Notes under the pieces: model-generated | Databases searched by the model: none | Seen by the model: only the letters and a program-made list of their open reading frames with translations | Told to the model about the DNA's origin: nothing | DNA from: Candidatus Nanoarchaeia archaeon | Lineage (GTDB): Archaea; Nanobdellota; Nanobdellia; SCGC-AAA011-G17; GW2011-AR17 | Assembly: GCA_028706745.1 (NCBI GenBank) | Contig: JAQTVM010000009.1 | Span: 1-56,282 of the forward strand | Reading direction: 5' to 3' | DNA length: 56,282 bases | Part shown: one piece after another, positions 1 to 56,282 of the stretch | Layout: the number at the start of each line of letters is the position of its first letter | Numbering within the stretch: position 1 is the first letter of the stretch | Made by a program: the position numbers and the translations under genes

Positions 1-96
1 CAACAGCCTTATTCTCCAAATGACATCCCTTATTTTTAGAATTATATATCTTAGCTATTAGCCTTGTCAAAATGTAATACAATTAGCCATATGCAA

Positions 97-126
97 GCTG
101 GTGACATATGTCATGATAGAATACAC
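97..126. repeat. Left copy of a 30-bp inverted repeat found at both window ends
   Basis: These 30 bases are the exact reverse complement of 56156-56185. The centre is a perfect 12-bp palindrome, TGACATATGTCA (102-113). The copy lies about 35 bp upstream of the TATA box of the first surface-protein gene. It could be an operator, a recombination site or a dispersed genomic repeat. The sequence alone does not decide. Confidence 0.8.
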
Positions 127-145
127 GTGCTAATTTTTCGGTTAA

Positions 146-157
146 CTTTATATATTG
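146..157 (+). promoter_or_regulatory. TATA box of the first surface-protein gene
   Basis: CTTTATATATTG matches an archaeal TATA box and should start transcription near 180, leaving a leader of about 20-25 nt before the ATG at 203. An A/G-rich stretch (GGGAAAAAAGAGG) lies directly before the start codon. Confidence 0.5.
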
Positions 158-202
158 TGCAAACAATCTTAATCCCATAGCGATTCCAAGGGAAAAAAGA
201 GG

Positions 203-2167
203 ATGAAGCTAAGGACAAAGGCGCTTGTAGTAGGGCTGTTGATAAGCATAATGCTCAATCTTGCTATTATATTCTCTGCTGTTTTTTACAATCCGGTTGA
301 ACTGCCTTTTGAAAAATTCACAGGGAGGGGAATGGGCGGAGGCGTGGATATTTGCGTTGACTGGTACATAAATCTTTCAGAAGTGTCGCCGCAGGTGACT
401 AAATATGGAGATGAATACAGGATTGATATCAACCTCAGCGAGAGAGAAGACATATATTATCCTTTCCTTAACTTCACAGACAACACAACTTTGTTTGAAA
501 TAAACCGCACGACAGGAGTGATAAATTTTACCGCAAACTCGTCGCAGATGGGGCAGTATATAGTCAATATCACTGTTGGAAACAATGCCTGCAGGGAGCC
601 TGATGATTCAATGCTGTTCCGGATAAATGTCACAGAAGACAATTTTGCCCCTGTAATAAACCTCACTTACAACCTGACAATGTACGAGGATTCCCCCTTT
701 TACTTCAACATGAGCAACTTCACTTATGACCCGGACAACGATGCATTAAAATTCTATGACAATTATCCTAATTTTGTAATAGGCGAAGATTCCGGAATTA
801 TTGACTGGACACCTGATGACGAAGACATCGGAAACTGGACAGTGAGATTTACTGTTGTTGACCCGGGATTCCTTGTTGATTTCCAGGACGTGCTGATGCA
901 GGTAATAAGCGTGAATGATGCGCCGATACTCTCCGCTATTGGCGCGCAGACAGCCCAGGTTAATGTAAGCCTTAACATAACATTAAGGGGATATGACCAG
1001 GATGCTGTTGATGCCCTGACATTTTTTTCAAACACAAGCTGGTTCCTGAACAGCACTGAAAAAATTAACACAAGCTCAAACTGGGCAGAGTATCTTCTTA
1101 CAATAATCATCACAAACAATTCATGGGTTAATGAAACATTTTCCATTAACATAACAGTGAATGACACAGAAGGCGCATCTGACTCAGAAGTTATCAGTTT
1201 CACAGTCGTGCAATACAACCATCCGCCGAACATAACATCCTATTACCCTCTTGAAAAATCAATATCCTTATTCACAGGCGCCTGCCAGTTTTTCAATATA
1301 ACAAAATATGATGAAGACGGAACAATACCCTCCACAATGTGGTACCTTGACGGCAATGAAACAGCAATAACACTTGATGGATACACTTTCTGCCCGTCAA
1401 TTGCCGGAACATATAATATAACCGTGGTAATCACAGACGGCATGGCAAATGACTCAGAGTCATGGATAATAACCGCAGCAGTCCAGCAGCCGTCAAGCAC
1501 CACTCCGAGCGGAGCAGGGGGAGGAGGGGCGGGAAAATTCTGCGAGCCAAGCTGGGTTTGCACTGACTGGATATGGTGCCAGCCCGGAGGCATACAAACA
1601 AGGATATGTTCTGACAGAAACAAGTGCGGCTCAATAACAGGCAAGCCGATAGAAACGCAATCCTGCATCTACACTGAATTCCCAACCTGCTTTGACGGAA
1701 TAAAAAACCAGGATGAAGTTGCGCCTGACTGCGGAGGAAGCATCTGTAAGTCCTGTCCTACCTGTGATGACGGCATACAAAACCAGGGCGAAGATGCCAT
1801 TGACTGCGGAGGGCCTTGTCCTGTATGCAAGGAGCTTCTTGCGCCGTCAGAAGTAAAGCCAATAGCATTTGCAGCTCAACAGATTGTGGCAAACCTTAAC
1901 ATTTACTGGATGTTCTGGCTGCTTGTTTCAATCCTTATGCTTTCAATGGTAAGGGCTGTAAGGGAGGTAAACGTTGAAAGAATAATGCTTGCGGCAAAAC
2001 GAAAAGACCCTGTCCCGAAAGTAAACAAGCTTCTTAAATTGTCTTATAAGGAAATAAAGGCAAACAATCACGAAAAGGCAAAAGAGTATTATAATGAGGC
2101 AAAAGAGTTATATGAAAAGCTGTCTGACAGCGACAAAAAGAGGGTAAAGCTTAAGGAGAATTCTTAG
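203..2167 (+). CDS. Cadherin/Ig-like membrane-anchored surface protein with Cys-rich C-terminal modules
   Basis: This 654-aa protein has an N-terminal hydrophobic segment (about residues 7-28), then Asn/Thr-rich beta-sandwich repeats with motifs such as NxTVNDTEG and ...VNDAP, as in cadherin-like/He_PIG domains of archaeal surface proteins (to about residue 430). A Gly-rich hinge follows, then Cys-rich modules (about 447-545: a CxPSWxCTDWxxC thrombospondin-like unit and two CxDGIxNQxE...CGG..C units). A membrane segment near 570-590 precedes a charged, probably coiled-coil tail of about 70 residues. The many NxT/NxS sites suggest N-glycosylation. It should be anchored in the cell membrane with the repeats outside. 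The next gene has the same plan, so the two probably act together in the envelope or in adhesion. Ligand unknown. Confidence 0.8.
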   Translation: MKLRTKALVVGLLISIMLNLAIIFSAVFYNPVELPFEKFTGRGMGGGVDICVDWYINLSEVSPQVTKYGDEYRIDINLSEREDIYYPFLNFTDNTTLFEINRTTGVINFTANSSQMGQYIVNITVGNNACREPDDSMLFRINVTEDNFAPVINLTYNLTMYEDSPFYFNMSNFTYDPDNDALKFYDNYPNFVIGEDSGIIDWTPDDEDIGNWTVRFTVVDPGFLVDFQDVLMQVISVNDAPILSAIGAQTAQVNVSLNITLRGYDQDAVDALTFFSNTSWFLNSTEKINTSSNWAEYLLTIIITNNSWVNETFSINITVNDTEGASDSEVISFTVVQYNHPPNITSYYPLEKSISLFTGACQFFNITKYDEDGTIPSTMWYLDGNETAITLDGYTFCPSIAGTYNITVVITDGMANDSESWIITAAVQQPSSTTPSGAGGGGAGKFCEPSWVCTDWIWCQPGGIQTRICSDRNKCGSITGKPIETQSCIYTEFPTCFDGIKNQDEVAPDCGGSICKSCPTCDDGIQNQGEDAIDCGGPCPVCKELLAPSEVKPIAFAAQQIVANLNIYWMFWLLVSILMLSMVRAVREVNVERIMLAAKRKDPVPKVNKLLKLSYKEIKANNHEKAKEYYNEAKELYEKLSDSDKKRVKLKENS

Positions 2168-2296
2168 GGATATATTTATAAATCTGCACCCCTTATTTTT
2201 GTTGTACTACACAGGGTTTGGGTATAGAGAGTATGCTAAAAGGCAAAAAGAAGAGGTGTAACGGGTTTTGCCTAAAATCAAAGCCCTTAATCAATA

Positions 2297-5200
2297 ATGG
2301 TTCATAAAAGGTATGTAAAAAGGGGAAACAAGGTGTATGGCCCTTATCTGTATAACAGCAAAAGAGTAAATGGAAAAGTAAAGAACGAGTATCTTGGAAT
2401 AGACAAGTCCGGCGAGTGGAGAAAGGCAGGGATTCTTGCATCTGTATTCATTCTGGTTCTCATAGGCATTGCGCTTGCAGATTATGGCATATTTTCAGGA
2501 AGCAGTTCAGGTATAACATCCAGTCTTATTGTTTGGGACCAAGGTTCAGGAGGTATAGACAATTCTAGCTGGTTCAGCAATTGCTCGTCATATACTTATA
2601 CTCACTGTGATTCAGGCAAGAGCGCCAGCCATGCAACAGTATTATTTTATGCTAATTATTCAAATAGTACAGTTGGACCAATTATGGGCAATTGCAGCAT
2701 ACGATTTAATTATACAGGAACATATGGCTCTTTTTCAGAAATGAATTACAATCCCCTTACATTTTTATATGAATTTAATTCTTCTTTTAATATCCGAAGC
2801 AATTATTCAACTCAGTTTATGGTTCAAATAAATTGCACCAATATCAGTTCCGATACTAGCATTCGTTATGATAACTTAAGTGCAGTAGATTACTTTGAGA
2901 TAAAAAATACAAAACCCTATAATATTCTTCCATATGATTCAACAATCCCCATTCAAACCTGTAATGAAGATACAGCCTGCACGTATAATGTAAGCGCAAA
3001 TTTTACAGATGATGATGACAATGACCTGCCCCTTTCTTCATTTAGTATTAACAGCACTTCTTCTACATTCTCAACCTGCACACTTTCTGTGAGTAATCTA
3101 GGCATTATAACCGTGCTATGCACAAACAGCAGCCAAGCGGGAAGCTATAATGCATTTGTAACTGCAACGGACGGCGCAGGATCTAGTTCTGCTTCTTTAA
3201 CAATTCCCTATACAATCACGGCAGTCAACGACGCCCCGATAGTAACGGGATTAACTCAAACCTGCACAGAAGACACGCTTTGCTCATTTTACATAAGCGC
3301 ATCTGACGAGGAAAGCGGGACAATAACAAACGGCGCAGGCACCGGATTGGGCTATTTGAATTTTACAAGCAACAGCACATTAGTTGCAATAAACCTGTCG
3401 AACGGCTCTGTCTCCTTTACGCCATTAAACGCGGATGTTGGAACGCATTACATAGAAATAAACGTGACAGACGCTGATAACGAAAGGAACACAACAGTGC
3501 TTGTGCTGACAATAAATAATGACAATGACCCGCCGAACTTATTTTATGCATGCAACAGCACAAACAACACCATTCTTACAGAAGATGTAATCTTCTCCTG
3601 CATGCTCAACGCAACAGATGAAGATGAAGGCGACACCCACACATACACTGCAAACTACAGCTGGTTCACAATAAGCTGCGGCACGCAGACAGTAAGCAGC
3701 GGAAACACTTCCTGCAATGTGACATTCGCGCCGACAGACATAGCAGTGTTCTCGCACTGGATTAACATCACAGTCACAGACAGCGGAGGCTTAAAGTCAT
3801 CAAAAATAATCAACTTCTCAGTTGATAATGTGCCTGACTACCCTTACTGGAAAAATATAACAAACGTGACTGCCTGGGCAAATGTGTCATATTGGAATCA
3901 AGTTGAGGCAGATGACAATGACACCCTTACGCAGTTTGGCGACTGGGTAAATTATTCTGCAAACTATACTTGGTTTAACATAAACGCCTCAACAGGAATT
4001 ATAGTATTTGACAGCACAGGGCTGAATGACAAGACAGGCACTTGGTGGGTCAATATAACCGCCAATGACTCGACAGGGCTTGAAGCGTCTGTTGTAATCA
4101 ACTTCACTGTTTATGCAAACAGCTACCCTCATATTAATATAGTGCAAGAGTATAATCTTACAGAAGGGTATGAATTCTATCTCAATATTTCAGCAAACGT
4201 GACAGCAGATACAGGGGAAACAATAACATATGCAGACAATACAAGCTTATTTGACATAAATGCAACAACAGGGGAAATAAACTTCACTCCGACTGACATC
4301 AATGTCGGAACAAATTGGGTGCAGATTAACATTACAGATAACCGCGGCACGACAAACACAAGCATATTCAATTTCACTGTTTATAATGAGGAAGATGCGC
4401 CTGTCCTTGAAACAATCCCCAATCTTACAAACGTTTCAGAAGGCACGGCTTTTATATTTTATGTTAACTTCACAGATGATGATTTGAAGATTCCAAGCAG
4501 CACAGAAAGCGTGCATGTGAAAAGCAATTCAACAGCATTATTCACTCTTGATTTATATGTCACGCAGGCAAACGCGACAAACAGCACAAGCGGAAAGGTA
4601 ATTCTTCCCATAACTTTCACTCCGTCAGCAACATCAAACGGAACATACTGGATTAACATAACCTTGAATGACTCGACAGGGCTTGGAACATCGCAGCTTG
4701 TCCTGATAAATGTCTCCGAATATAATGTCCCCCCAATGTTCATGACAGAAGACCCTGCTTTCTGTTCTGTAAGGGAAGCAGAAGAAGACACGCTGTTTGC
4801 TTCCTGCACATTAATTGCCTGCGACAATGACACTTCAACAACGCTTTCATTTGCCGCCAATTACAGCTGGTTTGCAATGAACAACAGCGCAATAACCGCT
4901 GTCCTAATAAGCCCGAATGTGTATTGCGCAAATGTTACTGTAAATTTCACACCAGACTATACAGAAGTGGGAAACTGGTCTATACTTCTTAATGTCACTG
5001 ACAATATGGCAGCATACGACACTTATGAAATAACATTCAATATCAGCTCTGTCAATGACGCGCCTGTTTTGGACCCGATACCGGACTTGTTTGTTGTATA
5101 TGATGTTGTTTTCACATACGACATAAACGCAACAGACGAGGAAGGCAATACATTGACTTTTTCCTATAATGGAACAGCATTATATGACTCCGCCATTGGC

Positions 5201-7303
5201 GGATGGTTGAGCTTAAACACATCAACAGGGATGATAACAATTGACGCAGATTCCTTGGATGCAGACACATACAAGGTTAATTTCACCGTCAATGACACTC
5301 ATGGGGCAAGCGATTCGCAGGTTGTCAATATCACAATAAGGGAAAACACAAAGCCATACTGCACTACAGCTATAAATAATTATAGAAGTCTAACAAAAAG
5401 TGACAACACTGAAATTCCTAAGAATACTGTTTTTTTCCCGACAGACAGCGTAAATTTTTCAATGAGGGAAAGCGAAATAACAGGCAACTTCACAATATCA
5501 TGCACAGATGATGAAGGAGATGCTATTACATTTGAATGGTATTGGAATACAACCTTAAATAGAACATATACAACAAGCGGCACACCAGGAGCAAAAAGCG
5601 ATACATGGGGCTATACAACATATTATCTTGATGCAGGCAATTATACAATGTCCCTTGTTGTGAAAGACACAGGACAAAACAAAACATATAACATCACTGT
5701 ATCTGTAGCAAATGTCAATGCGCCGCCAATGCTTGTCTCGCAGATACCAAACATTTCAAAACTGCCAAGCGGAAACGGATGGTACAATGACGTGGTAAAC
5801 AGCAGAAACTTCAGTGTTTATTTTATAGATTTAGACGGGGAGAATCTCACCTACTCGGGGTACTGGCTTCCCTTGAATGAATCTTTCAGCGACAGCAACA
5901 TAACAAGAATTATTTCAGCATGGGAAACAAATGGAAACTGGAACATTACAAACGACACAGGCAACCCTGCAATAAGGCAGAACAGCACTTCAGGCATTGC
6001 ATATGCAAATATAAGCGGCTTATCTTACACGAATCTCACCGGGTTTAGCGCAAGAATCAAACTTATGGGCACAGGCGCGGCAGGGCTCTGCTTTGCATCT
6101 GAAGGCGGATGCCTGAAAGATTCTCAGCTTGCATTCTTCAACAGCACTGACAACAAGACATATATTGCAAAATATGACAACGGCACTGAGTCTTATTTAA
6201 GCAGCACTTATTCGCTTGACATCAGCCTGAACGAATCTTACTGGATAAAAACAAAAGTAAAGGACAACAACACATTGCTCTATGTGTCTTTAAACAGCAC
6301 TAACTGGAACCTAGCATACAATGTCTCTTTCAATGAAACAGCAACAGGTAATTTGCAGCTAATAACAATCAGCGGAGATGCAGTATTTGATGACATAAAT
6401 GTAAAAGACCCGGATTTAAGAAATATGACGCTGGCAGTTGTTTCAGGAGGTAACATAACAATGACTCCTGCTTCAGGATGGTTTGGGGAAATCACAATGA
6501 TTCTTGCAGCGTCAGACGGAATAAACACCACTGACTCAAACCAGTTCACCCTGCACGTGGATGAAGTAACAGTGCTGCCGCCGGTAACCTTGACTACCAC
6601 GACAACTTCAACATCCACAAGAATGGAAACAAAAGCGGCTGATATGACAATTCTTGTTCCCTCAATGATAAGCCTTACCCCTCTCTCAAAAACAATAGTG
6701 CCTGTAATACTAAAGAATACAGGGCAGCTTGACCTTAACACAATAACCCTTATTGCAACATCAAACCAGAGTGAATTAAAGCTTAACCTGAATGAAACTT
6801 CGTGGACAGCCCTGACAATCGGCGACAGCGTTTATGTAAACCTCGAGGTTGACATTGGATTGCTTGCACCTGACAGATACACAATACGTCTTGACGCGGA
6901 ATCGCAAATACCCCCTCTTAAAAGATTTGCGGAGATTGTTGTAGATGTAAGGGAAAAGGACGCTGTTCTTAAGGCGCAGCTAAAGGAGATGATACAGTTT
7001 ACAAGGGACTTGTTCCTGCAGAATCCCGAATGCCTTGAACTTACAGAACTGATAAATGAAGCAGAGGAAAAGTTCAGGACATACCAGTATGAGGAAGGGC
7101 TTGAGATGATACACAGGGCAAACCAGGGATGCAAGGAGTTCATAGCTGCAAAGGAAGGAGAGTCAAATGTTAATCTTGCGGGAATGGCAAAAACATTCAT
7201 ACAAGAGCACTGGAAGACAATGATTCTTGAGGGGATAGGGCTTATACTTGCAATACTTCTTTTGATATACTATTTCCAGAGAAGAAGCGCTGCAAAGCTG
7301 TAA
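2297..7303 (+). CDS. Giant (1668 aa) cadherin-like repeat surface protein with a cytoplasmic N-terminal tag
   Basis: The protein opens with about 40 basic residues (KRYVKRGNKVYGPYLYN, then NEYLG) before a membrane segment near 43-65, so this tag should lie in the cytoplasm. About 1350 residues of repeated cadherin/He_PIG-like beta domains follow; the recurring signatures are VNDAPxL, FTPxxxxVGxxWxxINITD and NxTxLF, and NxT/NxS sites are very dense. Before the C terminus come a Thr-rich linker (TLTTTTTSTST), a CARDB/NEW3-like beta domain, a helical region rich in E/K and a final membrane helix ending in RRSAAKL. The ATG is preceded at distance by GAGGTG; a TATA box (TATATTTATAAA, 2170-2181) lies upstream. 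Function is inferred as cell-surface adhesion or a surface-layer component. The MoxR/VWA genes downstream may help assemble such proteins. Confidence 0.8.
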   Translation: MVHKRYVKRGNKVYGPYLYNSKRVNGKVKNEYLGIDKSGEWRKAGILASVFILVLIGIALADYGIFSGSSSGITSSLIVWDQGSGGIDNSSWFSNCSSYTYTHCDSGKSASHATVLFYANYSNSTVGPIMGNCSIRFNYTGTYGSFSEMNYNPLTFLYEFNSSFNIRSNYSTQFMVQINCTNISSDTSIRYDNLSAVDYFEIKNTKPYNILPYDSTIPIQTCNEDTACTYNVSANFTDDDDNDLPLSSFSINSTSSTFSTCTLSVSNLGIITVLCTNSSQAGSYNAFVTATDGAGSSSASLTIPYTITAVNDAPIVTGLTQTCTEDTLCSFYISASDEESGTITNGAGTGLGYLNFTSNSTLVAINLSNGSVSFTPLNADVGTHYIEINVTDADNERNTTVLVLTINNDNDPPNLFYACNSTNNTILTEDVIFSCMLNATDEDEGDTHTYTANYSWFTISCGTQTVSSGNTSCNVTFAPTDIAVFSHWINITVTDSGGLKSSKIINFSVDNVPDYPYWKNITNVTAWANVSYWNQVEADDNDTLTQFGDWVNYSANYTWFNINASTGIIVFDSTGLNDKTGTWWVNITANDSTGLEASVVINFTVYANSYPHINIVQEYNLTEGYEFYLNISANVTADTGETITYADNTSLFDINATTGEINFTPTDINVGTNWVQINITDNRGTTNTSIFNFTVYNEEDAPVLETIPNLTNVSEGTAFIFYVNFTDDDLKIPSSTESVHVKSNSTALFTLDLYVTQANATNSTSGKVILPITFTPSATSNGTYWINITLNDSTGLGTSQLVLINVSEYNVPPMFMTEDPAFCSVREAEEDTLFASCTLIACDNDTSTTLSFAANYSWFAMNNSAITAVLISPNVYCANVTVNFTPDYTEVGNWSILLNVTDNMAAYDTYEITFNISSVNDAPVLDPIPDLFVVYDVVFTYDINATDEEGNTLTFSYNGTALYDSAIGGWLSLNTSTGMITIDADSLDADTYKVNFTVNDTHGASDSQVVNITIRENTKPYCTTAINNYRSLTKSDNTEIPKNTVFFPTDSVNFSMRESEITGNFTISCTDDEGDAITFEWYWNTTLNRTYTTSGTPGAKSDTWGYTTYYLDAGNYTMSLVVKDTGQNKTYNITVSVANVNAPPMLVSQIPNISKLPSGNGWYNDVVNSRNFSVYFIDLDGENLTYSGYWLPLNESFSDSNITRIISAWETNGNWNITNDTGNPAIRQNSTSGIAYANISGLSYTNLTGFSARIKLMGTGAAGLCFASEGGCLKDSQLAFFNSTDNKTYIAKYDNGTESYLSSTYSLDISLNESYWIKTKVKDNNTLLYVSLNSTNWNLAYNVSFNETATGNLQLITISGDAVFDDINVKDPDLRNMTLAVVSGGNITMTPASGWFGEITMILAASDGINTTDSNQFTLHVDEVTVLPPVTLTTTTTSTSTRMETKAADMTILVPSMISLTPLSKTIVPVILKNTGQLDLNTITLIATSNQSELKLNLNETSWTALTIGDSVYVNLEVDIGLLAPDRYTIRLDAESQIPPLKRFAEIVVDVREKDAVLKAQLKEMIQFTRDLFLQNPECLELTELINEAEEKFRTYQYEEGLEMIHRANQGCKEFIAAKEGESNVNLAGMAKTFIQEHWKTMILEGIGLILAILLLIYYFQRRSAAKL

Positions 7304-7399
7304 AAAGCAAGGAAGGCAGCCTCATTTAATAACATTAAAACGCTTCGAAAACAATGCAAACCAAGAATTCCAGCCGCCTTTCTTTGGTTTACACCTCAT

Positions 7400-7448
7400 A
7401 GTTTAGCCACCGCCAACTACCAGCTACCTGCTGCCTACTACCTACTAT
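7400..7448. other. Low-complexity CTAC/CTGC-rich intergenic tract
   Basis: The spacer between the giant surface gene and the MoxR gene carries a degenerate run of CTACC, CTGCC and CTACT units. It lacks ORFs. A looser tract of similar taste (CTACAAACCACAGGCTACAAAC) lies at 10590-10612. No function is evident; it may be slippage-derived filler. Confidence 0.4.
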
Positions 7449-7499
7449 GTTTACCCACAAGATTTAAAAGCATAAAACAGCATTATATTAAGAGAAAAG

Positions 7500-8687
7500 A
7501 TGGCAAAAAAAGAGGATGTTAAAAAAACTGCAGGAAAAGAAGCAGGCAAAAAAGCCCCTGAAAAAAAATCCGGCAAAAAGAATGCAGAAAAAGAAGCAGG
7601 CAGGGAATATATAAAAAAAGAGCGTATTATCCAGAAAACAAAAGAGCCCGCCATTCAAGAATCAGCTAAGCCGGCGCATGAGCCTCATAAAATCAAGGAG
7701 CTTTCTCCTGCAGACACTGCCAAAAAAGTCAAGGAATACCACAAGCAATTGGCTGACTTAAGGCAGGAAATTAAAAAAGTCATTGTCGGGCAGGACATGG
7801 TAGTCACAGGCTTGCTAAGGGGATTGCTGTGCAACAGCCACGTTCTTGTAGAGGGCTTGCCCGGAATTGCAAAAACACTTTTAGTCAGGGCATTAGCTGT
7901 TTCAGCAGGATGCAGTTTCAGCAGGGTTCAGTTCACAGTGGACTTGCTGCCGACAGACATTCTCGGGCTTCAGAGCTACATAGAAGGAAAAGGATTCGTG
8001 ACATTAAAAGGTCCGATATTCGCAAACTTCCTCATGGCAGATGAAATTAACAGAACCCCTCCAAAAACACAGTCAGCATTATTGGAAGCAATGCAGGAGA
8101 GACAGGTTACAATTGCAAAAGAAACATTCCAGCTTCCTTCTCCATTCTTCGTAATGGCAACACAGAACCCGCTTGAGCAAGAAGGCGTTTACAGGCTGCC
8201 TGAAGCTCAGGTCGACAGGTTCTTATTCAAAATTATCATGCCCTATCCTTCAATGGATGAAGAACAGATGATATTAAGGAGCAATATCACACTGCAGAAA
8301 TTTGAGGACTTCAATCTCCAGCCGGTGCTTAATCCTGAAAAAATTATTCAAATGCAGGACTTTGCAAAGACAATCTATCTTGACCCTGAAATAGAAAAAT
8401 ACATAATAAAAATTGTTGACGCAACAAGGCATCCTGCAAAATACAAGCTGGAACACGCAAAATTCATAGAGCTTGGCTGCTCGCCAAGGGCAGGTATCTG
8501 CATGTTCATAGGGGCAAAAGCCCAGGCAATGATTGAAGGAAAGGCATTTGTGACTCCTCAGCATGTCAAGGATGTCGCTTACGACGTTATGAGGCACAGG
8601 CTTATCCTGACATATGAGGCAGAAGCGGAAAAAATCACGCCGGATATAATAATAAAGGAAATTCTATCCAAAGTTCCGGTGCCATAG
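7500..8687 (+). CDS. MoxR-family AAA+ ATPase with a Lys-rich N-terminal extension
   Basis: This is a MoxR-type AAA+ ATPase of 395 aa. The Walker A is GLPGIAKT, the Walker B is FLMADEINR followed by PPKTQSALLEAMQER, and sensor 1 is MATQNP. The core starts near residue 85; the first ~75 residues are an unusual K/E/A-rich, probably disordered extension. MoxR ATPases act as chaperones that help assemble or activate membrane or metal-containing complexes, usually with DUF58 and VWA partners, and both are encoded directly downstream (8695 and 9615). A TATA-like ATTTAAAAG near 7460 lies upstream of the ATG, after AGAGAAAAG. The client is unknown; the giant surface proteins just upstream are plausible candidates by position only. 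Confidence 0.9.
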   Translation: MAKKEDVKKTAGKEAGKKAPEKKSGKKNAEKEAGREYIKKERIIQKTKEPAIQESAKPAHEPHKIKELSPADTAKKVKEYHKQLADLRQEIKKVIVGQDMVVTGLLRGLLCNSHVLVEGLPGIAKTLLVRALAVSAGCSFSRVQFTVDLLPTDILGLQSYIEGKGFVTLKGPIFANFLMADEINRTPPKTQSALLEAMQERQVTIAKETFQLPSPFFVMATQNPLEQEGVYRLPEAQVDRFLFKIIMPYPSMDEEQMILRSNITLQKFEDFNLQPVLNPEKIIQMQDFAKTIYLDPEIEKYIIKIVDATRHPAKYKLEHAKFIELGCSPRAGICMFIGAKAQAMIEGKAFVTPQHVKDVAYDVMRHRLILTYEAEAEKITPDIIIKEILSKVPVP

Positions 8688-8694
8688 GTGCAAC

Positions 8695-9615
8695 GTGGCA
8701 GACAAGAAAGCCCAGGAAGAGAAAAGAAGGCTTAAGGTAGACATAGCCCAGATAATAATGAAGATAGAGGCGCTTACAAAGCGCATTGTGCAGACACGGG
8801 CTCTTGGAGAATATCTCAGCGTTTTCAGGGGAGCAGGAATGGAATTTGAAGGATACAAGCCCTACACTCCTGACATTGATGCAAGCAAGATTGACTGGAA
8901 AGCCTCTGTCAAGGCAAAACAAAAGCTGGTAAAGATTTACAGGGAAATCAGGGAGCTTGAGGTTTATTTTCTTCTTGATGTCAGCTCAAGCATGATTTTC
9001 GGCTCGCAGGACAAGCTTAAGAACGAAGTTGCAGCTGAATTCATACTTGCAATGGCATACACAGTTCTAAGCGCGGGCGATTCAGTGGGACTTATTGCTT
9101 TCTCAGACAAGGTAAAAAATTATACAAAAGCAGGAAAAGGGATAAGACAGTTCTACAAGCTTGCAAGAGTAGTTATAGACCCTAATCTCTACGGAGGCAG
9201 CTACAATCTTGTTGAAGCAGAGCAGTTTGCGCTTAATTACGTCACAAGAAAGCACGGCGTTCTTGTAATAGTATCTGACTTTTACGGGGCAAAGGGAGCC
9301 GTATGGCAGAAAAAGTTAAAGTTATTAGGGGGAAAGTTTGACACAATCTGCATAATAGTTCGCGACCCGAGGGATATTTCATTGCCGTCTGATGTGGGTG
9401 AAGTCCTTGTTGAAGACCCTTATACAGGGGAAAGGCAGCTCATACACTCTGCATTGTTAAGGCAGAAATACGAATCAATCTCAAAAAGGCAGGACAGGGA
9501 GCTTATGGCAATATTCAAGGACTGCAATGCCAACGCAATGGTGCTTAACACTGAAGAGCCCCTGTACAATACGCTTGTCACATTTTTCCAGATGCGAAGA
9601 AAGAGGGCGCGCTGA
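8695..9615 (+). CDS. DUF58 protein with a VWA-like fold
   Basis: The protein has 306 aa and the DUF58 hallmark YxPDIDASKIDWKAS (about residues 61-75) followed by a VWA-like domain with a DxSxS metal-ion site (DVSSSM, near 100). No membrane segments are seen, so it is probably a cytoplasmic or peripheral partner of the MoxR ATPase encoded 7 bp upstream. The start is GTG at 8695, placed by AGGTG a few bases before it. The stop codon overlaps the ATG of the next gene by one base (TGATG), so translation is probably coupled. Confidence 0.88.
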   Translation: MADKKAQEEKRRLKVDIAQIIMKIEALTKRIVQTRALGEYLSVFRGAGMEFEGYKPYTPDIDASKIDWKASVKAKQKLVKIYREIRELEVYFLLDVSSSMIFGSQDKLKNEVAAEFILAMAYTVLSAGDSVGLIAFSDKVKNYTKAGKGIRQFYKLARVVIDPNLYGGSYNLVEAEQFALNYVTRKHGVLVIVSDFYGAKGAVWQKKLKLLGGKFDTICIIVRDPRDISLPSDVGEVLVEDPYTGERQLIHSALLRQKYESISKRQDRELMAIFKDCNANAMVLNTEEPLYNTLVTFFQMRRKRAR

Positions 9616-10544
9616 TGGACATTGAATTCCTGAAACCGCAGTATCTTCTGCTTCTTGCCATAATACCCTTGATTATATTTGTGCATTTCTACAGCCTCAA
9701 GCACGGAAGAAAGCAGGCATTGAAATTTGCGAATTTTGACGCAATAAAACGGGTTACCGGAGAAACAGTTGTTGCAAAAAACGCGCTGTTGCTTGCAATG
9801 CGGATTATAGCTGTTGTTGCGCTTGTTCTTGCAGCCTCAGGAACAAAAATATGGTACGAGGGGCAGAGTGTTGATTATGACATGGTTCTTGCAATTGACG
9901 CATCATCAAGCATGCTTGCAGAGGATTACAAGCCGAACAGGATGGAAGCGACAAGGGCGGCTGTTTTAATGTTCATTGACAGCATGCCCTCAAGCGCCAA
10001 AATAGGGCTTATCACATTCTCTGGAGCAGCATACGTGCACGCGCTTCCCACGGATGACATGAACAAACTTACTGAAATTGTGCATGGTTTAGAAATACAA
10101 AAACTCGGAGGCACTGACATAGGCACTGCAATAATCACTTCAGCGAACATGCTTGCCGGCGGTGACAGGCCGAAGGCAGTTGTTTTATTGTCCGACGGAC
10201 AGTCAAACATAGGTGTTAATCCGATGGATGCCCTTGAATATATCAAGGGCAGCAAGGTAGTGATAAACACGATAGGCATCGGCACTTCAGAAGGAGGAAT
10301 TATTTCTGACATTGGCGCCGCATTCAAGCTTGACGAGGAAACTCTTCAGGAAGTTGCAGCGGCAACAGGAGGGCAGTATTTCCGCCCGACTGATGAGGCA
10401 AGCCTGATGGCGACATTCACGCAGATTGCATCACTGAAAGACAGGCCTATTGGCAAGGACATTTCCATTTACTTATTGTTCCTTGCAGTGTTCTTATTGT
10501 TTATCGAGTGGGGCTTGATTAGCACGAAGTATAAGATAATTTAG
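9615..10544 (+). CDS. BatA-like VWA-domain membrane protein
   Basis: The 309-aa product has two N-terminal membrane segments (about residues 9-25 and 55-78), as in the BatA/aerotolerance N-terminal domain. A VWA domain follows with a complete MIDAS: DASSSM, the Thr in GGTDIGTA, and LSDG. A C-terminal membrane helix is near 283-302. The VWA domain should face away from the cytoplasm. It completes a MoxR-DUF58-VWA operon, a widespread arrangement believed to assemble or insert complexes at the membrane. It ends head-to-tail against the archease gene. Confidence 0.88.
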   Translation: MDIEFLKPQYLLLLAIIPLIIFVHFYSLKHGRKQALKFANFDAIKRVTGETVVAKNALLLAMRIIAVVALVLAASGTKIWYEGQSVDYDMVLAIDASSSMLAEDYKPNRMEATRAAVLMFIDSMPSSAKIGLITFSGAAYVHALPTDDMNKLTEIVHGLEIQKLGGTDIGTAIITSANMLAGGDRPKAVVLLSDGQSNIGVNPMDALEYIKGSKVVINTIGIGTSEGGIISDIGAAFKLDEETLQEVAAATGGQYFRPTDEASLMATFTQIASLKDRPIGKDISIYLLFLAVFLLFIEWGLISTKYKII

Positions 10545-10617
10545 AACGCAGCTGTTAGTGCGTAATTTGCAGTAAGCGGCAGACAATAACTACAAACCAC
10601 AGGCTACAAACTAATTG

Positions 10618-11028
10618 CTAGATATCGCAGCCCACTCTTGCAGCATACCCTTTCTTCGTTTTCTCCAGCTTAAATCCGTAATACAATACAGCCTTCACGA
10701 CAGTCTCGCCTTTTTCAGGCGATATAGGCTCTCCATACACTTTTGCCTTCAAATGAGTTTCGTCAATCTCAAGAATCTCAAACTTTGAAAAGAACATTCC
10801 TTTTGTGTCCACTAATGCAACAAGCATGGAAAGCCATTTGTACAATAAGTCAGAAGCATTATCAGCATTAACATTAACAACAACAGATTTTTTAGCCTTA
10901 ACCTTACTTACATTGCAAATAACAGAAAACATGGCAAGAGCTGAATTAGCAAACACTTCCTTCAAGCCCTTCCCATATGCTTCAAACATCACATCTGAAG
11001 TTAAATCATCAACAATCCTGTATTTCAT
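10618..11028 (-). CDS. Archease (RtcB tRNA-ligase cofactor family)
   Basis: The 136-aa protein fits the archease family in length and layout: an N-terminal strand plus TSDVMFEAYGK (normally HTADV...AYG), a helix with FANSALAMFSV, a central DLLYKWLSMLVAL, then VKAVLYYGFKLEK and a C-terminal Asp-Ile. Asp12 and Asp135 sit where the family keeps acidic metal ligands, while the usual His of HTAD is replaced (Leu9). Archease helps the RNA ligase RtcB guanylate and turn over during tRNA splicing and RNA repair. RtcB itself is not in this window. The gene is the last of the minus-strand pilus cluster, probably only a positional link. Confidence 0.85.
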   Translation of the reverse strand: MKYRIVDDLTSDVMFEAYGKGLKEVFANSALAMFSVICNVSKVKAKKSVVVNVNADNASDLLYKWLSMLVALVDTKGMFFSKFEILEIDETHLKAKVYGEPISPEKGETVVKAVLYYGFKLEKTKKGYAARVGCDI

Positions 11029-11056
11029 AAGAAAGAAGAATATTCCTTAGCTTAAA

Positions 11057-11488
11057 TTACTTTCTCCACATCCAGATTCTGATAACCCTTGGCGTTCCAA
11101 CTTCCCCTTCCGCAGACGCAATCATTGCTTCTGCAGTGTAAACAGATTTTTCAGCAGGCAACCCTCCGGGGCGAATGCTAAATGAGCAAGCTGATTCCTC
11201 GCACACACCTATTGTATACTCAAAACCAGTAGGCATATTCTCATCAACTATATCTGCTATTAGCCCATACATACTATCTCCGGTATCAGAAGGATTCCCA
11301 TTCATCACAGCAGTTCTTACATCTTCATGCATCGTAATCTCCTCAAGCATGTAAACCTGCGCGTTCTCAACAGATGAAGGCAAAATATAAGAAGGCTGGG
11401 GCTTTGGAGTCACTGCAAACGTGAATATAAGTATTATGACAATTGCAATCACTGCCTCAAGTGTCTTTATGTAGCCCTGCCTGTTCAT
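11057..11488 (-). CDS. Pilin-like small membrane protein
   Basis: From the ATG at 11488 the product has 143 aa and begins MNRQGYIKTLEAVIAIVIIL: a short basic leader, then a hydrophobic helix with an early Glu, as in archaeal class III (type IV pilin-like) signal peptides. The rest is a soluble domain with two Cys and a basic end. An upstream ATG at 11500 would add four residues, but the ATG at 11488 overlaps the previous stop as TAATG and gives the expected leader, so I prefer it. It is probably a pilin or minor pseudopilin exported by the ATPase/T2SSF genes upstream in the same direction. The exact subunit type is not recognisable. Confidence 0.65.
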   Translation of the reverse strand: MNRQGYIKTLEAVIAIVIILIFTFAVTPKPQPSYILPSSVENAQVYMLEEITMHEDVRTAVMNGNPSDTGDSMYGLIADIVDENMPTGFEYTIGVCEESACSFSIRPGGLPAEKSVYTAEAMIASAEGEVGTPRVIRIWMWRK

Positions 11489-12405
11489 TACCATAGCCAT
11501 ACCACCATCCTTATGGGCTTTGTTTCGCCAAGATATTCGCCGCTAATTTCATTAGGCACGAACATTCTTGTAGCCCATTCCTCAACAACCACGCTTGCCT
11601 GCTCGTAAGGCAGCTCATACCTGCATACAGGAATTATATTGCCTGTTGGATTCTCAACAGAATCATAATCTGTCGGATTGTACTGCGCAGAAGCAATATT
11701 GGAATAAAGCACTATAAAATCCTTGCTTCTTGGAAAGCCCCACTGCCCTTTAATAGCGTTATATTTTCTTTCATGCGCAGTTTCATCAGCATCAAGACAG
11801 TTTATCCCGCCATCATCAACGTCTCTCTCCAGCAAATCAGCACTTACTCCCTGCAGTGTTTCTGTCGAGCCAATGATAAGAGTGAAGTTAGGAGTATGCG
11901 GGGCTATATCACTATTGCTTATTTCAAGCCCTGAACCCGGGGAAGCATCACCTCTATCCAGATATGACTTTGAACTGCCATCTGCAAGCTTGTTGTTTAT
12001 TATGTAAAACTTATTGTCAGGAGTATCTGTTATAGGCGCCTTAAAGCGTACAACACTCCAATCATTAGCGATATAAAAATTTTCAAGAGGAACCATGTCC
12101 TCGCCAGTAATAGCATAATCATTTGGCAAGCCTGAAAAAGGAAAAGCAGCATTAATAGTGACAAGATACTCCATTGATTCGGGAGTAAAATCCCCCTTAA
12201 TAGTGTCAATCACCAGCGGCGTCTTGTAAAACACAAAAGATGTTTCATTCTTGTAATTTTCAGTAACAACATTCAACAGCTCATCATTCTTGTAAAAGGG
12301 CTGCACTCCGGGCTGTATGAGCATAAGCATTGAAAGTATATACAAAAGGAATATTCCCAAACTCACTGCCCAGTCCGCGTGGCTCGCTCCCTTTTTATCC
12401 ATCAT
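11488..12405 (-). CDS. Membrane-anchored pilin-like protein of the Tad/type IV pilus locus
   Basis: The 305-aa protein begins with a short basic leader (MMDKKGASHADWAVS) and one hydrophobic helix (about residues 14-32), followed by a large extracytoplasmic domain with three Cys. This matches uncharacterised pilin-like proteins found beside archaeal Tad machinery. A TATA-like AATATAAA about 30 bp before the start could give the pair its own promoter. The stop overlaps the next ATG by one base. No enzymatic motif is seen. It may be a minor pilin or adhesin. Confidence 0.6.
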   Translation of the reverse strand: MMDKKGASHADWAVSLGIFLLYILSMLMLIQPGVQPFYKNDELLNVVTENYKNETSFVFYKTPLVIDTIKGDFTPESMEYLVTINAAFPFSGLPNDYAITGEDMVPLENFYIANDWSVVRFKAPITDTPDNKFYIINNKLADGSSKSYLDRGDASPGSGLEISNSDIAPHTPNFTLIIGSTETLQGVSADLLERDVDDGGINCLDADETAHERKYNAIKGQWGFPRSKDFIVLYSNIASAQYNPTDYDSVENPTGNIIPVCRYELPYEQASVVVEEWATRMFVPNEISGEYLGETKPIRMVVWLW

Positions 12406-12445
12406 ATTTCATTGCCTTTCCGGGTTTATATTCTTTTTTATGCAA

Positions 12446-13306
12446 TTATATGCCGCCTTTTGCTGTCGTGACAATAAGCGCAGCCAATACGCAAAGCACA
12501 ACCGAGTGTATTATGCCGCTTTTGATTGTGCCTTCTGAAAACTTTCCTATAAGCAGCCCTGCAAAAAATCCCTGTATCATAACCAGGGCAAAAAATATTG
12601 TGTCGAGATTTACAGCCTCTGCCACTCCTGAAGCGCCAAGTATGTTCATGCCGGTGTCTCCTGACGCAGCGCCTGCCTTTGCCAATTGCGGAAACAATTT
12701 CAGCTGCAAAACAAGCATAATCCCTATGAACACAAAATATACAATATAGCCCTGCACAATCTGCCCGTAAGTGCCTGACTTCCTCTCCTCCTTAAGCTTC
12801 TTTACGCTTACCATTGCGTCAGTGACTGCCTTAAGTACACTGTCTATGTCTCCGCCGCTTGCCTCTGCCTCAATGACAATCGCGATTGAACGCTTTATCA
12901 TTGCATTCTTTGTGTTTTCCGCAAAAGTCACTAATGCCTTATGAATCGGTATTCCCATCTTAATCTGGTTTGCAAGCTTCTTGATAAAAGGCGTAAGCTC
13001 TGAATAATCTTTTTGCGCAGACTGCAGTATGGCGGAAGGTATTGAAATGCCTGACTTGACAGCGCTTTCCAAATCTCTTGAGAAATCAACAAACTTTTCC
13101 TCAACCCTTTTCTGGTATCTCATTTCCTTAAGGAAATCAACCATCGGATGCACGCCTGCAGTGCAAAGGCCTATTATGAACATCGGAAAGAACCATCTTA
13201 CAGTCGGGCCCACAGGGTCCTTGAAGCTGAAGAATATCAGGAAATCTATGATAAGCAATGCTATTGAAATGCATCCTCCGAGTATGTATACCTTTCTGAA
13301 TTTCAT
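12446..13306 (-). CDS. T2SSF-domain membrane protein (TadC/FlaJ-like)
   Basis: The protein has 286 aa. Two N-terminal membrane segments (about 7-28 and 36-56) precede a cytoplasmic helical T2SSF domain (DFSRDLESAVKSGISIPSAI... and EAEASGGDIDSVL), then three or more C-terminal membrane helices. Such proteins form the inner-membrane platform on which the motor ATPase works. It starts one base after the end of the larger T2SSF gene (13308), so the two are co-translated and probably form a TadB/TadC-like pair. Confidence 0.85.
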   Translation of the reverse strand: MKFRKVYILGGCISIALLIIDFLIFFSFKDPVGPTVRWFFPMFIIGLCTAGVHPMVDFLKEMRYQKRVEEKFVDFSRDLESAVKSGISIPSAILQSAQKDYSELTPFIKKLANQIKMGIPIHKALVTFAENTKNAMIKRSIAIVIEAEASGGDIDSVLKAVTDAMVSVKKLKEERKSGTYGQIVQGYIVYFVFIGIMLVLQLKLFPQLAKAGAASGDTGMNILGASGVAEAVNLDTIFFALVMIQGFFAGLLIGKFSEGTIKSGIIHSVVLCVLAALIVTTAKGGI

Positions 13307-13307
13307 T

Positions 13308-14573
13308 TTATCCTTTTGGCTGCACAGCGCTCATGAACACTATAAAGCCCACGTTAAGCAACGGGATAACGCCGTAAGTTCCTATTGTGGCTATTGACGC
13401 AACCGAAACCCCCCCGATTTCCCCGCCCATTGTCTGAATGATTGCAAGCGTCACGAAAAACAGCAGGGGAGCTGCAATGCAGATTGTTGTGTAAATGTCA
13501 GAGTAAGTCCCTACCTGCTCAACAGCCTTCTGCCTTTCAAGCTTGTAAGTTGTCAGGGCTTCGTCAGCCATTGAATTCAAATATTCTTTTAAATCACCGC
13601 CTGAGCTGATTGTATTTACAATGCCGTCAAGCAAATCCTTGAACCTTAACGCAGGCGTGTCCCTTGCGACAGCCCTTAAGGCAGTTGACAAGTCATACCC
13701 GAACAGGTTAACATAATTTACTATTTTTTTTATTTCATCCCTTAATCCCGGATACTCATCTGAAGAGAGTATTGTCTTGAATATTGAAATTGGCTTTGCG
13801 CCTGAGCCTGCAACAGCTGCCATGTTTATTATGACAAAAGGCAAATCAGCCTTTATTGCAGTCTCTTTTGTCTTTGCAATGCTTGACGGATAAAAATACA
13901 TAACAACTGCAGTAATGCCTGCGCCGATAATTCCTATGAATATGCCGCGCAAAACCTGTATTATGATATTCGGCGCGCTGTAAAAAACAGACGCAAGAAG
14001 AGTTACCGCCAAAAAGGCAATCACTGAAGAAAGGAATATCATGCTTATGTATGTCTTTGAAAGCACCTTTATTCCTGACGCCCTCAAATCCTTGTAGAAG
14101 TTCTGCAGCTCCTTGCCGAACATCGAAGTCAGTTTTATCGTAAGCGGCTCAAAAAACCTGTTTGCAAACTTGCCGTACTCATTGGTGCTGTAGAGAGTGT
14201 ATGCAACCCTGTCCGCAGATACAATCCTTTTTTTCTTTTTTTCAGCAAAATCCTTCAGCATGTCCCTTGTAAGGTTTGTTTCTTCAAGATACCTTGACTT
14301 CTGCGCAATGGACAATGAAGGCTTGAATTTCCCCTTCTTTGCCTTGGCTTTTTTTTCTTCAGCTATTGGCGCAGAAACAGCAGGCATAATAACAGGCTCA
14401 GCCCGGGAAGATTCAATCTTTTCAGCAGGATTCAAGCTCAGCCCGGTTTCAATCAGGGAGAGCGCATTTTCAACAGAAGAAACAGCCGCCTTCTTGTCAA
14501 TCTTTCCTGCTTTCAAAAGTTCTGCCTTGTCAATGATTTCCTTGCAGGAAGATTTTGCAGCCTGTATGTTCAT
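13308..14573 (-). CDS. T2SSF-domain membrane protein (TadB/FlaJ-like)
   Basis: The 421-aa product carries a charged N-terminal region (to about residue 155), two membrane helices (about 175-198 and 205-228), a T2SSF domain with the signature LPFVIINMAAVAGSGAKP and TISSGGDLKEYLN, and C-terminal membrane helices. It is the second platform protein of the pilus/secretion machine. The start overlaps the 54-aa ORF by ATGA. The N-terminal helices (NIQAAKSSCKEIIDKAELLK) loosely resemble that small protein and could contact it or the ATPase. Confidence 0.85.
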   Translation of the reverse strand: MNIQAAKSSCKEIIDKAELLKAGKIDKKAAVSSVENALSLIETGLSLNPAEKIESSRAEPVIMPAVSAPIAEEKKAKAKKGKFKPSLSIAQKSRYLEETNLTRDMLKDFAEKKKKRIVSADRVAYTLYSTNEYGKFANRFFEPLTIKLTSMFGKELQNFYKDLRASGIKVLSKTYISMIFLSSVIAFLAVTLLASVFYSAPNIIIQVLRGIFIGIIGAGITAVVMYFYPSSIAKTKETAIKADLPFVIINMAAVAGSGAKPISIFKTILSSDEYPGLRDEIKKIVNYVNLFGYDLSTALRAVARDTPALRFKDLLDGIVNTISSGGDLKEYLNSMADEALTTYKLERQKAVEQVGTYSDIYTTICIAAPLLFFVTLAIIQTMGGEIGGVSVASIATIGTYGVIPLLNVGFIVFMSAVQPKG

Positions 14574-14734
14574 GCTTCCTCCTGCATGCTTTTCCTGATT
14601 GAAGCAATAAGCACTTTTATGTAATTTGAAATAGTCTCCAGTTTTTTAGAATCTTTGTCCTTAATCAAAGACTCGTAAGCATAAATCGCTTCCATCAAAG
14701 TCTTTGCATTCTGCTGAACCATTTCAAGGTTCAT
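14570..14734 (-). CDS. 54-aa ORF coupled by ATGA overlaps inside the pilus operon
   Basis: Between the ATPase and TadB-like genes lies a 54-codon ORF, MNLEMVQQNAKTLMEAIYAY to ...SMQEEA. It overlaps the upstream stop and the downstream start by ATGA each (14731-14734 and 14570-14573), so it fills the gap exactly and should be translated by coupling. It is predicted to be an alpha-helical hairpin without membrane segments. No family is recognised. The position suggests a small adaptor between motor ATPase and platform protein. Confidence 0.75.
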   Translation of the reverse strand: MNLEMVQQNAKTLMEAIYAYESLIKDKDSKKLETISNYIKVLIASIRKSMQEEA

Positions 14735-16596
14735 TTTGCCAGCCCGAACCTCTTTAATACGGCATCCGGCCTTTTGTAATACTCATGAATGACATCCTGA
14801 ACCTCTGCAAACCCGAATATCTTTCTCCTGTACATTTCCATCAAAAGCCGCGTCCTGTTTTCAAATTCTTTCAAAAGCTCTTTCCACTGCATTCCTGTCC
14901 TCTTCATTATCTTTTCAAACACCTTGCTGCCTGTCCTGAAAAGGAAAATATCTTTTCCGGGGTCCCTTACAAAAGGAACATTTATCACTGCATCGCCCTT
15001 GTCATTAACCTGCACAAGCTCGTCAATCTCGCTTATTCTTCTCACATCCTTTCCGCCGACTCTTGCAGGGGTGATTATGCAGAACATGTCAAGCGACTCA
15101 ATCATTGAAGGGGGAAGCAGTATTGGCTGCATCATTAATCTTTTTACAACTGAATTCGCAGACTCTGCGTGGAAAGTGCCGAATGAGGGGTGCCCTGTTG
15201 CCATGCCCTGGAATAATACAAATGCTTCCTTGCCCCTGATTTCTCCTACAATTATGTAGTCAGGCCTCTGCCTCAGGCTTTCTTTAAGCAGGTCAAACAA
15301 TGAAACTTCCCCGTGCTTCTCTCCTGTGATTGACGCATTTCCCGCCCCTGCCCTTGAGACAGCAGGCAGCCAGTTCTCGTGCCTAAGGTTAAGTTCCCTT
15401 GTATCCTCAATGCTTACAACCCTTGCCGCAGGAGGTATGAAAAACGCAATTGCGTTAAGGAAAGATGTTTTTCCCGAACCTGTTCCCCCGATTACAAGTA
15501 TGTTTGACTTGTGCTCGATTGCAAGCCAGATGTAAGCCAGTATTTCAGGCGACACTGTCCTGAAGTCCATCAGCTTGATTGGAGTCCACGGCTCTTTTGT
15601 GAACTTTCTTAATGTAAAAGTCGGCCCCCTTGAAGTGACATCCTCTGTGTATGTTGCGTTAACTCTTGAGCCGTCAGGCAGGGTGCCGTCAAGCAGGGGA
15701 TTTGCATATGATACATACTGCCCGCATTTCTGGGCTAATTTTTCAACAAACCTTCCAAGCGCCCTTATCTCCGGGAACGCAATATTTGTCCTGAGGTTCT
15801 TGTAAACCCTGTGTACTATATATATAGGGGTTGCAAACCCGTTGCATTCAATATCCTCAATAAAATAATCACGCAATAAAGGCTCAACCTGGTTCATTCC
15901 AATCAAATCCCTGTAAAGGAAGTACATGTACTTAAGAAAAGTTTCTTCAGAAACCTTCAATGCAAACTCGTCTATGAGTATCTTCAATGTTTTCTCAAGA
16001 AATTCTATCACTATTTCCGTGTTTTCAATGTTAAGATAGCTTATATTGATTAATTCAGTAAGCCCCTCCTCAATAAGCGCAAGGTTCTTTGTTTCTTCAG
16101 GCGTCAGCTTCGGCTCTTCAACCTCATACATGAGCTCGTTGTTTGGCGCATCCCAGAATATATGAATGTCAACAAAAGGGTCAATCACCTTATATCTTAC
16201 ATTGACACTGCTTATGTCTTTCGGGTCGGGAAGATGGGGAATATTGTCCGGAAATTTTATCTTGAAAATAGGCGTGTATTCAGACTGGATTGCAACATCC
16301 CCCGGCTGCTCTTCTGTTTTCTTGCCAAGAAACCAATCCATTAGCGATTGCTTTTTTTTAGGAGAAGGAGCGGATTGCTGGGGCTGTGAAGGAGCCTGCT
16401 GTGCCGGAGCAACAGAAGGGGGCTGAACAGGCGGCTGTTGTGCAGCTATCGGCGCCTGTTGTGTTGCTACTGCCTGTATCGGCTTTGGCTGTACAGGCAT
16501 GGCGACATTCTGCGCAGGCTGAACAGCCTGCGGAACGGCCTGCGCCTGCCTTTGAACAGGCTGTTGATTTGTTTTTTGCTGATTAGCCTCTGACAT
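14731..16596 (-). CDS. TadA/VirB11-like secretion ATPase of a type IV pilus system
   Basis: The 621-aa protein is the motor ATPase. Walker A is GGTGSGKTS (about 370-378), an Asp box lies at SIEDTREL (about 395-402) and Walker B is DYIIVGEIRGKE (about 446-457), with the conserved GHPSFGTFHAES His box. The first ~80 residues are almost only Q, P, A and V, a disordered extension not usual for the family. The C-terminal tail extends beyond the ATPase core. It should power pilus assembly or secretion on the cytoplasmic face of the T2SSF proteins. The start is preceded by GAGGT; a TATA-like TTATATATC (near 16652-16660) would leave a leader of about 35 nt. Confidence 0.92.
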   Translation of the reverse strand: MSEANQQKTNQQPVQRQAQAVPQAVQPAQNVAMPVQPKPIQAVATQQAPIAAQQPPVQPPSVAPAQQAPSQPQQSAPSPKKKQSLMDWFLGKKTEEQPGDVAIQSEYTPIFKIKFPDNIPHLPDPKDISSVNVRYKVIDPFVDIHIFWDAPNNELMYEVEEPKLTPEETKNLALIEEGLTELINISYLNIENTEIVIEFLEKTLKILIDEFALKVSEETFLKYMYFLYRDLIGMNQVEPLLRDYFIEDIECNGFATPIYIVHRVYKNLRTNIAFPEIRALGRFVEKLAQKCGQYVSYANPLLDGTLPDGSRVNATYTEDVTSRGPTFTLRKFTKEPWTPIKLMDFRTVSPEILAYIWLAIEHKSNILVIGGTGSGKTSFLNAIAFFIPPAARVVSIEDTRELNLRHENWLPAVSRAGAGNASITGEKHGEVSLFDLLKESLRQRPDYIIVGEIRGKEAFVLFQGMATGHPSFGTFHAESANSVVKRLMMQPILLPPSMIESLDMFCIITPARVGGKDVRRISEIDELVQVNDKGDAVINVPFVRDPGKDIFLFRTGSKVFEKIMKRTGMQWKELLKEFENRTRLLMEMYRRKIFGFAEVQDVIHEYYKRPDAVLKRFGLAK

Positions 16597-16759
16597 CTAC
16601 ATAAACCTCTTTTTACAGTTCATTCTATACCCAAAATTAAGCCGTTTTATGCTTATATATCTTACTAAATGCCGTAAAATAAGATTTTAAACACAGCAAG
16701 AATTAATCTTGGCAGATTATAACAACCTTTTTATATGATTAAAGGCAGTATATAGCAAT

Positions 16760-17788
16760 ATGATTGAAAAAATGCTAAGCAATGAGTACATAAGGGCGCT
16801 TATAATCATCCTTTCTGTAATTGTTTTCACGTACATTGTAAAGTTTATTTTAATAAAATACATAAAAAAGCTTACTGAAAAAACAAAAACAGATATTGAC
16901 GACGTAATATTAAGCCTGGCAATCCGCCCTGGAATGGCGCTGGTAATTTTCGTGGGCATTTACCTTTCACTGCGCCAGCTTTCAATATTAGCGCCCTATG
17001 CAAAGTGGATTAACATGTTCTCAATTATCCTTACTGTTTTCATAATAGCGCTTCTTGCATCAAGAATATTCTCAGTTTTGATGAGCAAATGGTTCAAAGT
17101 AAGGAAAAAGTTTGAGAAAACCCCCCGGCTGCTTAACAAGATTGCATCTGTAATAATATTTATTATCGCCGGCGTAATGCTGTTGAGCTATTTTGATGTT
17201 GAAATAACGCCGTTCATTGCAACATTGGGAATAGGAGGGCTTGCAGTCGGGCTTGCGCTGCAGAACACATTGTCAAACCTGTTTGCAGGGCTCCACATAA
17301 TATCAGACAGGCCGATTGATGTCGGGCACTTTATTGAGATTGAGGCAGGGGTATCAGGATTTGTTGAGGATATCGGCTGGCGCTCCACAAGGATAAGAAC
17401 CCTGCCGAATACAATAATCATTATCCCAAACTCAAAGCTTGCAGAAGCAAACATTACAAATTATTCAATGCCTGATTCAGAAATGGGGGTTGTGGTGCAG
17501 TGCGGCGTTGACTACGGCTCTGACCTGAAGAAAGTGGAAAAAGTTACAATGGATGTTGCAAAAAAGATACAGCAGACAATTCCGGGGGCTGTAAAAACAT
17601 TCGAGCCTTTCATAAGATTCCATACATTTGCAGATTCCAACATTAATTTCTCAATAATATTAAGGGTGGAAAAGTATGTTGACAAGTACCTTGTCACGCA
17701 CGAGTTTATGAAAGCCCTAAAGGAAAGGTATGACAAGGAAGGCATTGAAATCTCCTGGCCTGTGATGAAGGTTTATCAGAAGAAGTAA
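16760..17788 (+). CDS. MscS-family mechanosensitive channel
   Basis: The 342-aa protein has about five N-terminal hydrophobic helices. The conserved pore and beta domain follow: TLGIGGLAVGLALQNTLSNL (pore helix), then ISDRPIDVGHFIEI and GWRSTRIRTLPN...IPNSKLAEANITNYS. MscS channels open under membrane tension and release osmolytes during hypo-osmotic shock. A TATA box TTTTATATGA (16729-16738) lies about 27 bp before the ATG, so the mRNA is probably leaderless. It diverges from the pilus operon. Confidence 0.92.
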   Translation: MIEKMLSNEYIRALIIILSVIVFTYIVKFILIKYIKKLTEKTKTDIDDVILSLAIRPGMALVIFVGIYLSLRQLSILAPYAKWINMFSIILTVFIIALLASRIFSVLMSKWFKVRKKFEKTPRLLNKIASVIIFIIAGVMLLSYFDVEITPFIATLGIGGLAVGLALQNTLSNLFAGLHIISDRPIDVGHFIEIEAGVSGFVEDIGWRSTRIRTLPNTIIIIPNSKLAEANITNYSMPDSEMGVVVQCGVDYGSDLKKVEKVTMDVAKKIQQTIPGAVKTFEPFIRFHTFADSNINFSIILRVEKYVDKYLVTHEFMKALKERYDKEGIEISWPVMKVYQKK

Positions 17789-17854
17789 AATCCGCTTTTC
17801 TATATGATTCTGCCATAAAAACCTATATAAACACGTGTTTTCTACTATACCCCT

Positions 17855-19327
17855 ATGGACCCTGAACAGCAGCTCATAAACGAGCGCCTTGCAAAGATAG
17901 ATGAGATGAGAAAGAACAAGATAAACCCTTATCCATACAGCTTTGACAAGAAGGATAACGCGGATGAACTGCAGGAAAAATTCAAGATTCTGAAGCCCGA
18001 GGAAAAAGCGTCCAAAACAGCGCAGACTGCAGGCAGGGTAATGAGCATCAGGAACATGGGCGCAATTGCTTTCATGCACATACAGGATTCAACAGGAAAA
18101 ATCCAGCTTTACTTTTCAAAAGAAATTCTGAAAGACAAGATGGACTCGCTAAGATACTTTGACATGGGCGACTTCATCGGCGCAAAAGGAAAGGTGTTCA
18201 GGACAAAAAGGGGAGAATTGTCAATAGAAGTGATTGAATTTGAAATGCTTTCAAAGGCAATCCGCCCCATGCCTGAGAAGTTCCACGGCATTGCAGACCC
18301 TGAAATCAAATACAGGAAGAGATACCTTGACTTGGCAACAGACCCTGAAGTCAAGAAGGTGTTTGTGCTAAGAAGCAAAATAGTTTCAGCTGTCAGGGAA
18401 TTCCTTGAATCAAAAGGATTTGCAGAGGTTGAAATACCGCTTTTGCAGCCAATCTACGGCGGAGGAAAGGCAAAGCCGTTCATGACAAAAATAAATGCCT
18501 GGGACATGAACATGTACCTGTCAATTTCCCCTGAATTGTATTTGAAAAGATGCATTGCAGGCGGCTTTGAGGGGGTTTACACAATCTGCAAGAATTTCAG
18601 GAACGAAGGCGTTGACAAAACCCATAACCCTGAATTCACTATGATGGAATGCTACTGGGCTTACAGGGATTACAATGACATGATGGTTCTAACTGAAGAG
18701 CTTTACGAGTTTGTATGCAAAAAAGTGCTTGGCACGACTGATGTCAAGTATGGCGACAAAACCCTTAACTTTAGGAAGCCGTGGCAGAGGATTTCTATGG
18801 TAGACGCAATCAAAAAATACTCAAACATCGATATAAGGGAAATGAAAGACAAGGAATTGCAGATGCTGATTCTTGACTACAAGATAAAATATGAAGGCTC
18901 TTACAACAGGGGCAGGGCAATTGAGGCAATATTTGACCAGCTTATTTCTGAAAAACTGATTCAGCCGACATTCATTACAGACCATCCAAAGGAATCAACC
19001 TGCCTTTGCAAGCAGAAGAGAGATGATGCAGAGCACATTGAGAGGTTTGAGCCTTATGCAATGGGATGGGAACTGGGAAATGCATATTCTGAATTAAACG
19101 ACCCGGTCGTGCAGAAGAAATTATTTGAAGAGCAGGCAGAAGCAGGCAGGGGAGGCGACGAGGAAGCGCATCCAATGGACAATGATTTCGTGACTGCAAT
19201 GGAGCACGGCATGCCTCCGATGGGAGGGCTTGGCTTGGGAATAGACAGGATGGCAATGCTTCTCACAGGAGCAGAGACAATCAGGGACGTGATTCTTTTT
19301 CCGACAATGAAGCCTGAGAAGAAGTAA
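17855..19327 (+). CDS. lysS: Lysyl-tRNA synthetase, class II
   Basis: The 490-aa enzyme charges tRNA-Lys. An OB-fold anticodon-binding domain comes first (about 55-150, with SIRNMGAIAFMHIQD), followed by the class II core: motif 2 FRNEGVDKTHNPEFTMMECY, and motif 3 GLGLGIDRMAMLLTG at the C terminus. Most archaea use the unrelated class I LysRS; the class II form is bacterial/eukaryotic in type and occurs in some DPANN and other archaea, so it was probably acquired. CTATATAAA (about 17823-17831) lies some 27 bp before the ATG, indicating leaderless transcription. Confidence 0.96.
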   Translation: MDPEQQLINERLAKIDEMRKNKINPYPYSFDKKDNADELQEKFKILKPEEKASKTAQTAGRVMSIRNMGAIAFMHIQDSTGKIQLYFSKEILKDKMDSLRYFDMGDFIGAKGKVFRTKRGELSIEVIEFEMLSKAIRPMPEKFHGIADPEIKYRKRYLDLATDPEVKKVFVLRSKIVSAVREFLESKGFAEVEIPLLQPIYGGGKAKPFMTKINAWDMNMYLSISPELYLKRCIAGGFEGVYTICKNFRNEGVDKTHNPEFTMMECYWAYRDYNDMMVLTEELYEFVCKKVLGTTDVKYGDKTLNFRKPWQRISMVDAIKKYSNIDIREMKDKELQMLILDYKIKYEGSYNRGRAIEAIFDQLISEKLIQPTFITDHPKESTCLCKQKRDDAEHIERFEPYAMGWELGNAYSELNDPVVQKKLFEEQAEAGRGGDEEAHPMDNDFVTAMEHGMPPMGGLGLGIDRMAMLLTGAETIRDVILFPTMKPEKK

Positions 19328-19362
19328 GCTTTATATATCTGCCGCTTATTCTCATCAGCAAT

Positions 19363-20115
19363 ATGAACAAGTTCCAAAAGCAGTATCTAAAAACAATAAA
19401 ACAGCATAAATCAGGGCATGTTTTAGATTTGAGCATAGCGTCTTTATATATGGCATCTGCAGGATATAGCTTGTACTCTGCGCCATATACATCTAAACCA
19501 TGGGTGCTTGCGGCGTGCGGAGCAGCTGCTGTTGGCTTGGGCTTATGGAATTTAATCAGCGGCGTAAAAAGCATTAAAAAGAAAAAAATACACGCAAAAG
19601 ATGTTAAAGAAGTAAATGCCGAAAAGTGGGTATACCCGCTTCAGCACGTGCGCGACATTTCAATAACAGACAAGAAAGGGCTGGAGGGAATACTTGAAAG
19701 AACAAGGGCAAATGAAAGCAAGGAATGGGCAACTTGCAGCAAAGCCAAAACATTGGATGATGCCGCGGATATATACAGCATTCTGGACTCTAAGCAGGCA
19801 GAAAATGAAGGATTAATAATAAAACGGAAAAAGCATTCAGTGACAACCAAGATTCTGCTCGCAGATGAACGAGGATTTAACGGACATTGGCATTTTCATC
19901 CAAGTGTCGGCGGGCACAATTATGCAATAAACCCTACAGACATAATCTGCGGCTTTAATGAATATCTTAACTTTATCACATTCAACATGCCTGACGGGCC
20001 TGAGATTATAGGCTATAACAGGCAATATGTGTATATTCCGAAAGACAAAACTAAAACAGAGCTTGCAAGGGCTTCTCAAGAACAGATTTTTGAATATCTT
20101 TCAAGATACCAGTAA
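19363..20115 (+). CDS. Membrane protein with a JAMM-like HxHP...D signature (paralogue 1)
   Basis: The 250-aa protein has two adjacent hydrophobic segments (about 23-42 and 47-67) and a soluble domain. Near the C terminus it reads HWHFHPSVGGHNYAINPTD: His177-x-His179-Pro and Asp193, which resembles the zinc-binding HxHP...SxxD of JAB1/MPN (JAMM) proteases, though with Asn for the Ser and a spacing about three residues longer. The following FITFNMPDGPEIIGY would fit the next JAMM strands. I could not place the upstream Glu with confidence. The gene at 21048 is a clear paralogue. CTTTATATAT about 28 bp before the ATG suggests a leaderless mRNA. Assignment to JAMM is inference. Confidence 0.6.
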   Translation: MNKFQKQYLKTIKQHKSGHVLDLSIASLYMASAGYSLYSAPYTSKPWVLAACGAAAVGLGLWNLISGVKSIKKKKIHAKDVKEVNAEKWVYPLQHVRDISITDKKGLEGILERTRANESKEWATCSKAKTLDDAADIYSILDSKQAENEGLIIKRKKHSVTTKILLADERGFNGHWHFHPSVGGHNYAINPTDIICGFNEYLNFITFNMPDGPEIIGYNRQYVYIPKDKTKTELARASQEQIFEYLSRYQ

Positions 20116-20170
20116 TATACTGCTCTAGGGTAAGCAAGGCTTATAAAGAGGCTCTTTCTGCACAGATTCT

Positions 20171-20233
20171 ATGAACGCAAGGCAATTTTGGTACCGGTTT
20201 GGAAGAATATTCAGCGGCAAAGGATTTATATAG
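20171..20233 (+). pseudogene. Truncated copy of the 5' end of the gene at 21048
   Basis: Starting with ATG at 20171, 18 codons (MNARQFWYRFGRIFSGKG) are identical in sequence to the start of the gene at 21048, and the DNA match runs about 54 bases with one difference. The reading frame then stops at TAG 20231. It has a TATA-like CTTATAAAG about 25 bp upstream. It is a remnant of a duplication or of an insertion that placed the 20270 gene here; a 20-aa peptide is also conceivable. Confidence 0.75.
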
Positions 20234-20269
20234 GGATTAAGTATTAATTATTTCTGAGGTGATTAAATT

Positions 20270-20959
20270 ATGAAAAGCAAATTTTTAATTTTAATGGCAG
20301 TTTTGGCAGTCCTGCTTGTTGCAACAGCATCAGCAGGAATTTTTGACAGGTTAATAAGCAGCAAGACAAAAGCTGCCGCAGCACAGGTAAATGTACCTGC
20401 ATCCGGAAGTGCAGCAACAAGCGGAGACTCAATCCCCCAGCCTTCAAGGGAAACTAGTACAGGCATACCGCCAACAAATCAAATTTACATGGGAAATGCA
20501 GGATATTTCATATCTTCAACATTGGGACATGCAATTATTGCAGTCTTTAACGGAAGCAGAGATACAAGTCCGCGATATGCTGTTTATGCGAGGTCATTCA
20601 ATGGTCCTGCAATTATAGGTGAAACAATCGGTGAAGGAACAGCAAGTGACGATACAAGACAGCAAACTGCCATCAAGGGCGTTTCATTCGGCGGCACAGG
20701 CATAATGGGCAGCTCAACAACAAACTGGGGAGTTGCCGGGCTTTCCGAGGATTATATTGGAGTTTACGGACAAACAAGTAACGCAAACCAATATAGCGGA
20801 TATTTTAGCGGCGGAAAAGGAGTTTTTTCAAACAAAGGATATTCCACGCATGATGCGACAAACACACAAGTAAGAGGGGTAACAGGCTCTTACAGAACTG
20901 CAGACGGCAAAACAGTAACAGTAACAAACGGCATCATAACAAATATCGCCCCTGCCTAA
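20270..20959 (+). CDS. Secreted protein with GIYG/GVYG-type repeat strands
   Basis: A signal peptide occupies residues 1-22 (MKSKFLILMAVLAVLLVATASA). After an Ala/Ser-rich linker the 229-aa product has short repeated beta segments (AVYARSFNGPAIIGET, GTGIMGSSTTNWGVAGLS, YIGVYGQTSNANQYSGYFSG) like those of phage tail-fibre or spore-surface proteins. The C terminus reads VRGVTGSYRTADGKTVTVTN. It is probably exported and surface-bound; function is unknown. GGATTTATATAG lies upstream and an excellent Shine-Dalgarno (GAGGTGA, 20255-20261) precedes the ATG. It sits between the gene remnant and the JAMM-like paralogue. Confidence 0.65.
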   Translation: MKSKFLILMAVLAVLLVATASAGIFDRLISSKTKAAAAQVNVPASGSAATSGDSIPQPSRETSTGIPPTNQIYMGNAGYFISSTLGHAIIAVFNGSRDTSPRYAVYARSFNGPAIIGETIGEGTASDDTRQQTAIKGVSFGGTGIMGSSTTNWGVAGLSEDYIGVYGQTSNANQYSGYFSGGKGVFSNKGYSTHDATNTQVRGVTGSYRTADGKTVTVTNGIITNIAPA

Positions 20960-20991
20960 ATTTAATTTTTTTCTTTATTTTTCTGTTTTCT
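20960..20991 (+). terminator. T-tract terminator
   Basis: Directly after the stop of the secreted protein runs TTTAATTTTTTTCTTTATTT and further T-rich DNA. Archaeal RNA polymerase terminates on such U-tracts without a hairpin. Confidence 0.6.
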
Positions 20992-21047
20992 TATACTGAT
21001 TGGCAACGTTTATAAACCATTCACGGATAATTGGCATTGAGGGCAAT

Positions 21048-21794
21048 ATGAACGCAAGGCAATTTTGGTACCGGTTTGGAAGAATCTTCAGCGGCAAAGG
21101 AGACTTGACTTATGCGGGTGCTGCTGCTTTCATGGGTTTTCATACTATTAAGACAGCGGCTGCAGGAGCCATATTTCCGCCGGCAATATTGGCTCAGGCT
21201 GCATTGACAGCTTATACAAGCTATGTTGCTTATCACGGGGTAAAAAGCAGGATAAGGCTAAGGGAAACAAGGAAAGAGCTTGACAATCATCCAAATGAGT
21301 ATTATTTTGCAGACAGCGAAGAGATTGTAATCAGCCACAAGGAAGGGCTTGAAATGCTTCTGGAAAAAACAGCTGAAAAAAAGTGGAAAGAATGGGGCAC
21401 TGTGCTTAACGCCCACGAAGAAGGAAATAAGGCTGTTATTCATAATATAGCGCAGATTGGAACAGCCGAGAAATTGGGCATAATAGTTGAAAAGCACATT
21501 CCCGGAATGATGTTCTGGAACAGGAATCTTGCAATGGACAGGGGATTTGACGGAATGCACCATTACCATCCGTGGGCAGGCTCAAGGAATTATTCAATAA
21601 ACACAAATGACCGGAGCCAGCCGGAAGGATGGATAAACCTGCTTACATTCAACACAGGCGGAAATCCGGAAATAATCGGCTATAACAACAGGTATACATA
21701 TATTCCAAAAGAGCGCTCAAACAGCTTTGATTCAAAGGCAGTGCTTGTGAAAGCAACACCCAAAGACATAATGGAATATCTTGGAAAATTCTAA
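21048..21794 (+). CDS. Membrane protein with a JAMM-like HxHP...D signature (paralogue 2)
   Basis: The product (248 aa from the ATG at 21048) shares its plan with the 19363 protein: hydrophobic stretches (about 22-60), a KEGLEMLLEKT segment (KKGLEGILERT in the paralogue) and a C-terminal HHYHPWAGSRNYSINTND. Here His172-x-His174-Pro and Asp188 keep the same spacing. An upstream TTG at 21000 could extend the frame, but a TATA box (TTTATAAA, 21009-21016) lies inside that extension, and GAGG just precedes the ATG, so 21048 is the better start. The first 18 codons are duplicated at 20171. Metal binding or peptidase activity is inferred from the motif only. Confidence 0.65.
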   Translation: MNARQFWYRFGRIFSGKGDLTYAGAAAFMGFHTIKTAAAGAIFPPAILAQAALTAYTSYVAYHGVKSRIRLRETRKELDNHPNEYYFADSEEIVISHKEGLEMLLEKTAEKKWKEWGTVLNAHEEGNKAVIHNIAQIGTAEKLGIIVEKHIPGMMFWNRNLAMDRGFDGMHHYHPWAGSRNYSINTNDRSQPEGWINLLTFNTGGNPEIIGYNNRYTYIPKERSNSFDSKAVLVKATPKDIMEYLGKF

Positions 21795-21860
21795 GTCTCT
21801 TTTCCAATAAACACATAATGGCTTATGCAATCCTTATTCAAACCAATTAAAGCAAAAATA

Positions 21861-22169
21861 TTAAAAATCATCCTGCGGCAGCAATTCAGCATACATTATG
21901 TTCTTTTTAGATGAAAAAAGCCAGCTGTCTTCAATGCCGTAAACCCCGAGCAGATACTTCTGCCCTTGCTTTATCTCATAAGGGGAAATCTTCCACTCCC
22001 AAAGAGACCAGGTGTTCTCAAAAACACCTTTGTCAGTCACAATCTCATTTTCTCTTACTTCAAGAACCTGCGCTTCAATTGATTCCCTTGAAAAGTGAGG
22101 CACTAAGGAGACAGCAGCGGCAGCCAGTCCGACAGCAGCAAGCACGTTCACAAGTTTCTTGATTTTCAT
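21861..22169 (-). CDS. Small membrane-anchored hypothetical protein
   Basis: The 102-aa protein has one N-terminal hydrophobic helix (about 5-24) and a compact beta-rich domain (VLEVRENEIVTDKGVFENTW, then QGQKYLLGVYGIE). The ending NIMYAELLPQDDF is acidic. It recalls small DUF1523-like proteins with an FENT motif, though I am not certain. It should sit at the outer face of the membrane. It is encoded alone on the minus strand and diverges from the transglutaminase-like gene. Confidence 0.6.
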   Translation of the reverse strand: MKIKKLVNVLAAVGLAAAAVSLVPHFSRESIEAQVLEVRENEIVTDKGVFENTWSLWEWKISPYEIKQGQKYLLGVYGIEDSWLFSSKKNIMYAELLPQDDF

Positions 22170-22282
22170 CAGCAGATATTATTCTTCAGGCATATTTAAG
22201 CTTTTCTTCAAGCTGCCTTTTTGCAGATAAACATAGATAAGCTGTATTCTCATCAAAAAGCATTATAAACAAGCAAAGTATT

Positions 22283-23905
22283 ATGTTTAGCATGAAATCA
22301 GGAGCAAAAACATCTGCAATTGCAGTCCTTATTATTTCATTAGTTCTTATTTCAGCATCATCTGCTTTTGCAGGCATTACAATCCCGAGAGAACTGCTGT
22401 TAAAAATGCAAATGCAGAAGCCTGCAATAACTCAGGAAATTGCCATTCCAATCGCGGCAGAATATAAATACATTGACGAATTTGCAATAGAAAAAGCCCT
22501 TGCAAGGGAAGACGAGCTAAAAACAGAAGAACCAGCTCCGGCAGTAATAATTCCCGGGGTAAAAATAAGCATATTCAAATCATTCTTGCGAAGGCATCTG
22601 GGCGCAAGAGTGCAAATTCCTCCAAGCGCAAGCCCTGCGTATCCCATTGAACTTTCAATTATAGACAAGACAAATCCAGCGTTTGCGTCTGTGGATATTG
22701 CAAAATATCAGAGGTTTCAGTCAGAAAACAGGGTGTTATTCAGCGAGATGAACTGGAAAAGCCCTGCAAGCTCGGCAAGCATAATTTATTCACAGCAAAA
22801 AATGGAAAGCCTTGCGCATTACATTGCGCTTCTTGAAACAGGGCAGGAATTCCCTCTTACTGCGCCGCCTGAAGGAACATTCCTCAATATCACAACCTCA
22901 GGGCACATAACAAGGCTTTACACTGAAGAAGAGGCGCTGCAGATGTATTTGCCCCATATTGCAATGTCGCTTTACATTGAAGTGAACCACCTTGTGCCGT
23001 GGAGCATATTGGGCTATAATGAATACCAAAGAAGTTTTTTGCTTGACGGAAGAAAATTCATAAATTATGATTCAGAACGCAACGGCTACCGGTTTTACAT
23101 TGATTACAAAAGCGGAGGAGGCTATCAGGGGGTTACAAACTGGAATCCTTTTGCAGTCTACCAATTCCTGCAGGACAATTCAATGATACAGCCTACGCAG
23201 CAGGATACGATTTATTCATTAACAGAGTGGATGAGGGCTAATCTTGTGCACGAGGCAGCAGCAAGCCAGTTTAGGAACAGGGAGATATACGGCTATCCAG
23301 GCTACTATCCTGTTGAGAAAATACTTAATCCTCCAGAAGGTGCAAGGCACTGGACTCAGGGCTGCTATGGCACAGCCAGCCTTTACAAGGCGCTGTTAAA
23401 CGCTGTAAATGTTCCTGTAAGCATTAACATGACACTCGGCGGGCACAAGGCGCCTTTGTTTGTCACCGCAAACCTTGCTCTGGGGCACGGCGACGATCCC
23501 TACTCAACATACAACAAAAAAGCGCCGCAGGAAGTGCCTGTAGAAAGAATATTCATGACAATTGACGAGTTTTATGAAATGAACCACGCTGCAGAAGATG
23601 ACAGGACGCATCCAAACAATGCAGATGTTGCAAGCTGGCTTAATGCAAGGAAGCACAGCAGTAATGCATATGAGTTTAAGGCATACAGCCTTCTTGAAAA
23701 GCGGGGATTTGATGCGTTATATCCACATATTGGTGCGCAAACACTGCAGTATTGGTGGACATCAGAGCATTATGCTCCTCTATATGACAATGATACGATA
23801 GAGGAAATGATTTCAAATATTGACGCAGAGATAACAAGAATCGGCGAAGGCAATTACACAGAAGGATACAGAAGAATCTCAAGAGCAATAGTTAGGGCGT
23901 CTTAA
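22283..23905 (+). CDS. Secreted transglutaminase-like protein
   Basis: The 540-aa product has a signal peptide (to about residue 30, SASSAFA) and a large extracytoplasmic part. Around 355-410 it shows a papain/transglutaminase-like arrangement: Cys361 in HWTQGCYGTASLYKALLNAV followed by VPVSI, then His388 (GGHKAP) and HGDD (402-405). The Cys-helix start and downstream His/Asp fit the transglutaminase-like triad, but the rest is not recognised. Possible roles are cell-wall peptide cleavage or crosslinking. ATTATAAAC (22262-22270) upstream fits a leaderless start at 22283 or at the second ATG (22292). It converges on gyrA. Confidence 0.6.
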   Translation: MFSMKSGAKTSAIAVLIISLVLISASSAFAGITIPRELLLKMQMQKPAITQEIAIPIAAEYKYIDEFAIEKALAREDELKTEEPAPAVIIPGVKISIFKSFLRRHLGARVQIPPSASPAYPIELSIIDKTNPAFASVDIAKYQRFQSENRVLFSEMNWKSPASSASIIYSQQKMESLAHYIALLETGQEFPLTAPPEGTFLNITTSGHITRLYTEEEALQMYLPHIAMSLYIEVNHLVPWSILGYNEYQRSFLLDGRKFINYDSERNGYRFYIDYKSGGGYQGVTNWNPFAVYQFLQDNSMIQPTQQDTIYSLTEWMRANLVHEAAASQFRNREIYGYPGYYPVEKILNPPEGARHWTQGCYGTASLYKALLNAVNVPVSINMTLGGHKAPLFVTANLALGHGDDPYSTYNKKAPQEVPVERIFMTIDEFYEMNHAAEDDRTHPNNADVASWLNARKHSSNAYEFKAYSLLEKRGFDALYPHIGAQTLQYWWTSEHYAPLYDNDTIEEMISNIDAEITRIGEGNYTEGYRRISRAIVRAS

Positions 23906-23907
23906 AA

Positions 23908-26325
23908 TCACTTTTTCTGGCTTACAATTCTTGCTATGGACTTAACCTTGTCCTCTTCCCTTAGCTTCATTATCCTCACGCCCTGCGTGTTTCTTCCAAC
24001 CTCAGAAATGTCAGATGCAGGCGTCCTTATCACAACCCCATTCTGCGTGACAGCCATTACTTCATCGTGGGGCATTACTGTCTTTATTCCAACCACTTTC
24101 CCGTTTCTGCCTGAAGTTTTTATATTGATAACTCCCTTTCCGCCTCTCTTGATTAGCCTGTATTCTGAAATAGGAGACCTTTTTCCATATCCGTTCTCAG
24201 TGACAGTCAATAAAGAAGCAATTTCCAATGCAACTTCCAATCCAATTACATAATCACTTTTTGAAAGCCTTACAGCGCGAACACCTGCAGCAGTTCTTCC
24301 CATTGCCCTTACATCCTGCTCATCAAATTTTACAGCAAGCCCTTCTGCAGTTCCCAATATTAACTTCAGCCTGCCCGGGGTTAATCTTACCTGCACTAAT
24401 TCATCTCCGGGCATTAACGTGATTGCAATAATCCCTGACTTTCTCTGGCTTGCAAAAGCCTCAACAGGGGTTTTCTTAATAAGCCCTTTCTTTGTAACCA
24501 TAATCAAATAATGCTGCTGTTCAATCTTCTTCAACGGTATCAGCGCATTTACTTTTTCCCCCTGCTCAACCTGCAGCAGATTGACAATCGCCTTTCCCAT
24601 TGAGTATCTTGAAACAGCGGGTATCTGATAGCCTTTCAGCCAGTAAACTTTTCCCTTGTTTGTAAAGCAGAGTATTGTGCTTAATGTGGAAGCGGTGAAT
24701 ATGTGTTCAACAGCATCCTCTTCCTTTGTTTCAGCCCCCACAATTCCGAACCCGCCTCTCTTCTGCTGTCTGTACTCTTCAATTGAAGTTCTTTTTATGT
24801 AACCTGCCTGTGAAACAGTCACAACAATATCCTCGTCGTGTATCAGGTCTTCTGATTCTATTTCCCCTGCCTCTTCAATAATGTCTGTTCTTCTTGCATC
24901 CCCATACTTGTCCCTTAATTCAATTACTTCCTGTTTTATTATGTCTAAAATCCTCTTTCCTGAAGCGATTATGTCTTTCAAGTCAGTGATTGTTTTCAAA
25001 AGCCCCTCGTGCTCTGCAAGCAATTTCCCCTGCTCAAGCCCTGTCAGTTTCTGCAGTTTCATGTCAAGAATTGCATTTGCCTGTATCTCGGTCAGGTTAA
25101 AGTTTTTCATCAAAGCAGCTCTTGCAATCTCGGCAGAATTAGATTTCTTGACCATCTGCACAACAGCGTCAATGTTTGTCAGGGCAATTCTCAATCCCTC
25201 GACAATATGCAGTCTTTCCTCCGCCTTTCTTAATTCAAATCTTGACCTTCTTAATATCACGTCTTTCCTGTGCTCAAGATAATGGAATATTATTTCCTTC
25301 AGAGGCATTACAACGGGCTGGTTGTTGTGCAGGGCAAGCATTATGATTCCAAAAGTTGTCTGCAGCATGCTTTTCTTGTAAAGTGTGTTTAAGACAACAT
25401 CGGGATTGACATCTTTTTTCAATTCAACAACAATCCTTATTCCATCCCTGTCTGACTCATCCCTTATGTCTGATATGCCTTCAATCTCCTTGCCATTAAC
25501 AAGGGAAGCAATGCCCTCAATCATTGTTGACTTGTTTACCATGTAAGGTATTTCAGTGAATACAATTCTCTGCCTGTCCTTCTTCTCCTCAAGATGGTGC
25601 TTTGCCCTGACTTTTATCTGCCCTTTTCCTGTCTTGTAAGCAGCCCTTATCCCTGCAGAGCCGCAGATAGTTCCGCCTGTCGGGAAATCAGGCCCTTTCA
25701 CAATATCAAACATCTCAATCTCAGGCACGTCAGGCTTGTCAATCAAAAGAAGCACGGCATCTGCAACTTCCGTAAGATTATGAGGCGGAATGTTTGTCGC
25801 CATTCCCACTGCAATTCCTGTTGAGCCGTTAATCAATAAATTCGGAAGCCTTGCAGGCATTACAACGGGCTCCTTCAATGTGCCGTCAAAGTTCGGGGAA
25901 AAGTCAACTGTCTCTTTTTCAATGTCTATAAGCATCTCGTCAGCAATCTTCGCCATTCTTGCTTCTGTGTATCTCATTGAAGCCGCGCTGTCCCCGTCAA
26001 CTGAGCCAAAATTTCCCTGCCCGTCAACCATGGGGTACCTTAATGAAAAAGGCTGCGCCATTCTTACGAGAGTGTCATAAACAGCAACATCACCGTGAGG
26101 ATGGTACTTGCCAAGGCAGTCTCCTACAATTCTTGCGCTTTTCTTGTAAGGCTTGCTGTGCTGGTTTCCCAGCTCGTGCATTGTGAATAATACTCTCCTG
26201 TGAACAGGCTTTAATCCGTCCCTTACATCAGGCAGGGCTCTTCCGACTATTACTGACATTGCATAATCTATGTAACTGTCCTGCATCTCCTGTTCAATCA
26301 GCCTTGGCTCAATTACTTCCGGCAT
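23908..26325 (-). CDS. gyrA: DNA gyrase subunit A
   Basis: The 805-aa protein is the DNA-cleaving subunit of gyrase. It opens with [20 protein letters not shown]; the catalytic Tyr119 lies in [11 protein letters not shown], and the winged-helix segment is [20 protein letters not shown]. The C-terminal beta-pinwheel has a GyrA box, QKRGGFG (521-527), which marks true gyrase rather than topo IV, and a second KRGGKG segment further on. At the quinolone site the Ser of GDSAVYD is Val80, with Asp84 kept. It lies 11 bp after gyrB in the same operon. Bacterial gyrase in an archaeon indicates ancient transfer. Confidence 0.97.
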
Positions 26326-26336
26326 ATTAATTTTCC

Positions 26337-28298
<1,962 letters not shown>

Positions 28299-28433
28299 CT
28301 ACACAAAAAACAACTCATGGTTTATATACCTTTCTAAGCTGTAAAACCTCGTTTTTGGGCTTTATAGGGCTTATAAAGGCTGTTTAGAAAAACGTGAAAA
28401 AACCATTTATAAAGCCATTTTATTGCCCGGATT

Positions 28434-29036
28434 TTAGCTTAAAATGCCTGCTGCATACAGGGAATTTATAGTTACTTCCATTCCCTTTCTCCCTTCCAAA
28501 AGCCGCTGCTTTCTTCCGCCGCAGTCATAGGGAAAATTATCGTGCCTTGTGCACATTGCATCATAGAAATCAATTATGCTCAAAAGCCTTGCGTGCTTTT
28601 CAACATTTCTTTTGCTGATGCCTTTTTTCATTTTTGGAAATGAAGCAGGATAAGGTATTTTTTCAAACATATGATGCCTCAGGATTACTTCAGCTGCAAA
28701 CGGAAAATCGTTTTTTGCAAGCATGTATCCCTCAAAAGGATGCGCCTGCATTATTGAATAATCCTCCTCGTTAAATCCTGTTTTCTTGTCAAGCAGATTG
28801 ATTTCAATCGCCAGCTTTCCCAAATCGTGCAGAAGCCCTGCAATAAGCATATTCCGCGGATTGCATTCTGCATAAGCAGAAGCATCATAAGCCTTTACTC
28901 CAACCCTTACGCAATGGCTGTAAGTCTGCTTGTGATATGCTTTTATTTCCTCCAGGAATGCCAATAGCCGGGATTCCTCGTCACCGGCTATTCCTGCAAG
29001 GAAAATCCTATCCTCAAGCTCTTTTTCTGTTTGCAT
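28434..29036 (-). CDS. HD-domain phosphohydrolase
   Basis: The 200-aa protein is an HD-superfamily member. The metal ligands are visible: His in YSHCVRVG, the doublet in GLLHDLGK, then HPFEGY, HHMFEK and IIDFYDAM. The layout is close to HDIG/HD-GYP-like hydrolases, but the GYP loop is absent. The substrate could be a nucleotide or phosphorylated signal and cannot be told. The gene stands alone between gyrB and the HEPN/nucleotidyltransferase pair. Several TATA-like blocks (TTATAAAGG) lie between it and gyrB, mostly serving gyrB. Confidence 0.85.
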   Translation of the reverse strand: MQTEKELEDRIFLAGIAGDEESRLLAFLEEIKAYHKQTYSHCVRVGVKAYDASAYAECNPRNMLIAGLLHDLGKLAIEINLLDKKTGFNEEDYSIMQAHPFEGYMLAKNDFPFAAEVILRHHMFEKIPYPASFPKMKKGISKRNVEKHARLLSIIDFYDAMCTRHDNFPYDCGGRKQRLLEGRKGMEVTINSLYAAGILS

Positions 29037-29139
29037 AAGAAAATGTATTTCCTGCTGGTATTTAAGGATATGCCTGCATAGTTTTTTTATTCAGATAATG
29101 CCTTATTTTGGCATTAAGCATGCAAATTTCTCTATGCCA

Positions 29140-29721
29140 CTAATGCAACCCTGCCTGCTTCCTGTATTCAGGCAGCAATTCATATCGCCTTGTTTCAAAA
29201 TCTATATCCCATGTTTTCAAGAATTCCTCAAACCTTTCGGAATTCTCAAGAGGCACTATTACAATCGCCCTTGAAAGGCGGACAGATTTGGTTTCGTCGG
29301 AAACTGCCTTAAGCCCGCGGGAAAACTGCACTCTTTGTACAGGGCTCAAAGAAGTAAGAGCATATTTGTAAAGCTTGCACGGCGCAATGCCATATGCTTC
29401 CCTCAAAAAAGCGCCCCTTGAAACGCTGAATCCGCTTGTAATGACTGACAGCCAAACCTCTGAATAGATTTCTTTCAGGGTAAATACAGTAAAATCCGCC
29501 TTCATCCCAAGCAGGCCCGCTTCTATCTCTTTCTCTAATTTGCTGATTGAATTCTCATCTTTAGTGCAGACAAGCAGCGCAACATCTATGTCTTTCGGCT
29601 TTGATTTTCCCTTTACAAAAGAGCCGAAAAATATTATATCCTCAATAGTTTCATATTTTTTCAATAGCGGCTTTAAGCTTTGGCTCAAGCTTTTCAGCTT
29701 TTCCAACGTTTCTGATTGCAT
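29140..29721 (-). CDS. MNT-type nucleotidyltransferase (putative antitoxin of the HEPN pair)
   Basis: The 193-aa protein has a minimal nucleotidyltransferase motif: Gly33-Ser34 in FFGSFVKGKSKPKDIDVAL with Asp44 and Asp46, i.e. GS-x9-DxD. A C-terminal extension of about 100 residues is not recognised. In MNT/HEPN toxin-antitoxin systems the MNT protein adds nucleotides to the HEPN partner and neutralises it. Here the start overlaps the end of the HEPN gene by 71 bp, giving tight coupling. The extension makes it longer than a typical MntA antitoxin (~100-140 aa), so a different target is possible. Confidence 0.8.
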   Translation of the reverse strand: MQSETLEKLKSLSQSLKPLLKKYETIEDIIFFGSFVKGKSKPKDIDVALLVCTKDENSISKLEKEIEAGLLGMKADFTVFTLKEIYSEVWLSVITSGFSVSRGAFLREAYGIAPCKLYKYALTSLSPVQRVQFSRGLKAVSDETKSVRLSRAIVIVPLENSERFEEFLKTWDIDFETRRYELLPEYRKQAGLH

Positions 29722-30019
29722 TTTTCAACCCCTCGCAGCTTTCCTTGTCAGAAGGCTTTAGATATGTGTCTGTATATGTCTTGAATACCTTGTCAACAAT
29801 AGAATAAACAGCAGGCAGGTGCCTTTGCAGAATGCGAAACCTTTCTGAATGGTCTTCAGGCAGCTTCAGGTTTTTTGAGGCAATTATGTAGTCGCAGATT
29901 GAGAATAATGCTTTTGAAAAAAGTATAAGGGCATTTTTATACCGCCCTGAATTATATTCGCTTTCCGCTCCGCCTAATTCCTCAATAATGCTGTCTATTA
30001 ATATCTCAATCGTATTCAT
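29651..30019 (-). CDS. HEPN-like helical protein (putative toxin partner)
   Basis: From the ATG at 30019 the product has 122 aa, all helical, with the layout of HEPN domains (SEYNSGRYKNALILFSKALF first helices). An Arg-x4-His (Arg62, His67) occurs, but earlier than the usual RX4-6H catalytic motif, and no HxY follows, so RNase activity is uncertain. An upstream ATG (30088) is excluded: the TATA box TATTTAAAT lies at 30042-30050, inside that extension and 27 bp from 30019, so the mRNA is leaderless from 30019. The promoter abuts copy 1 of the repeat array. Confidence 0.7.
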   Translation of the reverse strand: MNTIEILIDSIIEELGGAESEYNSGRYKNALILFSKALFSICDYIIASKNLKLPEDHSERFRILQRHLPAVYSIVDKVFKTYTDTYLKPSDKESCEGLKNAIRNVGKAEKLEPKLKAAIEKI

Positions 30020-30041
30020 GCTTTTATAGGGGAATAAAGAG

Positions 30042-30050
30042 TATTTAAAT
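30042..30050 (-). promoter_or_regulatory. TATA box of the HEPN-MNT operon
   Basis: TATTTAAAT is centred 27 bp from the ATG at 30019, the standard distance for leaderless archaeal transcripts. The first copy of the 16-bp motif (30054-30069) covers the BRE position next to it, so a protein bound there would block TFB. Confidence 0.65.
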
Positions 30051-30053
30051 GTT

Positions 30054-30168
30054 TGTTTTTTGATAACAAATATACGCAAAAAAGCCATTATTTGTTATTA
30101 AAAAACAAGTAATATGTTTTTTAGTAACAATAGAGATTAAATAATAAGCTTATTGTTATAAAAAAACA
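30054..30168. promoter_or_regulatory. Four-copy 16-bp operator array between divergent operons
   Basis: The motif TTGTTAYNAAAAAACA occurs four times: 30054-30069 (minus), 30092-30107 (plus), 30115-30130 (minus) and 30153-30168 (plus). Only two positions vary. Orientation alternates and the gaps are 22, 7 and 22 bp, so the array is symmetric about its middle. Copy 1 abuts the HEPN TATA box, copy 4 ends about 30 bp before the TATA box of the plus-strand operon. This is what one expects of a shared operator. The 56-aa AbrB-like protein (32847) or the HEPN-MNT complex are candidate binders. Confidence 0.75.
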
Positions 30169-30197
30169 AGCAATTTTTCTGCTGTTTTTCCGCAATG

Positions 30198-30207
30198 TTT
30201 ATATATT
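30198..30207 (+). promoter_or_regulatory. TATA box of the six-gene operon
   Basis: TTTATATATT should start transcription near 30229, leaving about 30 nt of leader. TGAGGGGTATGATATG, with GAGGGG 12 bp before the ATG, supplies a weakly placed Shine-Dalgarno. Confidence 0.55.
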
Positions 30208-30257
30208 AGTTATCACTCATAAAGAGTAATAAATAAGTAATCATTGAGGGGTATGAT

Positions 30258-31085
30258 ATGGGTTTAGAAGACCAGCTTATGGACGAAGTAAGGAATGGAA
30301 CGCAGATTGATATAGAAAGGAGCCTTTTAATTGTTTCAGGCTGCGACACAGAAGAGAAAGTAGCTGAATACAGGACAAAGCTGGACGAGCTTGACAGGAG
30401 ATATCACGAATTCATAGATAAATACGATTTATCACGCCTTAATACAGAACTTAAAGCAGAAGGATTGCACCTGCATCTCTGGATGAAAGGAGGACAAAGA
30501 TTCGAAAGCAAAATATACCGCCTTACAGACAACATAGACGGGCAGATGTTATATAACGGTGCAAATCCGGTTGGCAATTGCGTAGGACTTTCTTCATTGT
30601 ACATAGTGCTTGGATTAAGGAACAATTTTCCGCTTGGCATATATGACTCTCCAGAACACACTTCTGTTGCGCTTATACTGCCTGAAAGGACAATAAATAT
30701 TGAAAGCACGGATATCAAAGGATTTAACAGGAAGCCTGAAAAATTTGCAAGGCAGGCAGGGGTAAATTCCCTGTTAAGCGGTGTATTTTGCAGTAAAGGC
30801 AATAAATTAGTAGAAGTTGGACAATACGAAAAGGCAGAGCCTATGTTTGAAATGGCTATAATGCTGGACGATAAGAATATAACTGCAATAAATTCAATGG
30901 GCTGTTTTGCCGGAGATTGCAGCAGCCACGAGGAAGCAATAGAGTGGTTTACAAAAGCAATAAGCTTATGCAGCCAGTATGCCTTGCCGTATTTCAACAG
31001 GAGCCGTGCAAGAACAAAGATAGGCGACCTGAAAGGAGCAGAAGAGGACATGAACAGGTACAGGAAGCTGGTGGTTGCAAAATGA
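30258..31085 (+). CDS. Transglutaminase-like + TPR protein 1
   Basis: The 275-aa protein starts with a helical region holding LIVSGCDTEEK (about 24-34), a motif shared by all three paralogues here. A transglutaminase/SirB1-like core follows: NPVGNCVGLSSLY with Cys108, His134 in SPEHTSVAL and Glu149 in INIEST. The C terminus (about 180-270) has TPR repeats (AEPMFEMAIMLDD, EEAIEWFTKAISLC). No signal peptide or membrane helix is seen, so it is cytoplasmic. A Cys-His-Glu triad could make it a cysteine protease, acyltransferase or deamidase acting on a protein held by the TPRs. It is the first gene of six and overlaps the next by ATGA. Confidence 0.75.
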   Translation: MGLEDQLMDEVRNGTQIDIERSLLIVSGCDTEEKVAEYRTKLDELDRRYHEFIDKYDLSRLNTELKAEGLHLHLWMKGGQRFESKIYRLTDNIDGQMLYNGANPVGNCVGLSSLYIVLGLRNNFPLGIYDSPEHTSVALILPERTINIESTDIKGFNRKPEKFARQAGVNSLLSGVFCSKGNKLVEVGQYEKAEPMFEMAIMLDDKNITAINSMGCFAGDCSSHEEAIEWFTKAISLCSQYALPYFNRSRARTKIGDLKGAEEDMNRYRKLVVAK

Positions 31086-31906
31086 CGCTTGAAGACAAGG
31101 CAGAAGAAAAAGAAATCCTTAGTTCAAGGATAAGATTAAACAATATGATAAGCAGGGACAATAGCCCAAACCCTCTTTTTGGCAATGATGTAATAAATGA
31201 GATTGCATCACTAAAAGCAGAATATACAATCATAGGGGAAACCCACCCGGATGAGTCAGTGGAAAGCCTGGTTATGGCCCTGATTTCGACCGGCAAATAT
31301 TCTACTCTTTTTCTGGAAGCGCTCTGCGCAGGGGATTATGCCGAAAAAGGAGATGAATTAAAGAGAGGGGTATATGACTGGAATCCTGCAAAATATGACA
31401 GGATTATAAGATATGCAGCCGCGCAAGGCGTAGAGGTACACGGAATTGACATTCCCAGGTTTTTAGGCGGCACAAGCGAGGACATTGCAAAGTGGGCAGA
31501 TTATATTGCCCTGTCAAAAAATGGAAAATCTATCATTCTTACCGGCGACGGCCATGCTACTTATAGAAACAGCGAAATAAGCCTGCCGTGCCGCCTTGCG
31601 GAAAAGAAAGTTTTGCCGCAGGATATTGTCACAATAGGCGAATTTCCCAAATGTTATGTGCCTGAAGGAAAAGTTTTCAGGAAATCGGAAATAGAGGACA
31701 TGGGCGGTATTGCATTTCCCGGCATAAAGACTTCGGATTATATTTTTATTAGGCCGTTAAATGAAGCAGAGCGAAGGGATTTGAGATGCGTATTAGAAAC
31801 TGATCCCTATAGCAGAATATTAGAGCCCAACATCAAAAAGAAAAAGGCACGCCTCTCTTCCTATACTCCCGATAGATCTAATAGAACGTATGGAAGTGAA
31901 GAATGA
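31082..31906 (+). CDS. ChaN/EreA-like domain protein
   Basis: From the ATG at 31082 (ATGA overlap) the protein has 274 aa. It resembles the ChaN/EreA/TraB-Tiki superfamily: TIIGETHPDE (Gly52-Glu53-His55), LFLEALC (Glu79), VHGIDIPR and ILTGDGHA (His158), with a PCRLAEKKV segment. Members bind haem or act as esterases or metallopeptidases, so the chemistry is open. The first five codons (MTLED) are identical to those of the 31903 paralogue, odd for an unrelated fold. A longer frame starting at 30917 would run through the upstream gene and is rejected. Confidence 0.7.
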   Translation: MTLEDKAEEKEILSSRIRLNNMISRDNSPNPLFGNDVINEIASLKAEYTIIGETHPDESVESLVMALISTGKYSTLFLEALCAGDYAEKGDELKRGVYDWNPAKYDRIIRYAAAQGVEVHGIDIPRFLGGTSEDIAKWADYIALSKNGKSIILTGDGHATYRNSEISLPCRLAEKKVLPQDIVTIGEFPKCYVPEGKVFRKSEIEDMGGIAFPGIKTSDYIFIRPLNEAERRDLRCVLETDPYSRILEPNIKKKKARLSSYTPDRSNRTYGSEE

Positions 31907-32850
31907 CGCTTGAGGACCAGCTTATGGATGATATGCGGAGAGGAATAGACGTTGACATAGAGCGCGCTCTTTTGATAGTATCCGGATGCGATACTGAAGA
32001 GAAGATAGCGGAGTACAGAAAGAAAATTGATGAGATTGAAAAAGACTTCAAGGCATACAACGGAATATTTCCTTTCTTTGAAAGAAGGAAAAAGAAAGTA
32101 ATAGCAAGAAACCTTCATGAGTATTTCTGGGGCGCAAAGCCAAAAAGGTACAACGGCAATTTCCTGCTTACTGATGTTATTGACGCGCAGCTTTCGCCTG
32201 AACCAAATCCCGTTGGGAACTGCCTGGGATTAACATCTCTTTACACAGTCATAGGGCTGAGGCAGGGGCTGGATATTAACGTCCTGGCTCTGACAAACCA
32301 CGTGGCGTCTATTGTTAAGGCAGGAAAAGAAAATATTGCAGTTGAAAATGTAAAGCCGGATGGGTTCGGCAAAAAAGAGATTATTCCAGACCCTGGGCAT
32401 GCTTTTGTCGGAATATACAGCCTGAAATCACTGATTACAATGGCATTGATAAACAAGGGAGTTGACAAGGAAATAATAAAAAAAGATTTGATGGGCGCTT
32501 TTGCAGACCACTCGATGGCAATTGAGATAAATCCAAAGCTTCCAAACGCATACAATAGCAGGGCGCTTGCGCTGGAATCCATGGGCAGCACACTAATGGC
32601 AATGGAAGACTATGCCCGGGCGATAGAACTCTGCCCGAAATATGCCATGCCATACAAGAACAGGGCAGAATTAAAATTAAATTTAAAGGATATGTGCGGT
32701 GCAATAGAAGATCTCAACGAAGCATTGGCAATTAACCCAAAATTTGCTGATGCATACCGCGTAAGAGGCCGCATAAGATACAAATTAAGGGATGTTAAAG
32801 GCGCTGAAGAGGATTTTGAGATGTTCAGCAGGCTGAGAAAGACAAGATGA
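31903..32850 (+). CDS. Transglutaminase-like + TPR protein 2
   Basis: The 315-aa paralogue begins MTLEDQLMDDMRRG and again has LIVSGCDTEEK. Its core keeps Cys107 (PNPVGNCLGLTSLY), His133 (TNHVASIV) and Glu148 (IAVENVKPDGFG). Four TPR-like repeats occupy about 200-310 (MAMEDYARAIELCPKYAMPY, AIEDLNEALAINPKFADAY). No membrane segment is present. The N-terminal 45 residues are close to protein 1, while the middle differs more, consistent with duplication and divergence. It overlaps its neighbours by ATGA on both sides. Confidence 0.75.
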   Translation: MTLEDQLMDDMRRGIDVDIERALLIVSGCDTEEKIAEYRKKIDEIEKDFKAYNGIFPFFERRKKKVIARNLHEYFWGAKPKRYNGNFLLTDVIDAQLSPEPNPVGNCLGLTSLYTVIGLRQGLDINVLALTNHVASIVKAGKENIAVENVKPDGFGKKEIIPDPGHAFVGIYSLKSLITMALINKGVDKEIIKKDLMGAFADHSMAIEINPKLPNAYNSRALALESMGSTLMAMEDYARAIELCPKYAMPYKNRAELKLNLKDMCGAIEDLNEALAINPKFADAYRVRGRIRYKLRDVKGAEEDFEMFSRLRKTR

Positions 32851-33017
32851 AACGCAAAATCACTAAAAATAAGCACCAGTACAAAGTGTCAATACCGATT
32901 GAGCTAATCAGGAGCCTAGGGTGGAACGAGAATACGGAAATTCATTTCCACGAGGTTGACACAAAGGCGGGAAAGGGAATTGCATTGCTGAAAGGCAAGC
33001 TGGAAGTGGGGATATGA
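32847..33017 (+). CDS. 56-aa AbrB/SpoVT-like DNA-binding protein
   Basis: A 56-codon ORF fills the space between two operon genes, overlapping each by ATGA (32847-32850 and 33014-33017). MKRKITKNKHQYKVSIPIEL then IRSLGW reads like the swapped-hairpin AbrB/MazE fold (xxVSIPxxLxxxLGW). Such proteins are antitoxins or transition-state regulators and bind palindromic or AT-rich sites as dimers. It is a good candidate to bind the four-copy array at 30054-30168. It is too short for most gene callers. Confidence 0.75.
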   Translation: MKRKITKNKHQYKVSIPIELIRSLGWNENTEIHFHEVDTKAGKGIALLKGKLEVGI

Positions 33018-33658
33018 ACTACATCTACCGCACCACAAACGAGTCCCTTGAAGGAGTTATCAAAGGAATGCAATTAAGCAAAGATGACAATGTGCTTGCA
33101 ATACTGGGCTCAGGAGACCAGGCATTCGCAATGCTTGAATACGCTGATTCAGTTGTTGCAATTGACAGCAAACCGGGACAGTTGGCTTATGCGCAAAAGC
33201 AGAAAGAATTGCTGGCAGAGGGAAATATTCAGAAATTCTTGACAAGAAAAGCCACAATACAATCCCCGACGCTTCGCAGAAGGATTGCAGATGTAAAGGA
33301 TTACTTCAATGAGCCGGGGAGAATTGGAAAAATAAGGGAAAAGTTGGGAAATCTCAGGATTGAGAAAGGAGACATATTTGCTGATTTGCCTGAAAGCCAA
33401 TTTTCAAGGATTTACCTTTCAAATGTGCTAAGGTACGTGCCGTATAACGAATTCTGCGTGGATAAGCTGCTCCTGCTTGCAGAGAAGCTTAAGCCAAACG
33501 GGCTTTTGTATATCACTGATGAAAGGGACTTATACAGAGAATCCCTGACGCCTCTTGAAATTAAAATGGAAAAGGATGACGAGCTTACAAGGATTGCAAA
33601 GAAAGAGGAAAAGAAGATTGGAGTATGGGCGCCTGTTGTGTATAGGAGGAAGGCATGA
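33014..33658 (+). CDS. SAM-methyltransferase-like protein (DUF3419/BtaA-like fold)
   Basis: The 214-aa product has a Rossmann methyltransferase start: VLAILGSGDQAFAMLEYAD (motif I), then VVAIDSKPGQLAYAQKQ (motif II, acidic Asp), DIFADLPESQFSRIYLSNVL and KPNGLLYITDE (motif post-III). The spacing and AIDSKPxQLAYxxxK recall the DUF3419/BtaA family, which transfer the aminocarboxypropyl or methyl group of SAM. The substrate is unknown. It begins and ends with 4-bp overlaps. No membrane segment is seen. Confidence 0.75.
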   Translation: MNYIYRTTNESLEGVIKGMQLSKDDNVLAILGSGDQAFAMLEYADSVVAIDSKPGQLAYAQKQKELLAEGNIQKFLTRKATIQSPTLRRRIADVKDYFNEPGRIGKIREKLGNLRIEKGDIFADLPESQFSRIYLSNVLRYVPYNEFCVDKLLLLAEKLKPNGLLYITDERDLYRESLTPLEIKMEKDDELTRIAKKEEKKIGVWAPVVYRRKA

Positions 33659-34941
33659 TGCTTGAAGAAAATTTGAATGACGGGCTGGAAGAACAATTAA
33701 AGGACGAGCTGGCAGAAGGCAGAATAAATCCTGAGAAGGCTTTGCTTGTAATATCCGGGTGTGACACATGGGAAAAATTATACAATTACAAAATCAAGAT
33801 AGATGAGCTTGATTCAAGGTTCAAGAAATATCTTGAAGAATCAGGGCTGAAAGATTCTGACAGCGAATTAAAGAAAGCTTATGCACTGCACAGATTCCTT
33901 TGGAACAGAGGCCCAAGAAAGCACCATAATTTCGTAAGAATTGAAGACAAAATACTGCAGGCAATAAGCATTTTGCCGCCTTTCTCTGCAATTATGCTAT
34001 GGCAATCCATGATAAAATACAAGGATGGCGAATATAAGCTTACTAATGTGGTTGATAATTATCTCAATGGAGAAACCGAAAAAGGAAACTGCCTCGGGCT
34101 TACTGCTCTTTACACAATCCTTGCATTGAAAAACAACATTGACGCAGGGGTTGTTTCACAGCCTGGGCACATACTTTCAGCAATAGAATCTAACGGCAAA
34201 ACAGTGCTTATTGAGAATATAGCTAGGTATGGGTTTGGCGCAAAATTACACAAGATTGGAAGATGGAAGAAAAATGGAATTGAAACATTGGTTGCTGCTG
34301 AAGCACATTCAGCAAAAGTTGACGCGCCTGAAAACCGAAAAAATACGTATGAAGACATTTGCTATTTTGCATACCCTGAATATCATAAGCATGATTACAA
34401 CAGGAACAGCAGATGGCAGACATTGCTGGCTAAAGTCTCCGGAATTTTCAAAAAAAACAGGAGGATAAATGCAAAAAACGAAGCAATAGACACAGCAAGA
34501 AATTATTACCTTAGAGGCAACCATCTTGCAGAGAATTTTCAGCTAACAAAGGCAATTGAGGATTATACATCTGCTGTTGAAAATAACCCGCTGCTTTTCA
34601 GCGCTTTCTGCGAAAGAGGAGTTATAAATTACAAGCTGGGGAACCTGGAAGGAGCAGTCAGGGACCTTACAAAGGTGCTTGAGCTTAATCCATTAAGCAT
34701 AAGAGCTTCCTCTTACAGGGGCAATGCAAGAATGAAAACAGGCAATTACAAGGGGGCTGTTGAGGATTACACAATATTAATTGAATTTTGCGAGAACATA
34801 CATCCTGAATACTACATAAAAAGGGCAAGGGCTTACAGGGCAATGGGCGAATATGATAAATCTATGCAGGATTTTGAGAAAGCAGAGGAACTGCTGGATG
34901 AAATAAGCTCAATAAACGCCCTTAAGCAAGAATACCAATAG
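33655..34941 (+). CDS. Transglutaminase-like + TPR protein 3
   Basis: The longest paralogue (428 aa; start ATG 33655 or 33658) has LVISGCDTWEK near 31-41 and the core Cys146 (KGNCLGLTALY), His172 (QPGHILSAI) and Glu187 (VLIENIARYGFG). A basic region near 250-280 precedes four TPRs (about 278-420). It is the last gene of the operon and starts in an ATGA overlap with the methyltransferase. The conserved triad in all three paralogues suggests catalysis rather than only binding. Confidence 0.75.
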   Translation: MMLEENLNDGLEEQLKDELAEGRINPEKALLVISGCDTWEKLYNYKIKIDELDSRFKKYLEESGLKDSDSELKKAYALHRFLWNRGPRKHHNFVRIEDKILQAISILPPFSAIMLWQSMIKYKDGEYKLTNVVDNYLNGETEKGNCLGLTALYTILALKNNIDAGVVSQPGHILSAIESNGKTVLIENIARYGFGAKLHKIGRWKKNGIETLVAAEAHSAKVDAPENRKNTYEDICYFAYPEYHKHDYNRNSRWQTLLAKVSGIFKKNRRINAKNEAIDTARNYYLRGNHLAENFQLTKAIEDYTSAVENNPLLFSAFCERGVINYKLGNLEGAVRDLTKVLELNPLSIRASSYRGNARMKTGNYKGAVEDYTILIEFCENIHPEYYIKRARAYRAMGEYDKSMQDFEKAEELLDEISSINALKQEYQ

Positions 34942-34959
34942 AAATCCGGCAGCCTTTTT

Positions 34960-34977
34960 GGCATTTGCCTTCTTTTT
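34960..34977 (+). terminator. Hairpin/T-tract terminator of the six-gene operon
   Basis: GGCATTTGCC followed by TTCTTTTT lies 19 bp after the operon's last stop codon. The 4-bp stem is short but the T-run should suffice for archaeal termination. Confidence 0.4.
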
Positions 34978-35104
34978 ACTCTATACTCGTAAAAACAGCA
35001 AAACCACGTTCATTTCGCTGCGCTTCATTCTCTGGTTCCTGCTCGTCGTCTAACTCGCAGAAACCTTTATAAAGAGAGAGTAGATAACAGCCAGTAGGGT
35101 AATA

Positions 35105-35160
35105 CCTATATATAGGGTATCGGAATTGACATTCCGGAACCCCAAACAAAGTTTAGGGGG
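35105..35160 (+). promoter_or_regulatory. Promoter and structured leader of the S-layer-like gene
   Basis: CTATATATAG (35106-35115) is a TATA candidate; a second, CTTTATAAAG at 35062-35071, lies further up. Two hairpins follow: CGGAAT-TGAC-ATTCCG (35121-35136) and CCCCAAAC-AAA-GTTTaGGGG (35140-35159, one bulged A). The second pairs the Shine-Dalgarno GGGGG (35156-35160) that lies 6 bp before the ATG. If the upstream TATA is used both hairpins are transcribed. Translation could be set by melting or binding of this stem. Confidence 0.55.
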
Positions 35161-35166
35161 CAAAAA

Positions 35167-37098
35167 ATGAACACAAAAATAGTCTTAGGCTTGGTCTTGG
35201 CGCTCTTGATGCTCATAGCAGGCGCTGCAGCGCAGACACTGACAATAACCAGTATCACGACAGCTTCCGGAGACCCCGGCGCAAGCGTTGACGTGACAGT
35301 CACTGTAAGAAATGCAGGCGCATCAAACATAAGTTCTGTCATACTGACAAGCACTGCATTGGAATATGGAATCAATTCAATTACAGCCCCTGTGATTGAG
35401 ACAATAACAAACTTAAATGCGGGAACAGAGCAGTCAAGGACATTCAGCTTATCATTGCCTTCGCTGCCTTCAGGCGCATACTCAGGGACAATAACTGCAA
35501 CAGATTCTTCAAATGCAAACGAGACAGCATCAAGAGCATACAGCGTTGCAATAAACCCTGTCTCAAATTTTGAGATTGTCCAAACAAAGGCAAGGATAAC
35601 AGGGCAGAGCGATGACTCAGAGTCAACAGCATTAACAATAAGGAACACAGGCAGCACAACATTAACATCATTTTCCTTGAGCTACGCAGGAGATTTTGAA
35701 GATGATGACGGAGACATGGTTCTTGTTTCATTCTCTTCATTGGCATCCCTTACCCCGGGAGCAACAGCAGAAGTAACAGTATTGGCTGATATTGAAAGGA
35801 ATGTTGACATTGACACTTACACAGGCACAATCACGGCAAGCTCAAACAGCATAACAAGGACATTGCCTCTTGAAGTTGAGGTGGAGCCGAAGATATGCAA
35901 GTACGGCAGGCAAGGCTACCTTTCAGTTGCAATTGACAGGCCTGATTCAGGGGATGATTTCACTCCGGGTGAAACAATTGACCTAAAGATAAGCATTGAC
36001 AATGATTACAGCAAAAAGCTCAATGTTGGAGCAGAGGCAATCCTGTATGATGCAACAGACAGCAAAGTGATTGCAAGGGCATCATTCGAATCAGAATACA
36101 TTGATGACGGCGATTCAGAAACAATGGACACAAGCATTTCAATACCCAGCAAGGGCATTGACGAGGACAATGAGTTCTACCTTTACGTAAAGGCATTCAA
36201 GGCAACAGACGAGGAAGACCATTGCGCATATGACAGGATAGAGGTTGAGATTGAAAGGGAAGACGAAATGGTTGTGATTGACGAGTTCACAATCACCCAG
36301 ACAGAATTCAGCTGCACAGATACTGTCACTGCAACAGTCACTGTTGAAAACACAGGGCTTGAGGACCAGGAAAATGTCTACATACAGCTTTACAGCAATG
36401 CGCTTGGAATTGAGATAAATTCAAAGAAGTTCAGTGTAAATGCATATGACGAAAACGGCAACAGGCACACTGAAAGCTTTGTGTTCAATGCAGGCAATGC
36501 AGAAGAAGGAGACTACAAGCTCATTGCATTTGTTTATTACGGAAACAATGAAGAGGACAGGAAGGAAATGATTGTACACGTTAATCCCTGCGACACAGAC
36601 GCAATGAAGCTCATGGGAGAGGCAAGATTATTGCTTTCAATGGAAGACGAGAAGCTTGTCCTGCCTTACACAGCAACAAAGTTTGTATTGCCGTTGATTG
36701 TCGAGAACAAGGGCGGAAAAGCAGCTGCATTTAAGGTTGATGTTACTGAAATATCCGGCTGGGCAGAGGTTACTGCAATAGAGGCGCCCTCATTATTGGG
36801 CCCAGGCGAGCAGTACCACGTCTATGTTTATATGCAGCTGAAGGACAATGTTGCTTCAGGCGTTCACGATTTCAGGATAAACCTGAGGAATGACGCAGGG
36901 CTTATCTATTCAAAGCTTGCAAGCGTTGAAGTCGGGGAAGCTCCTGCTGAAGACGAGATATCGGGCGATGCTGTTGTTGACGTCGGCAGCGTGAGCAAGT
37001 GGCTCTTTTCAGACAAGCAGAGGCTTTTCTGGATTGCAGGCGACTTGGTGCTTGTGATATTGGCGCTTGTCTTTTTGAAGCTCTTGCTCAAAAGATAA
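35167..37098 (+). CDS. S-layer-like envelope protein (COG1361/CARDB-type domains)
   Basis: The 643-aa protein has a signal peptide (MNTKIVLGLVLALLMLIAGAAA) and a run of beta-sandwich domains like COG1361/NEW3/CARDB (VDVTVTVRNAGASNISSVIL; TATVTVENTGLEDQENVYIQ), poor in Cys, acidic, and a C-terminal membrane helix (about 620-640) ending KLLLKR. It should be an abundant extracytoplasmic anchored protein. A strong Shine-Dalgarno GGGGG precedes the ATG and is predicted to be hairpinned. Confidence 0.75.
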   Translation: MNTKIVLGLVLALLMLIAGAAAQTLTITSITTASGDPGASVDVTVTVRNAGASNISSVILTSTALEYGINSITAPVIETITNLNAGTEQSRTFSLSLPSLPSGAYSGTITATDSSNANETASRAYSVAINPVSNFEIVQTKARITGQSDDSESTALTIRNTGSTTLTSFSLSYAGDFEDDDGDMVLVSFSSLASLTPGATAEVTVLADIERNVDIDTYTGTITASSNSITRTLPLEVEVEPKICKYGRQGYLSVAIDRPDSGDDFTPGETIDLKISIDNDYSKKLNVGAEAILYDATDSKVIARASFESEYIDDGDSETMDTSISIPSKGIDEDNEFYLYVKAFKATDEEDHCAYDRIEVEIEREDEMVVIDEFTITQTEFSCTDTVTATVTVENTGLEDQENVYIQLYSNALGIEINSKKFSVNAYDENGNRHTESFVFNAGNAEEGDYKLIAFVYYGNNEEDRKEMIVHVNPCDTDAMKLMGEARLLLSMEDEKLVLPYTATKFVLPLIVENKGGKAAAFKVDVTEISGWAEVTAIEAPSLLGPGEQYHVYVYMQLKDNVASGVHDFRINLRNDAGLIYSKLASVEVGEAPAEDEISGDAVVDVGSVSKWLFSDKQRLFWIAGDLVLVILALVFLKLLLKR

Positions 37099-37148
37099 GC
37101 ATTTTTTTATTATTTAATTTAATTCAGAAGAAAAAGAGGATGAAATGA

Positions 37149-38030
37149 GTGATAGGAAACAGAAGGATAATTGAATGCGTTGCAACAAAAGAAAATCTTG
37201 GAAAGCTTGAAGAGATTATTAAGCAAGATTTGAATGAGTACAGACAGACAGAGAAAAATTATCCGAAGGATTACAGCCGGAAAATAAGAAAAAAAGAGCG
37301 TGCAAGGGAAATTCTAAAGCAGGGAAAGCATTTTGTTGATGAGTTCCTGATGCTTAACCCTGATGAGAACATTCCAAAAATTGAAATCTGCAAAAGCCTT
37401 GATTTAAAGGCAGCCGGGCTTTATTCCAGCATTGTATCCAACGGGATTATGCTTGGCGGAGGGATAACGCTTGCAGCTTATTTTAACCAGCCGATGATAG
37501 GGGGCGTGATGGCGGGCATCGGGCTTCTGAAACTTGCCACATTCGCAGCCATCAAGCTGAAAATACAAACTCCGCACTATGAAAAAGGCAAAATCTTCTG
37601 CACAAAGGCAAGGGAAAAGAAAATGCTGTTTGACATTATGCACGAATACAGCCATATGGTTTCAGAAAACAGCTTGGACAGGGGCATGAACACATGGCTT
37701 CTTTACGAAGGATTCGCAGAAGGGGTTTCAATACATATTGCAAGAAATAATCCTGCTTTTGCCGGCAGCCCTGTAAAAAAAAGGGCATTGTTCAGGGGAA
37801 TAGAAATGATGGATAATGCAAGGCACGGAATAAAAAAGAGATTAGAAGGAAAAGACATATTCGAAGATGCAGTCAGCCAGGGAGAAGCAGGACAGATAAA
37901 GATAGTGGAAAATACAGCCTTTGCAATGCTCGGCTGCGGATATTCAATTTTCCGCCTTGCAGAAGAGCAAAGCGGGCCAATAGTGTACAAAGAAGTTCTT
38001 GACGGAAATTACTCAGCGCTGCTTTGCTGA
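37149..38030 (+). CDS. Membrane-associated HExxH zinc metallopeptidase
   Basis: The 293-aa product carries HEYSH (His165-Glu166-His169) followed 18 residues on by the Glu of LLYEGFAEGVS (Glu187), the gluzincin (HExxH...E) arrangement. Two hydrophobic segments (about 91-112 and 115-135) precede the active site, and the N terminus is highly charged. The start is GTG, 9 bp after GAGG; an ATG four bases earlier opens only a 9-codon frame and is rejected. It ends 18 bp inside the 3' end of the lipoprotein peptidase on the other strand. Confidence 0.7.
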   Translation: MIGNRRIIECVATKENLGKLEEIIKQDLNEYRQTEKNYPKDYSRKIRKKERAREILKQGKHFVDEFLMLNPDENIPKIEICKSLDLKAAGLYSSIVSNGIMLGGGITLAAYFNQPMIGGVMAGIGLLKLATFAAIKLKIQTPHYEKGKIFCTKAREKKMLFDIMHEYSHMVSENSLDRGMNTWLLYEGFAEGVSIHIARNNPAFAGSPVKKRALFRGIEMMDNARHGIKKRLEGKDIFEDAVSQGEAGQIKIVENTAFAMLGCGYSIFRLAEEQSGPIVYKEVLDGNYSALLC

Positions 38031-39056
38031 CATATACCTTGCTCTTCTTAAGAATTCTATTCCATCTTCCTCATCGTCAGGGCACTGCATCAGGATTCTT
38101 CCAAGCTCTCCTGCGTCAGGATGAGTCACATAAACATTATAAACAAGGGGAAATAATCTCGTGTAAGGCAAAAAGCCGACTATTTTTGCATTATTCAGGG
38201 GCGCAAAATACCATTCGTCTGCCCTGGCAAGTATTTCCTGCTTTATCGGCTCTTCCTGCTCCCACGGCAGGTTTTGCGAGTAAAGATTTTCCAATAAGCT
38301 GTATGACGTGTTTATTGTTTCAGAAACATCAATCCATCTGAACAGATTGCCAAGCGCAGAGCCGTAAGCTGCTGAATCCCTGCCATAATTGATTGTGATG
38401 AAATCAAGAGCTCCTGCCTTGCCCATTATTGTCGCAAGCGCTTCTTCCAAGTCATTGTCTAAATCATTTCCCCAAACTTGGTTAATGTTATAATGCCAGT
38501 CCTCGTGCGTCACAACATCAATCTGCCTTTCAGCAGGAAGCAATATGAATTCAGGGGTAATTGTGGCTCCGGGGCTGAAGTTTGTCAAAGCCCGCCTGTA
38601 AGTGTCATATCCATTTTCGTTGTAGTATGCTTCCTCGTCAAGCAGATTGTCATTTCTTGACCAAAGCATCAGCGGCTCATCAATGTCTTCCCTGTAATTC
38701 TGCGAATATGGAAGAAACACCTCGTCAGCAGGCTCAAGAGAGATTGAATCCCTTGGCGCAATGTAAATCCTGTAGCTCCACCTTGGCTCTTCCCTGTCAG
38801 TATTAACATACTGCCTGTAATTAACTGTCTCTGAAAATCCTAAGGTGTTTTTTCCATACTCCTTTACCCTGCCTATCAGGTCAAACATTTCAAGGACAGT
38901 GTCAGTTGTGTCCTGCCGGCAGGAGTAGAATACTGTGCCGTGCTTCTCAGTTTCAATCAAGTCATCGCAGTCCAGGGAAGGAACGCGCGGAACTCCCATA
39001 GAGGCGCAGCCAAGGGATAAAGCAGCTCCAATTCCAAGAATTGCCTTTTTAATCAT
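38013..39056 (-). CDS. Lipoprotein zinc aminopeptidase-like protein (PF10023-like)
   Basis: The 347-aa protein has a lipoprotein-like signal (ALSLGC, Cys17) and a zinc site HEDWH (184-188) with LEEALAT some 17 residues later. The layout FxxLGFSETVNYRQYV, GYDTYRRALTNFSPGATI and LNNAKIVGFLPYTRLFP resembles the bacterial predicted aminopeptidase family (PF10023). It would be tethered to the outer face of the membrane. TATAAAAAG (39079-39090, minus) sits about 28 bp before the ATG. Substrate unknown. Confidence 0.7.
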   Translation of the reverse strand: MIKKAILGIGAALSLGCASMGVPRVPSLDCDDLIETEKHGTVFYSCRQDTTDTVLEMFDLIGRVKEYGKNTLGFSETVNYRQYVNTDREEPRWSYRIYIAPRDSISLEPADEVFLPYSQNYREDIDEPLMLWSRNDNLLDEEAYYNENGYDTYRRALTNFSPGATITPEFILLPAERQIDVVTHEDWHYNINQVWGNDLDNDLEEALATIMGKAGALDFITINYGRDSAAYGSALGNLFRWIDVSETINTSYSLLENLYSQNLPWEQEEPIKQEILARADEWYFAPLNNAKIVGFLPYTRLFPLVYNVYVTHPDAGELGRILMQCPDDEEDGIEFLRRARYMSAKQR

Positions 39057-39161
39057 ATAGTCGAAGCTATTTTTACCGCCTTTTTATACTTTTGGTAGAG
39101 AATAAGCATTCATCATACTTTCCAAAAGATTTATATATGACTTTATCTTACTTTTTTAAAA

Positions 39162-39998
39162 ATGAAGGAAAGAGTCACTCTTACGATTGAATCAGGCATT
39201 CTCAAGCAGGTTGACAAGAGAGTCAATGGAACCTCAATAAAAAACAGGAGCCACGCTGTTGAATTGATATTAAGGGAAGCAATGGGCACGAATGCAATAA
39301 GAAAGGGTGTTATACTTGCAGGCGGAAAAGGGACAAGATTAAAGCCGATTACTGATGAAATACCAAAGCCATTACTGCCTGTTCACGGAAAGCCCATATT
39401 GCAGTACGGCATTGAATTGTTCAAGAAGTTCGGGATAAACGAGATAATACTTTCAATAGGATACAAGGGAAGCCAGATTAAGGAATATTTCGGTGACGGC
39501 TCGAGGTTCGGCGTCACAATTCATTATGCAGAAGAAACAGAGCCATTGGGAACTGCAGGGCCGTTGAACATTGCAAGAAAATACCTGACAGAGCCGTTTG
39601 TGATGTGCAACGCAGATGAGCTGAAAGACATTGACTTGACTGACATGTATTTGTTTCACACAGACAAGAAGGCAATGGCGACTATTGCTCTTACGACTGT
39701 TCCTGACCCTTCAAACTACGGCGTTGCCAAGATGCAGGGCGACAGGATTGTTGAGTTCATTGAAAAGCCTGCTGTTCCCCCTTCAAATTTGATTAACGCA
39801 GGCTTGTACATTCTTGACCCTGAAGTTTTGAAATATGTCCCAAAGAAAGGTTTTGCAATGGTTGAGAAGGATGTTTTCCCGAAGATAGCGGCAGAAGGAA
39901 AGCTGTACGGCTATCACTTCGCAGGCCAGTGGATGGACACAGGCACTCTTGACAGGTACGACAGGGCAATCAGAGAGTGGAAAGGGTTTACAAAGTAG
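39162..39998 (+). CDS. RHH DNA-binding domain fused to a sugar-1-phosphate nucleotidyltransferase
   Basis: The first ~45 residues are a ribbon-helix-helix domain (RVTLTIESGILKQVD, then SHAVELILREAM); the remaining 230 are an NTP_transferase: GVILAGGKGTRLKPITDE with IPKPLLPV (G-x-GTRL...PK), the CNADE metal/nucleotide motif, EKP, and MDTGTLDRYDRA. The enzyme should make NDP-sugars (glucose- or mannose-1-phosphate) for glycans. TTTATATAT (39130-39138) lies 27 bp before the ATG. The RHH may bind DNA and autoregulate, or only dimerise the enzyme. Confidence 0.9.
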   Translation: MKERVTLTIESGILKQVDKRVNGTSIKNRSHAVELILREAMGTNAIRKGVILAGGKGTRLKPITDEIPKPLLPVHGKPILQYGIELFKKFGINEIILSIGYKGSQIKEYFGDGSRFGVTIHYAEETEPLGTAGPLNIARKYLTEPFVMCNADELKDIDLTDMYLFHTDKKAMATIALTTVPDPSNYGVAKMQGDRIVEFIEKPAVPPSNLINAGLYILDPEVLKYVPKKGFAMVEKDVFPKIAAEGKLYGYHFAGQWMDTGTLDRYDRAIREWKGFTK

Positions 39999-42900
39999 TT
40001 ACTTCTTGTTCTTATGCCTTATATGTATAAAATGGCTCAGATAAATCGCTTCCACAATGCACGCTGCAAAAAGCACTGCAAGCAGTGAAATCCAAGGGGC
40101 TTTCATTGCATACCACGGCTCAGGCGCCTTCTGCTCTTCATCAGGAACTTCAACAGCAGAAGCAGTAATCTCTTCTATTTTAGACGCTTCAATTACAGGC
40201 TCCGGCTCTTTTGCTTCAACTGCCTTCTTTGATATTGCAAACACCGAGAATCCTCCGACAGATGCAGTATAGTAATGCAAATCTTCTTTTTTCATCAAAT
40301 AAGAAGTCGGCATCTCAATCCAGCTTTCTTCATTGAACCTGAGCAAAACAACATCGTCTTTCAAAATCCCGTTTTCCAAAAGCCAAGTGCTTGGGATATT
40401 AAACACAACTTCTGCATTCACAATGTCCTTTGCCTGTATTCCTGTGGAAATATCCAAATACTTGTAAACAGGGAAAGAAACAGATGAAACAGAAGAAGGC
40501 TGCTCTTTCAATGCAGTAACCTGCACTCTTGCCTGAGGTATATCAGAAGCAACATCTATTGTTACAGAAGTGACAGGAATCTCATTATTTGCTATTGAAA
40601 CAACAGCGGGATTTGAAGGCGAGACATCATTTACAATAAAGCTCGCATAGTTGCTTAAGGCAGACACAGAGCCGCCTCCACCTCCGCCGCCTCCGCCTGA
40701 AGAAGTAGTTGCTGCGCAGGCACCGCAGTCAGCAGGGCAGGATGAGCAGGTATCGCTTCCGTCGCATACGCCGTTTCCGCAGCAGTTGTTTGCAGTAAAA
40801 GTACCAGTTGTCAAGTTCATATAATTCTGGCTGTTCAGGGAATAAAGCTTGTAAGTTATTGTGCCGCATCCTGTTTCATTCCACGAATAGCTGTAATTTG
40901 CCATTGATGAATTAGGCATCGTGATATTTGTGCCGTTATGGTTCAGATAAACTGTCAAAGGCTGCCATTGGTCATAGATGTATGCAGTTATTGTCTGCCT
41001 GTCTCCTGAAGAAACAGCAGATGAAAATGAAACAGATTTTACCCTCGGCTCGTCTGATGTGTCATTTGCAATAAAAGAAGCAGATGTTGAATTTGAATTT
41101 CCTGCAGAGTCAAAAGCATATATTGTGAAATTAATTGTACCGTTGTTCATCGGCGTGTAGGAATAGCTGAAGTTTGAAGATGAATTGCTCATTGTGTAAT
41201 TCACAGAGGAAAATGAAATGTTTGCATATGACAGATGCGAATCGCTTATGTTCAGGCTGATGCTTTGCTCATCCCCAAGTTCGATTAAGGCAGTATAGGA
41301 AAGCCCGTAATAAGATGGGGGCGCAGTGTCTATGCTAAGGCTGAAGTTTGAAGAAGCAAAGTCACACCTGTCTGAAGTGCAGGCATAGCAGTTCCATTCA
41401 TAGCTTCCTTCACTTAAGTTAAATTGCCATGCGCTTGAATTAGAGTTTCCGGTAATATTTGCTGTCCTGTTTGCATGCCACGAGCTGTTAAAGTTGCCGT
41501 AAAGCGTAATATTCACAAGCTCCTGACTGTTTGAAACAGAGCAGTTGAATATCTGTGAGATATTATTTGAAATTAGGGCATTTTCAGGCGCATTAAGGCT
41601 TACAGGTATTGCAGAGGATATTGTCAAATTCACTTTTGCACTGTCATTCCTCTTGTAATCAGTCGTGTAAATCACAAAGAATGCATAAGTGTCATTCGCA
41701 TCTCCGGTCACATTCACTTCCCACGTTGTTGTGCATATATCCCCTTTTACAATATGCGACAAGCAGGAAGCATTATGCGGGTTAGGAGTCAAAGAGTAAA
41801 ACGGTTTTGCTCCGGCTGTTGTCGGGATAATCCCTTTTGAATTAATTCCGGAAAGCGCATCAATCCGCGGGAAAGACAATTTGCTTGAAGAGTCATAAAT
41901 CATCTCTCCTGAAGTTATTATATTGTGCTTTAATTCTTCAGCAGTCAGGTTTCTTGAGAATTTTAATTTGGCATACTGCTTTAATAACAAAGCCAAGGCA
42001 GCGGCGTGTGGTGTGGACATGGAAGTGCCTGTATATGCAACATGCCCGCCTGTATATTTTGTTGCTTCAATTGAAACACCGGGAGCAAGCAAATCAAGCA
42101 CCCTCGATCTCATATATCTCAGAGAATCTGTGGAATCCACTGCTCCCACAGATGTAGCATTTTCAATGCATGCTGGACTTGAAATTCTATCGGTGTATTC
42201 AGGAATATTGCCTGATGCTACAAACACAGGAACGCCCACTAAAACAGCAGCATCAATAGAAGTCTTAAATAATGACTCATGATTACAATGAAAACTGGAA
42301 TTAAAAGTCCCCCCTAAGGACATTGAGATAGCAGTAATATTCAATTTTGTAGCATTTGCAACACACCAATCAATGCCTGCTGCAATATCTGATTCCCATC
42401 CTGAACCAGTGTTGTCCAAAGCTTTAATTGCAACTATCTTCGCATCTGGTGCAACCCCTTCATAACCAGGACCTTGTGAAGCTGCAATGCCTGCAACATG
42501 ACTTCCGTGCCCTTGGCCACCTAAATAATTATGATCGTCATAAGGATCTGAATCGCCATTGACATAATCATACCCCCCTACAACTTTAAGACAAGAACCA
42601 TCATTTATATTTACTGGTGTTATCCTTACACACCCCCCGAAATCAGAGTGTGAATAATTAATGCCTGTATCAATAATACAAATTGTTTCATCAACGCCCG
42701 TAATATTTATTCCATCAACTTGCGTTGCCCATGCCTTGTCAGCATTTATTTGTTGTATATTTTGTTCAACAAATACATGCACAGGCGCGTCATAATATAC
42801 AGCCTCAACGTTCGGATTATTTTCAAGTTCAGCTAAGGATTCTTTCGTAACCTTTCCTGAAAATCCATTAAATAAAGTATATTCATGTCTCTTTTCAAAG

Positions 42901-43625
42901 CCTTTATCCGATAAAGCAGAATATTCAGCAGCAGAGAAAGCCTCCTTTTTTCCTTTCGCTTTAACACCTTTCTGCTTCATAATTACAATAACTCCAACTT
43001 TTTTCTGCTCTTCAAGCATTGAATATATTTTTCCTTCTGCTTTTCCTTTGGTTATTTCTTTCTTAACAGCATTCACTTCAGGATCCAAAGTCGCAGTCAA
43101 GTTATAGCAGTCTGCTGAAAGGCAAGTGACAGACGAGGTAAAGGAAAACACCCTGTTCTTGGTAACATTGGAGGCAGATGTGTGTGAAACAAGAGAAGGG
43201 ATTAATCTTCCCTGCTCAAGAATACCTATATTATAGCTTCCGGTACTGCCGCTATAGAGGCTAATATTTACATAATAAGTGTCATTTATTTCAACATCAA
43301 AAACAATCCTAGAATTAAGCTGATAAGTATCTTCTATATTATTATTATAGTCTAATTGGCTCATACTTGAATTATAGAGGGTTATTTGTGTATCCATTGA
43401 GCCATATGTCTCTATCACATACTGCACGCCTGCAACTGCGCTAAAATTAACATAATCAACATCTCCTGCAACCTCAAAAGTATGTGCCTGCCTGCTCCCG
43501 TTAGTAAGAATAGTAGTTGCATTCTGCCATACGTTGTCTGGCTCATATTCATTTGAGGCAAATATCAGCGGCAGCATAAAGGCTAATAAGACAATTCCTA
43601 TAATGCCAAATATGAGCCTCTTCAT
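39999..43625 (-). CDS. Subtilisin-like (S8) surface protease with PGF-pre-PGF-like C terminus
   Basis: The 1208-aa precursor has a signal peptide, a PPC-like beta domain (about 26-135) and an I9-type propeptide region (about 205-285). The S8 catalytic residues are Asp319 (IIDTGINYSH), His373 (GHGSHVAGI), oxyanion Asn473 and Ser535 (GTSMSTPHAA). Long beta-sandwich repeats, a CCGNGVCDGSDTCSSCPADC segment, a Gly-rich linker, a PGF-pre-PGF-like domain (YASFIVNDVSP...; TASVGGFSVFAI) and a C-terminal membrane helix follow. CTTTATATAAA (about 43647) upstream suggests leaderless mRNA. It should process surface proteins. Nearby FG-GAP protein shares the C-terminal plan. Confidence 0.9.
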   Translation of the reverse strand: MKRLIFGIIGIVLLAFMLPLIFASNEYEPDNVWQNATTILTNGSRQAHTFEVAGDVDYVNFSAVAGVQYVIETYGSMDTQITLYNSSMSQLDYNNNIEDTYQLNSRIVFDVEINDTYYVNISLYSGSTGSYNIGILEQGRLIPSLVSHTSASNVTKNRVFSFTSSVTCLSADCYNLTATLDPEVNAVKKEITKGKAEGKIYSMLEEQKKVGVIVIMKQKGVKAKGKKEAFSAAEYSALSDKGFEKRHEYTLFNGFSGKVTKESLAELENNPNVEAVYYDAPVHVFVEQNIQQINADKAWATQVDGINITGVDETICIIDTGINYSHSDFGGCVRITPVNINDGSCLKVVGGYDYVNGDSDPYDDHNYLGGQGHGSHVAGIAASQGPGYEGVAPDAKIVAIKALDNTGSGWESDIAAGIDWCVANATKLNITAISMSLGGTFNSSFHCNHESLFKTSIDAAVLVGVPVFVASGNIPEYTDRISSPACIENATSVGAVDSTDSLRYMRSRVLDLLAPGVSIEATKYTGGHVAYTGTSMSTPHAAALALLLKQYAKLKFSRNLTAEELKHNIITSGEMIYDSSSKLSFPRIDALSGINSKGIIPTTAGAKPFYSLTPNPHNASCLSHIVKGDICTTTWEVNVTGDANDTYAFFVIYTTDYKRNDSAKVNLTISSAIPVSLNAPENALISNNISQIFNCSVSNSQELVNITLYGNFNSSWHANRTANITGNSNSSAWQFNLSEGSYEWNCYACTSDRCDFASSNFSLSIDTAPPSYYGLSYTALIELGDEQSISLNISDSHLSYANISFSSVNYTMSNSSSNFSYSYTPMNNGTINFTIYAFDSAGNSNSTSASFIANDTSDEPRVKSVSFSSAVSSGDRQTITAYIYDQWQPLTVYLNHNGTNITMPNSSMANYSYSWNETGCGTITYKLYSLNSQNYMNLTTGTFTANNCCGNGVCDGSDTCSSCPADCGACAATTSSGGGGGGGGGSVSALSNYASFIVNDVSPSNPAVVSIANNEIPVTSVTIDVASDIPQARVQVTALKEQPSSVSSVSFPVYKYLDISTGIQAKDIVNAEVVFNIPSTWLLENGILKDDVVLLRFNEESWIEMPTSYLMKKEDLHYYTASVGGFSVFAISKKAVEAKEPEPVIEASKIEEITASAVEVPDEEQKAPEPWYAMKAPWISLLAVLFAACIVEAIYLSHFIHIRHKNKK

Positions 43626-43664
43626 CCCATTGAGAATAATGCAGATTGCTTTATATAAATTGCC

Positions 43665-46211
43665 CTAGTGCTTATGAAACTTATGCCTGCGCTTATGCCA
43701 CTTTGCCTTAAATAAGACGACAACTGCAATCACGGCGAGAACTGCAATTAAGGCAATGTATAGCCAAGTATGATTCTGCTTTTCATCACTTTCAGGCGTT
43801 TCAGGCAGTGCTTCTTCAGGCTCTTCAACTGGCTTTCCCTCAACTTGATCTTCCACAATCTCTTCCTCAACCTCTTTCAATTCTTTCCCCGCAGTAATCG
43901 CAAACAAGGAAAACCCGGGCGTGATTGCCTCATAATATGCATTGGAAGCATCCTCTTTTACCTTGTTTGTAGTTAATTTCCTCCAAAAATTGCCATTAAG
44001 CCTCTGCAATACAACCTCATCTGCCTTGAACCCTTTCTCTTCAAGCCATTTTTTTTCAACTGAAAACTTAATCTTTGCTTCCTTTAATTTTCCTTCAAGC
44101 TTTGGCGCATTGATTTCAATGTATTCATTCACTTCCCCTAAAGGCGCAGAAACAAAAGAAAGCAATTCTGCCTCTTTTACAGCAATCTTTGCACTGCTTA
44201 TCTCTTCTGTTGTTGTAAATTCTATTTCATTCACTGCAATGCCGGTGAATTTAGCGGTTTCAGGAGAATCAGCAGCTATTAATGAGAATGTGTGCCCTGA
44301 TTGGACAATTCCTGTGCCTGATGAACCCAAAGGCGTTGTTGCACATGCGCCGCAGTCAGCAGAGCACGAAGTACAGGTTTCTGAAGCATCACAAGTTCCG
44401 TCACCGCAGTCAGCTGTGTTCGAAACAGACAAAGTGATATTATTTGAAGCAACAAGCCCATTGAAAGTATCATTCGCATAAAATGTGATATACTCAGTGC
44501 CGTACCAGTCAGCATTTGCAGTCAATGTAACAACATTAGTTGCTTCATCAACAGAGACAGACACATCTGCAGGAGTTGTCCACGTGATGTTTGGATTGTC
44601 GTTATTCACGTCAGAAATATATTGCGAGAGGTTGATTGTGATAAAAGTGTCTTCATTCCAAGATTGATTTGGAACAGAAGAGAGTATTGGAGGAAAATTA
44701 AGCGAATAAACATAAACCCTGCCTGTATTGTCTGCGGTGCCGCCGCTTAATGATGCGCCAATCTCGGCAATGGCAAAGCCATTATGGCTGTAATTATTGA
44801 AATTTACAGCCGCAGTACTATATCCATACAAATAATTTTTAACTCCTGTGCCATTAATACTAATGTTCGCATCCTCTGCTTTCGTTGACGCAAACCCTCC
44901 AGCATTGCCATAGATAATATATGCCTGCCCCATCTGGTTATGCTGCCCATAGCTTAAGTTCATCTGATTTGCTGTTGAAAGCAGGTCATCATACCCGTCA
45001 TTATTGAAATCAGCCAAAGTGAAAAATTCCCCAAAATGATTGCCGTCAGTGCTTGTGCCGTTTATTGTAATATTTGCCTGACGCCTGTTGTAATTCTGGA
45101 AGCCTGCAGGGCTGCCATAATAAACAAGTATTTGCCCCATATTAATATTATCAGCCCACGGATCTTTCCTTGCCGAGCGCGAGTTTACAACAAGGTCAGA
45201 AAGCCCGTCTGAATTTATGTCTCCAACACATACATTTTCCCCAAAATAATCTTCCTTATCCGTGCCGTTAAGCGTCAGGTTTGCCTGCTCAGAGGTATAG
45301 CTGTGAAATCCATCTGTGCTTGCATAATATATATGCACCTGCCCTGTATAATCCCTTGCACCCCCGCTCATATTTTTGCCCCTTGCCCCGATTATAAGAT
45401 CCTTTAACGAATCATTGTTCATATCAGCGGCATACAGGCTGCTTCCAAAATCAGCAGGCGTAGTTGCATTAAAAGTAACATTCGCCAAATCCGCAGAATA
45501 ACTGTGCAAGCCGCCTGTGCTGCCATAAAAAATATGCACCTGCCCATAGCCGTTTATCTTGCCGCCGCTAAGGTTTTTTGACTGAGCAGCAATAACTAAA
45601 TCTTTTATTGAATCGTTATTCAAGTCATCGGCAAGCATTTTAACACTGAAATATCCCGGTCCTGACCCATTAAAAGTAACATTCGCATTATCAGAGCTTG
45701 CACCAACAAGTCCATTTGCATTTCCATAGAAAACATACGCCTGTCCTGTAAAATCCCAGTTGCCTCCGCTAAGATTTTTATAATAAGAGCTGATAATTAA
45801 GTCCTTGTAGCTGTCATTATTCATGTCTTCAGCAAGAATTGTTGAGCCAAAAAGGCTTTTATAAGTCCCATTGAATACTACATTCGCATTATCTGCAGTC
45901 ATGCTTTGGAATCCGGCAATACCGCCATAAAAAACCAAAACCTGCCCTGTATAATCTGCTGCCCCTCCGCTAAGGTTCTTATAAGATGCGCCAGTTATCA
46001 AATCAACCCTGCCGTCATTATTTATATCTTCGGCAAGAAGCGGCCAGCCAAAATAACCTGGAGAAGTTCCGTTTATGACAGCCAGCTGCACAACAGCCGC
46101 ATCACTTCTTCTCACGATAATGTCTGCCGGAGTCACTGCAAATGATAAATATATTAATAATGCAAAAAGCATTGCAGATATGCAAAATAAGCACAACCTC
46201 TTTTTGTTCAT
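43665..46211 (-). CDS. Seven-bladed FG-GAP (integrin-alpha-like) surface protein
   Basis: From the ATG at 46211 the protein has 848 aa. After a signal segment come seven repeats of about 58-60 residues with FGxxLxxxDxNNDxxxDLIIxA...GQxxVFYG, the FG-GAP beta-propeller with Ca2+-binding DxNNDxxxD loops (repeats 1-6 have it, the last is degenerate). Next are a beta domain, a CGDGTCDASETCTSCSADC unit, a PGF-pre-PGF-like domain and a membrane helix with a basic tail. I prefer 46211 over 46253 because TATA-like TTTTTAAAG lies about 27 bp before 46211 and the extra residues would overlap the next gene. Probably a ligand-binding adhesin. Confidence 0.85.
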   Translation of the reverse strand: MNKKRLCLFCISAMLFALLIYLSFAVTPADIIVRRSDAAVVQLAVINGTSPGYFGWPLLAEDINNDGRVDLITGASYKNLSGGAADYTGQVLVFYGGIAGFQSMTADNANVVFNGTYKSLFGSTILAEDMNNDSYKDLIISSYYKNLSGGNWDFTGQAYVFYGNANGLVGASSDNANVTFNGSGPGYFSVKMLADDLNNDSIKDLVIAAQSKNLSGGKINGYGQVHIFYGSTGGLHSYSADLANVTFNATTPADFGSSLYAADMNNDSLKDLIIGARGKNMSGGARDYTGQVHIYYASTDGFHSYTSEQANLTLNGTDKEDYFGENVCVGDINSDGLSDLVVNSRSARKDPWADNINMGQILVYYGSPAGFQNYNRRQANITINGTSTDGNHFGEFFTLADFNNDGYDDLLSTANQMNLSYGQHNQMGQAYIIYGNAGGFASTKAEDANISINGTGVKNYLYGYSTAAVNFNNYSHNGFAIAEIGASLSGGTADNTGRVYVYSLNFPPILSSVPNQSWNEDTFITINLSQYISDVNNDNPNITWTTPADVSVSVDEATNVVTLTANADWYGTEYITFYANDTFNGLVASNNITLSVSNTADCGDGTCDASETCTSCSADCGACATTPLGSSGTGIVQSGHTFSLIAADSPETAKFTGIAVNEIEFTTTEEISSAKIAVKEAELLSFVSAPLGEVNEYIEINAPKLEGKLKEAKIKFSVEKKWLEEKGFKADEVVLQRLNGNFWRKLTTNKVKEDASNAYYEAITPGFSLFAITAGKELKEVEEEIVEDQVEGKPVEEPEEALPETPESDEKQNHTWLYIALIAVLAVIAVVVLFKAKWHKRRHKFHKH

Positions 46212-46246
46212 ATAACTATAGTGGGCAAATGCCTTTAAAAACTTTT

Positions 46247-46582
46247 TCAGCAAGTCAAATGCAGCACAGCAACAACGCCGGGCTCTTTCATTGAATTAAA
46301 TGTAGAAACAGCTTCCTTTGTCTTCTGCACAATCAGCTTTATGCCGTGCCTCTGGCAGATATATTCAACACTGGAATCAAGCTTCATGCAGCCTTCATAG
46401 CCTGTGCCGATAATGAGAATCTTCGGGCTTTCTTTCATTGCCTGCTTTAAATCAGCCGCCTTAAGCAAGTGCCCTTCCTCTCTCTGCCAATTTTTAATTA
46501 CCTTGGTTGAAGTAAGAATCAAGTCCTGCATATAATCAGTGCCTTCAATTGTTATCTTGCCGAACTTATAGCTTTCAATCAT
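46247..46582 (-). CDS. Mth938-like (DUF498) domain protein
   Basis: The 111-aa product from the ATG at 46582 begins MIESYKFGKITIEGTDYMQD and contains PKILIIGTGYEGCMKLD and VVAVLHLTC, the Mth938 fold (PF04430). Its function is unknown in archaea; eukaryotic relatives (NDUFAF3) assist complex I assembly. A longer frame from 46669 would run 29 residues upstream into the Bud32 gene; AAATATTTGAA upstream of 46582 favours the shorter start. It lies 25 bp after Bud32. Confidence 0.8.
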   Translation of the reverse strand: MIESYKFGKITIEGTDYMQDLILTSTKVIKNWQREEGHLLKAADLKQAMKESPKILIIGTGYEGCMKLDSSVEYICQRHGIKLIVQKTKEAVSTFNSMKEPGVVAVLHLTC

Positions 46583-46607
46583 AATATTAGAATCTCCATT
46601 CAAATAT

Positions 46608-47225
46608 TTATTCTTTTCCTTTTTCCTTGTATCTTCCTCTTTCCTCGACTTTCTTAAGCCTTTTCTCAACAGCTGAAAAATCCTTAATCTCCTGCTTATA
46701 CCCTTCCATCACAGACGAAAAGCATTCCTCAAACTGCCTGTGGTGCTTGCTTGCAAGAGCCTGCTTTAATAAATGCAAATCAACAGCCTTGTCCTCCACT
46801 TTTGAAGAAACAAACCCCAATCCAAAATCAATAAAATACACTTTTTCGCGAACAATCATGTTTGAAGTGGTTAAATCTCCGTGAATTATGTCAAGATTAT
46901 GCAGTTTTGCAACCTTCTTGCCCACTCTTTTGAAAACATCCTTGCGTTCCTCTTTTGTCATTGATTCAACCAAATCACGAAGCTTATTCCCTTCAATGAA
47001 TTCCATCTCAATAACCATTGCCTTGTCACAAGACTTCAAAATCTTGGGCACAGGCACTTCAGAAACAGCCTTCTCAAGCAGTTTTGCTTCCTGCCTTGTT
47101 GTCTTCTGCCTTATTCTCTTGTCTATCTCAGGATGGCGGTATAGTTTCTTTATCCTTTCCTTGACAATCTTATTGCCATCTAACCAGATTATTGCTTCTG
47201 CTCCCTGCGCGATTTTTGTTTTCAT
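46608..47225 (-). CDS. Bud32/PRPK-type protein kinase (KEOPS subunit)
   Basis: The 205-aa protein is a small RIO-like kinase: GAEAIIWLDGNKIVKERIKKLYR (N-lobe), EFIEGNKLRDLV, the catalytic loop IHGDLTTSNMIV (HxDxxxxN) and FIDFGLG (DFG). Bud32 is the KEOPS kinase/ATPase needed for t6A modification of tRNA with Kae1. Kae1 is not in this window. It shares a palindromic TATA box with the DUF4389 gene and should be leaderless, since that box is centred 27 bp from its ATG. Confidence 0.92.
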   Translation of the reverse strand: MKTKIAQGAEAIIWLDGNKIVKERIKKLYRHPEIDKRIRQKTTRQEAKLLEKAVSEVPVPKILKSCDKAMVIEMEFIEGNKLRDLVESMTKEERKDVFKRVGKKVAKLHNLDIIHGDLTTSNMIVREKVYFIDFGLGFVSSKVEDKAVDLHLLKQALASKHHRQFEECFSSVMEGYKQEIKDFSAVEKRLKKVEERGRYKEKGKE

Positions 47226-47248
47226 AAAGAATATTTAGCGAGCAAGGG

Positions 47249-47256
47249 TTTATAAA
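47249..47256. promoter_or_regulatory. Shared palindromic TATA box of two divergent leaderless genes
   Basis: TTTATAAA is a perfect palindrome centred at 47252.5. The ATG of the plus-strand DUF4389 gene lies 26.5 bp to the right (47279), that of the Bud32 gene 27.5 bp to the left (47225). Both distances fit leaderless starts, so one box can direct both transcripts. Confidence 0.7.
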
Positions 47257-47278
47257 TATTACATGCGTAGTTATTAAC

Positions 47279-47551
47279 ATGAAAACGGAACGAAAAGAGG
47301 CATTCATGAGGATTATTGTCCTGCTTGTCTCAGGCATTATTCTGGGGATATGGAAAGGATTAATCCAGATACTTGTTGTTGTAAACTGGCTGATTGTAAT
47401 ATTCACTGCAAAAAGAAACGCAGGGCTTGCCAATTTCAGCGAATACTGGAACACTGAGATTTACAAGTTCATTAAGTATATGACATTTGTGACAAACAAA
47501 CGGCCGTTCCCGTTCAGCAATCTGGAAAGAATTTCTAAGTTTGGAAAGTAA
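47279..47551 (+). CDS. DUF4389 small membrane protein
   Basis: The 90-aa protein has one or two hydrophobic helices (about 12-41: IIVLLVSGIILGIWKGLIQI) and the DUF4389 hallmarks: NWLIVIFTAKRN, LANFSEYWNTEIYKFIKYMT and a final TNKRPFPF. The function is unknown; these proteins are membrane components in archaea and bacteria. The gene is driven by the shared TATA box at 47249-47256 and probably starts leaderless. Confidence 0.75.
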   Translation: MKTERKEAFMRIIVLLVSGIILGIWKGLIQILVVVNWLIVIFTAKRNAGLANFSEYWNTEIYKFIKYMTFVTNKRPFPFSNLERISKFGK

Positions 47552-47845
47552 AGGGGGCAATCTCACTACGTTCGAAGCTTCCCTTCGCTTTCGCTCGGTA
47601 AGCAAGGGGGTGCCCTTGAAACCCTTCCCGGGAATACCATAAGCTTAATATATACCGGGAATCCCGGTAAAAACAAAGGGTTCGCTCATTATTTATACTT
47701 TTTTTGTATAAAATAAACAATTTCCTGCCATTTTTATACTATTTATGTATAAAACAAAAAATAGATTCTCCATTAGGTTGATAGTTGTCAACAAACAGTT
47801 GATATTCATAAATGTTTCGGGAACGCAGTATGAACGCGCCCTATG
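47552..47845. other. Palindrome-rich AT-biased intergenic region
   Basis: No gene is seen here. It holds a CTCACTACGTTCG mosaic tract (47565-47605), a 15-bp palindrome ACCGGGAATCCCGGT (47654-47668), two TTTATAC-N7-GTATAAA palindromes (47692 and 47733) and GTTGATAGTTGTCAAC (47777-47792). The first is near the end of DUF4389, the others lie downstream of the small ORF at 47846. Base use differs from the neighbours. Confidence 0.6.
47692..47753. promoter_or_regulatory. Pair of identical-format palindromes TTTATAC-N7-GTATAAA
   Basis: Copy 1: 47692-47712; copy 2: 47733-47753. Each is 21 bp with 7-bp arms and a 7-bp spacer; they start 41 bp apart, close to four helical turns, so two dimers would bind on one DNA face. 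The arms contain TATA-like sequence. Binding protein and target gene are unknown. Confidence 0.55.
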
Positions 47846-48025
47846 TTATCCTTCATCATAATCATACCCTTTATTCGTTAATTGAAAAGCCAATACTACG
47901 GAACCGATAAGCATTAACGAAGAAATAAAAGGCATCAAAAGTGTATACATAAAGTTAGTACTATTAGTCTCACGATCGCATTGGCACTTAACAAAGTTTA
48001 GTTCTTCTTTAAAATATTCAATCAA
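47846..48025 (-). CDS. Small single-helix membrane ORF after SRP54
   Basis: The frame runs 77 codons uninterrupted from the SRP54 stop (TAG, 48080-48082) to TAA at 47846, and it looks protein-like: charged helix, KCQC, a hydrophobic helix (MYTLLMPFISSLMLIGSVVL) and an acidic tail YDYDEG. No early ATG exists; TTG at 48025 gives 59 aa and the first ATG (47950) 34 aa. The frame equals that of SRP54, so TAG readthrough is possible but I consider a separate start likelier. No family recognised. Confidence 0.45.
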   Translation of the reverse strand: MIEYFKEELNFVKCQCDRETNSTNFMYTLLMPFISSLMLIGSVVLAFQLTNKGYDYDEG

Positions 48026-48079
48026 ATCATTCAGCTTCTCTTTACTTGAAGTATCTTCTTTTTGCTTCTGATATCTATT

Positions 48080-49441
48080 CTACATCCCAAACCCTTTCGG
48101 AAGCCTGCCCTTCATCTTCTTCATCATCTTGTTCATGTCCTGCTCGTTTTCCAGGCCCTTCATTCCCTTAATCATCTTCCTGCTCATCTTGTACTGCTTC
48201 AATAGTTCGCGAACAGCGCCTGTAGAAGCTCCGGAGCCTTTTGCAATCCTTTCAACGCGGGCGCCGTCAATCAAATCAGGATCTTCCAATTCCTCTTTAG
48301 TCATGCTCTGCATTATGTGCTTCCAAACCTCAATCTTGCCTTCCTGCCCTTCAAGCATTTCCTTGGGTATTTTCAAATTCCCAAAACCGGGAATCATGTC
48401 AACTAATTTAGTCAAAGAGCCCATCTTCTTCATTGCAGCCATCTGCTCGTACAAGTCAAGAAAATTAAACTCCCCCTTCAAAAGCTTCCGCCCCATGTCT
48501 TCCGCCTCTTCAGCAGAAATTGCCTCAGAAGCCTTCTCCAATAATGCCTCAATGTCGCCCATTCCCAACAAGCGCCCGACAAAGCCGGGAGGATTGAACT
48601 GCTCCAAATCATCAACACGTTCTCCAACACCAATGAACTTAACAGGAGCGCCTGTCACAGCGCAGGCAGTAAGAGCACCCCCGCCTTTTGCAGTCCCGTC
48701 CATTTTGGTGGCAACAACCCCGGTTATATGGCAGGAATCGTGAAACTGCTGCGCTTGCTTTAAAGCCGCTTGCCCAATATCAGCAGAAATAACAAGCAGA
48801 TTCTCATCGGGCTTGATATAATTATTCAAGTCCTCAATCTCTTTAATCAAATCTGCGCTCAATGCATCCCTTCCCGCAGTATCAATCAAAAGAACATCCA
48901 GCTTTGCAATGTCTTTTTCAAACGATTTATATATCTTTAAAGGATCCTTCTCTCCTTTCGCAATAAAGCACTTTGCCTCTATTCTCTTGCATATCTGCTC
49001 CAATTGCTCGGGCGCGGCAGGACGATGAACATCAAGCCCTATAGCCCCTACATGAAACCCCCTTTTCTGGTAATACTTCAGAATCTTCCCAATGGTTGTT
49101 GTCTTTCCTGAACCAAACAGTCCAACCATCATAATCTTGAACGGCTTTTTTGTAATCTCAATAGCTGTCTTCTCGCCGCCAAGAAATTTAACCAATTCAT
49201 CATAAACAATTTTTACAATAAACTCCCTTTGCGAAACTCCTGCAGGGGGCTTGTCATTCAAAGCCCTTCTTTTAATCTCCTTTGTCAGGTTAAAAACCAG
49301 CTGGACATTGACATCAGACTGAAGAAGCGCCCTTTGTATGTCGCGAACCAGCTCATCAATCAGCTTTTCATCAACAGTAAGCGACCTTGCTATCTTGGCA
49401 AGTGTGCCTTTCAGCGATTCCCCTAATTTCTCCAATACCAT
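48080..49441 (-). CDS. srp54: Signal recognition particle 54 kDa protein
   Basis: The 453-aa GTPase has an N-terminal four-helix bundle, the G domain (GLFGSGKTT 107-115, DTAGRD, TKMDGTAKGGG) and a methionine-rich M domain ending MKKMKGRLPKGFGM. SRP54 binds 7S RNA and signal peptides and docks on FtsY to target secretory proteins, relevant for the many exported proteins here. TATTTATAAG (49460-49470) lies 25 bp before the ATG, giving a leaderless mRNA. Another open frame follows the TAG stop in the same phase. Confidence 0.97.
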   Translation of the reverse strand: MVLEKLGESLKGTLAKIARSLTVDEKLIDELVRDIQRALLQSDVNVQLVFNLTKEIKRRALNDKPPAGVSQREFIVKIVYDELVKFLGGEKTAIEITKKPFKIMMVGLFGSGKTTTIGKILKYYQKRGFHVGAIGLDVHRPAAPEQLEQICKRIEAKCFIAKGEKDPLKIYKSFEKDIAKLDVLLIDTAGRDALSADLIKEIEDLNNYIKPDENLLVISADIGQAALKQAQQFHDSCHITGVVATKMDGTAKGGGALTACAVTGAPVKFIGVGERVDDLEQFNPPGFVGRLLGMGDIEALLEKASEAISAEEAEDMGRKLLKGEFNFLDLYEQMAAMKKMGSLTKLVDMIPGFGNLKIPKEMLEGQEGKIEVWKHIMQSMTKEELEDPDLIDGARVERIAKGSGASTGAVRELLKQYKMSRKMIKGMKGLENEQDMNKMMKKMKGRLPKGFGM

Positions 49442-49480
49442 GCTATAAGAGGCAGAATAGAGTATTTATAAGGGTTTTGA

Positions 49481-49505
49481 ATTAAAAAAAGAAAAAAAAG
49501 AAAAA
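49481..49505 (-). terminator. T-tract terminator of the Cys-rich protein gene
   Basis: On the minus strand, T-runs of 5, 8 and 7 (separated by C) follow within 5 bp of the stop codon at 49509, a strong archaeal termination signal. Confidence 0.65.
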
Positions 49506-49508
49506 CGC

Positions 49509-50564
49509 CTAGCACTCGTTGTATACCATGAAGGTATTCACGCCGCACTTGTTTGTCTCAGTGCTGCATTTTCCTTCGCAGGCCTGCTTTGCATAGCTAG
49601 TCCATGTTTCTCCGGGCTTGCAGGAAGTTTCTCCGCCTTCAACTGATTCAGTTCCGTCATGGCATATCCATTTTGCATTCCTGTACTGCGCCGGCTTGAA
49701 CACATTCACAAATTTCTGCATTAGATTCTCTTTCTTGCCGTATTGCGCATTGCAGCTTGCCGAGCATTCTTTCAAGACAGGCATGCATTGATTCACTGTG
49801 CATTCTTCTGCAATCTTTAGTTTTGCAGCATCAATCCCTACACCTGCATAGCATCCTTCTTTGCATTCAGAGTATTTTATCTCGCATGAAGCAGAGCACT
49901 GCCCTAATACGTCAGGAGCCTCATTTGAAGGCGTTTCCTGCCCTCTGCACTGCTTCTGGCACATGTCCCATACTTCCTCTGACTTCTTTGAACAGGCATC
50001 ATAACATTCCCTGTCTTCAACGCCGTCCACATAGCACGGCTTCAGGCATTCTTCCTTATCAAAGTTCTTGGCAAGGCATTGCGAAGCGCAGTCCGGCTCA
50101 GCAGGCTTTACTTCCTCTGAAGGGATATTGCACGAATTTTCGCACTTAACTTTTATTGCATTAGCGCATTCGCCATAGCAGGCAGAATCAACATTTCCAT
50201 TTTCATCCTTGCATGTTGACTCGCAATAGCCTTTATTCTCAGCCATGCACTTTCCAAAGCAGGTTTCCTCAATAACAGGACCCCTGCCGGGGTTCTCAAT
50301 AATCATTCCTGAATTGCAGCTGGCTTCCAGTTCAGCAAGCAGTTTCTTAATCTGCGCTATCTTGGCAAGAGTATCTGCTGAGCAAACACACTGACCCTTG
50401 TCAGTTTTCAAACCATAAGCATTTGCTTGCACTGTAGATGCTACATTTTTGGCAATACTTGCGTCTGTCGCTTGTACCATTTTTGTCGGCAAAGCAATCT
50501 GCGCAGCTGCTATTGAAACCAGCAAGAGGGCTGCGCAAACAATCGCTATTAATCCTTTTCTCAT
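49509..50564 (-). CDS. Cys-rich secreted protein
   Basis: From the ATG at 50564 (GGAGGT lies 7-8 bp upstream) the protein has 351 aa. A signal peptide (MRKGLIAIVCAALLLVSIAA) is followed by many CxxxC and C-x(7-10)-C units (CFGKCMAENKGYCESTC; CYGECANAIKVKCENSC), about 40 Cys in all, and no C-terminal anchor. Such Cys density implies disulfide-stabilised extracellular repeats. No enzyme motif. A frame beginning with TTG five codons earlier would cover the ribosome binding site and is rejected. Confidence 0.75.
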   Translation of the reverse strand: MRKGLIAIVCAALLLVSIAAAQIALPTKMVQATDASIAKNVASTVQANAYGLKTDKGQCVCSADTLAKIAQIKKLLAELEASCNSGMIIENPGRGPVIEETCFGKCMAENKGYCESTCKDENGNVDSACYGECANAIKVKCENSCNIPSEEVKPAEPDCASQCLAKNFDKEECLKPCYVDGVEDRECYDACSKKSEEVWDMCQKQCRGQETPSNEAPDVLGQCSASCEIKYSECKEGCYAGVGIDAAKLKIAEECTVNQCMPVLKECSASCNAQYGKKENLMQKFVNVFKPAQYRNAKWICHDGTESVEGGETSCKPGETWTSYAKQACEGKCSTETNKCGVNTFMVYNEC

Positions 50565-50639
50565 ATTTTTAACCTCCAAGCTAAATTATTCTTAATATAA
50601 TAGAAAACAAGCATCCTATTTATAGTTTCCGCCTTTTAT

Positions 50640-50709
50640 TCGTATCGCAGAGCATTCTCACTATCGTTCGAAGCTCCACGATACTCGTTTCACTCGTATC
50701 GCAGAGCAT
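50640..50709. repeat. 16-bp direct repeat flanking a 38-bp mosaic element
   Basis: TCGTATCGCAGAGCAT occurs at 50640-50655 and 50694-50709. The second copy encodes the end of the MacB-like protein (ALRY), the first is noncoding. Between lies TCTCACTATCGTTCGAAGCTCC and similar. This looks like a short element inserted or duplicated at the gene's 3' end. Confidence 0.7.
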
Positions 50710-51901
50710 CAATCGGCTTCATCTTCGCAGCCTGCATTGAAGGCAGCACTCCGGAAGCAATGCCCAAGACAGTTGAAAAAGCCAAAGCGCCCGCAATCAG
50801 CCACCATGGAAACGAAACATTAAAGAATGTAATGCCTGCTGCGTGCGCGCCAAACTCAACAAGCTTCCCAATGCCCATCCCAATTAAACAGCCGACAATT
50901 CCGCCCGCCAATCCCAAAAGCCCTGACTCAATCTGAAAAATTAGAGCAATATGAAAATTAGTGGCGCCAATCGCCTTCATCACTCCAATCTGCCTTGTCC
51001 TTTCAATAATGGCGGTGTACATTGTATTCATTATTCCTATCCCTCCCACAACAAGTGATATTGCAGCCAATCCAAGAAGAATAGCCTGGACAACATTAAG
51101 TATTATCTGGAATGATTCCATCATGTCATCTGTTGTCTGCACGCTGAAATCCTCATCTCCTTCATCAAGCCCCCTTATTGAGCGCAATTCCTTCTTCACT
51201 TTCAATGCAACATCCTTAGGGGAAGCCCCTTCCTGCACCTGCAGCATTGTATAGCCGTACTTGTCTTTCATGTCAAACAATTCCATTGCAGTATCAAGCG
51301 GTATCATCAGCTGGCTGTCATCCTCCGGATTTCCTATCCTGCCAAGAACCCCTACAACACTGAATTCAGAATTTTCAATCAAAAACTTGTCTCCGATGCG
51401 CATTCCTTTTGTGAACATTGTCTTTGGCTCTGTAAGGCTTATTCCTACGACTGCCTTTGACTTGTCTCCGTCCTGCAAATCCCTTCCTACAGCCGCCTTC
51501 ATTGCAGTCATGTCCTTGAAAACATCCCTGCCTTCGTCAAGCGGAATGCCTATTACATTTGCATATTTTACCTCGTCATTATATTCCAGTCTCGCAACCT
51601 TGAAAACAAAGCCCGCAACAAGCTTTACCCCTTTTACTTTTCCAACTGCATTAAGCTCTGATTCAGAAAAACTCTGGTCTGAAATAGCTGCTGAAAACAT
51701 GTTTACGCCGGGATAAAGATAAATCTTGTCAGTGCCAAGGCTTTCAAACTGCTGCGTTATTGAATCTTCAAGCCCCCTTCCCAATGAAACAAGAGTGACA
51801 AGCAGGGCAACTCCAATGAAAATGCCCATCATTGTAAGCAAGGAGCGCATTTTTCTCGCCTTGAAAGTCGAGATGCTGAGCATTGCAAAATCCTTAATCA
51901 T
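50690..51901 (-). CDS. MacB-like ABC transporter permease (second)
   Basis: The 403-aa protein has a MacB/FtsX architecture: helix 1 (about 15-40), a large periplasmic-type MacB domain (45-260), then three C-terminal helices (about 275-300, 325-350, 365-390) and the conserved SLGRGLEDSITQQFE and GGIGIMNTMYTAIIERTRQIG followed by VMKAIGAT. Partner of the ATPase at 54370 and of the similar permease at 51951. Its 3' end carries the direct repeat. Confidence 0.88.
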   Translation of the reverse strand: MIKDFAMLSISTFKARKMRSLLTMMGIFIGVALLVTLVSLGRGLEDSITQQFESLGTDKIYLYPGVNMFSAAISDQSFSESELNAVGKVKGVKLVAGFVFKVARLEYNDEVKYANVIGIPLDEGRDVFKDMTAMKAAVGRDLQDGDKSKAVVGISLTEPKTMFTKGMRIGDKFLIENSEFSVVGVLGRIGNPEDDSQLMIPLDTAMELFDMKDKYGYTMLQVQEGASPKDVALKVKKELRSIRGLDEGDEDFSVQTTDDMMESFQIILNVVQAILLGLAAISLVVGGIGIMNTMYTAIIERTRQIGVMKAIGATNFHIALIFQIESGLLGLAGGIVGCLIGMGIGKLVEFGAHAAGITFFNVSFPWWLIAGALAFSTVLGIASGVLPSMQAAKMKPIDALRYE

Positions 51902-51950
51902 AATCTCACTCCGCTCCGCTCGTTCGGAATGACACTTCGCTTTGCTCGCG

Positions 51951-53162
51951 TCATCGCCTTAAAGCCTCCACAGGCTGCAATCTGGAAGCTTTGCGCGCAG
52001 GCATCATTCCTGAAAGCGCACCCAATACAAAAGAGAATGCCAAAGCTCCAATAACCATTCCCCATGTGACAGCAACACTCACTTCAATCCCGGCAGCGTC
52101 CATTGCAATTTTTCCCGCCAAAATGCTTATCCCATATCCTGCCAAAAGCCCGAACACGCCGCCAATCAAGCCAAGCAGCCCTGACTCAAAAAGGAACAAC
52201 ATCATTATTGAAGAATTTCTTGCGCCTGTTGCCTTCATTATCCCTATCTCCTTTGTCCTTTCAGCAACAGAAGTGTACATTGTATTCATTATTCCTATGC
52301 CTCCAACCAAAATGGAAACAGCAGCAATCCCTATGAGGACTGCTTTTACAACATCATTAATCATGGTGACAGACACAAGCAGCGCCTGCGGGGAATTTAC
52401 AGTGAAATCCTCCTCTCCTTCTTCAACATTTCTTTCTTTTCTCAGCTCTTTTTTTATGTCTTCTGCAACTTTCCCGGCATCATAACCATCCTTGATTATT
52501 GCAAATATTGAGGAAACCTCCTCTTTCTCGTCAAATATTTCCCTGCCTGCATCAAGAGGAATGCCCATTGCAATGTCCTGGAAAGTGCCTGATTTTTCCC
52601 TTATGCCTATTACCTGAAAATCATAACCGTTAATCTTAATCTTATCCCCTGATTTAACATCCTTGTCAAAATCATCATGCGCATTTGTATATCCCATTAT
52701 TGCAGTGTACCTGTCAGAAGTCCTGAACATCCTTCCCTGCTCAAGCTCAATAAACCCGTTTTTTTCAAGAAGGCGTATGAATTCCGCGCCGGTAGGATAT
52801 GCAAAAGCCATAATCGCCTTTATTTCTCCCTTGAATTCAACCTGCGCAGTCCGTATCAGCGGCGCAAGAACATCATCCACCCCCTTTACCTTTCGGACAG
52901 CATCAACATCATTGTCATAAAATTTGGCAGTCATTACAGAGCCGGCTGTTGGCCCATAACTTTTTCCCCCGGGTGTAATCATCACCCTGTTAGAGCCGAG
53001 CTTTTCAAACTGCCCTGTAATCGCATCCTGCATTGCCTGACTTAAAGTAATGAGTGACACAACAGCAGTAATGCCGATAAAAATCCCGATAAGGGTAAGC
53101 CAGCTTCTCAGCTTTCTCCTGGCAATGCCCTTAAAGGCAAGCCTGAAATAATCCTCAATCAT
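51951..53162 (-). CDS. MacB-like ABC transporter permease (first)
   Basis: The 403-aa product from the ATG at 53162 (MIEDYFRLAFKGIARRKLRS) has the MacB layout, with GIGIMNTMYTSVAERTKEIG, then IMKATGARNSS, and helices as in its paralogue. The ATG overlaps the preceding stop by ATGA, so the 26-residue N-terminal extension in the same frame (from 53240) is rejected. Two different permease genes with one ATPase suggest a heterodimeric exporter, probably for a lipid, peptide or surface protein. Confidence 0.88.
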   Translation of the reverse strand: MIEDYFRLAFKGIARRKLRSWLTLIGIFIGITAVVSLITLSQAMQDAITGQFEKLGSNRVMITPGGKSYGPTAGSVMTAKFYDNDVDAVRKVKGVDDVLAPLIRTAQVEFKGEIKAIMAFAYPTGAEFIRLLEKNGFIELEQGRMFRTSDRYTAIMGYTNAHDDFDKDVKSGDKIKINGYDFQVIGIREKSGTFQDIAMGIPLDAGREIFDEKEEVSSIFAIIKDGYDAGKVAEDIKKELRKERNVEEGEEDFTVNSPQALLVSVTMINDVVKAVLIGIAAVSILVGGIGIMNTMYTSVAERTKEIGIMKATGARNSSIMMLFLFESGLLGLIGGVFGLLAGYGISILAGKIAMDAAGIEVSVAVTWGMVIGALAFSFVLGALSGMMPARKASRLQPVEALRR

Positions 53163-54373
53163 TTCTGCTTTCTGCTTTTGTATTTCCTGTAGCCTATGTA
53201 TGCGCCGATTATCAAAACAAGCAAGGCAATATACATCCATGTATTTCCGCCGTTAACTCCCAATTCTTTTGGCGTGTAAAGGGTAATCTCAACATCCTGG
53301 AGCTCTGTGTATTCCTTGTTGCTTGAATCCATAAACACAATCTCGGCAGGAATTGTGAAGCTGTCCGAAGATGCAGCAACCCTGAAATCAGCGGTTTCAT
53401 AGTCGTCAGAATCAACATTGCCTATATACACTTCAGATGCAGACAGCAAGGAGAATCCAGTGCCTGCATTTATCTTAATCTTTGCAAACTTTACATCTTC
53501 AGTGCCGTGGTTGATAATCTTAAGCACAAGATTTCCTGTTTTTGCTGACTTTGTAAGTTCTGTGCTGTCAAGGGCAACAGAAATTCTCGGCTCTGCGCCG
53601 ACAACAACGCCCACGATATCTGAGATTGTATGCAAATCACCTGCATCATCATAGTATTCGATTGTAAGGGGAATCTTGTAAACCCCTGCTGCCGCGTCAG
53701 GAAGCGCAACAAGCTTGAAAGTGAGAGATGCGCTTGAGCCTGCATTTATCTGCTTTATTTTCTGCTCAGTTGACATTCCTACAGGGGCAAAAGGCATTGC
53801 TGCCGCAGAAAGGTCCATTGCAACCCTTACATTCTTCATCACAGATTCCTGCGTGTTTTCAATTGCAACAGCAACATCCGCCATTGCGCCGGGAGCTATT
53901 CTTTCTATTTCGCCTTCAGACTGCATTACTCCCACTGAAGTTGAAACAATTGAGCCAAGCCTTTTGACAGTTACAACAAACGGCTCGCTTGTTATCAGTC
54001 CTGCTGTCCTTGAATAATATTGTATGAAAACATTGTGGGAAGCCTCATTTGCATTGGAATTGACTTCAACAGTAAACCTGAACTGTATCTTGCTCCCTGC
54101 ATCCAGCCTTGAAAAATGGATCGACTTGTCAGAGACAAGCTTGAAAGGATAATCCTCAACAAATGTCACATCAAAATCATTTATTGTAACATCTTTCAAG
54201 TTTATTATTTCAAACCACACGTCAGTTGTATCCCCCGGCTGGACAGGCGAGGGGTCATACCTCAATAGGTCTATCTTCATTTCATTTGCTTTTGTCACGA
54301 CTGTCTGCCTTGCAGCTGCCATTGATGACAACAGCAAGAGCATAACGATTCCCGCTAATAGCGCTTTTTTCAT
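53159..54373 (-). CDS. Membrane-anchored NEW3/COG1361-like extracytoplasmic protein
   Basis: From the ATG at 54373 (ATGA overlap with the ATPase stop; GGAGG ahead) the protein has 404 aa: signal peptide ([20 protein letters not shown]), three or more beta-sandwich domains (PVQPGDTTDVWFEIINL; VVVGAEPRISVALDS) and a C-terminal membrane helix with basic tail. It is encoded between ATPase and permeases, so it is probably the extracytoplasmic partner (in place of MacA) of this ABC system. Confidence 0.8.
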   Translation of the reverse strand: MKKALLAGIVMLLLLSSMAAARQTVVTKANEMKIDLLRYDPSPVQPGDTTDVWFEIINLKDVTINDFDVTFVEDYPFKLVSDKSIHFSRLDAGSKIQFRFTVEVNSNANEASHNVFIQYYSRTAGLITSEPFVVTVKRLGSIVSTSVGVMQSEGEIERIAPGAMADVAVAIENTQESVMKNVRVAMDLSAAAMPFAPVGMSTEQKIKQINAGSSASLTFKLVALPDAAAGVYKIPLTIEYYDDAGDLHTISDIVGVVVGAEPRISVALDSTELTKSAKTGNLVLKIINHGTEDVKFAKIKINAGTGFSLLSASEVYIGNVDSDDYETADFRVAASSDSFTIPAEIVFMDSSNKEYTELQDVEITLYTPKELGVNGGNTWMYIALLVLIIGAYIGYRKYKSRKQK

Positions 54374-55110
54374 TTTTTTCCTCCGTGATGTGTTCCGTTT
54401 TTCCATAATATTCTCTTTAAGTATTCGTGGTCATGCCCCACTTCCCCGTCCACAATCACAATCTTCTTTTTTGCAAAGCTTGCGATGTAGGGGTCGTGCG
54501 TGACCATTATTATTGTTTTCTTGTGAACTGTTGAAAGGTGCATTATAAGGTCCATTATATGCTTGCCTGTGTTTGAATCAAGATTTCCCGTGGGCTCGTC
54601 TGCAAGAATCACTTCAGGGTCATTTGACAAAGCCCTTGCAATGGCAACCCTCTGCTGCTCGCCGCCTGACATCTGATTGGGCTTGTGGTGCATTCTGTCC
54701 TTGAGCCCCATGTCATCAAGAAGCTCTGCCGCTGTCTTCTCCCTCTGCCATCTTGAAACATTATTGAATATCATCGGAAGCATCACATTTTCCATTGCAG
54801 TAAGAGTCGGTATTAAGTTGAATGCCTGAAACACAAAGCCAATTCTCTTGCCCCTTATTGTGGCAAGCGCGCTTTCTTTTAATTTTGATATGTCGTGCCC
54901 GTCAAGAAGCACCTGACCTTTTGTAGGCAAATCAAGGCATCCCACAAGATGCATCAAGGTGCTTTTTCCTGAGCCTGAAGGACCCTGGATGCTTACGAAC
55001 TCATCCTCATTTATAGCAAAGCTGACTCCCCTGAGCGCATTTACTTCTGTCTGCTCCATTCGATAAGTTTTCCACACATCGCGCAATTCAATTATCGGCT
55101 TCTTCTGCAT
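54370..55110 (-). CDS. MacB/LolD-type ABC transporter ATPase
   Basis: The 246-aa ATPase shows Walker [10 protein letters not shown] (43-51), Q-loop FQAFNLIPT, signature [15 protein letters not shown], Walker [11 protein letters not shown] and switch His in VTHDP. This is the MacB/LolD subfamily that drives periplasmic work rather than classical uptake. It is the first gene of the four-gene operon. GAGGTTT lies just before the ATG. Confidence 0.94.
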
Positions 55111-55291
55111 TTAAACCTCTTTTTAACCTTATAAAATAGGCAAAACTCTGATATAAAGGTTTTGCATGGCGAAATATAGTAAATTATTGATTCGGCGCCT
55201 GCCTAAGCACTTCCAAACCTTTAATAAGATGTTTGAGCATTAATGTTATGTGCCTTGCAAAAGGCAAAAAGCAAAGCGGAGGAAAGTGAAA

Positions 55292-56041
55292 ATGGAAATC
55301 AGAGGAATACTATCATACATCGTAATTATCGGATTAGTCGCGGCTGTTGTTTTGACAGCAGCCATCAGGCCAAACTATTCGCTTAACATGCAGCCTGCAA
55401 GAAACGTGCTGACTGTTTCAGGAGAATCAGAAATAACAACCTCTCCTGACAAGGCAGAGATTTATCTTGTTGTTGAAAAAAAGTCAGAGACAGCTGACGG
55501 CGCAAGAATACTTAATTCAGAGGCGTCAAACAGCGTTATTGCCTCATTAAAGAATGCAGGAATAAAAAAAGAGGATATTGAAACAAGCTCTTTTTCAATA
55601 TACCCTGAACAGAGGTATGACGAGGATACTGAAAAGTACATAACAACAGGATATGTCGTAAGGCACGTGATAAAGGCAACAACATATGAAGTTGAAGGAG
55701 CAGGACAGCTTGTTGACACTGCAGTAAAAGCAGGCGCAAACTCTGTTGAAAACATCAATTTCGGGCTTTCAATTGAGAAAAAGCAGAAGGTTGACAAGGA
55801 TGCATTGGCAAAGGCGACAGAGCTTGCAAAGTCAAGGGCAGAGTCAATGGCAGACGCGGCAGGAGTTTCATTGGAGAAGCTGATTTCAGTTGAAGGCGGA
55901 AGCAGTTATGTGCCTTACATCTATTACGGCGCAAGGATGGAGATGGCAATGGATTCAGGCGCAAAAACAGCGTCAACTTCAATAATGCCGCAGACATTGG
56001 AAGTAAGGGCAACCTCTACACTGGTTTACGAGATAGAGTAA
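55292..56041 (+). CDS. SIMPL-domain (DUF541) membrane-anchored protein
   Basis: From the ATG at 55292 (GGAGG 10 bp ahead) the protein has 249 aa: one N-terminal membrane helix (about 6-26) then a SIMPL domain (LTVSGESEITTSPDKAEIYL; SFSIYPEQRYDE; ATELAKSRAESMADAAGVSL). SIMPL proteins (BP26/OMP28-like) form ring-like oligomers on the cell surface; their role is unclear, sometimes in oxidative stress. The in-frame extension upstream covers the Shine-Dalgarno and is rejected. It diverges from the MacB operon. Confidence 0.9.
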   Translation: MEIRGILSYIVIIGLVAAVVLTAAIRPNYSLNMQPARNVLTVSGESEITTSPDKAEIYLVVEKKSETADGARILNSEASNSVIASLKNAGIKKEDIETSSFSIYPEQRYDEDTEKYITTGYVVRHVIKATTYEVEGAGQLVDTAVKAGANSVENINFGLSIEKKQKVDKDALAKATELAKSRAESMADAAGVSLEKLISVEGGSSYVPYIYYGARMEMAMDSGAKTASTSIMPQTLEVRATSTLVYEIE

Positions 56042-56052
56042 ATGCAATTAGC

Positions 56053-56098
56053 GCAGCCGCCTGACAGCAAGGCGCATAAGCGGCTGCCTTCTTTTTTT
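56053..56098 (+). terminator. Strong hairpin + T-tract terminator
   Basis: GCAGCCGC (56053-56060) pairs with GCGGCTGC (56080-56087), then CTTCTTTTTTT. It sits 12 bp after the SIMPL stop. Its bacterial-style form is unusual beside the T-tract-only ends seen elsewhere in the window. Confidence 0.75.
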
Positions 56099-56155
56099 GG
56101 TTTTTAGCCTGAAACGTTTTGTCACTAATTTTCCAAATCCTTCTTCGCAAACTCA

Positions 56156-56185
56156 GTGTATTCTATCATGACATATGTCACCAGC
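56156..56185. repeat. Right copy of the 30-bp inverted repeat
   Basis: Exact reverse complement of 97-126 with the palindrome TGACATATGTCA at 56169-56180. It lies upstream of the incomplete ORF at the window end. Confidence 0.8.
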
Positions 56186-56209
56186 ATCAAAAGAGGTTGG
56201 CAAACGCGA

Positions 56210-56234
56210 AATAAACCTCTGCCGGAGGTTTATT
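56210..56234 (+). promoter_or_regulatory. 10-bp perfect hairpin before the terminal ORF
   Basis: AATAAACCTC (56210-56219) and GAGGTTTATT (56225-56234) form a perfect stem with a TGCCG loop, ending 12 bp before the ATG at 56247. The 3' arm contains GAGG, a possible Shine-Dalgarno, so the stem might control translation; it may instead be an operator. Confidence 0.5.
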
Positions 56235-56246
56235 ATTGAGGCTACT

Positions 56247-56282
56247 ATGCGGCCGAAAATGATTATAACGCATCCTAAACAG
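56247..56282 (+). CDS. Start of an ORF cut by the window end
   Basis: ATG at 56247 opens 12 codons (MRPKMIITHPKQ) to the window edge without a stop. GAGG lies 19 bp ahead. Too short to assign. Confidence 0.35.
   Translation, partial: MRPKMIITHPKQ

Follow-up and report, generated by a model that had tools for sequence, protein, structure and literature searches.

One palindromic TATA box between the divergent bud32 and DUF4389 genes of a nanoarchaeal genome: a probable two-way promoter and its recurrent geometry

The window, i.e., the whole stretch of 56,282 bp that was analyzed (contig JAQTVM010000009.1 of a Candidatus Nanoarchaeia archaeon), contains two divergently oriented genes separated by a short spacer. 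The bud32 gene (46608..47225, minus strand) encodes the kinase/ATPase of the KEOPS complex, and the gene on the other side (47279..47551, plus strand) encodes a small membrane-type protein of 90 aa with a DUF4389 domain. Both genes had been so named in a preliminary description made from the sequence alone, and these names were borne out by matches to TIGR03724 (E=4.5e-61) and PF14333 (E=7.9e-16), respectively. The N-terminus of Bud32 matches those of same-genus orthologues, and that of the DUF4389 protein matches its orthologue in the same-genus genome G017, which makes both start codons credible. The predicted transcription starts are leaderless and coincide with the start codons at 47225 and 47279. 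Upstream of bud32 and on the same strand lies the gene for SRP54 (48080..49441, minus strand; PF00448). No Rfam or tRNA elements were detected in the window at default thresholds.

The spacer between the start codons measures 53 bp (47226..47278, without strand) and would represent the whole shared promoter. It contains the palindromic TATA box TTTATAAA (47249..47256, likewise without strand), which is the proposed single TBP site for both genes. Its centre, at 47252.5, is located 26.5 bp from the ATG of the DUF4389 gene (47279, plus strand) and 27.5 bp from the ATG of bud32 (47225, minus strand), an arrangement which had been claimed before and can be read directly in the sequence. Each start codon thus has a TATA box ~27 bp ahead of it, and a Shine-Dalgarno-like stretch, as judged by eye, is absent before both ATGs, as is expected for leaderless genes. 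The further claim that the spacer lacks a second TATA box held when the region from 46900 to 47700 was scanned with a promoter matrix of the own genus (see below), which found no rival match for either gene. The minus strand has just one further match of at least 2 bits (2.7 bits), which falls within bud32 and downstream of the start of this gene. Further plus-strand matches of this strength comprise a shifted reading of the TTTATAAA box, one within bud32 (2.3 bits), and those at 47477 and 47644/47645, which are downstream of the start of the DUF4389 gene. The possibility that bud32 has a second promoter was considered and rejected, as no other minus-strand match is present upstream of this gene up to position 47700. 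In 342 kb of the own genome, the word TTTATAAA was counted 47 times; at this mean frequency, a given point would have it no more than 2 bp away with a chance of ~1 in 1,450, and it is likelier in AT-rich spacers.

To describe promoters in this genome, a purpose-written simple gene caller, which is blind to promoters, was run on the window and on stretches of the genome to which it belongs. Probable first genes of transcripts (n=192) showed a TATA element at about -30 to -24, with a peak at -30, and an A-rich BRE at -36 to -33, a pattern that was not found at operon-internal genes. Shine-Dalgarno-like words precede 49 of 79 operon-internal genes vs. 36 of the 192 first genes. A BRE+TATA matrix of 15 positions was then trained on 534 first genes of transcription units from three genomes of the genus. 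As 51% of these genes fit a leaderless model with the TATA element at about -30, leaderless starts would appear to be the usual situation in the genus, judging from the position of this element. In both directions of TTTATAAA, the TATA part of the score reaches the maximum of the matrix, 8.9. The full BRE+TATA score is 10.0 toward DUF4389 and 7.1 toward Bud32, values that are equalled or exceeded by 28 and 45% of the 534 first genes, respectively. Such scores were reached in only 0.1 and 0.8% of shuffled upstream regions and at 1.2 and 2.5% of operon-internal starts (n=240). The two directions differ in their BRE-side sequences: GCAAGGG (47242..47248, plus strand) toward DUF4389 is weak yet positive (BRE part +1.1 bits), whereas TGTAATA (47257..47263, minus-strand reading) toward Bud32 is poorer (-1.8 bits) and, therefore, the Bud32 direction may be weak.

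The recurrence of this geometry was studied in a survey of 532 divergent gene pairs in 3,707,616 bp of the own and related archaea, comprising the own genome (707,608 bp, 101 pairs), two genomes of the same genus, five others of the family, four of the order, and 77 Bud32 loci. The latter were kept from 80 loci around Bud32 relatives in named archaeal records after removal of three that were copies of G017, G002 and G007, and as they were picked for Bud32, Bud32 pairs are over-represented in the survey. For the own genus, the score limit of the gene caller was lowered from 12 to 10; at 12, the bud32/DUF4389 pair is lost, as the score of the DUF4389 gene is slightly too low. In total, 34 pairs had spacers of 49-56 bp, vs. 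14 with spacers of 41-48 bp and 15 of 57-64 bp (binomial p=6e-4, for a range that was picked after the data were seen). Among tandem genes, there is a slight shoulder at the same bin, with 103, 101, and 57 spacers of 41-48, 49-56, and 57-64 bp, respectively. The densest 8-bp window anywhere between 36 and 100 bp, an unstandardised scan statistic, was not significant against a linear null, since pair density rises toward 100 bp. All 34 pairs of the 49-56-bp class have a TATA box in both directions, and in 33 of them it is one common box, with centres at most 3 bp apart. Outside this class, TATA boxes in both directions were found in 13/19 pairs with spacers of 36-48 bp, 8/17 of 57-66 bp, 24/33 of 67-80 bp, 42/68 of 81-100 bp, and 40/76 of 101-130 bp, and a common box in two pairs at 57-66 bp and in none of the remaining ranges. 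Hence, the one-box geometry of bud32/DUF4389 recurs in 32 other pairs. The own genome contributes three of its 101 divergent pairs to the class, i.e., bud32/DUF4389, L040:16211/16263 (51 bp, TTTATAAA), and L046:14556/14610 (53 bp, TTTTTAAA). Spacers of 68-71 bp, which fall between the shared-TATA class and the wider spacers, are almost empty (1 pair of 532).

From the geometry of the own-genus matrix, a shared box would be expected at spacers of 50-55 bp, an expectation that was checked against data which had been inspected before. Of the 391 pairs from outside the own genus, 24 fall in this range, vs. 22 in both flanking 6-bp ranges combined, a modest excess (p=0.006). TATA boxes in both directions and in common were present in all 24, whilst a common box was found in 2/10 pairs at 44-49 bp and 5/12 at 56-61 bp; between 62 and 130 bp, 80 of 134 pairs have a TATA box in both directions and none share it. 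A caveat is that, at such a spacing, sharing is nearly automatic once each gene has a TATA box.

A palindromic core is not the main feature by which the class stands out. Tandem promoters (n=352) already have a median reverse TATA score of 6.0, but their median reverse BRE is -3.2 bits, compared with +1.7 bits on the reverse side in the 49-56-bp class (62 directions). The class is, therefore, marked more by a second BRE than by the palindrome, and Mann-Whitney values for the symmetry of class vs. tandem promoters overstate significance because each pair is represented by two rows and relatives are not independent. Of 110 tandem promoters of the own genus, 10 have a reverse score of at least 7.1 and six a palindromic 8-bp core, and so the bud32/DUF4389 promoter is more symmetric than most. 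Its Bud32-side BRE is weak for the class.

Use of one TATA box in two directions has a precedent in archaea. TBP binds the TATA box nearly symmetrically, and the direction is set by contact of TFB with the BRE, which is cited as known in the part of the Pyrococcus furiosus study that concerns us here (Grunberger et al. 2019, PMC6640164). In that study, a BRE-TATA-BRE promoter of P. furiosus (PF1918) gave rise in vitro to both transcripts, the starts of which are separated by 49 bp, in "almost similar amount." In P. furiosus, a single TATA box of near symmetry, flanked by two BREs, drives transcription in both directions from starts ~50 bp apart (PMC6640164, in the part considered), and the bud32/DUF4389 spacer, which is known from its sequence, would resemble it in having one box for two directions. 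The predicted start-to-start distance at bud32/DUF4389 is 54 bp vs. the 49 bp at PF1918, and the resolved cases in P. furiosus, as far as that part of the text goes, are antisense transcripts of head-to-tail genes, whereas two leaderless mRNAs are predicted here. Head-to-head genes could not be discriminated according to the P. furiosus authors (same part of PMC6640164), whilst at bud32/DUF4389 the ATG-to-ATG distance reveals the arrangement because both mRNAs are predicted to be leaderless. Among the titles and abstract openings listed in a literature search, a two-gene version was not described beyond PMC6640164, and the words "bidirectional" and "divergent" are absent from the available part of a Haloferax start-site paper (PMC4983044). 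When the ATGs stand for the starts, the spacer has a single TATA box midway between opposite starts, as in P. furiosus, and its BRE-side sequences score +1.1 bits for DUF4389 and -1.8 bits for Bud32, vs. a class median of +1.7 bits for the reverse BRE.

Bacterial bidirectional promoters, in Escherichia coli and Salmonella, are reportedly also the subject of a further study by Warman and coworkers from 2021. In these organisms, polymerase can bind in two mutually exclusive orientations at a symmetric core element, and on the chromosome such promoters are commonest between divergent genes, according to the portions of two reports that were accessible (PMC12825309, PMC10268837). There, the common part is the -10 element recognized by a sigma factor and the starts are 7-25 bp apart, in contrast to the TBP site and the distance of ~54 bp at bud32/DUF4389 (same portions of PMC12825309, PMC10268837). 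In E. coli, the two directions showed no measurable competition at basal activity and marked competition once one side was strengthened (PMC12825309, accessible portion). Ordinary divergent archaeal promoters resemble the bud32/DUF4389 spacer in being short and in having a TATA box at the usual distance from each gene, but they differ in that these boxes are separate: with spacers of 67-130 bp, each gene has a TATA box in 106 of 177 pairs, and the box is shared in 0/177.

The preliminary description had also proposed that the common box ties Bud32 to DUF4389, and this part was not supported by a comparison of loci. In G017, the two genes are on different contigs in different surroundings. In that genome, a separate TATA box, the non-palindromic CTTAAATA (26.5 bp from the ATG, score 9.3), precedes the DUF4389 gene, whose start is at base 92 of the contig, and there is an overlap of 4 bp between bud32 and the end of another gene. 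Of the other genomes of the genus, G015 contains Bud32 but yielded no DUF4389 match, and G016 gave no Bud32 match and a weak DUF4389 match of 21 residues. At 94 other Bud32 loci (91 distinct), no DUF4389 was found at E<1e-6 in a tblastn search with the protein of the window, by which distant relatives would be missed. DUF4389 (PF14333) matches were obtained in 14 of 99 genomes of the order, 12 of them over the cut-off; the ten over-cut-off loci outside the own genome and G017, each of roughly 3 kb, showed no Bud32 match. The DUF4389 gene was called in seven of these ten loci, four times in tandem and three times in a divergent arrangement (spacers of 72, 77, and 91 bp). A conserved Bud32-DUF4389 unit was, accordingly, rejected, the pairing having been found neither in congeners nor at the other Bud32 and DUF4389 loci examined.

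In 10 of 14 other Bud32 loci of the family, SRP54 is upstream of bud32 on the same strand, in seven of them within 63 bp; in the window, DUF4389, on the opposite strand, therefore now interrupts that order. The sister genomes G001 and G002 have a different gene, of 195 aa, at the SRP54-bud32 junction, with a 55-bp spacer and TTTATAAA; the G002 copy of this partner has no Pfam match. Start codons and spacer of these two genomes are identical at 56 of 61 bases, whereas bud32 and the partner show 83 and 68% identity, respectively, at their third codon positions. A third gene is found at this junction in G012, with an 80-bp spacer. An account based on insertion is complicated by the fact that also in G015 and G017 bud32 is not directly behind SRP54; in G015, it is 5.7 kb behind, on the same strand. 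A second, partial C-terminus of SRP54 (L086:9877-9999; residues 412-452, 80% identity) is present in G015, 1.2 kb past the full-length SRP54 match, and is perhaps a rearrangement scar.

Partners also change elsewhere. Of 92 Bud32 loci, 26 are divergent and 43 tandem, 16 are at a contig edge or have no upstream gene, and 7 were not called. Seven of the 26 divergent loci have spacers of 49-55 bp and differing partners (the window, the sister species L006/L097, and L134, L143, L148, and L160). Beyond the window, this makes six Bud32 loci with a common TATA box, five of them independent; a scan of five non-window partners identified one as a glycosyltransferase and gave no Pfam match for the other four. 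Bud32 appears enriched in the class, with 5 of 24 independent non-window divergent Bud32 loci vs. 28 of 508 other pairs (p=0.012), but not when the comparison is limited to spacers of 36-100 bp (p=0.10). As to the other own-genome members, relatives of the L040 plus gene occur in three congeners, always preceded by a TATA box, and these loci yielded no relative of its partner; relatives of the L046 synthetase gene, likewise lacking the partner, are present in two congeners. A PAC2-family gene (L092:4192-4944; relatives in L279, L280, and L281) keeps its TTTATAAA promoter in all four congeners while the other side varies. Its GNAT partner is 53 bp away in G015 only, and in G017 a relative of this partner (48% identity) is divergent at ~0.75 kb. 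One class pair is kept between species, i.e., L136:11279-12501 and L160:5392-6616, with both proteins 62-65% identical, spacers of 53 and 55 bp, and a CTTAAAAA-type shared box; neither L136 protein has a Pfam match. Some pairs do last, yet capture and exchange are the usual picture, and partner turnover by promoter capture fits better than functional coupling.

From the positions, scores, recurrence and neighborhood differences observed in the sequence, we infer that the bud32/DUF4389 spacer is probably a two-way core promoter in which one TATA box serves two leaderless mRNAs, and which arose by promoter capture without selected coupling. TBP would bind the symmetric TTTATAAA, the direction would depend on the side at which TFB reads the BRE, and RNA polymerase would start ~26-27 bp from the box, at or beside the A of either ATG, resulting in two leaderless mRNAs off one TATA box. 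The spacing would be fixed because leaderless starts put each ATG one TATA-to-start distance away. With regard to its origin, the DUF4389 gene would have been placed between SRP54 and bud32 on the other strand, thereby cutting bud32 off from its upstream neighbor, after which the symmetric TATA box came to be used by both genes. The earlier proposal that TBP bound in either direction starts both mRNAs is thus retained as probable, in view of the TATA position in the genus, the two-way scores, the lack of a rival promoter and the 49-56-bp class, the mechanism itself having been shown in P. furiosus in vitro. The statement that the two transcripts are mutually exclusive "at a given moment" would hold physically, since one 8-bp box cannot be occupied twice simultaneously; such exclusion at one box need not have any regulatory role.

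Other explanations have to be weighed against this one. With the higher score on the DUF4389 side (10.0 vs. 7.1) and a negative BRE part on the other, the promoter could be a one-way promoter for DUF4389, its symmetric core being noise toward bud32, which would then be transcribed mainly from an unrecognised start, e.g., antisense through DUF4389 or by read-through from SRP54; the P. furiosus authors, in the part of their paper considered, assume second-direction transcripts to be non-functional antisense RNA (PMC6640164). This is improbable given that the bud32 ATG has a TATA box at -31, within the norm of the genus, and an unremarkable score (7.1 bits, higher than that of 55% of first genes), that the minus strand has no other match upstream of bud32 up to 47700, and that six other Bud32 loci, five of them independent, have equal geometry. 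Very unlikely is a selected switch, in which the common box couples Bud32 and DUF4389 through mutually exclusive transcripts. Although two initiation complexes of opposite orientation cannot sit together on a single TBP site and E. coli bidirectional promoters compete when strongly activated, these promoters show little competition at basal activity (PMC12825309, accessible portion), and the pairing was found neither elsewhere in the genus nor at the other Bud32 or DUF4389 loci examined, where Bud32 changes its partners.

The least credible possibility is that TTTATAAA occurs in AT-rich DNA by chance and that both genes are leadered or otherwise transcribed. This word is indeed common in the own genome, and many TATA boxes are partly symmetric, as is evident from the median reverse TATA score of 6.0 in the 352 tandem promoters. 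Coincidence, however, would have to account for the genus-norm spacing on both sides, for scores reached by only 0.1 and 0.8% of the shuffles, and for a geometry repeated in 32 other pairs.

Beyond the locus itself, we lean, by a narrow preference, towards the view that leaderless archaea of this group (records labelled Woesearchaeota, Nanoarchaeota, and Pacearchaeota) possess a discrete class of two-gene promoters with one symmetric TATA box, a BRE on each side, and ~50-55 bp between the start codons. The class would make up ~3-6% of divergent pairs (3/101 in the own genome, 34/532 in all) and turn over by partner capture, with Bud32 as a repeat user. The mechanism as such was known from archaea before, and to this are now added its use by protein-gene pairs at a fixed spacing in this group and the signs of partner capture. 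In P. furiosus, antisense noise and a neighbor's own mRNA could not be told apart at head-to-head genes, as stated in the part of the paper considered (PMC6640164), whereas leaderless genomes allow transcription starts to be located by the start codons, which fix the spacer, and shared-TATA pairs can therefore be counted from the genome sequence alone. If this view is correct, a few percent of the divergent pairs in dense archaeal genomes draw two mRNAs from a single, reused TBP site, and a symmetric TATA box is a ready landing place for rearranged genes. Shared-TATA pairs would also offer a clear test of the control of direction by TFB and the BRE.

Elsewhere in the window, genes for a subtilase (S8) and an FG-GAP repeat protein are located head to tail at 39999-46172, near the DUF498 and bud32 genes; judged by their families, both may be surface proteins.
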